DNA of 64,000 nucleotides from Rhizophagus irregularis (Eukaryota > Glomeromycota > Glomeromycetes > Glomerales > Glomeraceae). The stretch lies in NCBI RefSeq assembly GCF_026210795.1, contig NC_089438.1, positions 1,013,501 to 1,077,500 on the forward strand. Reading direction: 5' to 3'. The position numbers and the translations under genes are program-made. The notes beneath the pieces were generated by a model. The model was given only the letters and a program-made list of their open reading frames with translations, was not told the DNA's origin and did no database searches. Positions 1 to 64,000 of this stretch are shown here, piece by piece (the first letter of the stretch is position 1; every line of letters starts with the position of its first letter).

Positions 1-2022
1 AATAGTTATTGTAATAATGATACTCGTGGAATACCACAGTTATACAACTTTAAAAGATATTCATATGAAATTCGCTCATGGTCAGCATGTATATTTGTAA
101 ATGCATCAAGTGAATTAAGTGATCAATAAGAGTATAATTGAATTATTGAGAAAAATTATGAAAAGTCTTTGAGATTTTGATTTCTATAATAAGTAATTTT
201 TATCTAGAATAGCTTGAGCGATTTATCTTTATAATAATAATCAATAAAAATCTTAGCAGCCGCTTTAAAATTTATTATGCATCACAGTATGTTCCAACTT
301 TGAATTTAAATTTTTAATCGTGATAAGTTCCTAAGTTGACTGTTGAAATTAAAAAAAAATGAAAAAATTTTTGTAGAATTAATCTTACATTTACATTAAA
401 CATATGAATAGAAATTACTCTTCCCCTGTAAGTCGAAAGGTAAAATTTCTAAAATTTTTCATCTCGATAAGTTTAAATTGTTCTCTTATAAATTCGGGTT
501 ACGTTCGCTTTAATATCACGTGATATTTTGTGATACAATCAAAAGTTTTAAAATTTCATCCCAAGTTTATTCTCAAAAAACCATTATGAATTTATTTCAG
601 TAATCGTTTGTTTTGTACTAATAATCTTTCACATAATTGAAAATGAAATAAAATATTCTAAAAGTATTTTAGGAAAAATAAAAATTGGAAAATTGAGATA
701 AAATTGGGGATAACATTACTGTGGCGCAATTCATAAAATCATTTAATCAGCTGATCCCTCGTTATCTGAATTATCTCAAATATTTATCACCGTAATTTAC
801 CAGTATATTCCATTTATAAAGAATGAAAATGTTAAAAGAACCTATATATAAAAGTATTTGAAAGAACAAAAAAAAAAAAAAAAAAAATAACGAACCAAAA
901 TCCTTTGTCGTTACATTTCAAACTTTAATATAATCCTTATTTAGATAATTAATTTTTCCATTTTTTTTTTTTAAACTACTATCAGAATAATTTGATTTAC
1001 AATAAAAACTTTTATGTTCATGTAACGTACGCCCAAATCCCATATCAAAACCAGGATATATATAGTATGCAACTAAACTTTTTATGTACTGATGTGTTAA
1101 AATAATTTATATAATGTAACAAAAAATTTGTTATTGGTTCAAACGTTTTCAAAAAACTCATTCCCAAAATTAACTCACAATCAATCTTTTCAAAAAATAT
1201 TATATATATTACAGGAATATAATTTTAATCTACTTGCATTTCAACTTATAGTATTCAATTTTTAAATATCAATTTTCTTTTCATTTTTATTTGGTTGCTC
1301 GTTCATTGGTATTTTATTATTTACTTATTATTTATTACCGCGTTTATAAAATTAATTTAATACCTTTTCTTTGTTATCTTTTTTTTTTAGTCCAGAAATA
1401 AATCGGTTATACCTTCTGTTTTTAATAAAACCACGGTGTCTTTATCCGGACTGGTAATAAAATTTTGTTATTTTATAGATTTATATTCGTAATTTCTTTG
1501 TCTCGATATTTAATTGTCGACATTTATCAGTTTAAGTGGCGCAGTGGCGCAGAAGAATCAATTCTTTCTTACTCCCCTTTTTGGCGTACGAGACTCTATC
1601 ATGCAAAACTTTAAGTTTACGTCAATGAATCTGAATTTTAAAGAAGGAATTGAAAATTCCAAAGACTTAAATCAAATGACTGAGGTATATAATGCCGTAA
1701 ATTATTAGAGTTGTTTTACACTTAAAATCATTGATATTTTAGTAATGCTCTAACAATTGAAATTTTCAAATTATTCCAGGTGAAAGTATAACGAATTTTA
1801 GCAATAGAAGGGAATCGATTTAAATTGAGATTTCAAATTATTTTAGGTTGAAGGTATAACAAATTTTAGCAATAGAAGGGAAATCGCTTTAAATTGAGAT
1901 ATCACAATTGCTAAATTCGCAAACACAATCACCACAAACATATGAATATTATGATAGAGAAATAGTCAAGATAATCGCTAGAGATCAATGCAAAAAATGA
2001 TTGCATGTCAGAAAATTGAATT
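1..2022. other. AT-rich intergenic DNA, no gene seen
   Basis: About 2 kb of very AT-rich sequence with homopolymer runs (A-tract near 870, T-tract near 960). Open frames are short, low in complexity and lack splice or codon signals, so I call no gene. Near 1537 there is a short direct repeat TGGCGCAGTGGCGCAG that resembles a Pol III A box, but no B box follows. Confidence 0.6.
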
Positions 2023-2023
2023 T

Positions 2024-2272
2024 ATTGAATTTATTATATTTATTATATTTATTATATGTTTATATTTATTATATTTGTTATATTTGTTATATTTATTATA
2101 TTTGTTATATTTGTTATATTTATTATATTTGTTATATTTGTTATATTTGTTATATTTATTATATTTATTATATGTTATATTTATTATATTTATTATATTT
2201 ATTATATGTTATATTTGTTATATTTATTATATTTATTATATGTTATATTTGTTATATTTATTGTATATATTT
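2024..2272. repeat. 9-bp microsatellite (TTATATTTR)n
   Basis: About 27 copies of a 9-bp unit TTATATTTA or TTATATTTG. The G and A versions alternate, often as G-G-A, which hints at a 27-bp higher-order unit. Because 9 is a multiple of three, all three forward frames stay open and give artificial Leu/Tyr or Ile/Phe-rich peptides; these are not genes. Confidence 0.9.
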
Positions 2273-5120
2273 ATTTCATTAATTTTATTAAATTTATTTT
2301 TATTCTTTATTGCGTCTGATCGTATTGATGCACTGATGAGGTTTTGTTCATATAAACATTGATTCCTTATAAATTTAATAAAATTTATTTCAACAAACAT
2401 TCAAAGACTGACGTTCACAATACTATTACCGTATCGCTATACTGAATAGATAATTTGTACTGAGAAAGCTTCAGAGAAAAAAAAATTATACAAAATTCAA
2501 GTATTACTTTTTCGTTTACCAATAATAAACATATTAATGTAACATGCTGACGCTGAAAAAAAATGACAATACACTGTCTTGCTTGACATGACATCAGTAG
2601 TATTAAGTCCTTTGTACAGGTCGACATTGCTTTTAAATATCTCAATAAATCGACATTTTGGACCAAATAATTAAATAAATATTGGGAGAGAATTTTTTTA
2701 AACATATTTTTTTTATTATACCGTATATTCTCCACTTTAAATTTTTTTTTTCTTAATTGCGTAATTTATTTGAAAGGTACGCATCCACAATGTGAATAAT
2801 TGAATGATCCTCACTTGTCGTTTTATAACTTGTATATTTGTATTTCCAAAACTTTCCATTTCTCTATTAATAAATTTATTTATTTCCGTGTTTACTTTTT
2901 TCGTTGAAAAATGATTTTGAACGAAAGAACAAAGAATTATTTTTTTAAGTGTATTTCATTTATATTAATGCGATTTTTTTCGCAAAGATATTAGATAAGA
3001 CATTTAATAAGATTAAGAACCTTTAAACGTATTGTATTGTATAGTAAGCTAAAATTATTAAACATTATTATGGACTTGTGGTATATTAAGCCTTAATAAA
3101 TAAAAAATAAGAAATAAGAAATAAACGAATTAATTGATTTAATGACTTATAAAAATATCATCTATTAACTTTTTTTTTATAACCTGGGCAATTTATCAGA
3201 ACAAACAGAACAAAAAAAAAGTTCGGTCTATTCTATCCGGAAAAAAAAATTCTTTATTTTATATATATATGTACTTTATTTTGAAATTCGGTTTTATCTA
3301 AATTTTTTATCAAATGTATTGATCGAAAATTTAGTATCGGTATAATTTTTCTTTACTATCGTTTTTATGAAAACAGCCGCTATAAAATATATCTTTTGGA
3401 ATGAACGGGTAAGAAAATGATTTGATCTGTCACAATTTTAAGAGATGAATTCTAATCACTAATTTGAATTTTTTGCTATAAAAAAAGTGAATAGATATTT
3501 AAAATAAACAATGATAATATAAAAATGGTATATACAATGAATTTCACGATAAAGCGATTTTCAAGATCTTTTTATCTTTATATTTGTGAATATATAATGA
3601 TCGTTATATCAAACTTAAAAGTTTCGATATAGCGATTTTTCATGAGTTTGTTATACTAAGTTCTGTCTGTACTTTAGTTTGTTTATCTATTATATATATA
3701 TACTGTAAGGACAGTAACAGTATGTTCACTTAATTTTTCAGAATTGGCTTAATTTAAAAGCTTTAGGAGTTCTCGCGGTTAATATATGTTTTGTTTTCTT
3801 TAATTATTTTTTGTAAAACGACCCGAGGAATTTTATCATTATCCATGATAGCATTATTTGAAAATATTTTGCTTCGTTTTAAAAGATAAATTTTTTCAAA
3901 ATCTCACGAGTCACGTTCGATATTTAATTCTGGCCAGTTATAATTCCTGCCAGAATTAACAAAATCACGTGAACCAGCCAGTGTGAATCTTTTTTTTTTA
4001 AATCAATTATTTAACTTATTTGCGAATTACACTATTCTTGGGCGATTATTTTATATTTTATTTTTGGTTTCATATTGATTTGCTATAATGGATGTTGTCG
4101 AGATCTATTCCGTCGCGTAAAAATGTGCAATAACACAAAAGCTTATTATATATTTTTTTTTGTATCGCGTGCGTGTAATCAAATTAGAGTGTAGTGAACA
4201 CTGAGCAACGATGTCTTGATAGTTGTAGGGCAAATCATGGAGAGAGAGGCACGTTTTTAAATTTAGCTAACGCTAATGTTAAAAAACTGCGACAAAGGTC
4301 GCAAAATTTGAGTAATAAAAATTCCACTTTTTTAATAAATAGTACGTACCGATTGCGTAAAAATTTACAATTTACGTCGGTTTTTTATTTGCATAAAGTT
4401 TAATCGCGTTTAATGATTTACAAAATTTAAAATATTTCGAAAGTAAACTACATACCTTAACGGATCAACGATAGATAGTTTTAATGATTTAAACTTGTGA
4501 AATAGATTTTTAATCTGTCTATCAAACTATATTTAGTTTAATTTAATTGATTAAAAGTCAAATGCAAAAAAAATTTCTTTTTTTACTTTTTACTTTTCAT
4601 TTTATTTTCTGCTAATTACAAAACTAATGATCCAAATTTTTTTTTTTCGAATAGTACTGTAGTATAATGATGATGAATTATTTGATTTTAATTCTAATAA
4701 TATTTCATAAATATTTATTTGTTATTTCCATAATTAATCAAAAATTTTGTTACTGTGAAAATTAGAGTTTATGATAATTTTTTATTACTATCATATTCAT
4801 CAGTATCACGTGACAATTCCGTTACGGATCGACAAAAGCATAACGATATTAACTCAAGCAATTTTTTTACATGATAATAATTAATGACTAAATCATCCAA
4901 TTTAATTTTATGATTTTATATTCAAAGAAAAGTTCAGTCATTCTTTTCAATGTAGTAAAAGTAGTTTATTTATTACAGGGCTGGGTTAGAAATTATTAAC
5001 TTAATAATATCATTATATAAATTTTAGCAAACAATTTTAGTTAATTTATTATCATCGAAGCATAATATTGACTAGAATCATTTGCGAAAATTTTTTTATT
5101 CTTCATTTACGCCGATCAAT
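2273..5120. other. AT-rich intergenic DNA upstream of the kinase gene
   Basis: No convincing coding sequence. At 3923-3959 lies an imperfect palindrome with arms TTAATTCTGGC and GCCAGAATTAA, a motif that recurs several times in the window. A small frame at 4194-4403 has no Met start codon of its own and no recognisable domain; I do not call it. Confidence 0.5.
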
Positions 5121-5122
5121 TA

Positions 5123-5273
5123 TAGGTGTCGTCGAAATTAATTACGGTATATGAAGCTCCGTAATTATTTTATAAATTATTGAATGCCGATCGTGATATT
5201 TTAAGGCCAAATTCACATTTTGCCGTAATGGCGTAATGCCGTAATTATAAACACGACATTTCGACGACACCTA
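5123..5273. mobile_element. 151-bp foldback element (Tc1/mariner-type MITE)
   Basis: Terminal inverted repeats TAGGTGTCGTCGAAA at the left and the exact reverse complement TTTCGACGACACCTA at the right. TA dinucleotides flank it (5121-5122 and 5274-5275), as expected for a TA target duplication. The inner arms carry AATTACGG/CCGTAATT, so most of the element can fold. It is non-coding and lies about 220 bp upstream of the kinase start, where it could affect the promoter. Confidence 0.75.
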
Positions 5274-5492
5274 TACGATAAATTGTAAGTTTGTAACCCA
5301 AGTTTTAGTTACAGTTATACTACTAATAAAAATTTTTAATGTTACACATATTGCACAAGAGTTTATTTGCGAATAAATTTACCACGACCTCCGTTACTTT
5401 TTTTTTTTACGCTCCATTTATTAAAGTAGCGTTATTTGTTATCTTTGAATTTAATAGATAGATTGCATTCTATATATATACAACCAAATCGT

Positions 5493-7466
5493 ATGAAAAT
5501 ATCCAAAATGAATTCTAAAGAAAATCTTAAAAATTTATGGAAGGGATACAGTTTTGAATACCAGGTAAAAACAATTCACTTTATCATTATTATTAATAAC
5601 ATATTTTTTAAATGGTAATAGTTTTTTTTTAATTATTTATTATAAAAGGTCCATGTCATTACAAATTCTACTATAGATTCTACTACTGAATTAATAGAAG
5701 AGTCAAATAGAAAAGTAGTTTATATGAATGACTTAGAAAGCAGAAAACAAGCATATGGAATATGCGGAGAATGTAATGAACCCGGTACAGGAAGTAATTG
5801 GTGTCAGCCTTGTAATGCTAAAAGATTTAAGGATAACTTTAAGAATTGGACTAGTGGAAGTAAAGATATTGATGAATTTATACAACAATCACAACTTAAT
5901 GCTGTGCACTATAGAAAATATCTTGAATGGATTCCTTTTGAAAATTTTAAAGATATTACTTTTATTACCAAAGGTGGATTTGGTAAAATTTATTCAGCTA
6001 AATGGCCTGAAGGATATATTGATTCTTGGGATATTGTAAATCAAAAATGGAAAAGGAGTAATAATAAGAAAGTTGCATTAAAAAGTTTGGATAATTCTTC
6101 TTATTGTTTAAGTACAGAATTTTTAAATGAGGTAATAATTCAAAATAAATAATGTAATCTATTTACTTGATTTTATTTATGTATTATTTATATATTTATT
6201 AAAAATTTTTCATATTATTTTATTAGATTAGATCTCATCTTCAGATTTATCTTTTGGATGTTATTCAATGTTATGGAATAACTCAAGATTCAATTACTAA
6301 AGATTATATGATGGTTTTAAAATATTGTGAAGATGGAAATTTGAGAAATTATTATATGAACAATAAAAAAAGTTATTATTCGAAAATTGATACATTACAA
6401 CAAATTGCAAGAGGGCTTTTAGATATTCATAATGCTGGAAAAGTTCATAAAGATTTTCATTCAGGCAATATATTATATCATGATAATCCATATATAAGTG
6501 ATTTAGGAATGTGCCAACCAGCAAATAATGAAAATCAATCAGCTAAACAGGAAGGGATTTTTGGAGTATTACCTTATATGGCACCAGAAGTTTTACGTGG
6601 ATATCAATATACAAAAGCATCTGATATTTATTCATTTGGAATAATGATGAATGAATATATATCTGAAGAAACTCCTTATAATGATATTCCTCATGATCAT
6701 GCTTTATCTATTAAACAATGTAAAGGACTTAGACCAAATATTTTTAAATATACACCAAAATTACTTGCAGATTTGATTACTAAATGTTGGGATGCTAAAG
6801 CAGAAAATAGACCAACTGCTAAGGAATTGTATCAAGAACTTAAAAAATTAGATGATAAAATTTATGATCCTAGTGATATTAAATCTATTAAATCTCAAAT
6901 ATATGAATATGATGATAAAATAAAATTAAACAGAACAAGTGAAAAAAGAACTAAAAATTTTCAAACACATCCACAAGCAATCTATACAAGTAGACTTTTA
7001 AACTTCAAAAATCTTCCAGAACCAGTAAATTCAGGTAATTTAATTAATTTATAGTTTCAGATGGTTTGGATTGCCAATTAGATGAATCAGGTAAGATATT
7101 TATTCTTAAATTTTTATTTTATATTGTTACTTTATATTTATATATTATTGGATGATTAAACTAAATAATAGTCTAATAGCAGCACATAGTGCCGCATTAG
7201 ACTATTATATAGTTTAAATCATCCAATAATAATATTATCAGTTTGACGGGACCGTTCATGCAATTTTTATAATAAACTCTCGTTGCTATCCAATAATTTT
7301 ATTATTATGCTAATGCATAGTAATATGAGATAACCGACCTAAATAACAATTATGTAAAATCTGCATGAACTTATGAGGATAACTGATAATTATATATATT
7401 TATTTGTTTATTTATTTTATAGATCTTAATGAAATGAATCTAGATGATGAAAATAATATTGAATGA
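5493..7466 (+). CDS. Spliced TKL-like serine/threonine protein kinase
   Basis: Proposed exons: 5493-5564, 5649-6131, 6227-7034, then a short last stretch from 7055 or 7061 to 7090, and 7423-7466. The first two introns (84 and 95 bp) are GT-AG and join in frame. The N-terminus has a Cys-rich head (CGECNEPG then NWCQPCNAKRF) typical of the expanded kinase family of Rhizophagus. The kinase domain follows: glycine loop TKGGFGKIY, lysine in VALK, catalytic HKDFHSGNIL (HKD for HRD), DLG for DFG, and MAPEVL. DLG is common in this family, so activity is plausible. The third junction needs a 20- or 26-nt intron (7035-7054 or 7035-7060) to avoid the TAG at 7052; otherwise the protein ends there. The tail after it (GLDCQLDESDLNEMNL) looks genuine. 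The start could also be 5436 or 5508. Likely a cytosolic signalling kinase. Confidence 0.85.
7144..7230. mobile_element. Foldback element in the last kinase intron
   Basis: Inverted arms of about 35 bp (outer ATTATTGGATGATT, inner ATAATAGTCTAAT) around a short AGCAGCACATAGTGCCGC loop. It sits inside the 332-bp intron 7091-7422, which is much longer than the other introns of this gene, so the insertion probably explains the extra length. No target duplication is clear. Confidence 0.7.
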
Positions 7467-7819
7467 AGTTTTCTTTTTGAATCAGAGATATTAGTTTAAT
7501 TAAATAATATTATTAAATTATCTTTTTATGTATTTTATATATGATATATTGGTTAAAAATAAAATTTAAATTGTTATATTTAATAAAAAATCATGATTAT
7601 AAATTAGCCAGAATTAATTCTATGTATTTTTAAATATTTTAAATGTTCTTTATGAGTAAAGATCAATGTCTTAAATTGTCTTAAAGAGCAAGAAACAGTC
7701 CCTATAAAAAAAGTTTGTGCTAAATTTGTGCCAAATGGGTTAACCCTATAAAAAAATTGGATATGTTTTTTATAAAGTTTTCATTGCAGAAACTTTTAAA
7801 ATCGAAACCATATTGTAAC
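7467..7819. other. 3' flank of the kinase gene, nothing recognised
   Basis: AT-rich sequence with the phrase CCCTATAAAAAAAG at about 7700 and a related one at about 7743. The same phrase forms the ends of the hairpin element at 37994-38288, so a degraded relative may lie here, but no matching opposite end was found. Confidence 0.4.
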
Positions 7820-8199
7820 TAGTGATGGCAACGGTCACATATTAACCGGTCATGACCGGTTATAATCATGACCGATATCAATCAGTCAAAGGCTTCTGAC
7901 TGACCGTTTGACTGACCAGTTTAACTGACCATTTGACTGACCGTTTAACTGACCATTTAATCATTTAACACTTTTTTTATGAACTTAATCAATAAAAAAG
8001 TTGTTATAACATTTTCTTTAGCGAATTTAATCAAAAAAAATACTTTAATGTTTTTTCTTAATTAAATTCATTAAAAAAATGGTTAAACAGTCAGTTAAAT
8101 GGTCAGAAAAATGGTCAGCCAAAATGGTCGGTCAGTCAAAGGCCATTAACTGGTTATGACTGACTGATAACTGACTGTGACTGACCATTGCCATCCCTA
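7820..8199. mobile_element. hAT-like miniature element, TAGGGATGGCAA family, copy 1
   Basis: Ends TAGTGATGGCAACGGTCAC and GTGACTGACCATTGCCATCCCTA are inverted repeats. The interior is a run of GGTCA/TGACC words on both sides of an AT-rich core, typical of subterminal transposase-binding repeats. Flanking 8-mers ATTGTAAC and ATCGTGAC differ at two sites, so the duplication has decayed and this is an older copy. Non-coding. Confidence 0.85.
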
Positions 8200-8482
8200 A
8201 TCGTGACCATGTTAAAATTTTATCATAGGAATTATAACCAAGACTTGGTCACAACATGGTTTTACACTGCCACGATAAGTTTAACATAATCGTATATACA
8301 GTCAACTCCCTCTATAGTCACTCCCGTTATAGTCACCTTCTACTATATAGTCACACCAGTTGAATGTTCAAACACTTTATTATTAAAATCTATCCTATAT
8401 AGTCACAATCTATCTATAGTCACTATCACACCTATCCTCAAAAATCTTATATTAAAAAGAACCGTTTATAATCACAGTTATA

Positions 8483-9811
8483 CACACCCCTACCATAAAT
8501 TACCGGATTTTTTTACTATTTGTAGAATTTATGCGTAAAATTCAAAATTTTATATATATATGAAAAAATTTTTTCACTTAATAATTAAATATTTTTTTTT
8601 TCTTAAAATAAAATATCGAATATGAAGTTTATTATATAAAAAATTTGGACCAATAAAATTAATATTTAGTATGTCCACCTTTAGCCTTTATTACTGCCTC
8701 GATACGACTAGGTAAACTTAAAATTAGGTGGTGTAATGTTTCTATGCTTATTTTTCTCCATTCCTCCTGTACTACACTAATTAACTCCTGTTTAGATTTA
8801 GGCAAAGGCTTCCTTTTTCGTACCTGACGATCCAAATGGTCCCACAAGTTCTCAATCGGGTTTAAATCTGGGCTTTGCGCCATCCAGTCCAACATTGGAA
8901 CATTATGCGTTCTCATCCACCAAATACTATAATTTGATGTATGACATGAAGCTCCATCTTGCTGAAATATGAAACCAGGGTAATTATTTACCCATGGTAT
9001 AAAGTGATTAGCTAAAACATTGACGTAATCATCAGAATTCATGTTTCCATCAATCACAACCAAAGGTCCCACTCCATGCCAGCCAAAACAACCCCAAAAC
9101 ATCACTGAACCCCCTCCAAACTTAACTGTAGGTTGAATACAATCTTTATTGTAGGCTTCTCCAGGACTTCTCCACACTTTTACTTGGCCATCTGATTCAA
9201 AAAGAGCAAATCTTGATTCGTCAGACCATACTACCTGTTTCCACTCATCTTCCCAATTTCGTTTTTCTCTAGCCCATCTCAATCGATCTTTTCGTTGTTT
9301 TTCAGTTAAAAGAGGTTTCTTACGTGTAGAATAACTGCTAATACCTACTCCATGAAGATATCTTCTGACTGTACTTTGATGCAAAGTTGTGTTAAGGCTG
9401 GAGTTTAATCTGTTTGTTATATCACCTAGAGGAGAAAACCGATCAGTACGAACAATACGTCGTAGAATTCGTGTATCACATTGAGTTAAAATTTTTGGCC
9501 GCCCAGAACGTTTCTCAGGTATTGCAGAGCCCGTTTCTTTATATCTTTTGATAGTATCACTTACTGTACTGGTAGGTATATCAAGCTGAGTGGAAATAAT
9601 TTTTTGTTTGACGCCACTCAAATAAGCACCAATAATTCACTCACGTTTAGTTGCTGACAGTTCGTTTCCACGCATTTAAGACTAGAAGAGTAACAAAAAC
9701 ATTTTTTTTTTTGTTTCTTTGTTTATATGTGCAATAGGGAGAAATCGCAGATTGTGACACCGATGTGCCGATTCACGTGACAAAAATCCGGTAATTTATG
9801 GTATGGGTGTG
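8483..9811 (-). mobile_element. Tc1/mariner transposon, nearly complete
   Basis: Inverted termini CACACCCCTACCATAAATTA (left) and TAATTTATGGTATGGGTGTG (right) lie inside TA target duplications at 8481-8482 and 9812-9813. The right terminus lacks one C of the left. It holds one transposase gene on the minus strand. At 1,329 bp it is the normal size for this group. Confidence 0.93.
8659..9675 (-). pseudogene. Tc1-family DD34E transposase with one nonsense codon
   Basis: Reads from ATG at 9675-9673 to a stop at 8659, 338 residues, the usual Tc1 length. An in-frame TGA at 9639-9637 interrupts residue 13, between ATKRE and IIGAYL; arginine CGA is the likely ancestor. The rest is open. An N-terminal helix-turn-helix (QLDIPTSTVSDTIKRY) is followed by the catalytic triad: Asp in VVWSDESRFAL, Asp in FQQDGASCH, and Glu in PDLNPIENLWD with 34 residues between the last two. 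It would cut and paste the element in the nucleus. A shorter protein from an internal start would still hold the DDE domain but lose part of the DNA-binding head. Confidence 0.93.
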
Positions 9812-9871
9812 TATAAAGAATATATTAAATAACTTGGCATCTAATAATCGTACAAAGATGTATCATAGCTT

Positions 9872-9907
9872 GTTAGAATCGTCTCACTGAGACGAATCGA
9901 ATGGTGG
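9872..9907. repeat. Detached copy of the 147-bp repeat motif
   Basis: TTAGAATCGTCTCACTGAGA and the following CGAATCGAATGGTGG match the repeats at 27254-27610. This ties the left and right parts of the pogo-like element together across the ~17 kb of insertions. Confidence 0.7.
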
Positions 9908-10936
9908 TAGTTTTATCCTTTCCTTTGCTAGTGTTTATGGCCAGACCACCCATTGCCTCTTATGAGACTAATCTCGGGTCTGTGTTCTATCATCTTCACT
10001 GGGCAACCATTATACCGAGTACTTAATTCTTCAGGTAATAGCACCACTTTAGAAGACATCCCCCATCGGGCCATTTTAGGCTGATCTGAAGCTAGGTACA
10101 CACCGCCTACTCATCCTATATCCATTGCATGATACTGATACTCAATTTATTTTACGACCTTTAGAGAGCACCTACTTTCATGGAGGACTTTCGACAGGTA
10201 ACATCAACCATCTAGTACCCTTCCATACCACCATTTTAGGTACTAAGTCTCACTCAAAGGCCACTACAGCCCGCGATTACCTAGCACCGATAGTACAATT
10301 GTTTACCCCAAGTAGTATACTTTGTAGTGACCACTCGGACAGGAAGTAGCAGGCATCTGTTCAGGATCACCCCTTATGGTGGGTATCAACCACCAGGGAT
10401 CACCAACCAGAACCCAAGGAGTGGGGAATTGAACCCCATAACCATGCTACCTGTTCTGTGTACGAACACCTTGGTTGGCCTAAGACCTAACAGAAGGTCT
10501 AACTACCACTAAGACATTGCACCCTCAGCTTTACCATCTAGGATGACCATCTAGCCATTACTGACCCCAAGTGGTATTATGGAGTGACCACCCGAACAGA
10601 AAGTCCCCCCCAAGGTATAGTAGTGACCTCAAGGACAGGACTGCACACATGCCAATGGCCTCATAGGGAACGTTAGAAGGACACCATGACTCTTAGTTGA
10701 AATGTGCGGCCTAACCGTACACACTAATTCACCATGATGCAGTCCAACTACACTAATTCCTGTACCTTCACGCTATTGGTTGTAGCATCTACAGTAAAAT
10801 TCTTTTTATTTCCGTGGTCATGGGAATCAAACCTGTGACTTCACCATACTCAGGCTTAATGAGGGTCTCAGTAACTAACCACCAAGATAGGGTGACCAAC
10901 CCTAGTTTTATCCTTTTCCTTTGCTAGTATTTACGG
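9908..10936 (-). repeat. Composite SINE-like repeat, unit A and start of unit B
   Basis: Unit A runs 9908-10902 and unit B starts at 10903; each begins TAGTTTTATCC. Composition is markedly less AT-rich than the surroundings. On the minus strand there are two tRNA-like Pol III modules: one with a B box GGTTCAATTCC (10435-10425) and upstream TGGTAGTTAGACC resembling an A box, the other with GGTTTGATTCC (10833-10823). Multi-tRNA-derived SINEs have this look. The short open frames within it are by-products. Gypsy element A interrupts unit B at 10937. Confidence 0.55.
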
Positions 10937-12251
10937 TGTTATCCCCGTCTGCCACCCAGTGGTAAACAAGCTTCCCTGCTTTAACGTATATTCGTTCTCC
11001 ATGAAACATTAATATTCTTGCTTGGTTTAGTTTTATTACTACTTAACTTTCAAATTGCGATAGCTCTCGCCACGATATTTCATCCTTTTTCTTCTTTCAA
11101 ATTTACGATAGTTCTCTTTACGAAAGTTTATATTTTTTCATTTCATAATTCTTGTTATGACATTAAATTCACCATGAATTTGTCCAATTAAAATTAATTA
11201 AGCGAACATTACAATAAAGTTTAGGGCGAACCTATTACCTTTAAAATAACATTACGCTTTACAAACAATTAATTAAACAAAATTACTTTTTCATCATAAG
11301 AAAATAGTAACAAAAACAATTGAAACGATTAATTTTCATATAAAGGGTATTTTATTTATTCTTCATAAAATTCACAATTAACTAATTTACTTAAAGTTTT
11401 ACATCGTATCTGACGACTGTGGAATTCACTTCCCATTCCCCTCCTATTTAAACCAACTTTCTTATTCTTTCTTTTCTTACTTCTTATTTCTTTCTAATAT
11501 TTTATGTTATGTGTTTTCTTTTATGTGCTATCTTATATGCTATTTATATATTATCTTTTCTAATATGTTATACTATTTTAATATGCTATCTTTTCTTCAA
11601 AATAATCTTTCAAATATTATGTCGTAAAGATATAATCCATCTTTTGTGGCTGTGCTATCTTTTCTTTAAAATAAAATAATCTTTCAAATATTATATCGTA
11701 AAGATCCATCTTCTGTGGCTGTGCTATCTTTTCTTTAAAATAAAATAATCTTTCAAATATTATATCGTAAAGATCCATCTTTTGTGGCTGTGCTATCTTT
11801 TCTTTAAATTAAAATAATCTTTCAAATATTATATCGTAAAGATCCATCTTTTGTGGCTGTGCTATCTTTTCTACTGCGTCTCGTCAGCTATTCTTCCACT
11901 GCGGCTGCAGTTCATCAATATTTTACATGTTTTTATTTTTTTGTTCCTTTAATTCACTATCCTTCCTTTTTATATGATTTATCATTTGTGGCTTATGATT
12001 ACACTCCTCCTAATTGTTCTTATTGTCGAACTTGATAAACTGGTTGTTAAGCCACATCGATCAACTCCCTACTTGATCTATTGGTTCTCCGTTAATCATT
12101 TAATAAACATTACATCATGTAGATCATTCCTTCTCCTAAAAGTTTATCCTTTCCGGTTAATTTTATCCAATCATGTAACTTTCTATTGTTTGATCTTTTA
12201 TTACATATTATTCCTCCATATTATGCGATTACTTCAGTATCTATGGCTACA
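10937..12251 (-). repeat. 3' LTR of element A
   Basis: 1,315 bp, plus-strand ends TGTTATCCCC and GGCTACA. Contains four copies of a ~64-bp minisatellite (about 11590-11875) with the phrase CCATCTTTTGTGGCTGTGC; the partner LTR has five. The two LTRs are otherwise very similar, implying a fairly recent insertion. Confidence 0.93.
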
Positions 12252-12268
12252 GTTTGCCCCCCACCTAA
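12252..12268 (-). promoter_or_regulatory. Polypurine tract of element A
   Basis: On the minus strand GGTGGGGGGCAAAC abuts the LTR start TGTAGCC. This is the expected place and composition for the plus-strand DNA primer of reverse transcription. Confidence 0.8.
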
Positions 12269-12281
12269 TATTTGAGTCCCA

Positions 12282-13477
12282 TCAAATTCGAACTATTACT
12301 TCAAAATTTGTCCTATCAATATATTCTTTCAGTAATTCACCATTTACTGGTGTTTTCAATATCTTCCCTTCTATAGTTTTAATTCTGTATGATCCTTTAG
12401 AAATTATCTCATGTACATAATAAGGTCCTTTCCATTTTTCTTCTAATTTTCCAGACCATTGTTTCTCTTTTGCTGCGTCATAATATAGTACTTTATCTCC
12501 GATTTGTAATTTCTGCTTTGTTCTATTCTTTTTATCATGGTATGATTTTTGTTTTTCCTGAGATTTCCTGACATTTTCTTTAGCTTGATTCCTAATGTTT
12601 GGTAATTCTTTGATTAACCCATTAACTCTCTCTGTCATGGTAATTTCCTTATCTTCTAAATCTAATAATGTCTTCATTTGTCTCCCATATATTAAATATC
12701 CTGGTTCCATTTTTGTTGAATCATTTCTTTTAGTTCGATACACGAACAATACTCCTGGTACTTTTAAATCCCAATCTTCGATATTACTTAGCTTTGCTAA
12801 TGATTCACATAATGTCTTATTAAATCTTTCAATTAACCCATTAGTTTTTGGATGATAAGGCGTTGAAAAGTTATGTTTTATCTGAAATTCCTCCATTAAT
12901 GATTTCACTAATTTATTATTGAAATGACTTCCTCTATCAGACTATCACTCAATATCTTCTTTGGACATCCATGCCTGCATATTATATCTTCATAAATAAA
13001 TCTTGCAATTTCTTTAGCATCTGCTGTTTCCAATGCCTTTGCTTCAGGCCATTTTGTAAAATAATCCATCGCTGTAACTATATATCTATTATTTCTCTTT
13101 GTTACTGGTAATGGTCCCACTACATCAATCCCCATTTGATAAAATGGTTCTATAACTTTGATTACATTCAGTTCGTGTTTTCCTATTGGTTTTCCTCTTC
13201 TCTGACAATTATCACATGATTTGACATAAGCTTCCACATCTTTTCTCATCCCTTTCCAATAATATCCATCTTTGATCCTATTATACGTTGCATCTATTCC
13301 AAAGTGTCCTGATAATTCATGATCGTGAGCTATGTACATTAATCCTTCAAATTCGTATTTTCTTATCACTCTTAGTCTTTTCTCATCTTTTATTTTGTAA
13401 ATTAATCCTTCTATAATTTCATATTCCCGTTCATCGTTGATATTTCTCGCTATCTTATTATATTCTTCCTCTTCCAT
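12282..13477 (-). pseudogene. Integrase of element A, frameshifted
   Basis: A separate integrase frame starts at ATG 13477. The N-terminal HHCC zinc domain is present (HDHELSGHFG, then CDNCQRRG), then the core with Asp in GIDVVGPLP, Asp in KILSD and Glu in NGLIERFNKTL. The C-terminal DNA-binding part has GDKVLYYDAAKEKQWSG and KWKGPYYV, the GPY/F module of Ty3/gypsy. An 8-nt insertion around 12934-12948, made by a TGATAG repeat, shifts the frame just after the second catalytic Asp; the rest continues at 12908-12282. Encoding integrase apart from RT is unusual and is shared with element B. Confidence 0.93.
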
Positions 13478-13489
13478 GTCTATGTTGTA

Positions 13490-13621
13490 ATTCTAAAAGC
13501 TAAAGTGTTGTAAAAGGTTGAAATGTTGTAAAGGGTTGAAGTGTTGTAAAAATTAAGGTGTTGTAAAAAAAAAATAAAGCGTCGTAAAGTTATTTTGCAA
13601 ATAAGGGTTAAAATGTTGTAT
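13490..13621. repeat. Short degenerate repeats between integrase and small ORF
   Basis: Repeated phrases of the form GTTGTAAA with GGTTGAA spacers, five or six times over 130 bp. Element B lacks this stretch, so it appears to have expanded in element A only. Confidence 0.6.
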
Positions 13622-13876
13622 TTATTCTCTTTTTATTATTTTCTTCCATAATATTTCTTTGTATATTTCAGTTCTACCTATGGTTGTTTCTATTTTTACT
13701 ATCTCCTCTTGTATTTCTTTAATTGATGATTCTTCCCTTTTGTTCCAATCATCAGTTTTTATGTTACCTAACCTTCTATTTTTATCTCTTAATTCAATAA
13801 TTTCTTCCTGAATATCTCTTAATGCTCTAATTAATGCTTCTATCTCTGAGTTTGTGTTTATTATTACCTGTTCCAT
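13622..13876 (-). CDS. Small coiled-coil protein of element A, unknown function
   Basis: 84 residues from ATG at 13876, rich in Glu, Lys and Ile with heptad-like spacing (for example EALIRALRDIQEEIIELRDK), so a coiled coil is likely. No domain recognised. It lies between the kinase-bearing pol frame and the integrase frame. Element B has a different 50-residue frame at the same place. It may be an accessory protein or a non-functional relic; being intact in an otherwise broken element is weak support for function. Confidence 0.45.
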   Translation of the reverse strand: MEQVIINTNSEIEALIRALRDIQEEIIELRDKNRRLGNIKTDDWNKREESSIKEIQEEIVKIETTIGRTEIYKEILWKKIIKRE

Positions 13877-13883
13877 ATATATT

Positions 13884-14033
13884 TTAATTTTTATCTCTCG
13901 ATTTATTTTTGATCTTTGGTATTTCTATCCTTCTTATATATTTTTCATTTCCTATAATCAATTTAGATCGTACCCATCCTAATCCTTTTTCTATTGGTCT
14001 TTCTTCTATTATCATATTGTTTCCATCTTCCAT
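13884..14033 (-). CDS. Tiny ORF downstream of the kinase, element A
   Basis: ATG at 14033 to TAA at 13884, 49 residues, beginning MEDGNNMIIEERPIEKGLGW and basic towards the end. The frame stays open upstream of the ATG for about 20 codons (LVDVYIIIRLKEK). No recognised domain. It could be a real accessory protein or part of a formerly longer frame; I cannot decide. Confidence 0.25.
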   Translation of the reverse strand: MEDGNNMIIEERPIEKGLGWVRSKLIIGNEKYIRRIEIPKIKNKSRDKN

Positions 14034-14239
14034 AATTAATTTCACCTTTTTCTCTTTTAGTCTTATTATAATGTATACATCTACTAGTATGAAGTTTCTC
14101 CTTCTTCAATCCTTAAATGGATAATTGTTTTGTTCTCTTCTTCTTTTATAGTTACTTTCAATATCTTATCGACCTTTACTCGATAGGTAAGAAACCAATT
14201 CATGTAATGATCTACTAATACCATTTTGGAAATATAATT

Positions 14240-16563
14240 TTAAGCTCTTTGGTGTTTTTCTATCTCCTTATATACTTTTCTCCAACTACTATTGTCGTTC
14301 CTAACTTCAATTTGACTGTATCTTTTGGTATCTTTGTATACATCCTGGTTTTCTTTAAACATTTTAACTATGTCCAAATATTCGTTTTTCTTTAATGTTG
14401 GGTATGACGATTTCTCCATTTTCTTCGTTTCTCTTCCAATATAATTTTCCCAACATACATCGCCATCTTTTTCCAAAAATATCACTATTGATTTATCTAT
14501 TGTTTCTTTTAACCTGAATATTTCTTTTTCCATCTCATGGTTCCCATGTGGAGTAATTAATCCTCTGTTGAAACTTTTCGTCTTCTGATAATAATATTCA
14601 CAATATGGCGATTTGTCTAGAATTATTATATCCGTATCTTCATCATATTCTAACATTCTTCTGTTTATTTGTTCTACTACTTCCTTTCTAAATTTCCATT
14701 CTGTTTCTAACTTTGATTCGTGAAATTCACCTTTGTCTTTTCTTCTCCTTTTGAATGTATTAAATCTTACTTTTAATCCTTGTTTTTCCCATTCTTTAAT
14801 TAAATTTTGTACTATACTTGTTTTTCCTAATCCATCCACTCCATCGATTATAATAACTTGTGGCTTATTTTCTCTTTCCAATTTCTTTAATACTTCTTTT
14901 TCTGTCTTATCCTCCAAATTCAAAAGTATTGCTTCTTTATCGGTAAAATATTTTTCATCATCCCATCTCCCTTTAAATCTTTTAGCATTATACCATTTAT
15001 TCCTAAATTTGATATATCTCAATTTCCCCTTATTACTTTCTATTTTTGTTATTTCTTGATTCTCGTTCCTTGCTGTTTCTTTTTCTTTAAATGTCAGTCT
15101 TGATAATCCATCTGCATTTTTAATTTTCTTTCCACTTCTATGTATTATTTTAAAATCAAATTGTTGTAATTTCATTACCCATCTCCTGTTTGTTCTTTTC
15201 CATCTGTTAATCCTTTTAATGCTGCATGATCTGTTATCACTATAAATTTCCTTCCTACCAAATATTTCTGAAAATGTTGTATTCCCCAAAATACTGCTAA
15301 GCATTCCAATTCTGTTGGTGGATAATTCTTTTCTGCTCCCACTGTACTCCTACTTGCGTAAGCTATTACAACCTCTTTATTTTCTCCATTCATTTGAGCT
15401 AACACTGCTCCTAATCCTATCTTAGATCCATCAGTTATCAATATAAATTCTCTACTGAAATCCGGATATACTAAAATTGGATTTTCTGTCAATTTTGTCC
15501 TCAATACGTCAAATGCTTCTTGTTGTTCTTCTTTCCATTCAAACTTTTCATTCTTTTTTGTTAAGTTAAGCAAAGGTTTTGCTATCTTCGAAAAACCTTT
15601 TATAAATCTCCTATAATATGAACATAATCCTAAAAATGATCTTACTTCTGTAACAGTTTTCGGCCTCCTCATATTTTCTATTTTCTCAACTTTCTCTTTA
15701 TCCGGTCGCAATCCATCCCTTCCTACTATATGCCCTAAGAAATTTATATTTCTCAATCCAAACTGACATTTCTTCAATTTTACAATCATATTATTCTCTC
15801 TCAATTTACTCAATACTTTATCTACATGTTCTATATGTTCCTCAAAATCTTCTGAATAAATCATTATATCATCTAAATACACTGTAACAAATTCTCCTAT
15901 ATATTCTTTTAATATTTTATCCATTAATCTCCGAAATGTTCCTGGTGCATTCTTCAATCCAAATGGCATAACATTGTATTCATATAATCCTTGTGAACAA
16001 ATGAATGCTGTTTTCTCTTTATCTTCTTCTGCCATTTCCACTTGATGATATCCCGCTGCTAAGTTCAAACTTGTGAACCAACTTCCCTTTCTAAATTTTT
16101 CTAACAATTCGTCTATCCAGGGTAAAGGATATTCATCTGACTTTGTCACATTATTTAGCTTTCTATAATCTATACAAAATCTATAATTTCCAGTTTTCTT
16201 TCCTGCTAACGTCACCGGAGATGCCCAATTACTCCATGATTCTCTTATCTTCCCCATCTTTAACAATTGCTCAATTTCCTTCTTTATAAATTTTCCTTTT
16301 TCATCAGTTTCTTTATATCTCTTTTGTGCTATTGGTCCTTGATTTTCTTCAATTATTATTTCATGTTTAACTGTATTTATCCTTCCCAGTTTCTCTTCGT
16401 CATATTCGAATATATCTTCATATTTCCTTATCAATTTTCTAAATGTTGTTCTCTCCTCATCGCTCATTTCTCCCAGATGTGTTTTCTTTTCAAATTTTTC
16501 TTCTTTGCTCTCATTTAGCATCTTTACTGTCTCTCCTTCATTCAGAAAGCCAAGACTATTCAT
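14240..16563 (-). pseudogene. RT-RNase H-kinase polyprotein of element A, frameshifted
   Basis: Starts at ATG 16563, which overlaps the protease stop as ATGA. RT follows with FCIDYRKLNNVT, LNLAAGYHQVEM, NVMPFGLKNAPGTF and catalytic VYLDDIMIY. RNase H has ILITDGSKIGLGAVLAQ (Asp kept; usual ITDAS), an Glu in YPPTELECLAVFW and Asp in VITDHAALKG. Near 15175-15190 a deletion of about 10 nt relative to element B shifts the frame; the second frame (15304-14240) carries the rest of RNase H (IIHRSGKKIKNADGLSRL) and then a P-loop kinase-like domain described separately. Stop at 14240 separates it from integrase. Confidence 0.93.
14243..14875 (-). other. Thymidylate-kinase-like domain fused to pol, element A
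   Basis: About 210 residues, the length of dTMP kinases. Walker A is IIIDGVDGLGKTS (about residues 151-163 of the second pol frame), very like the EGxDGxGKT of dTMP kinases. Then come IIILDKSPYCEYYYQK, in the place of the DRxxxSxxAYQ motif, and VIFLEKDGDVCWENYIGRET, like the LDVDPExAxxRxxxRG lid-side segment. The open frame is undamaged over the whole domain. By family it would phosphorylate a deoxynucleoside monophosphate (dTMP to dTDP), possibly supplying dNTPs for reverse transcription. Related deoxynucleoside kinases are the main alternative. The substrate is an inference. Confidence 0.8.
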
Positions 16564-16958
16564 TTTTCCTCATCTCTCTTTTCTCTATCAGTTTTTACAA
16601 TCGATAACAACTCTTCTTTTTCCATCTCCTCATATTCATCTTCACCCTCTGACTCTTCACTAGAATTGCCATCTATATCATCTATATTCTTTGGATCTTC
16701 ATTAAATTCACCCCTATTCTCTGACTCCTCAAATTCAACATTTTTCTTTCCTCTAAAATCAATTGGTATTTCATATACTCCATTATCCCATTCTATTGTT
16801 AACAGACCTTCTTTCATATTTATTATCCCATATCTTAATAAATCAGTTCCTAATATCAAATCTTTTCTTCTCGAGTCAATTACTTCGAACTCTAAAGGTA
16901 TTTCTAAATTTTCATCAATTTCTATTCTAATTTCCACTCTTCCTAATGAAGCTATGTT

Positions 16959-18271
16959 TAGAGCTCCGAATGGGTCGGGTCGGGTCGGGTAATTGACTTG
17001 ACCCGACCCAAGGCAAGTCATGAATTTGGTGACCTTACCCGAATATCACGGGTCAGTTCGGATACCCGACCCGACCCATTGACCCGATATATTTTGGGTC
17101 AAAAAAACGTTTCGGCACTTTTTATTACGCCAAAACGTCTTTTTTTTTGTTTCTTCTAATGAAAAACGTTGGACCCGACATTTTTAAATTAAAGAAACAA
17201 TTTTTTTTTGTTTCTTTTAATAAAAAACGTCAAACCCGACGTTTTTTAATAAAGAAACATTTTTTTTTTGTTTCTTTTAATGAAAAAACGTCAAACCCGA
17301 CGTTTTTTAATTAAAGAAACATTTTTTTTGTTTCTTTTAATGAAAAAACGTCAAACCCGACGTTTTTTAATTAAGGAAACATTTTTTTTGTTTCTTTTAA
17401 TGAAAAAACGTCAAACCCGACGTTTTTTAATAAAGAAACATTTTTTTTTGTTTCTTTTAATGAAAAAACGTCAAACCCGACGTTTTTTAATTAAAGAAAC
17501 ATTTTTTTTTGTTTCTTTTAATGAAAAAACGTCAAACCCGACGTTTTTTAATTAAAGAAACATTTTTTTTGTTTCTTTTAATGAAAAAACGTCAAACCCG
17601 ACGTTTTTTAATTAGAGAAACATTTTTTTTGTTTCTTTTAATGAAAAAACGTCAAACCCGACGTTTTTTAATTAAAGAAACATTTTTTTTGTTTCTTTTA
17701 ATGAAAAAACGTCAAACCCAACGTTTTTTAATTAAAGAAACATTTTTTTTGTTTCTTTTAATGAAAAAACGTCAAACCCGACGTTTTTAATTTAAGAAAC
17801 ATTTTTTTTTGTTTCTTTTAATGAAAAAATGTCAAACCCGACGTTTTTTAATTCAAGAAACATTTTTTTTTGTTTCTTTTAATAAAAAACGTCAGGTTTG
17901 ATGTTTTTTAATTAAAGAAACTATTTTTTTTGTTTCTTTTAATAAAAAACGTCAGGTTCGACGTTTTTTAATAAAGAAACATTTTTTTTGTTTCTTTAAT
18001 CGAACCCAATGTTTTTAATAAAAAAAGACGTTTTTGTAATTATTTTTAATGAAAAAACGTCGGATTCAGGTCAGTTTGGCATTTTTTTATATATATAAAA
18101 TGCTGAAACGTCTTATTTTTGACCGAAATATGTCGGGTCAATGGGTCGGGTCGGGTACCCGACTGCGACTGACCCGACCCGAGGTCGGGTCATTAAATCT
18201 GCTACCCGACCTGAATTTTTCGGGTCAACCCGTCAGGTCACCCGATCCGTCGAGTTAAATTCGAAGCTCTA
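16959..18271. mobile_element. hAT-like element with internal 60-bp array, inside protease
   Basis: Ends TAGAGCTCCGAA and TTCGAAGCTCTA are inverted repeats with one mismatch, flanked by a perfect 8-bp duplication GCTATGTT (16951-16958, 18272-18279). Subterminal (GGGTC)n and its complement form long complementary arms. The core (about 17150-18060) is roughly 15 tandem 60-bp units, each with GAAACA..TGTTTC and AAACGTC..GACGTTT dyads. The 60-bp unit is a multiple of three, so long repeat-peptide frames appear on the plus strand; they are artefacts. Eight-bp duplications point to hAT-type transposition. Confidence 0.9.
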
Positions 18272-18476
18272 GCTATGTTATTTCCATCTGCTATTGTTAA
18301 TACAACATCGCTTTTCTTCGTTATTGGTATATTTAATTCTTTTCTCAGTTCATTCGTTATTACTGAAGGTCCTGCTCCTGTATCAACTAATGCTCTAATC
18401 ATTTTTCCTTCAATTATTATATTACATCTTGTTGCTTGTGATTTTTCTTCTTTCTGATTAATATTCTTTAATTCCC

Positions 18477-18489
18477 CCGAGTGTAGTCA
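18477..18489 (-). promoter_or_regulatory. Probable Gag-Pol stop-codon readthrough site, element A
   Basis: The Gag stop is TGA followed by CTACACTCGG, and the protease frame continues in phase without another stop up to the active site. UGA followed by CUA is the classic leaky context used by several viral readthrough proteins. Element B has the identical 13 nt at its Gag-protease border. Confidence 0.75.
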
Positions 18490-21400
18490 ATATCTCAAAC
18501 CATTTAATAATTTCTTCCTTACTTCTGGTCTTTCATTCATCATTTGTCCCCAATTAATTGGTACGCTTGAATTTACAAATTGTTCAAATGGATCGAAATC
18601 TCCAACATTTGGTATATTTTGATTTAGCTTCACTTTCTCGTTTGTACATTCTTTAGAAAAATGTCCTTGTTGTCCACAATTGCTACACCTATTATTATTC
18701 TTTCTAGTTTCATATCCTTTCTGTAATTGTTCTTTTGTAAAACCTCTCTTATTATTCTCCTGTGCTTTTTGTTGTTGTCCTTGCCATTGTGCATTTCTTC
18801 TTCTATCTCTTTCATCATTCATAACCTTGTCTTTATTTCTTTCACTCTTTCTAGGTGATACTGGGAACATATCGTATCTTTCCTCATTTTCATAGTTATT
18901 CACTTCATATCCATCAAATCCATTATTATTATAGTTATCATACCCATCACCTTCATTATATCCATCATATTCATCATTATATTCCATATTATACACATTA
19001 TGTCCTCCACCATAGTATTCTTCTTCAAGATAATTAACTTGATTATTTCGGCTATATGACCCTCTATTATTTCCTCCATATGATCTTCTTTGACCTTCCC
19101 TACAAACTCTAGAAGTATATCCTTTTCTTCCACATGTATAACAAGTCATTCTATCCCAGTTCATATTATTTCTTTGGACATTATTATTTCCGATCGGTCT
19201 CCTATCATTCCCATTCCTTTGCATTACATGTGTTTCATTTCTTTGCATTATATGTGCTTCCAACCTTTTCATTCCATCGATTAACTCATCCCATTCATCA
19301 CTTTTAACTTCTTTATTTTGTAATTCTTTTGCGATTGGATTCATTCCTTTATACTTATTTGTCTCGTCTTTCAAAATTTCTTCCATGTTTTTCTCTTGTC
19401 CTACTCGTTTCATATCCAACCCTGTTGTTTTCATTAACAATTCATCTTTCGCTTCCTCTTCTCTTTTTGCCTCATTAACTGCATCATTCAGATTCGTCAG
19501 ATTACTTCTCCTAACATGGTAACCTAGCATGGCATCTAACCCTTGAATAAAATAATTTACTTGATATAAATCATCTAACGCATGACCTCTAGTCGCAATT
19601 CTTAATATCGATCTAAATCTTCTAGTATACTCTTCAACACTTTCATTTGTTCCCTGTTTAATTCTTGCTAGTTCCAACATTTTTCTTCTTTGAACATCAT
19701 TCCTAGTAAATCTGTCGATTAATCTTCTTTTTAAATTCCTGTCCTCATTATGATCACACCAATTCACTAAATTAACTGCTACCTTTTCTTTTTCTTCATT
19801 ATACCATTGTAATGCGATTCCTCTCAAACAAGTTATGGCTATATTTGCCTTATTTTGTCTACACACACCTCCTCCAACATTTCCTTCTGGTCGTCCACTT
19901 ACTGTAAATGCTATCTCAAATTGTCTAATCCAATCATTAATATCTTCATTCTCTTTTCCACTAAAAGTTGGCATACCTACTATTCCCCCCATTCCTGCGG
20001 TTTGAATCCTATCCGCCAAAGTCTGTCCTGCTCCTAATGCATTATCTAATGCATTTGGTGCTAATCCCATAGCATTTTCCATTATTCTCCTTATTTGTAC
20101 TTCATTTGCCATATTTACTATATTCTCTTGAAATAATTCTTGTAAATTGTAATCAGATATTTCACTTTCCATGTCAGAATTTTTAAAATTTAATGAACTA
20201 TTCGAATCTGAATTTTGATTCAGACCAAAACCTCCTGTATTTATAACATTTTCGATTTTATTTTCAGATTCCTCTTCTTCAAAATCTTCATCACTTCCAT
20301 CCCATATTTCATATTCTTCTGGACTTAATATTTCTCCAATCTTTTCTGAATCATCTGTATTATCTTCTTCTGATTCTTCATTATCACTCTTTTCACCACT
20401 TTCTTCACTATCTATCACTCCTGCTTGTTCTTTCAACAACTTATCTAACTTCTTCTTTAGTTCTTTTTCTGACTCATTTTTATTTTCTTGAAAGATTTCA
20501 ATAAATTCTTTATCTAAAATTTCTCCATCTGTATATCCCATACTAGTTAATCTTAACAATTCCTCTTCAATTATCATTATTCCAATATCCTCAAAAATCT
20601 TCTGTAATCTTTTTACCCGATCATCAATTTCATTAATATCTTCTTCTTCACAATCTCTGCATACAGTTCCTCCTAATCTAAACATATCATTCATCCATCT
20701 TATTTCACATCTTTCACACCAAGTTGTATTCTCATTTAACCACTTATGAATCTCTTTTCTTAATTCTTTATCTTCCAAATTTATCATTTCCATATATTCT
20801 TCCACAAATTCTTTAGTTATTATTATTCGATTATTTACTCCAAAACTTTTTATCCTTTGAATTTCTGATACATCTATTTCGTATCCCAATTTTTCTAAAT
20901 CATCTTTTAATTCTGCTAACTCATCTTGTTCATCTTTCTGCATTTCTTTAATACATTCCCCACATTCATTATCTGTTCTGTCCATTTCAAATCTCCTATT
21001 ACCACATCTTTTACATATTACTGTTTCTTTTTCTAACCATTCTCTTATCTCCAATTCTTTTTCCCTTTCATCCATTTCCTCTACCTCTTGGACTTTATCT
21101 ATAAATATTTTTGTTACCAATATATCCATTTCTATCATCAACTTTATTCCTATCTTCCAAATGTATCTCAATTGATCTTCATCTATAGAACTTGTCCTTC
21201 TCTTTAATTCACTAAATTTCCATGATTTGTCTCCTATTATTATCTCTAATTCTTCCTCAGAACTATTTTCTAATTCGTAACTCGCTGGACTACCTTCACT
21301 TTCTGAATCCTCTGGTTCTTTTGTAAAGCCCCTAGTGTCTATAAATATTCTTATTATCTTTTGTATCATATTCTTATGATGTTCTTGAACATTATCTATT

Positions 21401-22047
21401 TCTATATTTTCATATATTATTCCTTGCATTAATTCCTTCACTTTTTCTTCACTTTCCGCTATCTTTTCTTCTTCATAGAATAATTCTTTGAACTTCTCTA
21501 TTGCTCCTACTTCTGCTTTTACGGCCCTAATTTCTCCTAATGCGACTCTATACCATTGCCAAAATTTCTCAAATCTTCTCTCGACATCCCAACCTTCCAA
21601 GATATATTTGTGTTCCACTAACTCAGGATTCCCAATTAATCTGTCAAATACTTCATTCTCTAAATTTCCTTCAATATAATCCCTTACAATTACTAATATA
21701 ATTGTCCGTAATCCTTTTTCTTTCATTTTTGGTTGTATTCTATATCTTATTGATTCCGTTATTCTATCCATTATGTCTCTACATTTTCCTTTGTGTATTG
21801 TATCTTCTCTTTCCGAATTATCCATACTTAATAAATCTATTACTCCCTTGATCATTACATTATTATATATTATTATTGTATCTTCGAACTTAAATAATGC
21901 ATCCCAAAATTTCTTGAACACCATTGGTTTATTTTCTATTGGATGACATAATTCACAATTTAAACATTCATCTAATTCTCCTGTTCTCAATTCATGTTCC
22001 TCTTTATGTACCCTATATTCGCTCTCCCATTGATGGTACCATTCCAT
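18487..22047 (-). CDS. Gag of element A, intact and N-terminally extended
   Basis: 1,186 residues from ATG 22047, against 300-500 in most Ty3/gypsy Gags. The first ~690 residues are an extension with Cys pairs: CLNCELC at about 28, CKRCGNR at about 346 with CGEC shortly after, and CERC/CRDC at about 444-464. They look like two zinc-ribbon-like modules, followed by an acidic Ser/Glu-rich stretch. The capsid region starts near residue 700 (INDWIRQFEIAF, LRGIALQWYNEE, VEEYTRRFRSILRIATRG). Two knuckles follow: the first (CYTCGRKGYTSRVC) has Tyr where His is expected, the second (CSNCGQQGHFSKEC) is a perfect CCHC. It would package element RNA in cytoplasmic particles. The uninterrupted frame contrasts with the broken pol. 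Confidence 0.93.
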   Translation of the reverse strand: MEWYHQWESEYRVHKEEHELRTGELDECLNCELCHPIENKPMVFKKFWDALFKFEDTIIIYNNVMIKGVIDLLSMDNSEREDTIHKGKCRDIMDRITESIRYRIQPKMKEKGLRTIILVIVRDYIEGNLENEVFDRLIGNPELVEHKYILEGWDVERRFEKFWQWYRVALGEIRAVKAEVGAIEKFKELFYEEEKIAESEEKVKELMQGIIYENIEIDNVQEHHKNMIQKIIRIFIDTRGFTKEPEDSESEGSPASYELENSSEEELEIIIGDKSWKFSELKRRTSSIDEDQLRYIWKIGIKLMIEMDILVTKIFIDKVQEVEEMDEREKELEIREWLEKETVICKRCGNRRFEMDRTDNECGECIKEMQKDEQDELAELKDDLEKLGYEIDVSEIQRIKSFGVNNRIIITKEFVEEYMEMINLEDKELRKEIHKWLNENTTWCERCEIRWMNDMFRLGGTVCRDCEEEDINEIDDRVKRLQKIFEDIGIMIIEEELLRLTSMGYTDGEILDKEFIEIFQENKNESEKELKKKLDKLLKEQAGVIDSEESGEKSDNEESEEDNTDDSEKIGEILSPEEYEIWDGSDEDFEEEESENKIENVINTGGFGLNQNSDSNSSLNFKNSDMESEISDYNLQELFQENIVNMANEVQIRRIMENAMGLAPNALDNALGAGQTLADRIQTAGMGGIVGMPTFSGKENEDINDWIRQFEIAFTVSGRPEGNVGGGVCRQNKANIAITCLRGIALQWYNEEKEKVAVNLVNWCDHNEDRNLKRRLIDRFTRNDVQRRKMLELARIKQGTNESVEEYTRRFRSILRIATRGHALDDLYQVNYFIQGLDAMLGYHVRRSNLTNLNDAVNEAKREEEAKDELLMKTTGLDMKRVGQEKNMEEILKDETNKYKGMNPIAKELQNKEVKSDEWDELIDGMKRLEAHIMQRNETHVMQRNGNDRRPIGNNNVQRNNMNWDRMTCYTCGRKGYTSRVCREGQRRSYGGNNRGSYSRNNQVNYLEEEYYGGGHNVYNMEYNDEYDGYNEGDGYDNYNNNGFDGYEVNNYENEERYDMFPVSPRKSERNKDKVMNDERDRRRNAQWQGQQQKAQENNKRGFTKEQLQKGYETRKNNNRCSNCGQQGHFSKECTNEKVKLNQNIPNVGDFDPFEQFVNSSVPINWGQMMNERPEVRKKLLNGLRY

Positions 22048-23824
22048 AGTTGTAATTGTTCATCCAGAATCTTAATTAAAATTTCACCTCCTTTTATATA
22101 TATTTCATTTCTAACCCTCTGAATATTCTTCTCCGTAATGTTCTTTCCTTTTATATATCCAATATATGTAATCTTTCTTTTCATAATATTTTCGTTTAAT
22201 TCTTCAATCTATTTCCCTTCTTAATATTATCATAAAATTTCACTTCAGGTACATATCTTGTAAATTCCGTCTCATATTCAACCTTGTTTCTTTAAATTAT
22301 TTCTTTTATCTTTGAATAAATTACTTCTTTCAATTTTAGATTCTATCTCTCAATTTTACTACGCCATATTTTACCATTAATTTTTGCTGCGCCCTAAAAT
22401 TTCAAAAAAAAAAAAAATTATTCTAAGTCCACAATCTCCTCAGACTGCAGAGGTTTTTACTGCGCATTCTAAAAATTTCAAAAATTTTCTAAGTTTTTAC
22501 TGCGCCTCAAGGTTTTCTTTTATCATCATAATCTATAATTTTCGCATTTCACAAACTTCAAAATTCTCATAACTTCTAAAGTTCGTGAGTTTTTAGTTCT
22601 TTTTCATTATATATGTAATCTCTACATCCATATATTCAATATTACGCAAAATATCTTCTTTGTTTAATCTTGTACTAATTCTTATTATAACCATTATGTC
22701 AACACACAACATATTATACTTTATGCGACACACGCATTTACACTTATGCGACACACGCATTTATACTTATGCGACACACGCATTTATACTTATTTAACGG
22801 TATTTCTTCCTATTTATTATCTTTTACAATTCAATAACCTATACTCGGCTTGCCTTTACCTTCCCAATGAAGTATAGTAGTTTCGAGGTTTGTTACTCAC
22901 ATTTCATCATTTGACCAGCAAATATTCCTAAATTTCACATTATTCCATAATGTTCATCTTCTTATCGTGAGTTCAATTGCGCATTTTCCTAAATGCTTTC
23001 AGTTTTATCTGAAGTAGTTATACTCACGATGGTTTCTCTTTTTGCCTTGTGAATTCAATTACGCATTTTCAAAATGCTTTCAGTAGGGAGATGTTCCACT
23101 CACGTCTGAGTCCAATTATTTCAATTCCCATCTGAAGAAGTTATATTCACAGCCGGTGTTTTTGTAATAGGTTCCCACGTAACCCTTGTGTTTTAAATAG
23201 GTTCCCACGCAACCCTTGTGTTTTGGTAACAGGTTCCCACGTAACCCTTGAGTTTATAGCTTACTTGTCAACTTTTCGTTACAACATTGTATCCCCAGGA
23301 ACTTCTGGCATCTGCAAAATACAATGGTGCCCCTCCCAGAATACAACATCTTACGAGGGCTTCCTTAATTTCTTGGTTTTACAATTATTAGCGTGAAAAC
23401 TTCAAAGACGACAACTTTTGTGACTTACTACAATACTTTCCGGATTTTCCTGTAATAAATCTATTATTTTGAAATGAGTTCATTATATTCCATCATATCA
23501 CCGCATCCTTCTTTTTATAATTCCTAAGGTAGGTGTACAATATTGCTATTTCACCCGTTCCCATTTTAAAGTTTTTCAGGTACTTACAACCTTTTTCCCC
23601 AACTGAATATTATATTTTAACTCTAATACCTCTTTTTCTGAGTTCAGATTCTTCGGAATACCACGTCGGTACCATGATCGGAACGATCCTTCCCTTCGCG
23701 AGTGATCAATTCACTTAGTTGTTAACCGATTCCTTCTTAATACCGCATAGGTACTTGACTATATGAAGATAGTCAAAATGTTGACGCAAAGTCAACATTT
23801 CCTTTCTCGGAGCATGCACCAAAT
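22048..23824 (-). other. 5' leader of element A
   Basis: About 1.8 kb between primer-binding site and Gag. It contains three 24-bp copies with GCGACACACGCATTTA (22715-22795) and three ~30-bp repeats with GGTTCCCACGTAACCCTTG (23166-23255). Element B has a related GCGTGGGAACCTTGCAAG phrase near 37210. A short frame at 22184-21987 overlaps the Gag start; I see no support for it. The repeats may serve packaging or dimerisation, which is a guess. Confidence 0.6.
23803..23821 (-). promoter_or_regulatory. Primer-binding site of element A
   Basis: On the minus strand TGGTGCATGCTCCGAGAAA begins three bases after the 5' LTR. It starts with TGG, complementary to a tRNA CCA end. The matching site in element B reads TGGTGCAATGCTTCCGAGAA. 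The tRNA itself is not identified. Confidence 0.7.
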
Positions 23825-25206
23825 TGTCACCCCGTCTGCCACCCGGTGGTAAACAAGCTTCCCTGCTTTAACGTATATTAATTCTCCACGAAACATTAAT
23901 ATTCTTGCTTGGTTTAGTTTTATTACTACTTAACTTTCAAATTGCGATAGCTCTCGCCACGATATTTCATCCTTTTTCTTCTTTCAAATTTACGATAGTT
24001 TTCTTTATGAAAGTTTATATTTTATTCATTTCATAATTCTTGTTATGACATTAAATTCACCATGAATTTGTCCAATTAAAATTAATTAAGCGAACATTAC
24101 AATAAAGTTTAGGGCGAACCTATTACCTTTAAAATAACATTACGCTTTACTAACAATTAATTAAACAAAATTAGTTTTTCATCATAAGAAAATAGTAACA
24201 AAAACAATTGAAACGATTAATTTTCATATAAAGGGTATTTTATTTATTCTTCATAAAATTCACAATTAACTAATTTACTTAAAGTTTTACATTGTATCTG
24301 ACGACTGTGAAATTCACTTCCCATTCCCCTCCTATTTAAACCAACTTTCTTATTCTTTCTTTTCTTACTTCTTATTTCTTTCTAATATTTTATGTTATGT
24401 GTTTTCTTTTATGCGCTATCTTATATGCTATTTATATATTATCTTTTCTAATATGTTATACTATTTTAATATGCTATCTTTTCTTCAAAATAATCTTTCA
24501 AATATTATGTCGTAAAGATATAATCCATCTTTTGTGGCTGTGCTATCTTTTCTTTAAAATAAAATAATCTTTCAAATATTATATCGTAAAGATCCATCTT
24601 TTGTGGCTGTGCTATCTTTTCTTTAAAATAAAATAATCTTTCAAATATTATATCGTAAAGATCCATCTTTTGTGGCTGTGCTATCTTTTCTTTAAAATAA
24701 AATAATCTTTCAAATATTATATCGTAAAGATCCATCTTTTGTGGCTGTGCTATCTTTTCTTTAAAATAAAATAATCTTTCAAATATTATATCGTAAAGAT
24801 CCATCTTTTGTGGCTGTGCTATCTTTTCTACTGCGTCTCGTCAGCTATTCTTCTACTGCGGCTGCAGTTCATCAATATTTTACATGTTTTTATTTTTTTG
24901 TTCCTTTAATTCGCTATCCTTCCTTTTTATATGATTTATCATTTGTGGCTTATGATTACTCCTCCTAATTGTTCTTATTGTCGAACTTGATAAACTGGTT
25001 GCTGAGCCACATCGATCAACTCCCTACTTGATCTATTGGTTCTCCGTTAATCATTTAATAAACATTACATCATGTAGATCATTCCTTCTCCTAAAAGTTT
25101 ATCCTTTCCAGTTAATTTTATCCAATCATGTAACTTTCTATTGTTTGATCTTTTATTCCATATTATTCCTCCATATTATGCGATTACTTCAGTATCTATG
25201 GCTACA
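23825..25206 (-). repeat. 5' LTR of element A
   Basis: 1,382 bp, plus-strand ends TGTCACCCC and GGCTACA. Holds five copies of the ~64-bp minisatellite (about 24480-24830), one more than the 3' LTR. That extra unit accounts for nearly all of the 67-bp length difference. Confidence 0.93.
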
Positions 25207-27124
25207 ACGGCCAGACCACCCATTGCCTCTTATGAGACTAATCTCGGGTCTGTGTCCTATCATCTTCAATGGGCAACCATTATACCAAGTACTTAATTCC
25301 TCAGGTAACAGCACCACTATAGAAGACATCCCACATCAGGCCATTTTAGGCTGATCAGAAGCTAGGTACACGCCGCCTACTCATCCTATACCCATTGCAT
25401 GATACTGGTACTCAATTTATTTTACAACCTTTAGAGAGCACCTACTTTCATGGAGGACTTTCGACAGGTAACATCAACCATCTAGTACCCTTCCATACCA
25501 CCATTTTAGGTACTAAGTCTCACTCAAAGGCCACTACAGCCCGCAATTACTTAGCACCGATAGTACAGTTGTTTACCCCAAGTGGTATACTTTGTAGTGA
25601 CCACTCGGACAGGAAGTAGTAGGCATCTGTCCAGGATCACCCCTTATGGTGGGTATCAACTACCAGGGATCACCAACTAGGACCCAAGGAGTAGGGAATC
25701 GAATCCCATAACCATGCTACCTGTTCTGTGCACGAACACTTTGGTTGGTCTAAGACCTAACAGAAGGTCTAACTACCACTAAGACGACCATCTAGCCATT
25801 ACTGACCCAAGCGGTATTGTGGAGTGACCACCCGGACAGGAAGTCCCCCCAAGGTATAGTAGTGACCTCAAGGACAGGACTGCGCACATGCCAATGGCCT
25901 CATAGGGAACGTTAGAAGGACACCATGACCCTTAGTTAAAATGTGCGGCCTAACTGTACACACTAATTCACCATGATGCAGTCCAACTACACTAATCCCT
26001 GTACCTTTACGCTATTGGTTGTAGCGTCTGCAGTAAAATTCTTTTTATTTCTGTGGTCATAAGAATCAAACCTGCGACCTCACCATACTCAGGCTTAATG
26101 AGGGTCTCAGTGACTAACCACCGAGATAGGGTGACCAACCCTAGTTTTATCCTTTTCTTTTGCTAGTGTTTACAGCCAGACCACCCATTGCCTCTTATGA
26201 GACTAATCTCAGGTCTGTGTCCTATCATCTTCACTGGGCAACCATTACACCGAGTACTTAATTCCTCAGGTAACAGCACCATTTTAGAAGACATCCCCCA
26301 TCGGGCCATTTTAGGCTGATCTGAAGCTAGGTACACGCTGCCTACTCATCCTATATCCATTGCATGATACTGATACTCAATTTATTTTACGATCTTTAAA
26401 GAGCATCTACTTTCATGGAGGACTTTCGACAGGTAACATCAACCATCTAGTACCCTTCCATACCACCATTTTAGGTACTAAGTCTCACTCAAAGGCCACT
26501 ACAGCCCGCAATTACTTAACACCGATAGTACAGTTGTTTACCCCAAGTGGTATACTTTGTAGTGACCACTCGGACAGGAAGTAGTAGGCATCTGTCCAGG
26601 ATCACCCCTTATGGTGGGTATCAACTACCAGGGATCACCAACTAGGACCCAAGGAGTAGGGAATCGAATCCCATAACCATGCTACCTGTTCTGTGCACGA
26701 ACACTTTGGTTGGTCTAAGACCTAACAGAAGGTCTAACTACCACTAAGACGACCATCTAGCCATTACTGACCCAAGCGGTATTGTGGAGTGACCACCCGG
26801 ACAGGAAGTCCCCCCAAGGTATAGTAGTGACCTCAAGGACAGGACTGCGCACATGCCAATGGCCTCATAGGGAACGTTAGAAGGACACCATGACCCTTAG
26901 TTAAAATGTGCGGCCTAACTGTACACACTAATTCACCATGATGCAGTCCAACTACACTAATCCCTGTACCTTTACGCTATTGGTTGTAGCGTCCGCAGTA
27001 AAATTCTTTTTATTTCTGTGGTCATAAGAATCAAACCTGCGACCTCACCATACTCAGGCTTAATGAGGGTCTCAGTGACTAACCACCGAGATAGGGTGAC
27101 CAACCCTAGTTTTATCCTTTTCCG
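25207..27124 (-). repeat. Composite SINE-like repeat, rest of unit B and unit C
   Basis: Unit B resumes after element A and runs to 26141; unit C runs 26142-27106, each about 965 bp in its empty form, with a last TAGTTTTATCC boundary at 27107. Units B and C are closer to each other than to A, so the duplication giving B and C is younger. Minus-strand B boxes read GATTCGATTCC (25705-25695 and 26670-26660). A 74-codon open frame recurs in all three copies, but it has no domain and I treat it as incidental. Confidence 0.55.
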
Positions 27125-27253
27125 ATCACTGGCTGACGAGTTATTCAACAAAATGTTAAACATCGGCATTATAATATTTCTTGATTTACGTTTACTGCGC
27201 CATTTAACATTTTGCTAGATTTCTCAGTACCTAGTGATTGTAAAACAACGATT

Positions 27254-27610
27254 ATAGCTCGTTAGAATCACCTCATCGAGACGAATCGAATGGTGGTAAG
27301 CTCATCTCTCTGTGATCGATATTGACGGAGTTATTACTTAAAAACCATTTAATATTTTTTAATTTCAGAAATTGATCTAGTAATTGGATTTTGATGTATC
27401 TTATACCATTAGATTCGTCTCATCAAGACGAATCGAATGGTAGTAAGATCGTCTTTCTAGGATCAATATTAGCAGAGTTATTACACAAAAACCATTAATA
27501 TTTTTTTAATTTCAGAAATTAATCTAGTGATTGGATTTCGACGTATTTTATACCATTAGAACCGCCTCACCAAGACGAATCGAATGGCGGTAAGATCATC
27601 ACTCTATGTT
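27254..27610. repeat. ~147-bp tandem repeats, about 2.5 copies
   Basis: Each unit carries a short dyad with GTCTCATCAAGACGAATCGAATGG followed by GGTAAG and an AT-rich part with TTTCAGAAATT. The three dyads lie near 27264, 27411 and 27556. They form the original interior of the pogo-like element; no coding content. Confidence 0.75.
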
Positions 27611-27789
27611 TAATATTGGTGAAGTTACGATACAATAAAGTTTTAAGTATAATTCTGGCTAAAATTATGTTAATTTTTGGCCGGAATTATGATATACAAA
27701 TATAAGAAATTTTTTATATAGTCACATTTCTTTATAATCACCAAATATGGACTGTCCCAAATGTGTGACTATAAAGAGAGTTGACTGTA

Positions 27790-28100
27790 TAAATAAGAAT
27801 TGACACCTGATTTAATCAGGTCATACAAAAATAGTATTGAAATCATAAAATACAAATTAAAGTTATAATTAACACATATTTAAGTTATAATAAATATATG
27901 TTTAAGTTATAGTAAACAAATATTAAAGTTGTAGTAAAGTTATAATTTATTTATTTTAAATAAGTTGTAAAGAAATATTAAAGTATTCTATTCTAAAACT
28001 AATCATACTCAAATCTATTATTATTCAACAAAGTTATTTTATTAATATAAATTATTCTATAAATGTAAAATCCCTTATTAATTCTATGAATGATATTCAA
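27790..28100. other. AT-rich spacer, nothing recognised
   Basis: Short repeats of TTTAAGTTATAGTAAA appear around 27880-27960. No gene, no clear element ends. Confidence 0.5.
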
Positions 28101-28380
28101 CACTAAAAGAACCAGATGCCTACAAAAAAAAAGATATAATTTTTTTAAAAAAAGCAAGCTAAAAAAACATTACTATAGATAAGTTTCGAATAGAAACTTA
28201 CCATATCACATATTCAAGCCCTAAAGCTGAAAAAACTGATACATACAAAAAAGAGAGAGATTAAAAAAAATAAATTAAAAAAAAAAACATTTTGAATTTT
28301 TGAATCAAAACTTACCAGACTCAAGTCCCCGAAAAAACTGACACCTACAAAAAAAAAGACAAAAAAATTTTAAAAAAAAA
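28101..28380 (-). other. Two or three exon-like modules
   Basis: On the minus strand a polypyrimidine run ending TTTGTAG is followed by GTGTCAGTTTTTTCGGGG and, after about 30 nt, by GGTAAGTTTTGATTC. The pattern repeats once more upstream in weaker form (donor GGTAAGTTTCTATTCG near 28200). This resembles the larger exon-like array at 52-55 kb but with different sequence. It lies downstream of the zinc-finger pseudogene and may be its 3' exons. Confidence 0.35.
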
Positions 28381-28790
28381 CATTATACAGGTTTACAGTT
28401 TCGTAAATTTTCAAAATATTTTAACCGTAATATTACGCAGGTTTACAGTCTCGTAAATTTTCAAAATATTTTAACCATAATATTACACAAGTTTACAGTC
28501 TTGTAAATTTTCAAAATATTTTAACCATAATATTACGCAGGTTTACAGTTTCGTAAATTTTCTAAATATTTCAACCATAATATTATGCAGGTTTACAGTT
28601 TTGTAAATTTGCAGAATATTTTGATCATAATATTGCGTAAATCTTACGATATTGAAAACTTGTGTAATATTTTAATTGTAATATCACATAAATCTTATAA
28701 AATTGTAAACTTACATAATATTTTGATATTTTTTGAAATATTATACCATAAACTTTCGTAAACTTACAAAATCATAAACTTACACAATTT
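28381..28790. repeat. ~60-bp tandem repeats, about seven units
   Basis: Units carry GGTTTACAGTTTCGTAAATT and AATATTTTAACCATAATATT; similarity decays from left to right, so the left units are the more recent duplicates. Non-coding. Confidence 0.8.
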
Positions 28791-29096
28791 TTCGCGCTAT
28801 AAAATTTCCTGATGTAATTCTTATTTGCAATAACAAGTTTTGGAATTCCAGTTTTCCCCTTCCATTCCCATACATTAATGGAGATCTCAGGATTGAGTTC
28901 CTCAATCTTGCTAAATATGCGTGGACAAACAGGAGTAGGCATGGGAATAGCATTGAGATTGACTTGTTCCAAGTATGGCTTAAATTTTTCTGCCTGAAAG
29001 ATTCGCTCAAGTTTTTGTGTATATCTATCTTTATATGCGAAGTAAGCACTTAAAGCCCTTGCAAACATTTTTCAGAGAGTAAGCCTGTGTCTGAAT

Positions 29097-29340
29097 TAAG
29101 GTTGCTTGTCTAAACCTCTTCAAAATCCTACGATTAGTTTCGTCAAAATTTTACTATAGATTTATTATAGTTTCGGCAGAGTTTCGGCAGTTTTGGCATT
29201 TATAATAAGTTTCAGCAGTTTCGCCTTTCTTCAAAGTTTTGCCAGTTTTTTAATATAACTTTAATATAGTTTCAGCAGAATTTTGCTTTTCGGCAAAATG
29301 CCATCTTGCCTAAACCCCTAAGTTTCGGCAAGCAACCTTA
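29097..29340 (-). mobile_element. hAT-like miniature element, TAAGGTTGCTTG family, copy 1
   Basis: 244 bp, with inverted ends TAAGGTTGCTTG and CAAGCAACCTTA. Left 8-mer GTCTGAAT, right 8-mer GTTTGGAT (a decayed duplication). Its interior consists of repeated GCCGAAAC-type words. Orientation is opposite to the copies at 47107 and 58568. Confidence 0.9.
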
Positions 29341-29348
29341 GTTTGGAT

Positions 29349-29570
29349 TAAGGTTGCTAGAGAAACTAGGAGGTTTTGGAAAGTTGGCGAAATGCTGAAA
29401 TGGTGAAACTTTGCCAAAACTATATAAAAGTCTTATTAAAAAGTTGGCAAAATTCTGGAGAAAAGCGAAATCTAACAAAACTTATTATAAATGCCGAAAC
29501 TGCCAAAACCTTGCCAAAACTATAATAAAACTATAGTAAAATTTTGGAGAGGTTTAGGCAGGCAACCTTA
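29349..29570 (+). mobile_element. hAT-like miniature element, TAAGGTTGCTTG family, copy 2
   Basis: 222 bp, with ends TAAGGTTGCTAG and CAGGCAACCTTA, flanked by GTTTGGAT and GTCTGGAT. It shares the middle 8-mer with the copy to its left and lies in the opposite orientation. The simplest reading is that one copy inserted into the target duplication of the other. Confidence 0.88.
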
Positions 29571-29678
29571 GTCTGGATCTATAAGATCTTTGTTGTCTGG
29601 ATTGATAGTATACTTCTTATTTGCAAGTGCTTTGGGTGTGAGAATGTATGAGTCTCCTTCTGCTCGACGGTAAGTATA

Positions 29679-29850
29679 CAGTCAAACCTTGATATAGCGA
29701 ACTCTTGATATAGTGAATTTTTCAGATAACTATAATAAATTTCCCCTTGCTATAACGAATTAACCAATCAAATCTCTTAAAATCTTCACTATAACCCTAT
29801 AGCAAAGCTGAGGTCTGAAACTTAGGATTCGTTATAACAAGAGTTGACTG
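29679..29850. mobile_element. Pogo-like MITE (172 bp)
   Basis: Ends CAGTCAAACCTTGATATAGCG and CGTTATAACAAGAGTTGACTG with TA on both sides (29677-29678, 29851-29852). Its termini resemble those of the large element at 8299-27787, so both may have been moved by the same transposase. Confidence 0.85.
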
Positions 29851-30131
29851 TACATCTCAATAGTTAATACATCTATACTAACAATTCTTTAGCCAGACCC
29901 TCCTTTTATAAATTTGACAATTTTATCTTCAATTTCCACTGCTGTTTTTGTTAAATGACCATCTATATCATTCTTTAAAAGAAGTACACGTATAACTCCT
30001 CTATGATAAACTTGCTTATATGTTCCAATATTATCTATATATGTAGCCAATATAGTGATAACTGATTTAATTTGCCCCTTTTCTTCAAGTTCACTCTCAA
30101 GAATTTTTATTATTTTCTGACTGGTATCAGC

Positions 30132-30500
30132 TAGGGATGGCAATGGTCACGGTTATTAACTGGTTATAACCAGTTATGACAGTGACCGATATTAGTTGGT
30201 CAAAGGCTTCTGACTGACCGTTTAACTGACCATTTAACCAACCATTAACTGACCATTTAATTATTTAACACTTTTTTTACGAACTTAATCAATAAAAAAA
30301 GTAGTTATAACATTTCTTTAGTGGATTTAATCAAAAAAAAACACTTTAACATTTTTTCTTAATTAATTCATTAAAAAAAATGGTTAAACAGTCAGTTAAA
30401 TGGTCAGAAAAATGGTCAGCCAAAATGGTTGGTTGGTCAAAGGCCCTTAACCGGTTATGACTGACCAATAACTAACTGTAACTGACCGTTGCCATCCCTA
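30132..30500. mobile_element. hAT-like miniature element, TAGGGATGGCAA family, copy 2
   Basis: Ends TAGGGATGGCAATGGTCAC and GACCGTTGCCATCCCTA, with a perfect 8-bp duplication GTATCAGC (30124-30131, 30501-30508). Removing the element and one 8-mer restores the pseudogene reading IIADTSQKIIKILE, which confirms the boundaries. Confidence 0.95.
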
Positions 30501-30983
30501 GTATCAGCTATTATACTTGGGAAATATGGTATATCTCTAACATTTGGTTTAAAATCAGCTTGCCATACTGTCTTATATTTTAGAGATTTATGTGGGCATG
30601 CAGGATTATGATCTCTTTTTACAAATTGAATATTACACCATCTTTCTCTATAATTTTTTGCATATCAGCAAACCATTTATTATCTATTTGTGAAGCACTT
30701 CTTTTTCGTAAAATATAATGATTGTAATTACCAGATCCTGCTAACTATTTTGCTAGTTCATCAATTGGTAAATTAGGAGTTTTCTCTGCAGGAACTTGAA
30801 TAACCACTGGTGTGGAATCTTGAAGTTGCTCCAGTTGTGGTTGTGATGGCTCAATCTCAGGTGTGGGATTCTAAGATTTAACTGTTGGCTTGCATTAAAA
30901 CTTTCTATTTTGATGCTTACGAAGCTTTTGTGGAGTTGCAAAAGCTTTTTCACATCTATCACAAATTTGATTACTTGTTACCA

Positions 30984-31835
30984 TACTAGATACATATTAA
31001 TAACCTAAAAATTTTTTTTTTCAATTAATAAATTCTAAAATATTTCCTATATTGTGGTCATTCTTATATGAAGCCAGAAGGTTGTTGCATTTATTGGAAG
31101 ACAAAATCACACTTTCCTTATACTGTATGTGGTAAACCTACAGGTTCATCTAGTGATCGATATCAATCTTATATTGGGAATTACTATCAAAATCAGTATG
31201 AAAATAGGCTTCATTAAAGAATCAGAGCAATTTATGATTAAGATTAAATTTTGGTTAGATTTCATTATTCCAGATTTTTTCATATAGTAGGGAAAGCTTT
31301 AAAACATATCTAGTTGACTACCTGCTATACATTTTTTGGTTAGACCTGGATCAGATTTTTGATTAGACTTTTGGTTAGACCTGTTGTCCCAGATTTTTTC
31401 ATATAGCAGGAAAGCTTTAAAACATATCTAGTTGCTTTCCTGTTAAAAATTTTTTGGTTAGAGCATAAATGGCTTAAATCATTAAATGAATCCCTTTTAG
31501 AGTATCATAAAAATAGTATGCCACAATGAATTGCTGAATCGTGTCATCAGTATTACAGACACTTTGTGTCCTTCATACCTTTGGCACTTATAAAGGCAAT
31601 CTGATATAGCAGTAGGTTCTGAATTTGGTCAATCTGGTCATCCTAGGATCAATTTATCAAATAGGCAAATTCAGATTGATCAGATGAATCTGTTAAATAG
31701 TCCAGATGGATGACCAGATATCTGATCAATCCTATATGGAATTGACAAAAAAATTTCCTTTTTAGGAAATTTTATATTATACGACTAGAAACTAAATTTA
31801 GAAAAACTGGTTTTTTGTGAAATGGGTATTACCAT
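30984..31835 (+). other. Non-genic stretch with small coding remnant
   Basis: A short plus-strand remnant around 31070-31220 reads GCCIYWKTKSHFPYTVCGKP, with Cys and aromatic residues spaced as in a real protein, but it stops after about 50 codons. At 31286-31332 and 31396-31442 two related imperfect palindromes contain GGAAAGCTTTAAAACATATC. Nothing else is recognised. Confidence 0.35.
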
Positions 31836-32549
31836 TAGGGATGGCAACGGTCACAGTCATTAACCGATTATGACCAGTTATGACCATGACCGATATCGGT
31901 CAGTCAAGACTTCTGACTGACTGTTTGACTGACCGTTTAACTGACCGTTTGACCAACCAAATTTTTTTATGAAAAATTTAATAAAAAACGTCACAAAAAT
32001 GTTTTTTATTAATAATTTAATTAAAAAAAAGGCAATTTCTATTTGTACACAGGGTGTTTAAACACGGGTCATATTAGTAGATTAAAAATGGCATTCAAAA
32101 CCTCCTTTAATGCCTTAAGTAAACTTGCAGAGCAGGTGAAAATGCATATATTTATCTGTAATATAATAAGAATAAAAAGTAAAAGAGTATAATGTCGGTA
32201 GCATTCAATTTCAAATTAAAAAACAAAAAATTAGTTTATTAAAAATTATATTTATATGACCTGTGTACAAACACCTTGTGTAAACTTAGAAATTTTCTAA
32301 AAAAAAATGTTTTTCGCAAACGTTTTTAATTATTTTAACAAAAAACATTGCGAAAACATTTTTTATTAATAATTTAATAAAAAATAAACGTTTTCGCACA
32401 TTTTTTCAATTGTCTTAATAAAAACACTGCGAAAATATAAAAAAAAATGATCGGTCAAACGGTCGGTCAAACGGTCGGTCAGTCGGTCAAAGGTTCTTGA
32501 CTGGTTATGACCGACTGATGACCGACCATGACTGACCGTTGCCATCCTA
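31836..32549. mobile_element. hAT-like miniature element, TAGGGATGGCAA family, copy 3
   Basis: 714 bp, nearly twice the length of the other short copies. Ends TAGGGATGGCAACGGTCAC and GACTGACCGTTGCCATCCTA (one C lost), flanked by a perfect duplication ATTACCAT (31828-31835, 32550-32557). The extra length is AT-rich core. A frame across its right arm is an artefact of the GGTCA repeats. Confidence 0.95.
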
Positions 32550-32557
32550 ATTACCAT

Positions 32558-33850
32558 AAATAGAAATGATCGATATACTATCCGTGTGTTACGTGATAAC
32601 AATTAAATACCTAATCATAAATTCTGGCTGAATTAAATGATCAGTTAAAATTTCCTTTTTAGGATTCTTGTGAAATCCAAAATTTCATTTTTGCTGGGAA
32701 ATAAAATTGCCTTTTTTTGGATTTGTGTAATGTTACTCATACCCTAAAAAGGATAATTCCATGCCAATTACTTAATTCTGGCTGGAATTATAATCAATCT
32801 AGTAAATCTGCAAATAATCCAATGATCCAATTTTTTTAATTCAGATTATCTGTTACGTGATCATCTGGATGATGGATTGACTAGATTCATCTGGAACGCA
32901 CCTCTAATCTGATATAGCATAAAATTATGATACTCTGGAATGGATTCATGTGTGGTAATAATGCCTAGAAATATATGATTTTAATCTTATCTACAATGCT
33001 TGGGGGGTTCTTTATAGCTATCAAGTAATAACATATCAGGAATCAAGGTAAGGTGGTCTGGTGATAGAAAAACAGGTATAGTATTATCATATCAGAAAAC
33101 AAGGCAAGATGGTCTGGAGATACCCTAAATTATGGTTATACCTATGTGATAGCTGCTGTTCCAGAACCCCCAAGTTTGTCCTACTGTCCAGTCATGTTAA
33201 TTTATAACACAGTCATGTGAATTTTAGTCTGGATTATTGGACCATGCGGTCCAGTTATTTGCTTAAAATTACTTGGGTCTAATTGATTATAAAGCTTGAT
33301 CTACATGATTTTTTTTTGCTATTCGCTTTATAATGAGAGTTAAAAAAAATTATTTTTACTAATTTAAATATTTAATGGAATAATAGTTTTGTAATAAGCT
33401 AATGCAAAATATATTCATATAAATTGTTAGGATTCTCTTGTTTCAATAAAATTAAGATGCAAACATTGTTACTTTAATTTTTGCATTTTATTGTATAAAA
33501 TATTTATTTAAATCTATAACTAATTATTAATTACAAGAAAAAAAATTAAAATGTAGATCGGTTATGTAAATTTAGTAATTTAGTTCAGTCAAATCAATCA
33601 AAATCATAGCACTCAGAAAAGTTAACTCAGTTTGATGGTAGTAAAGTCCAATTAAAGTTTAAATTCAGTCTGCATCAAAATTCATATGACTGTGCTAAAA
33701 ATTAATATGACTGAACTCAGAAAGATCATCAAACTGGACTTAGTAAAGATATACTTGATTTTTGGTTATTAAAGAAATATCTAAACTTCAATCAGACTTA
33801 TTCAGTTTAGTTCCATATACTAATTTAAAAAAGTTCACTGTAGCAGTAAT
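32558..33850. other. AT-rich DNA, no gene seen
   Basis: Contains two AATTCTGGCTG-type palindromes (32619-32636, 32772-32792), a near-duplicate phrase around 33025-33060 and 33085-33120 (AAGGTAAGGTGGTCTGG / AAGGCAAGATGGTCTGG), and otherwise nothing recognised. Confidence 0.45.
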
Positions 33851-33858
33851 ACTTGCAG

Positions 33859-34223
33859 TAAAGGTCTGTAAATGGGACTCAGAACCTGGAAACCCTAACC
33901 CAGCTTGGGCTCAGATCCGTGTTTAGGCTGGCAAATTTTTTTCAAAACCGGGTCTGGGCCAGCACATGAATTTTCGGCAAACCCAGATTTTTGTAATTCT
34001 GGCCAAAATCGTCTTAATTCTGGCCAAAATTAAACTGGCCAAAATTAAGTTGGCCAATTTTTTTGTTTTTACAACAAAATAATATAATAAAAGTCCAGGT
34101 CCGGCCGGTCTGGACCAGGTTTTTGATATTTTAAGTCTGGGCCAGACTGGGCTGGGTACTTTATGTTAATTTCCAAGTGCAGGTTAGGCCAAGTTGTAAA
34201 ATAGTGGTCAATGTAGACCTCTA
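33859..34223. mobile_element. hAT-like miniature element, TARAGGTCT family
   Basis: Ends TAAAGGTCTGTA and TGTAGACCTCTA are inverted repeats with mismatches; flanking 8-mers ACTTGCAG and GTTTGCAG agree at six of eight positions. The interior carries GGTCTGGGCC-type words on both strands and can fold. Older than the other hAT-like copies. Confidence 0.7.
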
Positions 34224-34732
34224 GTTTGCAGTATTGGCGTATAGATATCAAGTGATAAATTACTATTTGAAAGTGAAGCATTATAATACTGGTTTCAAAT
34301 ATATGAATTTATAATATTTATAGAAAAATAATTATTCCAAACACTCCTTCTAATCTTTAAACTTTAATATATTTATTTATTTTATTTTATTTTTTTTTTA
34401 AATGTTGAATCATGTACCATTTTATTAGAATATATTTGGATTACATAATAATCACAAATATTCTATGAATGATACTTCCAGCTCCAGGCCAGTCCGATCA
34501 AACATTAGATATTATATTACCAATAGAATTAAGAATAAAAGTAATCAAAAAGCAAACCAAAATAACATACTATAAACTATAAACATAAAAATTAAAATAA
34601 AAACAAAACAAAAACCAATACAAAAATAAAAACAAAAACAAAAATAAAAATTAAAAATAAATTAATAATAAAATATATGTCTAAAATTATAAATATAATT
34701 GAGAACAGAATAAAAATATTATTTTGGAACTA
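34224..34732. other. Probable 3' end of the LINE
   Basis: Sequence downstream of the LINE stop. An A-rich block at 34555-34680 on the plus strand (T-rich on the LINE strand) is of uncertain meaning. I could not find a poly(A) tail or a target duplication marking the LINE end. Confidence 0.35.
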
Positions 34733-35498
34733 TCAATCCAGTAATTTTTTGCTCATGTATAATGTAACCTTATCAACTTTCTTTTTTATTGGAATCCAAT
34801 CCTCACATATGTATTTCCTTACAAAGGTATCCATTGATTTCTTTACTAAGGAGACTGACCTTTGTAATCGATCTATTTTTCCTGTTTGTATATCTTTAAC
34901 TTTATTTGAAAGTTTATTTGCATTGTCCTTTACATTGGATTCTGAAGGTTGATTTGAATTGTCCTTTCCCTTGGATTCTGAAGTAATTTTATCTGTTCTA
35001 GAAATGCCTCTTCTTTTTTCTCATAAAATAACTTGTTCACATCTTGGTTTTCATATTAATTCTTTAAATGCTAAAATAAATCCAATTAAAATATTAGCCA
35101 TAAGTGTTTGTGCCTCAGTAAGAGATATCTTAAAGTCTTTTTGTAATTTTGTTGTTAAAAAAGTTTCGACTTTCACTTCCAATGCCAGCTGTTGAAACTT
35201 TTGAAATTTTTCTGATTTTGCTGTAACTCCTAGTATGTTTTGTAATACTTTTCTAATAAAATCTTCACCTTGACCTCTGATTTGTTTTTGTTTCAAATAT
35301 ATAATTATAGATTCTTTTGTTGTAATCTCCAATATTTTTTCCCAAGCCACCTCATATGCCTGACATTCAAATAAATGATTCCAATTTTCCTTCTTATTAC
35401 ATTTCATAATACATTTCATTTCCTTGTAGAGCCTTAGTTTTCTTATTGCTAAAATAGATCCTAAAAGAAGGATTTTGTGAAATAATTTTGCTATACAT
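34733..35498 (-). pseudogene. LINE C-terminal region with Cys-His motif
   Basis: Continues the LINE frame across the insertion: CIAKLFHKILLLG, then CIMKCNKKENWNHLFEC, a Cys-Cys-His-Cys motif typical of LINE C-termini. A frame of 122 codons ends with a TGA after FKELI, and a second TGA follows 14 codons later. Beyond these the same frame stays open to 34733, with QTGKIDRLQRSVSLVKK. Both TGAs could derive from arginine CGA. Confidence 0.8.
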
Positions 35499-35819
35499 TA
35501 GTTGAAAAAGGACAATTCAACCTAAATTTGACCAGGTCGAATATAGGCCGAATGATGATTTAATCTGTGTCAAATTGAGGTCGAATTTTGGGTGCCAATC
35601 ATCCCAAATTCGGACAAATTATTCGACCATTATTCAGGCTTAAATTGACCAATATTCGACATTAAAACTTTAAGCCGAATTATGGTCTAATAACAACCCA
35701 TTTATTTATGAATTTATTTTGATTTTTTTTATCAAATTTATTAAATAAATGTATTTATTAATGCTTAAATACTTTATAATCATATTATTATTATTGCATC
35801 TATCTAATTTACAAAAAAT

Positions 35820-35931
35820 ATTGCTAATTCAAATACAATTCCACAATTACATGATTCATGTATTCGTATATACGAATCTTTGATTGTTCTTTAGTAATCC
35901 ACCCAAACCTATAAAAAAAAGAGAAGAATGG
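35820..35931 (-). other. Detached exon-like module of the array
   Basis: On the minus strand TTTTTTTTATAG is followed by GTTTGGGTGGATTACTAAAG, then CAAAGATTC and GTATATACGAATC. This matches the modules at 52.2-55.0 kb but lies on the other side of gypsy element B, so B inserted in the intron between two modules. The donor here is GTATAT, weaker than GTAAGT. Confidence 0.7.
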
Positions 35932-36627
35932 TGTAACCCGAGAAATCAGGATAATCACGTGAGCGGATGAATAAAAGACCGAATGGAACAAGGATAAATA
36001 ATTAACTGATGGATAAATAATTAGCCGAAGGATAAATAATTAACTGATAAAATAATATTTATAGTTTAGTTTAGTTTAGTCACGAGATAGTCATATGATA
36101 ATACATCTTTATTTTCTTATTGTTCTTAAATTTTTATTAGTAGAAAAGTTAGAAATAGTAGAAATAATTTTCTTAAAAATGTATAAATATAGGTGGGATT
36201 CGTTAGGAATTCCACAGTCAGTTTTTGACTCAAAATTAATAAAATAAATATTAATTATTAAAAGTTATCTTGAATATGCTCATTGTATGCTTGAGAATTA
36301 ATTAATATTATAATATTAAGTCCAGAAAAGTAATGAAAAGGGAGTTATTCTCATTTCATTGTATGAAATATAATAAGAAGTTAGGAGAACTCTCGCAGTT
36401 TATAAGAAGTAAAGTGGTAATATTTAAAAGAATAAATATTACATAAAGAATAATATTTTGGGAATATTATGAATGAGAGGTAGTATCTGAAAGAAGAGAT
36501 ATTACGAATATATGAGAGAGAAAGCGAGAAGTTAAGAGAAAAATAGAAATCTAAACCAAGCGAAATAACGAAAAATAAAGTGAAATAAGAGATTGTGTTT
36601 ACTCACGGGTGGCAGACGTGGGTGACA
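35932..36627 (+). repeat. 5' LTR of element B
   Basis: 696 bp. A few transitions distinguish it from the 3' LTR (for example CCACAGTC against CCGCAGTC near 36210). Contains ATAAATAATTAACTGAT/AGCCGA repeats near the start. Unlike element A it has no minisatellite. Confidence 0.93.
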
Positions 36628-36631
36628 ATTT

Positions 36632-36650
36632 TGGTGCAATGCTTCCGAGA
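36632..36650 (+). promoter_or_regulatory. Primer-binding site of element B
   Basis: TGGTGCAATGCTTCCGAGA begins four bases after the LTR and is closely related to the site of element A, so both probably use the same tRNA. Confidence 0.7.
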
Positions 36651-37993
36651 AAGGAAATGATCAATAATGATTAAAGGAAATGAAATATGATCATTCTGAC
36701 TATCTTCATATAGTTAGGTACCTGCGTGGTATTCCTAGAGGATCTGGACTTAAGTATAAAAAGAAAAAAGTTATTAAGTGTACAATGAGAAATAAAAGAA
36801 GTACAAGTAATGAAGGATAATCAAAGCATGTGTTGCTTGTGATTAGGAGATTTATCAGGAAATTATGAAGTTTATTATAAAAAGTAAAGAAATGTATGTT
36901 AGTATGAAAAAGGACTAACATGAAATGAAAGAAAAACACACTAAACGATGTATAAACCTGATAAATAAGAAATAAAAAGTTGTTAATGACAAACCTAGAA
37001 ACTACCATACTTTGATGTGAAGGTAGAGGTAAGCCTAGTATAGGTTATTGAAAGTAAAAGGAGATAATTCTATAAGAGTTATTGGAGTTAAGTTAGTCAT
37101 AATAATTGACTATAGAAGAAAATAAGACCGTATCAAGATTTCACGGCAAGAAAGTAAATCTAATAAAAGAAATAATGCAAAAGTTGCGGGTGAACTATAA
37201 ACCCAAGAGGTTGCGTGGGAACCTTGCAAGAAAAACACTAGTGGTTATGTGGAAACCTTTAAAACACTATAAGATTGTAAGTTGTAGGTTAAGCTGTAAT
37301 AAACCCTCTAGATTGTAAGTTGCGGGTTAAACTGTAAGAAACCCCATTATTATTATTGTACGTTGTGAGTAAAGTGGTGTTAAACCCTTATATTAATTTA
37401 TTTTTGAAGGAACTTGCTGGTCAAGTAAGAGAATGATAATAGTAATGTAAGAAATATATAGCTGCCCCTTGGGCAGGGGCGACTGATTAATAAAAATAAT
37501 AAATAAATAAGAGAATAGTAAAGAAATAGTTGTGTCACCAGGGGCGTTTGTCAACAGAAATTTTAGTACGTTGATCGCTTAAAAATCCGTGGCTATCCAA
37601 TTATAATAAGAAAATATTAATGAATTATAAAATGAAATAAAGAAAATGATGTTGTTAAAAGAATTTAATAAATAAAATAAATGTTGTAAAGTAAATTGTG
37701 TAAATGCGCAGTAGGTACCAGATGTGTCTGGCACTTGAATAAATTTCAGGACGCAGTAAAATACATATAGACCTCCCCGGTCTGAGGAGCACACGTCAAA
37801 TGACCAAAAATAAGCAAAAAAAATGGCGCAAATCGCATAAACTATTCGCAAATTTGTATAAACTATTTACAAATAGTATAGGTTAATTCGTAAATAGCCA
37901 AAAACAGCCAAGAATAGCCAAGAATAGCCACTGCTTTTCGCGCCATTTTTTTTGCCGATTTTTAGCATTTCGACCTGTGGAGATTGTGGACTT

Positions 37994-38288
37994 CCCTATA
38001 AAAAAAGAAAATTCGGAATTTGTCCTGAAAAGTATGGAAAATGTCCGAAAATTTTCCGTGCGTCCGGAAAACATTCGGAAACGGTCACGTTTTGGAACAT
38101 TTTCCGGACGCACAAATTCCAGACATTTTCTTGACACTCCAGAATTTGTCCAGAATTTGTCCAGAATCGAGCGTCCGGAAAATGTTCCAAAACATGACCG
38201 TTTCCGAATGTTTTCCGGACGCATGGAAAATTTCCGGACATTTTCCATACTTTTCAGGACAAATTCTGAATTTTCTTTTTTTATAGGG
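37994..38288. mobile_element. 295-bp near-perfect hairpin element
   Basis: Outer ends CCCTATAAAAAAAG and CTTTTTTTATAGGG; inner arms include GGACAAATTC, TTTTCCGGACGC and GGAAACGGTCACG with complements. CTT lies on both sides (37991-37993, 38289-38291), a possible 3-bp duplication. Because it is a palindrome, similar open frames appear on both strands; none is a gene. Superfamily unassigned. Confidence 0.8.
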
Positions 38289-39058
38289 CTTAGATTATTT
38301 TCAGAGAAATAAAGTTAGTATATGAGAATATAGACCTTCCCAGAGCTGAGGAGATTACATAAGAATATTATATAAGAAGTCACGTGAGTGGTACAAATCA
38401 CATGAGTAGTACAAATCATATGAATCATAAAAAGTAGGTTACACAAAGCGCAGTAAAGTGATGAAAACAATAAAATAATACATACCTTAATGCGGTGGAA
38501 TAAAAATAAAATGCGAAAAATTGAAATTTAAAAGGAAAAGGGGGTGTATTTATAATTTTTGGAGTAACACAAATCACGTGTTGAGGGAATAATTTTTATT
38601 TTTATTTTTAATACCCATGTGAACTAGATTACAGAAAGATAGACAAGAACTAAAGATAAAACAAAAGTCGAACGCTATCTAATACTACGCTATAATCAAA
38701 CCTCCCGTAGGCGGTGCCACTCTGGTATGGATACAAGAACCGATGGGGACTCACCGAAGCGAGATCGCACCACTATATACTAGAGAAAGGCAATCTAAAC
38801 TAAGGAAAAAAGAGAAGATCCGTATTTTTCTTTCAGTCATTTAAGACCGCCACCTGTAAATACTGTCATAGGTGGAATGGTTCACACTATTCTAATTGTT
38901 GTACTTTGGTGTAAAAAATTGTACGTGGGGGTTACCCTAAAAAAAGATGTAATAAAATACTAGTCAAAAGTAAAAATGTGGCTAAAATTAGTGTAAGTCT
39001 ATTACTATCAGCATGCCACTAAAATGAGGAATAAGCTGATAGGTGTATCAAGAACGAG

Positions 39059-39706
39059 TTATGGTGAAGTGAAGACTTTAAAGTCTTCTGTAGGCAGTGT
39101 ATCTGATCTCAATTTCTTGATGTGAGTGACGTGCCTGTCTGTATTTGTAGACGAAGTGGGAGGGCGTTTATGTGGTCTGAATTCAAGTTTTTTTGTGTCA
39201 TCTGATGTGTGTCCTTTATAACGATAATGGTATGCGTTATCGTCCATGACTGAAAAATAGTCGATTTTGAAAAGACCTAATTCCTGTTCTAGTTGGAGCA
39301 ATTGTTTGTTAGATTTATAAACAGATTTTCCCTGTTTAATTCTGTTTTGTAGAACTGTTCGACGATCAGTTAAAGTGGTGATTTTTTTGTGAAAATGTTC
39401 TTGAAAATTAGTGAGATCTTTGGTCATTTCTTCACGGTATTCTATACTGTTGGAAGAGGTACCCCAGAGTTTAGCTCTAGTAGAAAGTTCTTCTTCATAA
39501 AGAAGACGTGCAGCTTCGCTTGCATCTCGATCATTTTGTTGTCGCATAGCTAATTCGTGAGCTTCTTTACGTTTTCTAATACCTTTTAACCAGTCCATAC
39601 TTCCTGGTGCGTATTGTTGACCTTTGAGTTTTGCCTGTCTTTTAGATATATAAACAGGTTCATCGGTTACGTAAGGGAAGAGGTCGTTAGGAATCCAAAT
39701 GCCCAA
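39059..39706 (-). CDS. Unknown protein, second ORF of the retroposon
   Basis: About 215 residues, with GIWIPNDLFPYVTDEPVYIS near the start and a charged, helix-rich middle (GIRKRKEAHELAMRQQNDRD, EELSTRAKLWG), probably a coiled coil. It overlaps the end of the upstream ORF by 40 nt in another frame, and the shared motif TWH at its start (ENTWHDKLG) is also found in the copy at 63.9 kb. It may be expressed by frameshift, by splicing, or as a separate protein. No domain recognised. Confidence 0.5.
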   Translation of the reverse strand: MGIWIPNDLFPYVTDEPVYISKRQAKLKGQQYAPGSMDWLKGIRKRKEAHELAMRQQNDRDASEAARLLYEEELSTRAKLWGTSSNSIEYREEMTKDLTNFQEHFHKKITTLTDRRTVLQNRIKQGKSVYKSNKQLLQLEQELGLFKIDYFSVMDDNAYHYRYKGHTSDDTKKLEFRPHKRPPTSSTNTDRHVTHIKKLRSDTLPTEDFKVFTSP

Positions 39707-40971
39707 CTTGTCATGCCAAGTATTCTCGTCTTTAGAAAGAATGGATTGTGAATTGATGGTAGATGAGTGAGTATCTGATGTGCTAATCGAATCATTCCCT
39801 GGGCATAGTCGAGGGGTGGGTCAAATTTGGCTGAGGTAACTACTGCAGCTCGAGTCCCGAGTGATTCAGGAGGTATAGGAAAATTATAGTATATTTCATC
39901 TCTGAGCACTAGTCTCTTGTGATATTTTAAATGTTGTATAGGTTTATTAATATGTTGTGAAGGTAAAAATAGGAATCGGTGTTGTCTAGCACGGTGAAGT
40001 TTATCTTCAAGATTATCCACACTGTGATGAGATTTTTTATTATTACCACGATTGTAGAAAATGGATCTACATGCCCGCTGAAAGCGGGATTTTTGTTTTA
40101 TACTCCTTTTACTACTATCGGAGTGGTGTGAGCAGAAATTGTCCAATCGTTTACGATACATACGACGGTCCTTGTACATGTGAAGGTATTTGTATCCATT
40201 GGCTAAATATGAAACATCGTAGGAAATTCCAAGACGATTTGAGTAAATGTGTTTTTTGTTATAATTATGCCATTGGTTATATGTATGAGTTGCATGAAAT
40301 TGTTTATTATTAACGGTATCTTTTGATATCGGGGTGGGTTTTTTAATATTATGAAAAAGATCTAAATTTTTTCGATGAGAGACACAAGCTCGTCTATTAT
40401 AAGACATGATGTAAGGAGAGGGAACATGACACACCTGTGTGTGTTTAATGTTAAAATTGTAAGTGATGTGAAAATTACATGGTGTAAAAATACCAAAATG
40501 AAAACAGTAACGTTTATAAGAAAAGTTAAAAAAAGTTTTTGTTCGAGAATTTCTTTGTGTGACATTGTCAGCACGTGATTTGATAAGAAAATATCTATCG
40601 AGCAATCTGAAACGAATAAAATTAAAATATTTCTTTTGAATAGAACGTGGGATGACTTTTTGATGAGAAAAAAAATGTTGTAACATCTTACTAATCTGAT
40701 ATTTCAGATTAGGAAAGCTACAGGTGGAAGAGTAGCTAATAGGGGTTGATTTCATGTGGTAATCATTTGTGTGTATTTTAAGATGAATATCATTGGTGTT
40801 TGCTGGGGGATCAGCTAACTCGAAAAAGAAACATTTTGATCTTCTGATTTCATAAATCTTGTTACATCCAGCCCGATTGGGTCTAGTCACGTGAAATTTA
40901 TGGAATGAGACGTCGAAAGAAAATTTTCCCAAGGAAATAGGTTTATGAAAAGTAAAAACCATATTATTCAA
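39667..40971 (-). CDS. Unknown His/Tyr/Arg-rich protein, first ORF of the retroposon
   Basis: 434 residues, rich in His, Tyr, Asn, Lys and Arg. The copy at 62606-63784 keeps the same frame: KEFHVTRLNRVEHNKIYNFR against HKFHVTRPNRAGCNKIYEIR, NTSTKTFFNFSYKHYHFHFG against NSRTKTFFNFSYKRYCFHFG, and QHINSPIKHLKYKE against QHINKPIQHLKYHK. This conservation supports a real protein. No RT, nuclease or zinc motif recognised. The basic, aromatic-rich composition suggests nucleic-acid binding. The start at 40971 is the first codon of the open frame and may not be the true start. Confidence 0.55.
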   Translation of the reverse strand: MNNMVFTFHKPISLGKFSFDVSFHKFHVTRPNRAGCNKIYEIRRSKCFFFELADPPANTNDIHLKIHTNDYHMKSTPISYSSTCSFPNLKYQISKMLQHFFSHQKVIPRSIQKKYFNFIRFRLLDRYFLIKSRADNVTQRNSRTKTFFNFSYKRYCFHFGIFTPCNFHITYNFNIKHTQVCHVPSPYIMSYNRRACVSHRKNLDLFHNIKKPTPISKDTVNNKQFHATHTYNQWHNYNKKHIYSNRLGISYDVSYLANGYKYLHMYKDRRMYRKRLDNFCSHHSDSSKRSIKQKSRFQRACRSIFYNRGNNKKSHHSVDNLEDKLHRARQHRFLFLPSQHINKPIQHLKYHKRLVLRDEIYYNFPIPPESLGTRAAVVTSAKFDPPLDYAQGMIRLAHQILTHLPSIHNPFFLKTRILGMTSWAFGFLTTSSLT

Positions 40972-41395
40972 TATGTCATGTAAAAAAAAGAAAAAATGTA
41001 ATAAAAACTTCTTTCAGAGGGCGGGTGATAAGGAGAAGAACCTTTCCATAAGAGGCCACCCTGTGGTCCTCTTTCTTCTCGAGCGTTAATAAACGTAAAA
41101 AGGGTGTAAAAAAAAAACAGTATTTAACTGCGGATTTCTATGTGAAAAAATGGAAAGGGGAAAGAGTTTTTTTTTTCCGTGTTGAGGGAATAAAGAAAGA
41201 AAATGAAAGAAAATAGAAGAAATTATAAGTCACATGATAGGGCGCAGTAAATGAAATGAAATTAGAAGAAGTATGAGAAATACATGTAATAAATAAAGAA
41301 ATAAAATATTTAAAATATGTTATAAAAAGTACGAATTTATATTGTAAAAAGAATAAAAGTGTAATTATATGTTGAAAATAAAATAAGGCATTAAA

Positions 41396-41656
41396 ATGGA
41401 GATACCAATATTTTATGGTGTAATAGGAGAAAATCCAAGAGAATGGACGAATCAAGTAGAAAAATATCTGTCAAAGATAGGAATTAAAGACAACAAAAGA
41501 ATATTTGAAATTGCGAAGACACATTTGTTAGGAAATGCGCTACAATGGTTTGAAAATGAAGGAATGTGTATTGCAGATTGGGATAAAAATGAGATCAAAT
41601 GGTTGAATTTAAAATTTAGAATAATTGATAGATATTCGAGTGATAATAGAAGCTGA
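41396..41656 (+). CDS. Mini-Gag: short capsid-like protein upstream of Gag, element B
   Basis: 86 residues from ATG 41396 to TGA. It resembles the N-terminal half of the capsid region: IPIFYGVIGENPREWTNQVE against PLFYG...DISDWIRQFEVAF, then LLGNALQWFENEG against LRGAAAQWYNEM, and LKFRIIDRY at the end. It lies in the leader about 830 bp before the main Gag. It could be a remnant of a duplicated gag, or a small expressed Gag fragment acting on particle assembly. Only the similarity is seen; a role is inference. Confidence 0.55.
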   Translation: MEIPIFYGVIGENPREWTNQVEKYLSKIGIKDNKRIFEIAKTHLLGNALQWFENEGMCIADWDKNEIKWLNLKFRIIDRYSSDNRS

Positions 41657-41743
41657 GTAATCAATTATTATAAAAGTAAAAGAAAATGAATAATGACAAA
41701 ATAAAATAATAATAAATAAGAAATTTTGAATAAAATATGAGAA

Positions 41744-42070
41744 ATGGAAACAACGGTATTTGAAAATATAAATGGAAAAGGTTTTATTAGAATAGACGGT
41801 GAAGTAAAATGTAAATATTGCGAGAAAATAGAGAATGTAACATTACAAGAAATTAATTATTTTGAAGTCAGGAAAGAAAGCGAAGAAAGTTTAAGAAACA
41901 AAATAGAAACGTTATGTAAAGAATACTTTCGAAAAGGAATGAAATATCTTAATGAACATGAAGAAAGATGTGAACATAAAAATATGAATATATTGCGAAT
42001 GGGAGAATGCAAAATAGCTGCATATAGGAATAATCAGAAAATCTATGAACAGACAGAATATAGAAATTGA
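41744..42070 (+). CDS. Small Cys/His protein, element B leader
   Basis: 108 residues from ATG 41744. CKYCEKIENV near residue 24 and later Cys and His (LCKEY, RCEHKN) could bind zinc. Not recognised. The frame is intact, unlike most of this element. It lies between mini-Gag and Gag, and no counterpart is evident in element A. Confidence 0.4.
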   Translation: METTVFENINGKGFIRIDGEVKCKYCEKIENVTLQEINYFEVRKESEESLRNKIETLCKEYFRKGMKYLNEHEERCEHKNMNILRMGECKIAAYRNNQKIYEQTEYRN

Positions 42071-42482
42071 AGAGTAAGATGAATATTAAGGGACGAAATA
42101 AATATACGAAAAGACGTTAGAAGATAACGGGTGAAATAAAAGGATATTATAAGAAGAGTAATAAGTGTAATGAAATTAAGCGGTTAAGATAGAAACACAG
42201 GAAATATGTAAATAATAAGAATTTAGGGACAAATAATTGTCTGGAAAGACATTAAACTAATTAGGAATTAATGAAGTTAGAAGAATATCAAGTTATGAGT
42301 AATAGAAGACTATGTAATAAAAGATGTAATAGAGAAATGTAATAAGAAGTCATATACATGAGAATGTAAAGAAATAAAGATTGAAGTAATAAATGAATAA
42401 TTATACGAATAAAATATAAATAGAATTGAAAATACGAAATGAAATCATTTTACAAGTAAATAAATAAATAAAATAAGTTAAA
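42071..42482. other. Leader before Gag of element B
   Basis: AT- and purine-rich sequence without an open frame of note. Nothing recognised. Confidence 0.4.
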
Positions 42483-45400
42483 ATGTCTGATATATATGAT
42501 GAATTAGAAGAGATTAAAAATAGACACGAAATAGAAAAACATAATGAATCAAGAGAAGAGTATCAAGTAGATCCTTCATGCCTAAAATGTTATAATACTG
42601 ATGAAATAGAGATAGGAGATTGGTTTAAAAGATTTTGGAAGATTTTTCAAAAAGTAATATTAGAAGCAATGAGTTATAACAGAAATACATATGTAAAATT
42701 AATGGAGTACATAATACTAACAAGAAAGGATGGGGAAGAAAGCTATCCATCTAGTAAAAAGAAAAGAGATAAAGAATTTGAGAAAATGAGAAAAGAAGGA
42801 GAAAAACTGTTAGATATAGTTGTAAGGTCAATTAGGTATAGAAATAAATCAGATTACAGAAAAATGGGAATTATATCAGTGATAAAAGTGATCTGTGAAC
42901 ATTACATATTGAGTGAAGATAATGAATTTATATTAGACGATCGAACAGAAGAGAATCTATTGGGAAATAGGGAATTGTTAACATATAGATATATTATAGA
43001 AGATGACAAATTAGATATAAGATTTGCAAAATTTGAAGAATGGTTAGATGAAATAGAATCAGTAACCATTAAAAACAAAGGATATGGTACTATGAGATAT
43101 TTTAAAGAAATATTGCATTTAGAAGAAAATATAGTAGAAGAAGAAAGTAGGGAGAAAGTCAAGAAGTTTCAGAAAAGTATAACATATCAATGGTGGGATA
43201 TAAATAAATACCCAAGACCATGGATAAATGTCGATGTAACAAATAAGATAATAGAGAAAATTGTAGAAACTAAAGGTTTTGTTGAAGAATATAGTGATGT
43301 AGGAGAACTAGAAAGTTCAGATGATATGGGAGAATTAAGTTCGAATGAAGGAGATGAACATATAGAAAGAACATATAGAAATTATTGGTTAGAAAATGGT
43401 TATGAAATTGATATTGAAGAAATAAGACGAATAATAAATTTTGGAGTGGAATATGAAATAATGAAAACTAAGGATTTTATGGAGAGCTATATGAAAATTA
43501 AGGAATTAGATGATGAAGAAATAATTGGAGAACTTAGAAGATGGTATACTACGAATGCCACAGAATGTCCGTTATGTAACAAAATGATACTAAAGAAAGA
43601 AGCAGTAAAATACGATAAAGAATTTACAGGAGAAATATGTAAAAGTTGCTCTGAGAGAGAGGAGAATGATGTTAGTGAAGCAGAACTAAGAGTAAAAAGA
43701 ATACAGAAAATATGTGAAGGAGCAGAAGTTGAAGTAACGGAAGGAGAAATATTACGAATGATAAATATGGGTTATACAGATGGAGAAATCTTAAATTGGA
43801 AGTTTATAAAGTTATTCCAAGAAAATAAGAATGAATTAGAAGGAGTCATAAAAGAAATATTAGATAAATATTTAAAGGAACAAATAGAGACAGAGGAAAA
43901 CAATGAAGAAGAAAAGGATACAAATGATTCAGAAAAGATTGGAGAAATATTAGATCCGGAAGAATACGAGATTTGGGAAGGAAATTCCGAAGACTTCAAT
44001 GAAAACGAAGTCGAAAATAATGATGAAAATATTATAAATACAGAAGGTTTTGGCTTAAGTCAAAATTCAGATTCGAATAATTCGTTGAATATTAAAGATT
44101 CTGATATTGAAAATTCTGATACAGAAAGTGAACTATCCGACTACAACTTACAGGATTTATTTCAAGAGAATATATTGTTGAATATGGCGACTGCAGATCA
44201 AATGAAAAGAATATTTGAGAATGCTTTAGGATATCCACCTAATACTTTGGATGCAGTAATAGGGGCAGGAGCACACTTAGTAGATAGGATTGAAAATGCA
44301 GGAAATGAAGCTGGAGGAATAATTAATATACCATTATTTTATGGATAAGAAGAAGAAGATATTAGTGATTGGATTAGACAATTTGAAGTAGCATTTACGG
44401 CAATTGGGAAAGCAGCAGGAGCTAATGGTGAAAAACAAGCGGCATATACAGCAGCACATTTAAGAGGAGCAGCAGCACAATGGTATAATGAAATGAAAGA
44501 AACGAATGCAGGTCATTTAAGGAATTGGGCAGATGCAGATGATGATAATGATTTGAAACATAGAATTAAAAGAAGGTTTACCAGAGAAGATGTTAGAAGA
44601 AGAAAAATGTTAGAATTGAGAAAAACTAAACAAGGAATAAATGAAAGTGTTGAAGATTATACGAGAAGATTTAGACAAGTATTAAGAGTAGCGACAAGAG
44701 GTCATGCATTAGCTGATGAATATCAAGTAGATTTTTATATTGAAGGACTAGAAGCAACAGTAGGGTACCAAGTTAGAAGACAGAACCCAGGAAATTTAAA
44801 TGATGCAATAAATATAGCAAGAAGGAAAGAAGAAACAAGAAATGAATTATTTAGAAAAGCAGGAAATATACCAGATAGAGTTTATCCAGAGATTGGAAAA
44901 GAACGTATTGAAGAACGGAATGTTGGAACGAATGTCAGATATAATAAACCATTAAATGAGAATTATGAAGACAAGTTAGTGGAAAAATTAGAGAAAATGA
45001 GAATTGCCAAATTAGAAAAACAAGTACGAAATATGGAAAGGGAGTTGAATAATAATGGAAATAAAGACCAATTGAATCAGAGAAGAAATAATAGAGCACC
45101 GATTAATTATGATGAAATAACTTGTTTTAGGTGTAATAGAAGAGGTCATTTTGCGACTAGATGTCCATTAGGAAATAATATTAGGAGAAATGAGAGAAGA
45201 GTTAATTTAATGAATATGGAAGACCATGAAGAAGATTATGACCACGAAAGCGAAGAATCAGATGATGATTACGACCATGAGAATAACGAACATGATAATT
45301 CGCAATTGTATAGTTACAATCGTGATTTGTATGAAAAAGACAACCCAGTACAAGAAAGAAGAAGAAGTAATAGATTAAATCCTGTGCAAGGATGGAAGGT

Positions 45401-45773
45401 CTTTGGAAAACTGGACTTAGATAAAGAAATTGCGGAAAGGGGAAAGGAAGAATATAAATATAGAAATAGAAGAGAAGTTCCAATGGAAGAATATGTGGGA
45501 GATGAGTAACCAATGTATGATAGACCAGTAGGACCAGATAATACGAATATTCCAAAAAGATATAAATGGAGTAAAAAGAGAGGAGAATATTATGACACAA
45601 TGGAAGGAATAAATAGATGGAAAGAAGCAGGAGGAAAACGTAGACCAAGAGAAGATAAAATTATAGGAGTTAAATCAAAAGATCCAGTAGATTATGGAAA
45701 TCTACTTAATATTGTGGAACAACAAGGAAGAATGATAAAGAAAATGATAAGAAAAGGAGATAAAACGGAGTGA
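42483..45773 (+). pseudogene. Gag of element B, extended, with two nonsense codons
   Basis: From ATG 42483 one frame runs to the TGA at 45771, broken by TAA at 44346 (in PLFYG-stop-EEEDISDWIRQ, where A reads PTFSGKENEDIN) and TAA at 45507. The extension matches that of element A in layout: CLKC at about 33, CPLC/CKSC at about 361-385, and an acidic stretch ending SELSDYNLQDLFQENI. The capsid region follows (LRGAAAQWYNEM, VEDYTRRFRQVLRVATRG) and one intact CCHC knuckle, CFRCNRRGHFATRC. A second knuckle is not seen. Upstream nonsense codons mean no full Gag is made from this copy. Confidence 0.9.
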
Positions 45774-45783
45774 CTACACTCGG
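45771..45783 (+). promoter_or_regulatory. Probable Gag-Pol stop-codon readthrough site, element B
   Basis: TGACTACACTCGG, identical to the 13 nt at the Gag stop of element A. The protease lies in the same frame downstream. Confidence 0.75.
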
Positions 45784-46382
45784 AGGTAAAAAAGACTGAA
45801 ATAATCAGAGAAAAAGAAGTTACGACGGCAATGAAAACACAGTTTATAGTAAATAATAAGGAAATCGAAGTTGTAATAGATTCAGGAGCAGCAATAAGTG
45901 TAATAACGGAGAAATTAAGAAAAGAGTTAGATATACCAATAAAAGAAAAAAGTAATATCACATGTACATTAGCAGATGGAGGAAAAATTGCTTCATTAGG
46001 AAAAGTTAATACGGAAATAGAAGTTTATAAAGAATTAGTAATACCAGTAACATTAGATGTAATAGACTCAAAACAGAGAGAAATGATTATAGGAAATGAT
46101 TTATTAAATAAATGGAACGCAAATATTAATTATAAGGAAAAGGTATTAGAATTAGAAAATGATAAAGAAATAATAGATATACCTGTATGGTATATTAAAT
46201 GAATAGAAGAATCGGAAGAATCTGATTATGAACAAGAAGAAGAAAAGAAGTTATATACAGTAAAAGAAGTAATAAAAGAAAAGGAAGTAGTAAAAGAAAA
46301 TGAGTCTCAAGAAGATAGTGAAAGTTTGAGCGAAGAAAGCTCATCTGATGTTAGTGAAATATCTAGTGAAAATGAGGATTAA
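45774..46382 (+). pseudogene. Aspartic protease and acidic linker of element B
   Basis: In frame with Gag after the TGA. Active site VVIDSGAAISVI at about 45871-45906, then LADGGKIASLGKV and MIIGNDLLNKW. A TGA at 46200 ends the first open part; the same frame then continues as an acidic linker (EESEESDYEQEEEKK) to TAA at 46380. A Met start at 45831 exists, but the readthrough context suggests translation from Gag. RT starts 85 nt later in another frame. Confidence 0.88.
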
Positions 46383-47106
46383 ATTATATAAAAAGGGTTA
46401 AAATTGTTTCAAAAATGTAAAATTGTTAAGATAATAATAAGAAATAAAACTACAAATAAATTTTAAAATGATAAATGAAAATGGCAAAAATGAAATTAAA
46501 TGGGAAAAGTTTGATAAAAAGATAAATTTGGGAGAAGTAACAGGTAAAAGAAAAGATGATATAATAAAGATAATTAAAAGTTACGAAGAAATATTTGAAT
46601 ATGATGAAGAAAAATTGGGAAAAGTAAATACTGTTAAACATAAAATTGAAATTAGGGAAGGTCAGGAACCGATAGCACAGAAAAGATATAAGGAGACTGA
46701 AGAAAAAGGAAAGTTTATAAAGAAAGAAATTGAACAGTCATTAAAAATGGGAAAAATTAGAAAATCATGGAGTCCATGGGCGTCTCCAGTAATACTAGCA
46801 GGAAAGAAAACAGGAAATTATAGATTTTGCATTGATTATAGGAAATTGAATAATGTAACTAAGTCAGACGCATACCCATTACCAAGAATAGATGAATTAT
46901 TAGAAAAATATAGAACAGCAAGATGGTTCACAAGTTTAGATTTAGCAGCAGGATATCATCAAGTAGAAATGGCAGAAGAGGACAGAGAAAAGACAGCATT
47001 TATATGTTTGCAAGGGTTATTTGAATATAATGTTATGCCATTCGGTTTAAAGAATGCACCAGGAACATTTCAGAGATTAATGGATGAAATATTAAAAGAA
47101 TATATT

Positions 47107-47350
47107 TAAGGTTGCTTGCCGAAACCTAGGGGTTTAGGCAAGATGGCGTTTCGCCGAAAAGTGAAATTCTGCCGAAACTATATTAAAGTTATATTAAAAA
47201 ACTGGCGAAACTTTGGAGAATGGCGAAACTGCCAAAACTTATTATAAATGCCGAAACTGCCGAAACTCTGCCGAAACTATAATAAATCTATAGTAAAATT
47301 TTGACGAAACTAATCGTAGGATTTTGAAGAGGTTTAGACAAGCAACCTTA
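47107..47350 (+). mobile_element. hAT-like miniature element, TAAGGTTGCTTG family, copy 3
   Basis: 244 bp with ends TAAGGTTGCTTG and CAAGCAACCTTA and a perfect 8-bp duplication AATATATT (47099-47106, 47351-47358). It inserted in the RT gene just before the catalytic YLDD. Removing it restores the RT frame exactly. Confidence 0.97.
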
Positions 47351-48416
47351 AATATATTGGAGAATTTGTAATAGTATATTTAGATGATATAATGATTTAT
47401 TCGAAAAATTTTGAAGAACATGTGGAACATATTGATAAAGTGTTGAGTAAATTAAGAGAAAACAATCTGATTGTAAAGTTAAAGAAATGTAAGTTTGGTG
47501 AACGAAATATAGAATTTTTAGGACATATAGTTGGAAGAGATGGTTTAAAACCAGATGTAAAGAAAGTGGAGAAGATTAAAGAAATAAAGATACCAGAAAC
47601 TGTTACACAAGTAAGATCATTTTTAGGATTGTGTTCATATTATAGGAGATTTATAAAGAATTTTGCAAGAATAGCAAAACCTTTATATCACTTAATTAAG
47701 AAGGATATACCATTTGAATGGACAGAGAGACAACAAGAAGCATTTGAAGAATTGAAAATAAGATTAATGGAAAAACCAGTATTGGATTACCCGAATTTTG
47801 AAAAGGAGTTTATATTAATAACAGATGCATCGGGAGAGAGATTAGGAGCAGTATTATCTCAGAAAAATGAGGAAAATAAAGAATTTGTGATAGCTTATGC
47901 CAGTAGAAGTTTAGTTGGAGCAGAAAAGAATTATGCAATAACAGAATTAGAGTGTTTAGCAATATTTTGGGGAATTAAATATTTCCATAAGTTTTTAGCA
48001 GGAAGAAAATTTACAGTTATAACAGATCATTCTGCACTAAAAGGATTAATGAATGCTAAAGTACCTACAGGAAGAAGAGCGAGATGGGTAATGGAGTTAC
48101 AACAGTATGATTTTGAAGTAATACATAGAAGTGGTAAAGAAAATAAGAATGCAGATGCATTATCAAGATTAAAATTTGAGGAAAAGGTTATAAAAAGGGA
48201 CGTTGAAAGCTCAGATCAAGAAATAATGAAAATGGAGTATAATAAAGAGAAAAAGCTGAAATATGTTAAATTTGAAAATAAATGGTATGAAGCTAAAAGA
48301 TTTAAAGGAAAATAGGATGATGTTAAATATTTTACCAACAAAGAAGCAATACTTCTGAATTTAGAGGAGAAAACAGAGAAAGAATTATTAAGGAAACTAG
48401 GAAGAAAGAATAAACC

Positions 48417-49038
48417 ACAAGTTGTTATCGTAGATGGACCAGATGGTACAGGAAAGTCTACTGTAGTAGAAAATATGATCAAACGACTAGAAGAAAAGGA
48501 TGATTTAAAAATAATATTTAATAAGTTTAAAAGAAGAAGAAATGATGATAGCAGATTCAAAGAACCTTCAAAAGAATATGAATGGTTATTTAGAAAACAA
48601 GTTGTGGAAGAAATTAACAGGAGAATAGTTGAATTTACAGATGAAGATATTATAATATTAGACAAGTCACCATATTGTGAATATTTTTATCAAAAGACCA
48701 AAAGTTTTGACAGAAGATATATTACTCCATATGGGAATCATAAAATGGAGAAAGAGATATTTAAATATAAAGACATTATAGATAATGCGGTAATAATTTT
48801 CTTAGAGAATAAAGAATGTTGGAATAATTATATTGGAAGAGAAACTAAGAAGAGTAATGAAGGACATAAAACATCATATAAAACGTTGAACGAAGAGGAA
48901 TATATGGATATGGTGAAAATGTTTAAAGAGCATCAGAATATTTATGAGAATAAAGGGAAATATAAGAGAATTAAAATTAAAAACGATGACAAAAGTTGGA
49001 AAAAAGTATATAAACGAGTCGAAAAGTTATTGGAAAAA
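48417..49038 (+). other. Thymidylate-kinase-like domain fused to pol, element B
   Basis: Walker A is VVIVDGPDGTGKSTVVENM, a textbook match to the dTMP/deoxynucleoside kinase P-loop. It is followed by IIILDKSPYCEYFYQKTKSF and VIIFLENKECWNNYIGRETK as in element A, and an alpha-helical tail. Open throughout, 207 residues. The P-loop and the DKSPYCEY motif are the best conserved parts between A and B while linkers vary, as expected for a selected enzyme. Function as in element A, by inference. Confidence 0.82.
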
Positions 49039-49042
49039 TAAA

Positions 49043-49195
49043 ATGACTACTGAAAATATTGGAATAGGAATATATATTTACATTATACACAGGAATACGA
49101 ATTATCACTGCGTGTTATTTGAAGATAAAAATATTAGGTTTATTTTACCTTTCGAAGAAGAAATAGAAGATATACTAATTAATGGAAGAAGATAA
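49043..49195 (+). CDS. Tiny ORF between kinase and integrase, element B
   Basis: 50 residues from ATG 49043, two bases after the pol stop, beginning MTTENIGIGIYIYIIHRNTN and ending in an acidic segment. It overlaps the integrase ATG (49182) by 14 nt in another frame. This tight spacing suggests translational coupling or reinitiation. Not recognised; sequence differs from the small ORFs at the same place in A. Confidence 0.4.
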   Translation: MTTENIGIGIYIYIIHRNTNYHCVLFEDKNIRFILPFEEEIEDILINGRR

Positions 49196-50369
49196 ATATA
49201 ATGAGATAATCAAAAATATAGATAATGAACAACATTATAGAATAAAAGATGGTTTGTTATATAGAGTAAAGGATAATAGAGAATTGAGAGTAATAAGAAA
49301 ATATGAGTTTGAAGGATTAATGTATATTGCACACGACCATGAATTATCTGGACATTTTGGAATAGATGCAACACATGAAAGAGTTAAAGAGAAATATTAT
49401 TGGAAAGGAATGAAATAAGATATAGAAATATATGTTAAATCATGTGATAGTTGTCAAAGAAGAGGAAGACCGATTGGAAAACATGAATTAAATGTAATTA
49501 AAGTTAAAGAACCATTTTATCAAATTGGGATAGATGTTGTGGGACCATTACCAATAACAGAAAGAAATAATAGATACATAGTTACGGCTATGGATTATTT
49601 TACGAAATGGCCAGAAGCTAGAGCTTTAGAAATAGCAGATGCTAAAGAAATTGCAAGATTTATTTATGAAGATATAATATGTAAACATGGATGTCCAAAG
49701 AAGATATTAAGTGATAGGGGAAGTCACTTCAATAATAAATTAGTAGAACTATTAATGAAGGAATTTCAGATAAAACACAATTTTTTGACACCTTATCACC
49801 CGAAGATGAATGGATTAATAGAAAGATTCAACAAGACACTATGTGAATCATTAGCAAAATTGAATAACATTAAAGATTGGGATTTAAAAGTACCAGGAGT
49901 TTTATTTGCATATAGAACAAAGAAGAATAATTCGACCAAGTTAAAACAAGGATATCTAATATATGGAAGGGAGATGAAGACATTATTAAATTTAGAAGAT
50001 GAAAATGTTACAATAACACAAAGAGTTAATAGTTTAATGGAAGATATACCGAACATTAGAAGCCAAGCTAAAGAAAATATAGAGAAATCTCAAGAAAAAC
50101 AGAAGAAATATCATGACAAGAAATATAAGATGAAAAAGAATTTTCAAATAGGGGATAAAGTACTATATTATGATGCAGCAAAAGAAAAACAATGGTCTGG
50201 AAAACTAGAAGAAAAATGGAAAGGACCATATTATATACATGAAATAATTTCTAAAGGATCTTATAAAATTAAAACTATGGAGGGAAGAATACAGAAAACG
50301 CCAATAAATGGAGAATTATTGAAGGAATATATTGACAGGTCAAGTTTTGAAGTTATAATTAGAATTTGA
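49182..50369 (+). pseudogene. Integrase of element B with one nonsense codon
   Basis: Separate frame from ATG 49182. Zinc domain HDHELSGHFG and CDSCQRRG, catalytic Asp in GIDVVGPLP, Asp in KILSDRGSHF and Glu in NGLIERFNKTL, then GDKVLYYDAAKEKQWSG and KWKGPYYI. A TAA at 49416 (YYWKGMK-stop-DIEIYVKS; element A has RKDVEAYVKS) is the only break. In length and motifs it is a complete Ty3/gypsy integrase. No chromodomain is visible. Confidence 0.93.
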
Positions 50370-50382
50370 TGGGACTCAAATT

Positions 50383-50399
50383 TTTTTTGGAGGGATAGC
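50383..50399 (+). promoter_or_regulatory. Polypurine tract of element B
   Basis: TTTTTTGGAGGGATAGC directly precedes the 3' LTR start TGTAACCC. Confidence 0.7.
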
Positions 50400-52158
50400 T
50401 GTAACCCGAGAAATCAGGATAATCACGTGAGCGGATGAATAAAAGACCGAATGGAACAAGGATAAATAATTAACTGATGGATAAATAATTAGCCGAAGGA
50501 TAAATAATTAACCGATAAAATAATATTTATAGTTTAGTTTAGTTTAGTCACGAGATAGTCATATGATAATACATCTTTATTTTCTTATTGTTCTTAAATT
50601 TTTATTAGTAGAAAAGTTAGAAATAGTAGAAATAATTTTCTTAAAAATGTATAAATATAGGTGGGATTCGTTAGGAATTCCGCAGTCAGTTTTTGACTCA
50701 AAATTAATAAAATAAATATTAATTATTAAAAGTTATCTTGAATATGCTCATTGTACGCTTGAGAATTAATTAATATTATAATATTAAGTCCAGAAAAGTA
50801 ATGAAAAGGGAGTTATTCTCATTTCATTGTATGAAATATAATAAGAAGTTAGGAGAACTCTCGCAGTTTATAAGAAGTAAAGTGGTAATATTTAACACCA
50901 TTATAATGTTTAAATGAAAAACAAAAATAAATTTGGAATTCAATTTGCTGATCAGATTAGATTTGGTATGAAAATTTGTTGATCCTATTTTTGGTATTAG
51001 CAATTTGATCGGCCAATGTTAGTTTGTCATTATCAAAATATGGGCATGATCTGCACAATTTTTTTCCGGAAGTATTATAGTACTTATTAATAGTACTAGA
51101 CAGGACAGGACAAGACAAGACAGGACAGGACAGGACAGGACAGGACAGGATAGGGACAGAATTCTTAAACCACAATTTTGTGATTTAGAGCTTCCTGTGG
51201 TACTTTTATGTCATATTAAGTTTAACCATCAAATTGTAGGTTTTTTGGTAGAATTTTAATTTTGTTGATCATTTTTATTCACTAAATTTAAAAAAAAACA
51301 CTTCAACCGCAAATTCACAATTCATTATAACACAAAAAAAAAAATTTTTTATTTTTTAAAGAATGTTGTGTTAACATGTAATAAGTGATTAATAAAAAAA
51401 TATTTTGAAACATTTTTTAATTATTTTAACAAAAAAAATGTTGTGAAAACATTTTTTATTAATAAAAAAAACAGTTTCGCAACATTTTTTAATTGTTTTA
51501 ATAGAAAACATTGCGAAACTGTTTCTTTAATAATAATTTTATAAAAAAAATGGTTTTCACAAACGTTTTTAATTATTTTAACAAAAAACGTCGCAAAAAC
51601 GTTTTTTATTAGGTCCATCACTCCTTTCATCTCTCTTCAACTTTCCATTACTCCCTTTCGTCTCCCATCACTCCTTTCGTCTCCCATCACTCTTTTTCGC
51701 CTCCTATCACTTCTTTTTGTCTCCCATCACTCCTTTTCGTCTCCAAACACTTCTTTTTACCTCCCATCATTCCTCTTCATCTTTCCATCACCCTTTTTCG
51801 TCTCCCATCGTTCCTTTTTGTCTCCCATCACTCCTCTTCATCTTTCTATCACTCCTTTTCGTCTCCCATCACTGGTCATTTTTTTTTTTACAATAACTTC
51901 CACTTAAAAGATCTTTCAAAAGTATGTCAAGCTCCCCATGAAAATGACCTCTTGTTGAAAGAATAAATATTACATAAAGAATAATATTTTGGGAATATTA
52001 TGAATGAGAGGTAGTATCTGAAAGAAGAGATATTACGAATATATGAGAGAGAAAGCGAGAAGTTAAAAGAAAAATAGAAATCTAAACCAAGCGAAATAAC
52101 GAAAAATAAAGTGAAATAAGAGATTGTGTTTACTCACGGGTAGCAGACGTGGGTGACA
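50400..52158 (+). repeat. 3' LTR of element B with 1.06-kb insertion
   Basis: Matches the 5' LTR on both sides of an insertion at about 50895-51957. The LTR proper is about 696 bp. Confidence 0.92.
50895..51957. mobile_element. Unclassified insertion in the 3' LTR of element B
   Basis: Absent from the 5' LTR, so it arrived after element B. It contains a (CAGGA)n microsatellite (51099-51150), fragments with AAAACATTTTTTATTAATAA as in the hAT-like copy at 31836, and about ten copies of a pyrimidine repeat CTCCCATCACTCCTTTTCGT (51605-51875). No clear inverted ends; at most an AA duplication. Confidence 0.65.
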
Positions 52159-55100
52159 ACGGTTAGTAACCGTTCATAATATTAAAAAAAAATAAGAAAA
52201 AAAACCAAGATTCGTACTTACTTACGAATCTTTGGTTTTTTCTGTTCTTCAGAAGACATCTGAGACACCCGAGATCTAAAAAGAAAAGAAAAGAATGGTT
52301 ATTAGTAACCGTTTATAATAATATTAAAAAAAAAATCAAAAAAAATAAACCAAGATTCGTACTTACGAATCTTGGTTCCACTTTTCCAAAGATCGGAAGC
52401 CAACCCGAAGCCTAAAAAAAAAGAAAGAACGGTTATTAGTAACCGTTCATTAATATTAAAAAAAAAAAATCAAAAAAATAAACCAAGATTCGTACTTACG
52501 AATCTTGGTTCCTCTTTTCCCAAAGGTCAGAAGCCCACCCGATCCTAAAAAAAAAGAAAGAACGGTTATTAGTAACTAGGGATGCCAAAAGGTCAGTTAT
52601 AACCGATTATAACCAGTTTTTATCGGTTCGGTTACGGTTCGGTTTCAGTCTAAGACCGACCGGTTAACCGTCGGTTTTATATATAAAAAAAACTGACAAA
52701 AAAACTGATCAGTTAATCATATATTCCAAAAGAAAAAAATGTTTCTTTCATTAATTATATTGAGAATATTATTAAAAATTATGATTTTGGTGTTTATTTA
52801 TATATATAGTATTCTTATTTTTGAAATAATAGGAAAATTTTTTACACGTCAATCACATGATTTTTCGTTCCACTGAAAAAAATCGCAAAATTGACATTAT
52901 TATCGTAAAAAAAATTATAATTTTAAGGAATATTATCAAATAAAATTATAATTAACACTTCTAACATTAGTTCATTCAATTTTGCAGTAATTTTGCGATC
53001 GGTTTTGCAATTTGGTTTTATCGGTTGGTTTTGCGGTCAGTTCGGTTTCAGCTGAAAACCGCGGTTTTAAAACTGAAACTGAACTGAACTGACCGTTGGC
53101 ATTCCTATTAGTAACCGTTCGTAATATTAAAAAAAAAATTAAAAAAAAATAAACCAAGATTCGTACTTATGAATCTTGGTTCTTCTTTTCCTGAAAATCA
53201 GAAGTCCACTCCACCCGATCCTAAAAAAAAGAAAGAACGGTTATTAGTAACCGTTCATTAATATTAAAAAAAAGAAAATTAAAAAAATTAAACCAAGATT
53301 CGTACTTACGAATCTTGGTTTTTCCACACAAAAGCCCACCTGAACCTATAAAAAAAGAAAGGAACGGTTAGTAAACCGTTCCAAAATGATAAAAAAAAAA
53401 TAAAAATAAAAAAAAGATTAAAGATTTGTACTTATGAATCTTTGGGTTTTCGTTCTTCGGAAGCCCACCTGAACCTATAAAAAAAAAAGAAAGAATGGTT
53501 AGTAAACCATTCATAATAATAATAAATAAAAAAAAGATTAAAGATTTGTACTTACGAATTTTTGGGTTTCGTTCTTCAGAAACCCACCCGATCCTAAAAA
53601 AAAGAAAAGAACGGTTATTAGTAAACCGTTCATATATTAAAAAAAAACAAAAAAAAAAGAACTAAGATTCGTACTTACTTACGAATCTTAGTTTCTTGGT
53701 TTTCCATTCTTCGGAAGCCTGCCAGATCCTAAAAAAAAAGAAAAGAACGGTTAGAACCGTTCATATATTAAAAAAAAACAAAAAAATTAAACCAAGATTC
53801 ATACTTACTTATGAATCTTGGTTTCTTGGTTTTCCTTTTTTCAGAAACCCACCAGATCCTAAAAAATAGAAAAGAACGGTTATTAGTAACCGTTCATAAT
53901 ATTTTTTTAAAAAATAAAAAAAAATCCAAGATTCTTACAAATCTTTGGAATTTTCCCATTCTTCAGAACATGAAAGCCCACCCAAATCTATAAAAAATAA
54001 AAGAATGGGTATTAGTAACTGTTTGTAATATTTTTTTAAAAAAATAAAAAAAAATCCAAGATTCTTACGAATCTTGGAATTTTCCCATCTTTCGGAACAT
54101 CCGATCCTAAAAAAAAAGAAAAAAAAACAGTTATTAATAACCGTTCATAATATTAAAAATAAACAAAAAAAATAACCAAGTTTCAAACTTACGAAACTTA
54201 GTTTTTTCCATTTTTCAGAAGTCATCTGAGAGCTAAACTTAAAAAAGAAAAATAAAAAAGAATGGTTAGTATTAACTGTTTATATTAAAAATATAAAAAA
54301 AAAACTCCAAAGAATTCATACTTATGAATCTTTGGGGTTTCTATACTTTGGAAGCCCATCCAAACGGCTGAACCTAAAAAAAAAGTAAAAAAAGAACGGT
54401 TAGTAACCATTCATATTAAAAATATAAAAAAAAAATCCAAAGAATTCGTACTTATGAATCTTTGGGGTTTCTATACTTCGGAAGCCCACCTGAGCGGCCA
54501 AACCTAAAAAAAAAGTAAAAAAAAACGGTGAGTAACCGTTCATATTAAATTAAAAAATAAAAATAAATAAACCAAGTTTTGTACTTACAAAACTTGATTT
54601 TTCCATACTTCGGAAGCCCACCCGAACGGCTGAACCTAAAAAAAAGTAAAAAAAAAACAGTTAGTAACCGTTCATACTAAATTAAAAAATAAAAAAAAAT
54701 AAACCAAGTTTCGTACTTACGAAACTTGATTTTTCCATACTTTGGAAGCCCACCTGAATGGCCGAACCTAAAAAAAAGTAAAAAAAAAATGGTTAGTAAC
54801 CGTTCATACTAAATTAAAAAATAAAAATAAAAATAAACCAAGTTTTGTACTTACGAAACTTGGTTTTTCCATACTTTGGAAGCCCACCTGAACGGCCGAA
54901 TCTAAAAAAAAGTAAAAAAAGAACAGTTAGTAACCATTCATATTAAAAAAAATAAAAAAAACTCCAAAGAATTCATACTTACGAATCTTTGGGGTTTCTG
55001 TACTTCGGAAGCCCACCCGAGCCTTTTAAATGGGCGTCTTGAATCTAAAAAAGAAAAAAATGAAAATGTCAGTAAAATGTTTCGTTAAAAGAAGTAAATA

Positions 55101-55180
55101 TTTGAAGGTATATGTATACCTTCGAAAGAGATAAGTGACGAAAGGAAAGGAAAAAGGGTAAGGAAGGGAAAAGCGAAGGA
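52159..55180 (-). other. Array of 18 exon-intron-like modules
   Basis: On the minus strand 18 units of about 125 bp each hold: a polypyrimidine run ending in AG; an exon-like stretch of 45-62 nt such as GATCGGGTGGGCTTC...AAGATTC; a donor GTAAGTAC; an AT-rich stretch; and a TACTAAC/TACTAAT branch-site match 20-30 nt before the next AG. Measured example: exon 52544-52500, intron 52499-52412 (88 nt), next exon 52411-52367. The donor is the loop of a hairpin (CCAAGATTC-GTAAGTAC-GAATCTTGG) and the branch site is the loop of another (GAACGGTTA-CTAA-TAACCGTTC). Stems change in a compensatory way between units. Exons of 47 nt are open in all three frames; those of 45 nt in at least two. A pyrimidine-rich first exon probably lies at 55127-55290, with donor GTATAC near 55120. 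Coding or non-coding is undecided. Confidence 0.7.
52577..53107. mobile_element. hAT-like miniature element, TAGGGATGGCAA family, copy 4
   Basis: Ends TAGGGATGCCAAAAGGTCAG and CTGACCGTTGGCATTCCTA, with a perfect duplication TTAGTAAC (52569-52576, 53108-53115). The duplicated 8-mer is part of the branch-site hairpin of one array unit. Interior has GGTTTT/AAAACC-rich words and diverges from copies 1-3. Confidence 0.92.
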
Positions 55181-55290
55181 AGGGAAAGGAGAACGAAGGG
55201 AGGAAAAGAAGAAGAAGAGAAACTGGGACGAAGGAAAAGGGGAACGAAGGAAAGGAAAGGGCAGGGAGGGAAGGAAGAAAATTAAAAAAG
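55127..55290 (-). other. Purine-rich block, possible 5' exon of the array transcript
   Basis: GGAAAGGAAGGGAA-type sequence on the plus strand, pyrimidine-rich on the minus strand, ending at CGAAG before a donor-like GTATAC that again sits in a hairpin (GAAGGTATACATATACCTTC). It lies just inside the right end of the TIR element, where a promoter would be expected. Confidence 0.4.
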
Positions 55291-55487
55291 TTTAAAAAAG
55301 GATCATTCTTTTTTAAACTTTTATTTTAATACGCGTATCACGTAATGTGTAATGTTTGATTAACATAATTCAACTAGATTGAATATATGTCTAATCATAG
55401 ATCTTTACTAATTGAAGTTGAATTTTATTAATTCTAGTCAAATATAGGCCAAATTGTATTAAGGCCGAATATTCCTTTTTCGACTAG

Positions 55488-57244
55488 TGATAAAGGTCCA
55501 TAAATAGTTAAGTTGCATGCTAATACAGTGAAATCCCTTGCAATAATGGAAGATAAGCCAAGTAACTTTCCAGTCTATCTGATTATTATTCCTATAACAT
55601 AATTCCTGATTATTTTTTAATAATGACCATTCAGTAGCTTCACCTGTAGCTAATATTTTCAAAATAAATCTTCTAATATTAACTTCAATAGGATTATCTA
55701 CTATAAAAACAGGAAAGTAAGATAATATATTATTAATAAAATCTACATTATTCCTAAATAAATTGTTTCCACATTAGCCTTTCTTTGCTAATTTGTTAGC
55801 TATATCATTGCCTGTTATGCCACTATGACCCTTTATTTTAACCAACTTTAAATTTATAGCTGCTTCTCTGATCAACATAATTATTTTAATAATGATTAAG
55901 TTATTAGTCTTTTTAAGCCATGTTCTAGTTGTTGAATTAAAAGCTGAATAATTGAGTTTATAGCACCTAAGCTGTCTGTATAAATAGTTACATTGGAATT
56001 TTCTGGTGCTGTTAACAATGCTAAGAAAATAGCTACTATTTCTGCCCTGGTTGATGATAGCCATAAAGATAGACATGAGTATACTGAAAATTCTCCTAAT
56101 TCATTGTTTATATAGAATGCTGCTCCTAAATCCACAGTAGTATTATCTGTTATATGTGAAAGATCATTATTATTTATAATTTGATTAGCTAGTGATCCAT
56201 CTGTATAATATTCAATATTTTTCAATGACTTTAACTGATGTCTTATATCTGTAAGTTCTTGTTTAAGTGTATCTTGTTCTATCCATCGATTAATCCATAG
56301 GCCTAAATTGTCTCCATTCAAATTAATTGTAGGTGTTTTTTCCAATTGTTGTATATCAATATTTGCTGAAATATTTTTGGCTCTATTTAGCGATTCCACT
56401 ATATAATACCAGTTGACATGTGTGGTTGCACCTGTTGACAATCGAATAAAAATTGGTAATACTAATGCATTATGTTGGGTTATTGTAATTATTTTTGGAC
56501 ATTTCTGTTTCTGAATGATTGCTTTTTGAGGGTTATCTAAACATATTTCCATATTGCAAACTTCTATGATTAAACATTCAATTTTTTTCCCATTTTTCTT
56601 TATATGTATTCTTTTCTTAACAAATCCTATTGAAACTTCATTGTTTTTATCTTTTATTATAACATATGGGTGTTTTCGCTTGTCTTCTGATACTGGTTGT
56701 AATATATTACTCAGGAAATTAAACAAGAAATGTCTAGGCATTTCCGGTGCTAATATTCCCTTGATCCATCGGGTTAATAATTGAAACCATTTGGCTATGC
56801 GTCCTTTGGCTGATAGCCCTGCAATGAAACGATAACACGCCAACTCATAGTATGTCCAGAAGGTAATATTAATTGGCTAGCATATATAAGTGGATATAAA
56901 TTTGAAGTTCCAATTTTTCGTAATAAATTGAGACATCTATGTGTTATAAATATTTCTCTAATGGGCATATTTCCACCATTGATGGTCCATATTGTCCTAT
57001 TTATGTAATCTTGTTGTATGATAATATTCAATTTCTGGGCTATAATAATATTGTATAGGCTTAGATTTGACTTTGCTTCTTGATGTCCTAGAAATAATAA
57101 TCCTGATTCATGTTCAAAAATCTTATCATGTATGGCCAATCGCAACTGTGCAGCCCTACATCTTATCATTATAGATCTAGATGCCAGTGAATTACTATTT
57201 ATTAGATATATAAAAGCAGTGATCTGATTTGCGCATATTTGATC
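55488..57244 (-). pseudogene. LINE RNase H domain and following region
   Basis: Continues the RT frame after a TAG at 57245 (INNP-stop-DQICANQ). RNase H motifs: IEYYTDGSLANQ, SSTRAEIVAIFLALL, VTIYTDSLGAINS and KGHSGITGNDIANKLAKK, giving the Asp-Glu-Asp-Asp set. At least one frameshift (near 55910) and further shifts split it among three frames. The C-terminal part reaches LWTFIT at 55488, where the TIR element begins. Confidence 0.85.
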
Positions 57245-59509
57245 CTATGGGTTATTAATCCCTAAAATGTATCTATGATATAATGCTGATGTTGGATAGC
57301 TTTTAGGCAACTCACATATCTGCTTAACTAATTTAATCACTGGAGTAAATAAAATATTCCATTCATTTTCTGATAATGTCATTAATTGGGCTACATATAC
57401 TACTCTTGGAATAAGAACATGATTAATAAGGTACGCAATATGTCCTACTGTAATGCGTTTTCTTCTAATAGGATTCAAAAATCTTTCAATTATATCTTGG
57501 AGTCTTTTAATGGATCTTTTCCTTGAATTAGAAGAAGAAAAATAACATCCTAAATACCGTATCTCTTTATCTGTAGCTTGAACCTTTGAGTTGTCACGTC
57601 CAATAGTGATATATAACTCATCTCTAGGTAATTTAGGATTTATTACCATCAGCTCAGATTTTTTTCCATTTATATCTACATCATGGAAATAATAGAATTG
57701 TGTGGCTATATTAATTGATGCCTGAATTTTATCTCCTGAACTATCCAAATAGCTTGTATCATCCATATAGGCTATAACTGGTACTCTTAGTCTATATTGT
57801 TGCCATGTTGATCAATCCTGAACGTCTGAGGGCCACGTATTCACCATTTCATACCCTTGTTGCTGATTGCATGCTTGTTGAATAGCTACAAGTAAAGAAT
57901 CGTAAAAAATTCTCCAGAGAAGAGGTGAGATCGCATCACCCTGATCAATACCATCTCCCCTTATAAAGGTTGGACTAGGGCCAAATGCTGTTATTACGCT
58001 CATTTGTCTATTTTTGAATAATCCTGTAATCCATAAAATGAATTTTTCTGGTATGTCTAGCCTTCTTAGTGCTAGTTGTAAACTCTCCAAGCTAACTGAA
58101 TTGTATGCTTTTATCATATCCTGGATTACCACCCAAAGTTCTTGTCCATTCTCCCTTGCATCTTCTATTATATCATTTATTAAACGTAACGGTATTGCTG
58201 TGTCTTCTCCTTTTAGACCGCAACAATTTAATCTGCGTAATACTTTATTATTTGTCAAAATTGTACTTAATCGATTTGTCAATAATTTGGTTACGGATTT
58301 TCTGATGTTATCTAACAATGCTATGGGACACGTGTTGGCCAAAATATAATCAAATTTCTGCAGTTTCGGAATCGGATGAATGAGCGATTGTTTCCATTGG
58401 TCTGGCATGATTCCTAATTTCAAAGACAAATTAATGACCTTTAATATAATGGAGCTAGATTTGTCTGAAATATGTTTTATTATAGCGTATTCAATGCCTG
58501 AGGGACCTGGTGCTGAGTTCGTGTTTACCAATTTAAGTGTTCGCTGCCATTCTTCTAACGTTATCTCTAAGGTTGCTTGCCGAAACCTAGGGGTTTAAAC
58601 AAGATGGTGTTTCGCCGAAAAGCGAAATTCTGCTGAAACTATATTAAAGTTATATTAAAAAACTGGCGAAACTTTGGAGAAAGGCGAAACTGCCGAAACT
58701 TATTATAAATGCCGAAACTGCCAAAACTCTGCCGAAACTATAATAAATCTATAGTAAAATTTTGACAAAACTAATCGTAGGATTTTGAAGAGGTTTAGAC
58801 AAGCAACCTTAGTTATCTCATCCATCAAATTAGCCATACACTCAGTGAATTCACCTTTTGGCCTATATATATTGCTCCAGAAAACATCCTGTTCTATCGA
58901 TTTGGTATTACGTTTTTGTAAAATTCCTGCAAAAGTATCTTTTGCATGGGTTCTAATTGTATCAGGATCAATTGCTAATCTAACACTTTCATTTTTGTTA
59001 GAAATTACTGCTCGATCAATAATGATATGTTCCTTAACAGCATCCTGTGTGGAAAACAGCCACTTAGGAATATCCGAGTGAATAATGTTGCATCGTTTTT
59101 CTATGCTCTCTTGGATCTTGCTTAAACGTTGTGCTTGTAAATAATTTTTGTCTATTTTGATTCTTTGTTTAACTACACCTTTAACATTATTAATCCATAT
59201 GTCACTAAAAAGGTCATGTGTAGGAATAATAAGTTCCTCATGCTTATCTATGAATTTATCGTATTCTTTCCTTCTGTAATCATCATTATATTTATTAAAT
59301 CTATTCAACCAATAATCTATCCAATAGGCATATTTAGCAATAAGGAAATCCTGATCTTTACATATTTTCCTAATTAAACTTTCCAATTTAGTAGTATGTC
59401 GCATAGTTTTATCTGCAAATGATAATTTATGTCTTATATTGCGACTTCCTAGATATTTAACTACTTTCATGGGAAGCTCTATGTTTATCGCTATAGATAT
59501 AGCGCTCAT
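57245..59509 (-). pseudogene. LINE reverse transcriptase and linker
   Basis: The linker region (58812-59509) is rich in Lys and Asp and precedes RT. After the 244-bp insertion come RT motifs APGPSGIEYAIIKHI, NTCPIALLDNIRKSVTKLL, WVVIQDMIKAYNSVS and GDGIDQGDAISPLLWRIFYD, then the catalytic VIAYMDDTSYLDSS. A TGA at about 57812 (DVQD-stop-STWQQYRL) lies in the same frame and probably replaces Arg CGA. Thumb and later parts continue to 57245. Confidence 0.9.
58568..58811 (+). mobile_element. hAT-like miniature element, TAAGGTTGCTTG family, copy 4
   Basis: 244 bp, the same length as copies 1 and 3, with ends TAAGGTTGCTTG and CAAGCAACCTTA and a perfect duplication GTTATCTC (58560-58567, 58812-58819). 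Inserted in the LINE between linker and RT. Confidence 0.97.
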
Positions 59510-59831
59510 AACATTATCCCAAAGTTCATTGAATCTTCGTTTTATTTCTTCTCTATCAGTGTCCTTTTCGTCCCCTAATTGTATTTCATAATTAAATCCA
59601 TCTATTAGTTGTTGGAAGTCCTATACTTCTATTTCTCTATCTAAAGTTTCGGTAAAATTTTTCCATTGCATATTGGTTATTTTACTAAAATCTACTATAT
59701 GTTTATTTTGGTGTTTATCTCCTAAAACTATCCTGTAATTGATCTGGGACACAATGCCGGAAATTGTTCTTAATGAATCCTGATATGTTTAGCGTTGTTG
59801 AAATTATACTATGATGACTGTTTGTGACCAT

Positions 59832-60658
59832 CTATGATGAATGCACTGAAAACTCTACTGGAATCACATCGGGTTCATGTGTGATCCAGATTTGATCAAT
59901 CCTCGATTTTGAGATAGGACCTGTCTTACATTTATTTTTATCCCATTTCTCATATATGAATAATTCTGCATCTGGATAAAGAATTCTACACACATCATAA
60001 AGACCTAACTGCGATAGTTGTATTAGAAATTGAGATCCTGGTTGTCCAGTACTGGACGATCGATCTATCCTATTATTAATTGTGTCATTGAAATCCCCTA
60101 ATACAACGTGCAGCACTACGGTGTTGTGAACTGATCAGTCATGTCCCTCCATAGCTATTTTCAATTCGTCAATCAAATTTTTTCTCATGTTTTGATTGTT
60201 AGGAGCGGCGTATATTGACCAGACCCATATTTCTCTTTGTATGAATAAAAATTTAACTACTAAAATATATGGGATATGCATACTACTGAGTAATAATGTT
60301 TTATCCATTTGTTATGAATCACAAGTGCCATTCCCGATCCTTTAGTTTTTTGATCACGTTTACTGAAAATTATTGAATAAACCTTTGACTTAATGTCCTG
60401 GTTTATAAAATATTCCTGACGATAGCCTATATTTGTTTCTAATATAGCCATAATGTTGATATTGTTTTCTTTAATAAATTCCAATAAATTATGAAGTTTC
60501 TGTATAGACGGGACACTAGCAATCCAATCTATATTATGTGCTGCAATGTGCATTTCTAAAAATATTGAATTTTTTGTCTCTTGATCATTCAACTTTCCCT
60601 TAACAAATCTTAGCCTTTGTCTTGCTAAGAATTTGTTAACACTTTCTTCGTTTGTCAA
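59832..60658 (-). pseudogene. LINE APE-type endonuclease
   Basis: Motifs INIMAILETNIGY (Glu of the ETN motif), GSGMALVIHNKW, WVWSIYAAPNNQ, LHVVLGDFNDTIN and SRIDQIWIT, then NSHHSII, in the order of apurinic-like endonucleases that nick target DNA. Broken by a 1-nt frameshift near 60290, a TGA in EGHD-stop-SVHN at about 60135 and a TAG at 59832. Confidence 0.85.
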
Positions 60659-61350
60659 GACTTCGACTACTTCTTCTATGTTGTCTTGATCCTTTTGAAA
60701 GTCCCCTCTTCAATCGTTAGTTCATTTGTTTCTGGGTGTATATCTTCTCCACCACCCACTAAACATCCTTTTTGTTTATGTTGTTATGACCGTCCGTCAC
60801 TTGTGTATTGTGTTGAGGATGTGTTGTTATCCTGATTATTCTTGTAGAGATTGCCCAGATCTTGGCATTTTTCCCTCCCTTCTATTCTTATTACGCGTGT
60901 AACTTTGTTTATCATCTTGTGTAACCTTTGTTGTTTTTTGTTTAGACTGGCTAAAGAAAACTTTTTCCGATAACTTCTTATATTCTTTTATTTTATTTTT
61001 CTTATCTTACAATTAATTTTTTTTTTTTTCGATTTAAATAAAAATTAATATATTATAATTCTAAAACTATTTATTAATAAAATAAAATAAATTAATCAAT
61101 TAAAATTGGTATAAAATATATCAACTTTAATATATTTATACATTTATCAATTTGATAATTATTTAATATTAAAATAATAATAAAATATTGATTTAAAAAA
61201 AATTGTATTTAGATAATAGCTAGGTCAACTATAGATCAAATAGATCAAATAGTTGCGAAATTAAAAGAAATTATTATGAAAACAAATTGTAATAGTAAAT
61301 TCTCAAAGTGAGTTGATTCAAATAATGGCAATAAATCAATATTAATCTAT
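60659..61350. other. LINE 5' region and AT-rich spacer
   Basis: 60659-60950 still looks coding on the minus strand (DFQKDQDNIEEVVEVLTNEE just upstream of the endonuclease) but has several stops. From about 61000 the sequence becomes AT-rich and featureless. Confidence 0.4.
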
Positions 61351-61358
61351 TATATGAG

Positions 61359-62085
61359 ATGAATATGACATCAATTGATTTAAGCATTTTGGTTGATAAA
61401 TTGGTTAGTCTTATTTATGAGAAATTAAATGAAGGTAAGAATAAACAAATAAAATCTATATTTGGTTATTAAATAATTAAGTAATTCAAATTTTTCAAAA
61501 AACTTGCAGATTTGGAAAATAATGTAGCACAACTTTACTTATATGTGTATTATTGGACTATAGAACAAGTGCTTTTGAATTGTCTAGAATCAGCCTGTGG
61601 AATTAATTATTTAGGTTATTATTATGAAAAGGAATTGGAACTGATATTAATTAACAAAAGGCATTTAAGGCGGCAGATTTAGAAAATTCAAATAGGATAA
61701 GTAACTTAGGATGTTGCCATGGGAACTGATGTCAATACACAAAAAGTATTCATAAAGCAGTTAATTTAGGGAATAAATAATTTAGGCTGTTGTTGTAGAA
61801 AAGAAATTGGAACTCATTTGAATTACTGTATATCAAAATCAGCAGATTTAGGAGATTCATATGGATGAATAACTTAGGGAATTGCTATAGAAGGGAATTA
61901 GAACAGATTTTAGTAGGAAAAAAGCATTTGGAATATACCAAAAAGCTGCAGATTTAGCAAATAATATAAGTGGCTTAATATAATCTTGCTTTGATGTACG
62001 AAACTGAAAATGGGAAAATGGGATCAAAAGATATAGATTAAGCAATTTATTGGTCAGTATAAACTGGAACACAAAAATACTCAAA
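61359..62085 (+). pseudogene. Sel1-repeat protein, degraded
   Basis: ATG at 61359 begins MNMTSIDLSILVDKLVSLIY, a head seen in Sel1-repeat and kinase-Sel1 proteins of Rhizophagus. A 75-bp GT-AG intron (61435-61509) joins in phase to DLENNVAQLYLYVYYW. Afterwards at least four Sel1-like units can be traced through frameshifts and stops: CGINYLGYYYEK, KAADLENSNRISNLGCCHGN, KSADLGDSYG and a last unit with KAADLANN and LALMYETENGKMG. Sel1 repeats are protein-binding helical hairpins. With so many breaks it cannot make a full product. Confidence 0.8.
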
Positions 62086-62379
62086 TAAATAAAGAATTGA
62101 CAAATTCAGATTTTACTTTATTGTTTATATGCAAAACTTTTGAAGTTCTGATAAAGAATTGTTTTCAAAGCATGTTTTATATATTATATTAAATTTTGTT
62201 CTATTCAGTCTGTTTTTATATTTGGGATTAATCCTAGTTCAATTGTTGCAATTAAAACTTAACGAAATCAGAAGTATCATATTTTTTCAAAAGAAGTATT
62301 TTTTTCGTAACTAGACAAATTTTTTATTTCACATGATATTCTTAGCTAAAATGATTGAATCACATGATATTAGTAATAT

Positions 62380-62387
62380 ATTCCTCA

Positions 62388-62429
<42 letters not shown>

Positions 62430-64000
62430 TCCTTTTCCGTTTTTTTATTAAAAATCCGCAGTACCCAAATATTTACCTTATTTCTTCACTGCTTAAGCAG
62501 CAGAGAAGAGGCCCATAGCGGGCTGTTAATGGAAAGCCCTTTTCACTTCACACCAACCTAAGGACTGTAGTTTTTTTTACACTTTACTCACCCTTTGACT
62601 ATGATATGTCATCCTCAAAACGTTCACACACTCAACTTGAGAGTTTCGATTTTGAAATTTCTTTCAAAGAATTTCACGTGACCCGTCTCAATCGGGTAGA
62701 GCATAACAAGATTTACAATTTCAGGAGGTTAAAAAGTTTCTTTTTGAACTTGCCGATCCTCAACAATGCACCACTAATATTCACCTTAAAATACACACAA
62801 ATGATTTTCACATGAAATCATCCCCGATTTGTTATAAATCCACGAGTCGTATCCCTAACACAAAATTTCAAATTAGTATGATATTATGCCATTTTTTTTT
62901 ACATCAGCGAGTAATCTCTCATCATACTCAACAAAAATACTTTAATCTTTAATATTCGATTAAAATTATTAGATAGAATTAATCTAATTAAATCACATGG
63001 CGATTCACAATTATGCCGCAATACTTCGACTAAAACTTTTTTTAATTTTAGTTATAAACATTATCATTTTCATTTTGGTATATTTTTACCATGCTCACAC
63101 CCCCACTCTAATACTGGGACTAATGACGGCACAAATATTTGTACTGTCCCTTGCCTTTATGTTATGTCATACTATCGACGAGCCTGTATTGATTATCATT
63201 CAGGCACATTTCTCAACCTTTTCACTAACGTGAAAAATATTACCAAACTGGACTCACTTCCGACCTCAACAACATCAAAAGGCCGACACGCCTCACATTT
63301 TTTTAACAAATCTTCAATAAAAACAAAGAAACATGTTTTCTCCAAATGACAAGGAACTTCATATAATGTCAAATACGTGCATTATGGCCATAAATTAATT
63401 GAAAATACAGATATTTGCGAGATGTATTTCAAATGACTATCAAATCTTAGACACAATACTCTGATCAAATCTACCTCTTTCAGTAAACAACATGAAAGAT
63501 TCGAACGACATTGTAGAAATACTTTTAACCACGACAAATCACATTTGGCGAACGCTGATCAAGTTAATGATCGCTTAGCCGCAGCTAATCAAAAAAAATT
63601 TCTTTTTTTTTACCTTCAACATATTAATTCACCTATCAAACATTTGAAATATAAAGAAAATAATCCTCGTAGAGAAAATTACTCTTTTCCTATATCCATT
63701 CACAGTACTAAGATCAACCGATTGGATGATTCTTCGACCCAGAAGGTTGACCCCTCTTTACCCGTAGTTAAACACGAACATTGATATTTACCCCTCCATC
63801 AACATATTTTGATAATACAGATACGCCCGACCCACGGGATAGACATACTATACCAATGCTCAAAAAATATTATGAACATAATGCTTTTATGCATAAATTT
63901 GAACATTGTCGTGAAATGTTTAATCATGTACGCTATACTCACACCTGGCATCCTCTTCACAACCAATGTGTTTTTCTGATGCCGACATTTCTTCAGTTGC
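62380..64000 (+). mobile_element. Second copy of the unknown retroposon, runs off the window
   Basis: Starts with a long A-run (about 62390-62424) and CTCTCTCCTTTTCC, then AAATCCGCAGT, like the start of the element at 38593-41177 read on its coding strand. It encodes the same protein family in one frame through several stops. The end is outside the window. Confidence 0.75.
62606..63784 (+). pseudogene. Unknown protein, homologue of the 39667-40971 ORF
   Basis: Begins with a Met frame at 62606 (SSKRSHTQLESFDFEISF). Matching pieces continue through frameshifts and stops: HFFLHQRVISHHTQQKYFNL, STKTFFNFSYKHYHFHFG, VMSYYRRACIDYHSGTFLNL and NADQVNDRLAAANQKKFLFF. Divergence from the first copy is large, so the family is old. 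It helps show which frame of the first copy is real. Confidence 0.7.

Follow-up and report, generated by a model that had tools for sequence, protein, structure and literature searches.

A thymidylate kinase-like domain between RNase H and integrase in a group of Ty3/gypsy retrotransposons of Rhizophagus irregularis

A kinase-like domain in the pol region of element A

The question raised by this 64,000-nucleotide stretch of DNA (the window) is what a P-loop kinase-like domain is doing inside the pol region of one of its LTR retrotransposons (element A), and whether it represents a chance capture by a single copy or a working part of a wider group of elements. Element A shows the protease, reverse transcriptase (RT), RNase H and integrase order of a Ty3/gypsy pol, with an H2C2 finger and paired long terminal repeats (LTRs). 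All of its features lie on the minus strand. A self-alignment of the window places the two LTRs at 10943-12251 and 23830-25206, their ends, like those of element B below, being set by alignment limits alone, and the pair is 98.5% identical over 931 columns (the longest block) and 97.6% over a further 653 columns; hence, the insertion appears to be fairly young. The element is flanked on both sides by repeats of ~965 bp (9939-10934, 25209-26173 and 26142-27123), as if it had inserted between neighboring tandem-repeat copies.

Between the LTRs, a Gag ORF with a zinc-knuckle motif (18487-22047; 1186 aa, ending in TGA followed by CTACACTCGG) and a retropepsin-like protease ORF (16560-17021; weak Pfam match, 0.016) are followed by the ORF for RT and RNase H (15175-16563; 462 aa, PF00078 1.3e-38, PF17919 9.1e-35, PF17917 1.5e-30). 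The latter is overlapped by a 354-aa ORF (14240-15304) that encodes the end of RNase H, a linker and the kinase domain itself (14243-14875; 211 aa). The integrase is represented by an N-terminal part, i.e., the H2C2 zinc finger and the start of the core (12908-13477), and a C-terminal part (12282-12908), with Pfam matches to PF17921 (3.1e-22) and PF13683 (4.2e-7). That is, pol is fragmented in this copy, with RNase H and integrase each spread over two ORFs and the kinase domain open.

The preliminary description of this locus had claimed an intact P-loop domain of ~210 residues with three motifs, directly behind RNase H. The three motifs (IIIDGVDGLGKTS, ILDKSPYCEYYYQK and FLEKDGDVCWENYIGRET) are indeed all found inside the 354-aa minus-strand ORF, the P-loop/kinase Pfam matches of which start at residue ~133, and the plus strand of 14243-14875 has many stops. 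The order relative to RNase H also stood, with the refinement that a linker of roughly 80 residues lies between the RNase H end and the P-loop. A stop terminates the kinase ORF and ~760 nt separate it from the integrase ORF; therefore, in element A the kinase forms the C-terminal end of an ORF shared with RNase H.

Fold, active site and candidate substrate

The motifs had been read as dTMP kinase-like, and this reading had been made to depend on a structural match to nucleoside monophosphate or deoxynucleoside kinases. The predicted structure of the element A kinase (mean pLDDT 89.1, pTM 0.86) provides a strong match, with the fold of dTMP kinases and deoxynucleoside kinases (dNKs), and a match at the family level was obtained as well. 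Specifically, all 32 aligned relatives match the PHROG thymidylate kinase family (phrog_761), the window copy doing so at 7.1e-16 over residues 4-207, and 30 of the 32 match the Pfam thymidylate kinase family (PF02223). The similarity to thymidylate kinases (TMKs) is remote at the sequence level; against PF02223 the window copy reaches 21.1 bits, below the Pfam gathering cut-off of 27, with two relatives above it (P0031, 30.2; P0080, 27.4), and sequence searches of the PDB returned P-loops of FtsY at the top, followed by TMKs at E 0.02-0.06 or worse. Overall, the domain almost certainly belongs to the dNMP/deoxynucleoside kinase clan.

The catalytic core is kept in all 39 distinct copies compared, more than half of which come from the class nearest to the window copy, and conservation outside the P-loop involves R63, DK, YQ and RE, positions that would suit a monophosphate-binding site and a LID. 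With TMKs such as E. coli Tmk the domain shares the fold, the P-loop (GxDGxGKT), an arginine aligned with R63 and a Tyr-Gln pair after the D-basic motif. It differs from them in its low similarity, in its fusion to RNase H or integrase, in having Asp-Lys after strand 3 in 39/39 distinct copies where the aligned TMKs have DR (six of seven; the seventh has ER), and in having a K/R cluster after strand 2 instead of the TMK R-x-P motif, which is absent from the retroelement kinase alignment. Core residues are lost in a few of the 32 relatives (D14 and K18 in P0052, G17 in P0023, S89 and P90 in P0015), as expected of some dead copies.

The kinase is likely to be catalytically active and it probably acts on a monophosphate as opposed to a nucleoside; the chances that dTMP is the main substrate appear about even. 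The alternative that has to be weighed most carefully is that the domain, while active and of this clan, has a different substrate. It could be a dNMP kinase of broad range, one specific for dUMP/dCMP, or a salvage kinase for deoxynucleosides, and would then contribute to dNTP supply but not to dTTP particularly. TMK and dNK structures tie against the kinase model, i.e., the fold alone does not separate the two, and the DKS motif of the alignment stands part way between DRY/DRH of TMKs and ERS/DRS of dNKs. Further, the dNK family PF01712 aligns, albeit weakly, nearly end to end with P0030 (0.0052) and with the metagenomic protein P0118 described below (0.0017). However, PF01712 is not among the Pfam matches of the window copy up to E 0.1, most members match thymidylate kinases by name, and both the Tyr-Gln pair after DK and the arginine at R63 agree with TMKs. 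In addition, the alignment, with its K/R cluster after strand 2, appears to have no acidic residue where dNKs carry their catalytic base. We consider a different substrate unlikely on balance, although a substantial minority option.

It seems improbable that the P-loop domain serves outside metabolism, e.g., by phosphorylating nucleic-acid 5' ends or by acting between RNase H and integrase as an assembly module or ATP switch. Such a role would be consistent with the weak matches to many kinds of P-loop families and with the matches of P0118 to phage polynucleotide kinases (4e-3 to 5e-3, spanning some 70 residues), but these mainly cover the P-loop region, the full-length matches being to dTMP/deoxynucleoside kinases, and the conserved R63, DK, YQ and RE would fit a monophosphate site and LID.

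Recurrence, constraint and exchange of the domain

To assess the distribution of the domain, the 146.7 Mb genome (32 contigs) was searched in six frames, with 150 of 172 candidates scored and 150 of 151 matches listed, which makes the counts lower bounds. At least 150 kinase matches were found, a recurrence far beyond chance, and 130 of the 150 listed are at least 580 nt long. An internal stop is present in eight of these 130 near-full-length matches and in none of the other 122. Based on identity to the window copy, the listed matches fall mainly into classes of 95-100%, 84-90%, 60-66% and 55-60%. One of these matches belongs to a second element of the window (element B, plus strand), the kinase domain of which (48403-49026; G000:C10:1061903-1062526) is 61% identical to that of element A, and the aligned LTR segments of which (35932-36427 and 50400-50895) are 99.4% identical. 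The RNase H ORF of element B terminates before the kinase domain and the copy is broken in places.

The domain recurs at the same place in pol in several diverged families. Comparison of the listed kinase matches with 150 scored H2C2 sites out of 268 candidates (lower bounds as well) revealed a kinase upstream, on the same strand and within 2.5 kb, at 91 of the 150 integrase sites, and none downstream or on the other strand. Among 20 copies hand-picked to span the classes, 19 have the order RT, RNase H, kinase and integrase, and the 20th (L026) is without RT and RNase H. Hence, the place between RNase H and integrase that had been proposed from element A alone was borne out, and the capture itself was real; it is not a property of element A alone, however, but of a whole group of elements. 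The remaining 59 of the 150 integrase sites have no listed kinase upstream, and no kinase was found between RNase H and integrase in four copies from diverged families that were read at such sites (L045-L048); therefore, Gypsy elements of this genome can do without it. Of these four, the copy nearest to the kinase-bearing ones, based on RNase H and the first part of the integrase, is L045, which is about level with L047 based on RT. In L047 (G000:C11:1392200-1395700), RNase H and integrase are separated by an extra stretch of ~300 aa.

Five copies read in detail show how the domain is joined to its neighbors. RT, RNase H and kinase form a single ORF in L021 (779 aa), L023 (706 aa) and L030 (777 aa), where the integrase has a separate ORF of 347-411 aa, and L028 has RNase H and kinase in one ORF. 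In L034 (58% class), kinase and integrase form one 600-aa ORF that is separate from RT-RNase H. Fusions of both kinds thus indicate a pol domain that is able to travel with either neighbor, and it is virtually certain that we are dealing with a retroelement pol domain.

The closest named protein relatives, among the proteins listed, come from R. irregularis and others from R. clarus, R. diaphanus and Glomus cerebriforme. Both genera belong to the Glomeraceae, and no further named species occurs among the listed relatives (56, 106 and 90 listed, many metagenomic) in a protein search that reaches only relatives sharing short words. We take the kinase to have been captured into pol by a group of Ty3/gypsy elements, spanning several families, in these Glomeraceae fungi. 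A few relatives deserve mention on their own. P0003, P0009, P0055 and P0113 from Rhizophagus bear database names ("phosphodiesterase-like", "zinc knuckle protein", "KRAB-A domain-containing") at odds with their retroelement RNase H domains and kinase matches. In P0084 of R. clarus, a coiled-coil-like stretch precedes kinase and integrase, and an ORF of this sort is followed by a broken kinase copy at L043, which may represent a further type of element. Short versions of the kinase also exist (263-264 aa; P0017, P0022, P0024, P0038, P0040 and P0046), five of them with a similar start (M-K/R-x-K-Y).

Constraint on the domain was assessed by dN/dS in fifteen pairs of copies that are mutually non-independent, several with dS above 1 and thus giving only rough values. 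The kinase ranged from 0.077 to 0.129 in the 14 pairs with finite dS (the fifteenth being saturated) and from 0.081 to 0.129 in the seven pairs with dS below 0.8. In the same pairs, RT showed 0.037-0.140, RNase H 0-0.363 and the first integrase part 0.078-0.333. These values, about 0.08-0.13 for the kinase, indicate that the domain is kept under purifying selection.

The kinase of element A is also a swapped module, derived from another element lineage than its flanks. RT and integrase of element A are 85-88% and 77-86% identical, respectively, to those of L028, L029, L030 and element B, and its RNase H is 89-92% identical to that of L028 and L029 (68-69% to L030 and B). Its kinase, by comparison, is 61-65% identical to the kinases of these four copies and 89% identical to that of L023, which outside the kinase shares much less with element A (RT 72%, RNase H 63%, integrase 55-61%). 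In a sliding comparison, element A switches to L023 near 14925-14880 and the likeness ends near 14263-14218, i.e., at the domain edges, the second edge being less sharp because relatives hardly align from ~14218 to about 13500; within the integrase, L028 is again closer to element A. Trees of 16 copies chosen from the 20 hand-picked ones plus the two in the window agree with this, pol placing element A with L028/L029 and the kinase placing it with L023-L025, both at 100/99. Under the AU test, each data set rejected the grouping of the other (p = 0.0023 with the kinase data and 1.3e-60 with the pol data), and these p-values are descriptive since the groups were chosen after the identities had been seen. 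The route of the swap was likely copy-choice during reverse transcription of co-packaged RNAs. The kinase of element A was thus replaced by another kinase and not lost.

LTR elements can carry captured gene fragments, and the window copy is itself broken elsewhere in pol, but a passenger reading, i.e., a host gene fragment carried by chance and without function for the element, is very improbable and was rejected given dN/dS of about 0.1 between families, an active site invariant in 39 distinct copies, a constant position in several diverged families, replacement instead of loss, and TMK-like exons that lie elsewhere in the genome. The sporadic, unrelated insertion that the preliminary description had named as fatal to its proposal was rejected on similar grounds, with at least 150 genome matches in several families.

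Proposed role, known counterparts and origin

We favor, with a probability of roughly 60%, a working dNMP (probably dTMP) kinase that is delivered with the reverse transcriptase and supplies the dTTP precursor for cDNA synthesis. Under this hypothesis, the kinase would be synthesized within a precursor that also holds RT-RNase H (or integrase) and would enter the particle, where it would phosphorylate a dNMP to the dNDP, most likely dTMP to dTDP. The host NDP kinase would then convert dTDP to dTTP, which would be raised where the unusually A-rich element RNA is copied into T-rich first-strand cDNA. Whether the benefit lies in local dNTP supply seems a fifty-fifty matter. The sense strand of element A is 43.4% A and 25.9% T, and an A-rich sense strand means a T-rich first cDNA strand, making dTTP the most needed dNTP. 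This composition fits dTTP supply but is no proof of it; A-richness does not go along with the kinase and was discarded as proof of why the elements have one, L045 reaching a similar level without a kinase (RT 46.7% A). Three other kinase-less copies have 30-33% A.

Accessory nucleotide enzymes in pol are already known. Non-primate lentiviruses carry a dUTPase between RNase H and integrase (PMC4531489), so that the likeness in position drawn in the preliminary description was correct. The lentiviral case is the same in having a nucleotide-metabolism enzyme at an equal place in pol, and different in that dUTPase, which converts dUTP to dUMP and pyrophosphate, is an unrelated enzyme whereas the domain here is a P-loop kinase; a dUTPase domain is not among the Pfam matches of the 354-aa kinase ORF. 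LTR retrotransposons of rotifers, planarians and fungi have a dUTPase between protease and RT (PMC5408684, PMC6431247), likewise an accessory pyrimidine-nucleotide enzyme and in fungal elements too, although at a different place in pol than the kinase. The pyrimidine-nucleotide enzyme described in retroelement pol is thus dUTPase (PMC4531489, PMC5408684, PMC6431247), and the word "kinase" does not occur in the main texts of the latter two papers. In a study of R. irregularis transposable elements, Gypsy elements are reported to be expressed and to have expanded recently along with others (PMC8647823); "thymidylate" is absent from the text of PMC8647823 and PMC11075540, and the passages retrieved with "kinase" concern expanded host gene families. 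Finally, we found no earlier description of a nucleotide kinase in any retroelement in the open-access literature. What appears to be new, therefore, is the enzyme, a kinase, together with the kind of element that carries it and its fusion to either RT-RNase H or integrase.

Host starvation of reverse transcriptase for dNTPs is a recurring theme, and our results suggest that these elements help make their own raw material (dTTP). If true, a kinase at the dUTPase site would be a second, different answer to dNTP shortage, i.e., to make more as opposed to cleaning up, and it opens a direct route, by genetics and biochemistry, to asking whether fungal retrotransposition is limited by the supply of dNTPs, in an ecologically central symbiont (an arbuscular mycorrhizal fungus).

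With respect to origin, the nearest relatives found outside retroelements are metagenomic NUDIX-kinase fusions, P0118 (389 aa, 8 members) and P0086 (393 aa, 3 members). Their kinases belong to the same subfamily (DKSPYSE motif), that of P0086 being 45% identical to the window copy; they differ in their N-terminal NUDIX domain (PF00293, 1.8e-8 and 2.4e-5, respectively) and in having no retroelement domain among their Pfam matches. The retroelement kinase is preceded by a conserved "EAxLL" segment that can be aligned with the end of the NUDIX part of both proteins, which hints that the captured piece was a trimmed NUDIX-kinase. A kinase tree (49 rows, with P0118 as the root) groups P0086 with P0066 at 98% bootstrap, inside a set of short metagenome kinases, a placement compatible with more than one order of NUDIX gain and loss, and the model of P0118 (mean pLDDT 59) has a NUDIX part too poor for use (first 140 residues below 55 per block). 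Searches for the domain in viral contigs (A1, P0086 and P0118) and in GTDB genomes (A2) were without yield, and a phage search gave only two matches for the window copy (E 0.5 and 0.8) and none for P0046. The genome has TMK-like exons at C13:3242213-3242981 and C24:3288271-3288729 and a dNK-like host gene (L058, G000:C28:1224005-1224616; 336-aa open frame) distinct from the retroelement kinase, and recent capture of the host's own TMK appears unlikely. Tentatively, and with somewhat less than even confidence, these elements may have built a step of dNTP synthesis covalently into the reverse transcriptase (RT-RNase H-nucleotide kinase), as an exchangeable cassette from a NUDIX-kinase fusion that is swapped between families through recombination at the domain edges.

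The junction between Gag and protease showed features of its own. In element A it holds a 60-bp tandem array (17062-18069), and the five copies described above lack such an array there. In these five, Gag and protease lie in one frame with a single TGA between them, followed by CTACA (UGA-CUA), which looks like a site of stop-codon readthrough for Gag-Pol; a UGA case has been published for Candida Tca2 (PMC2194720). A TGA-CTACA site with open flanks is present in 17 of the 21 loci scanned (L021-L040 and L045), and the unfiltered motif occurs in both window elements (18489-18477, minus strand; 45771, plus strand).
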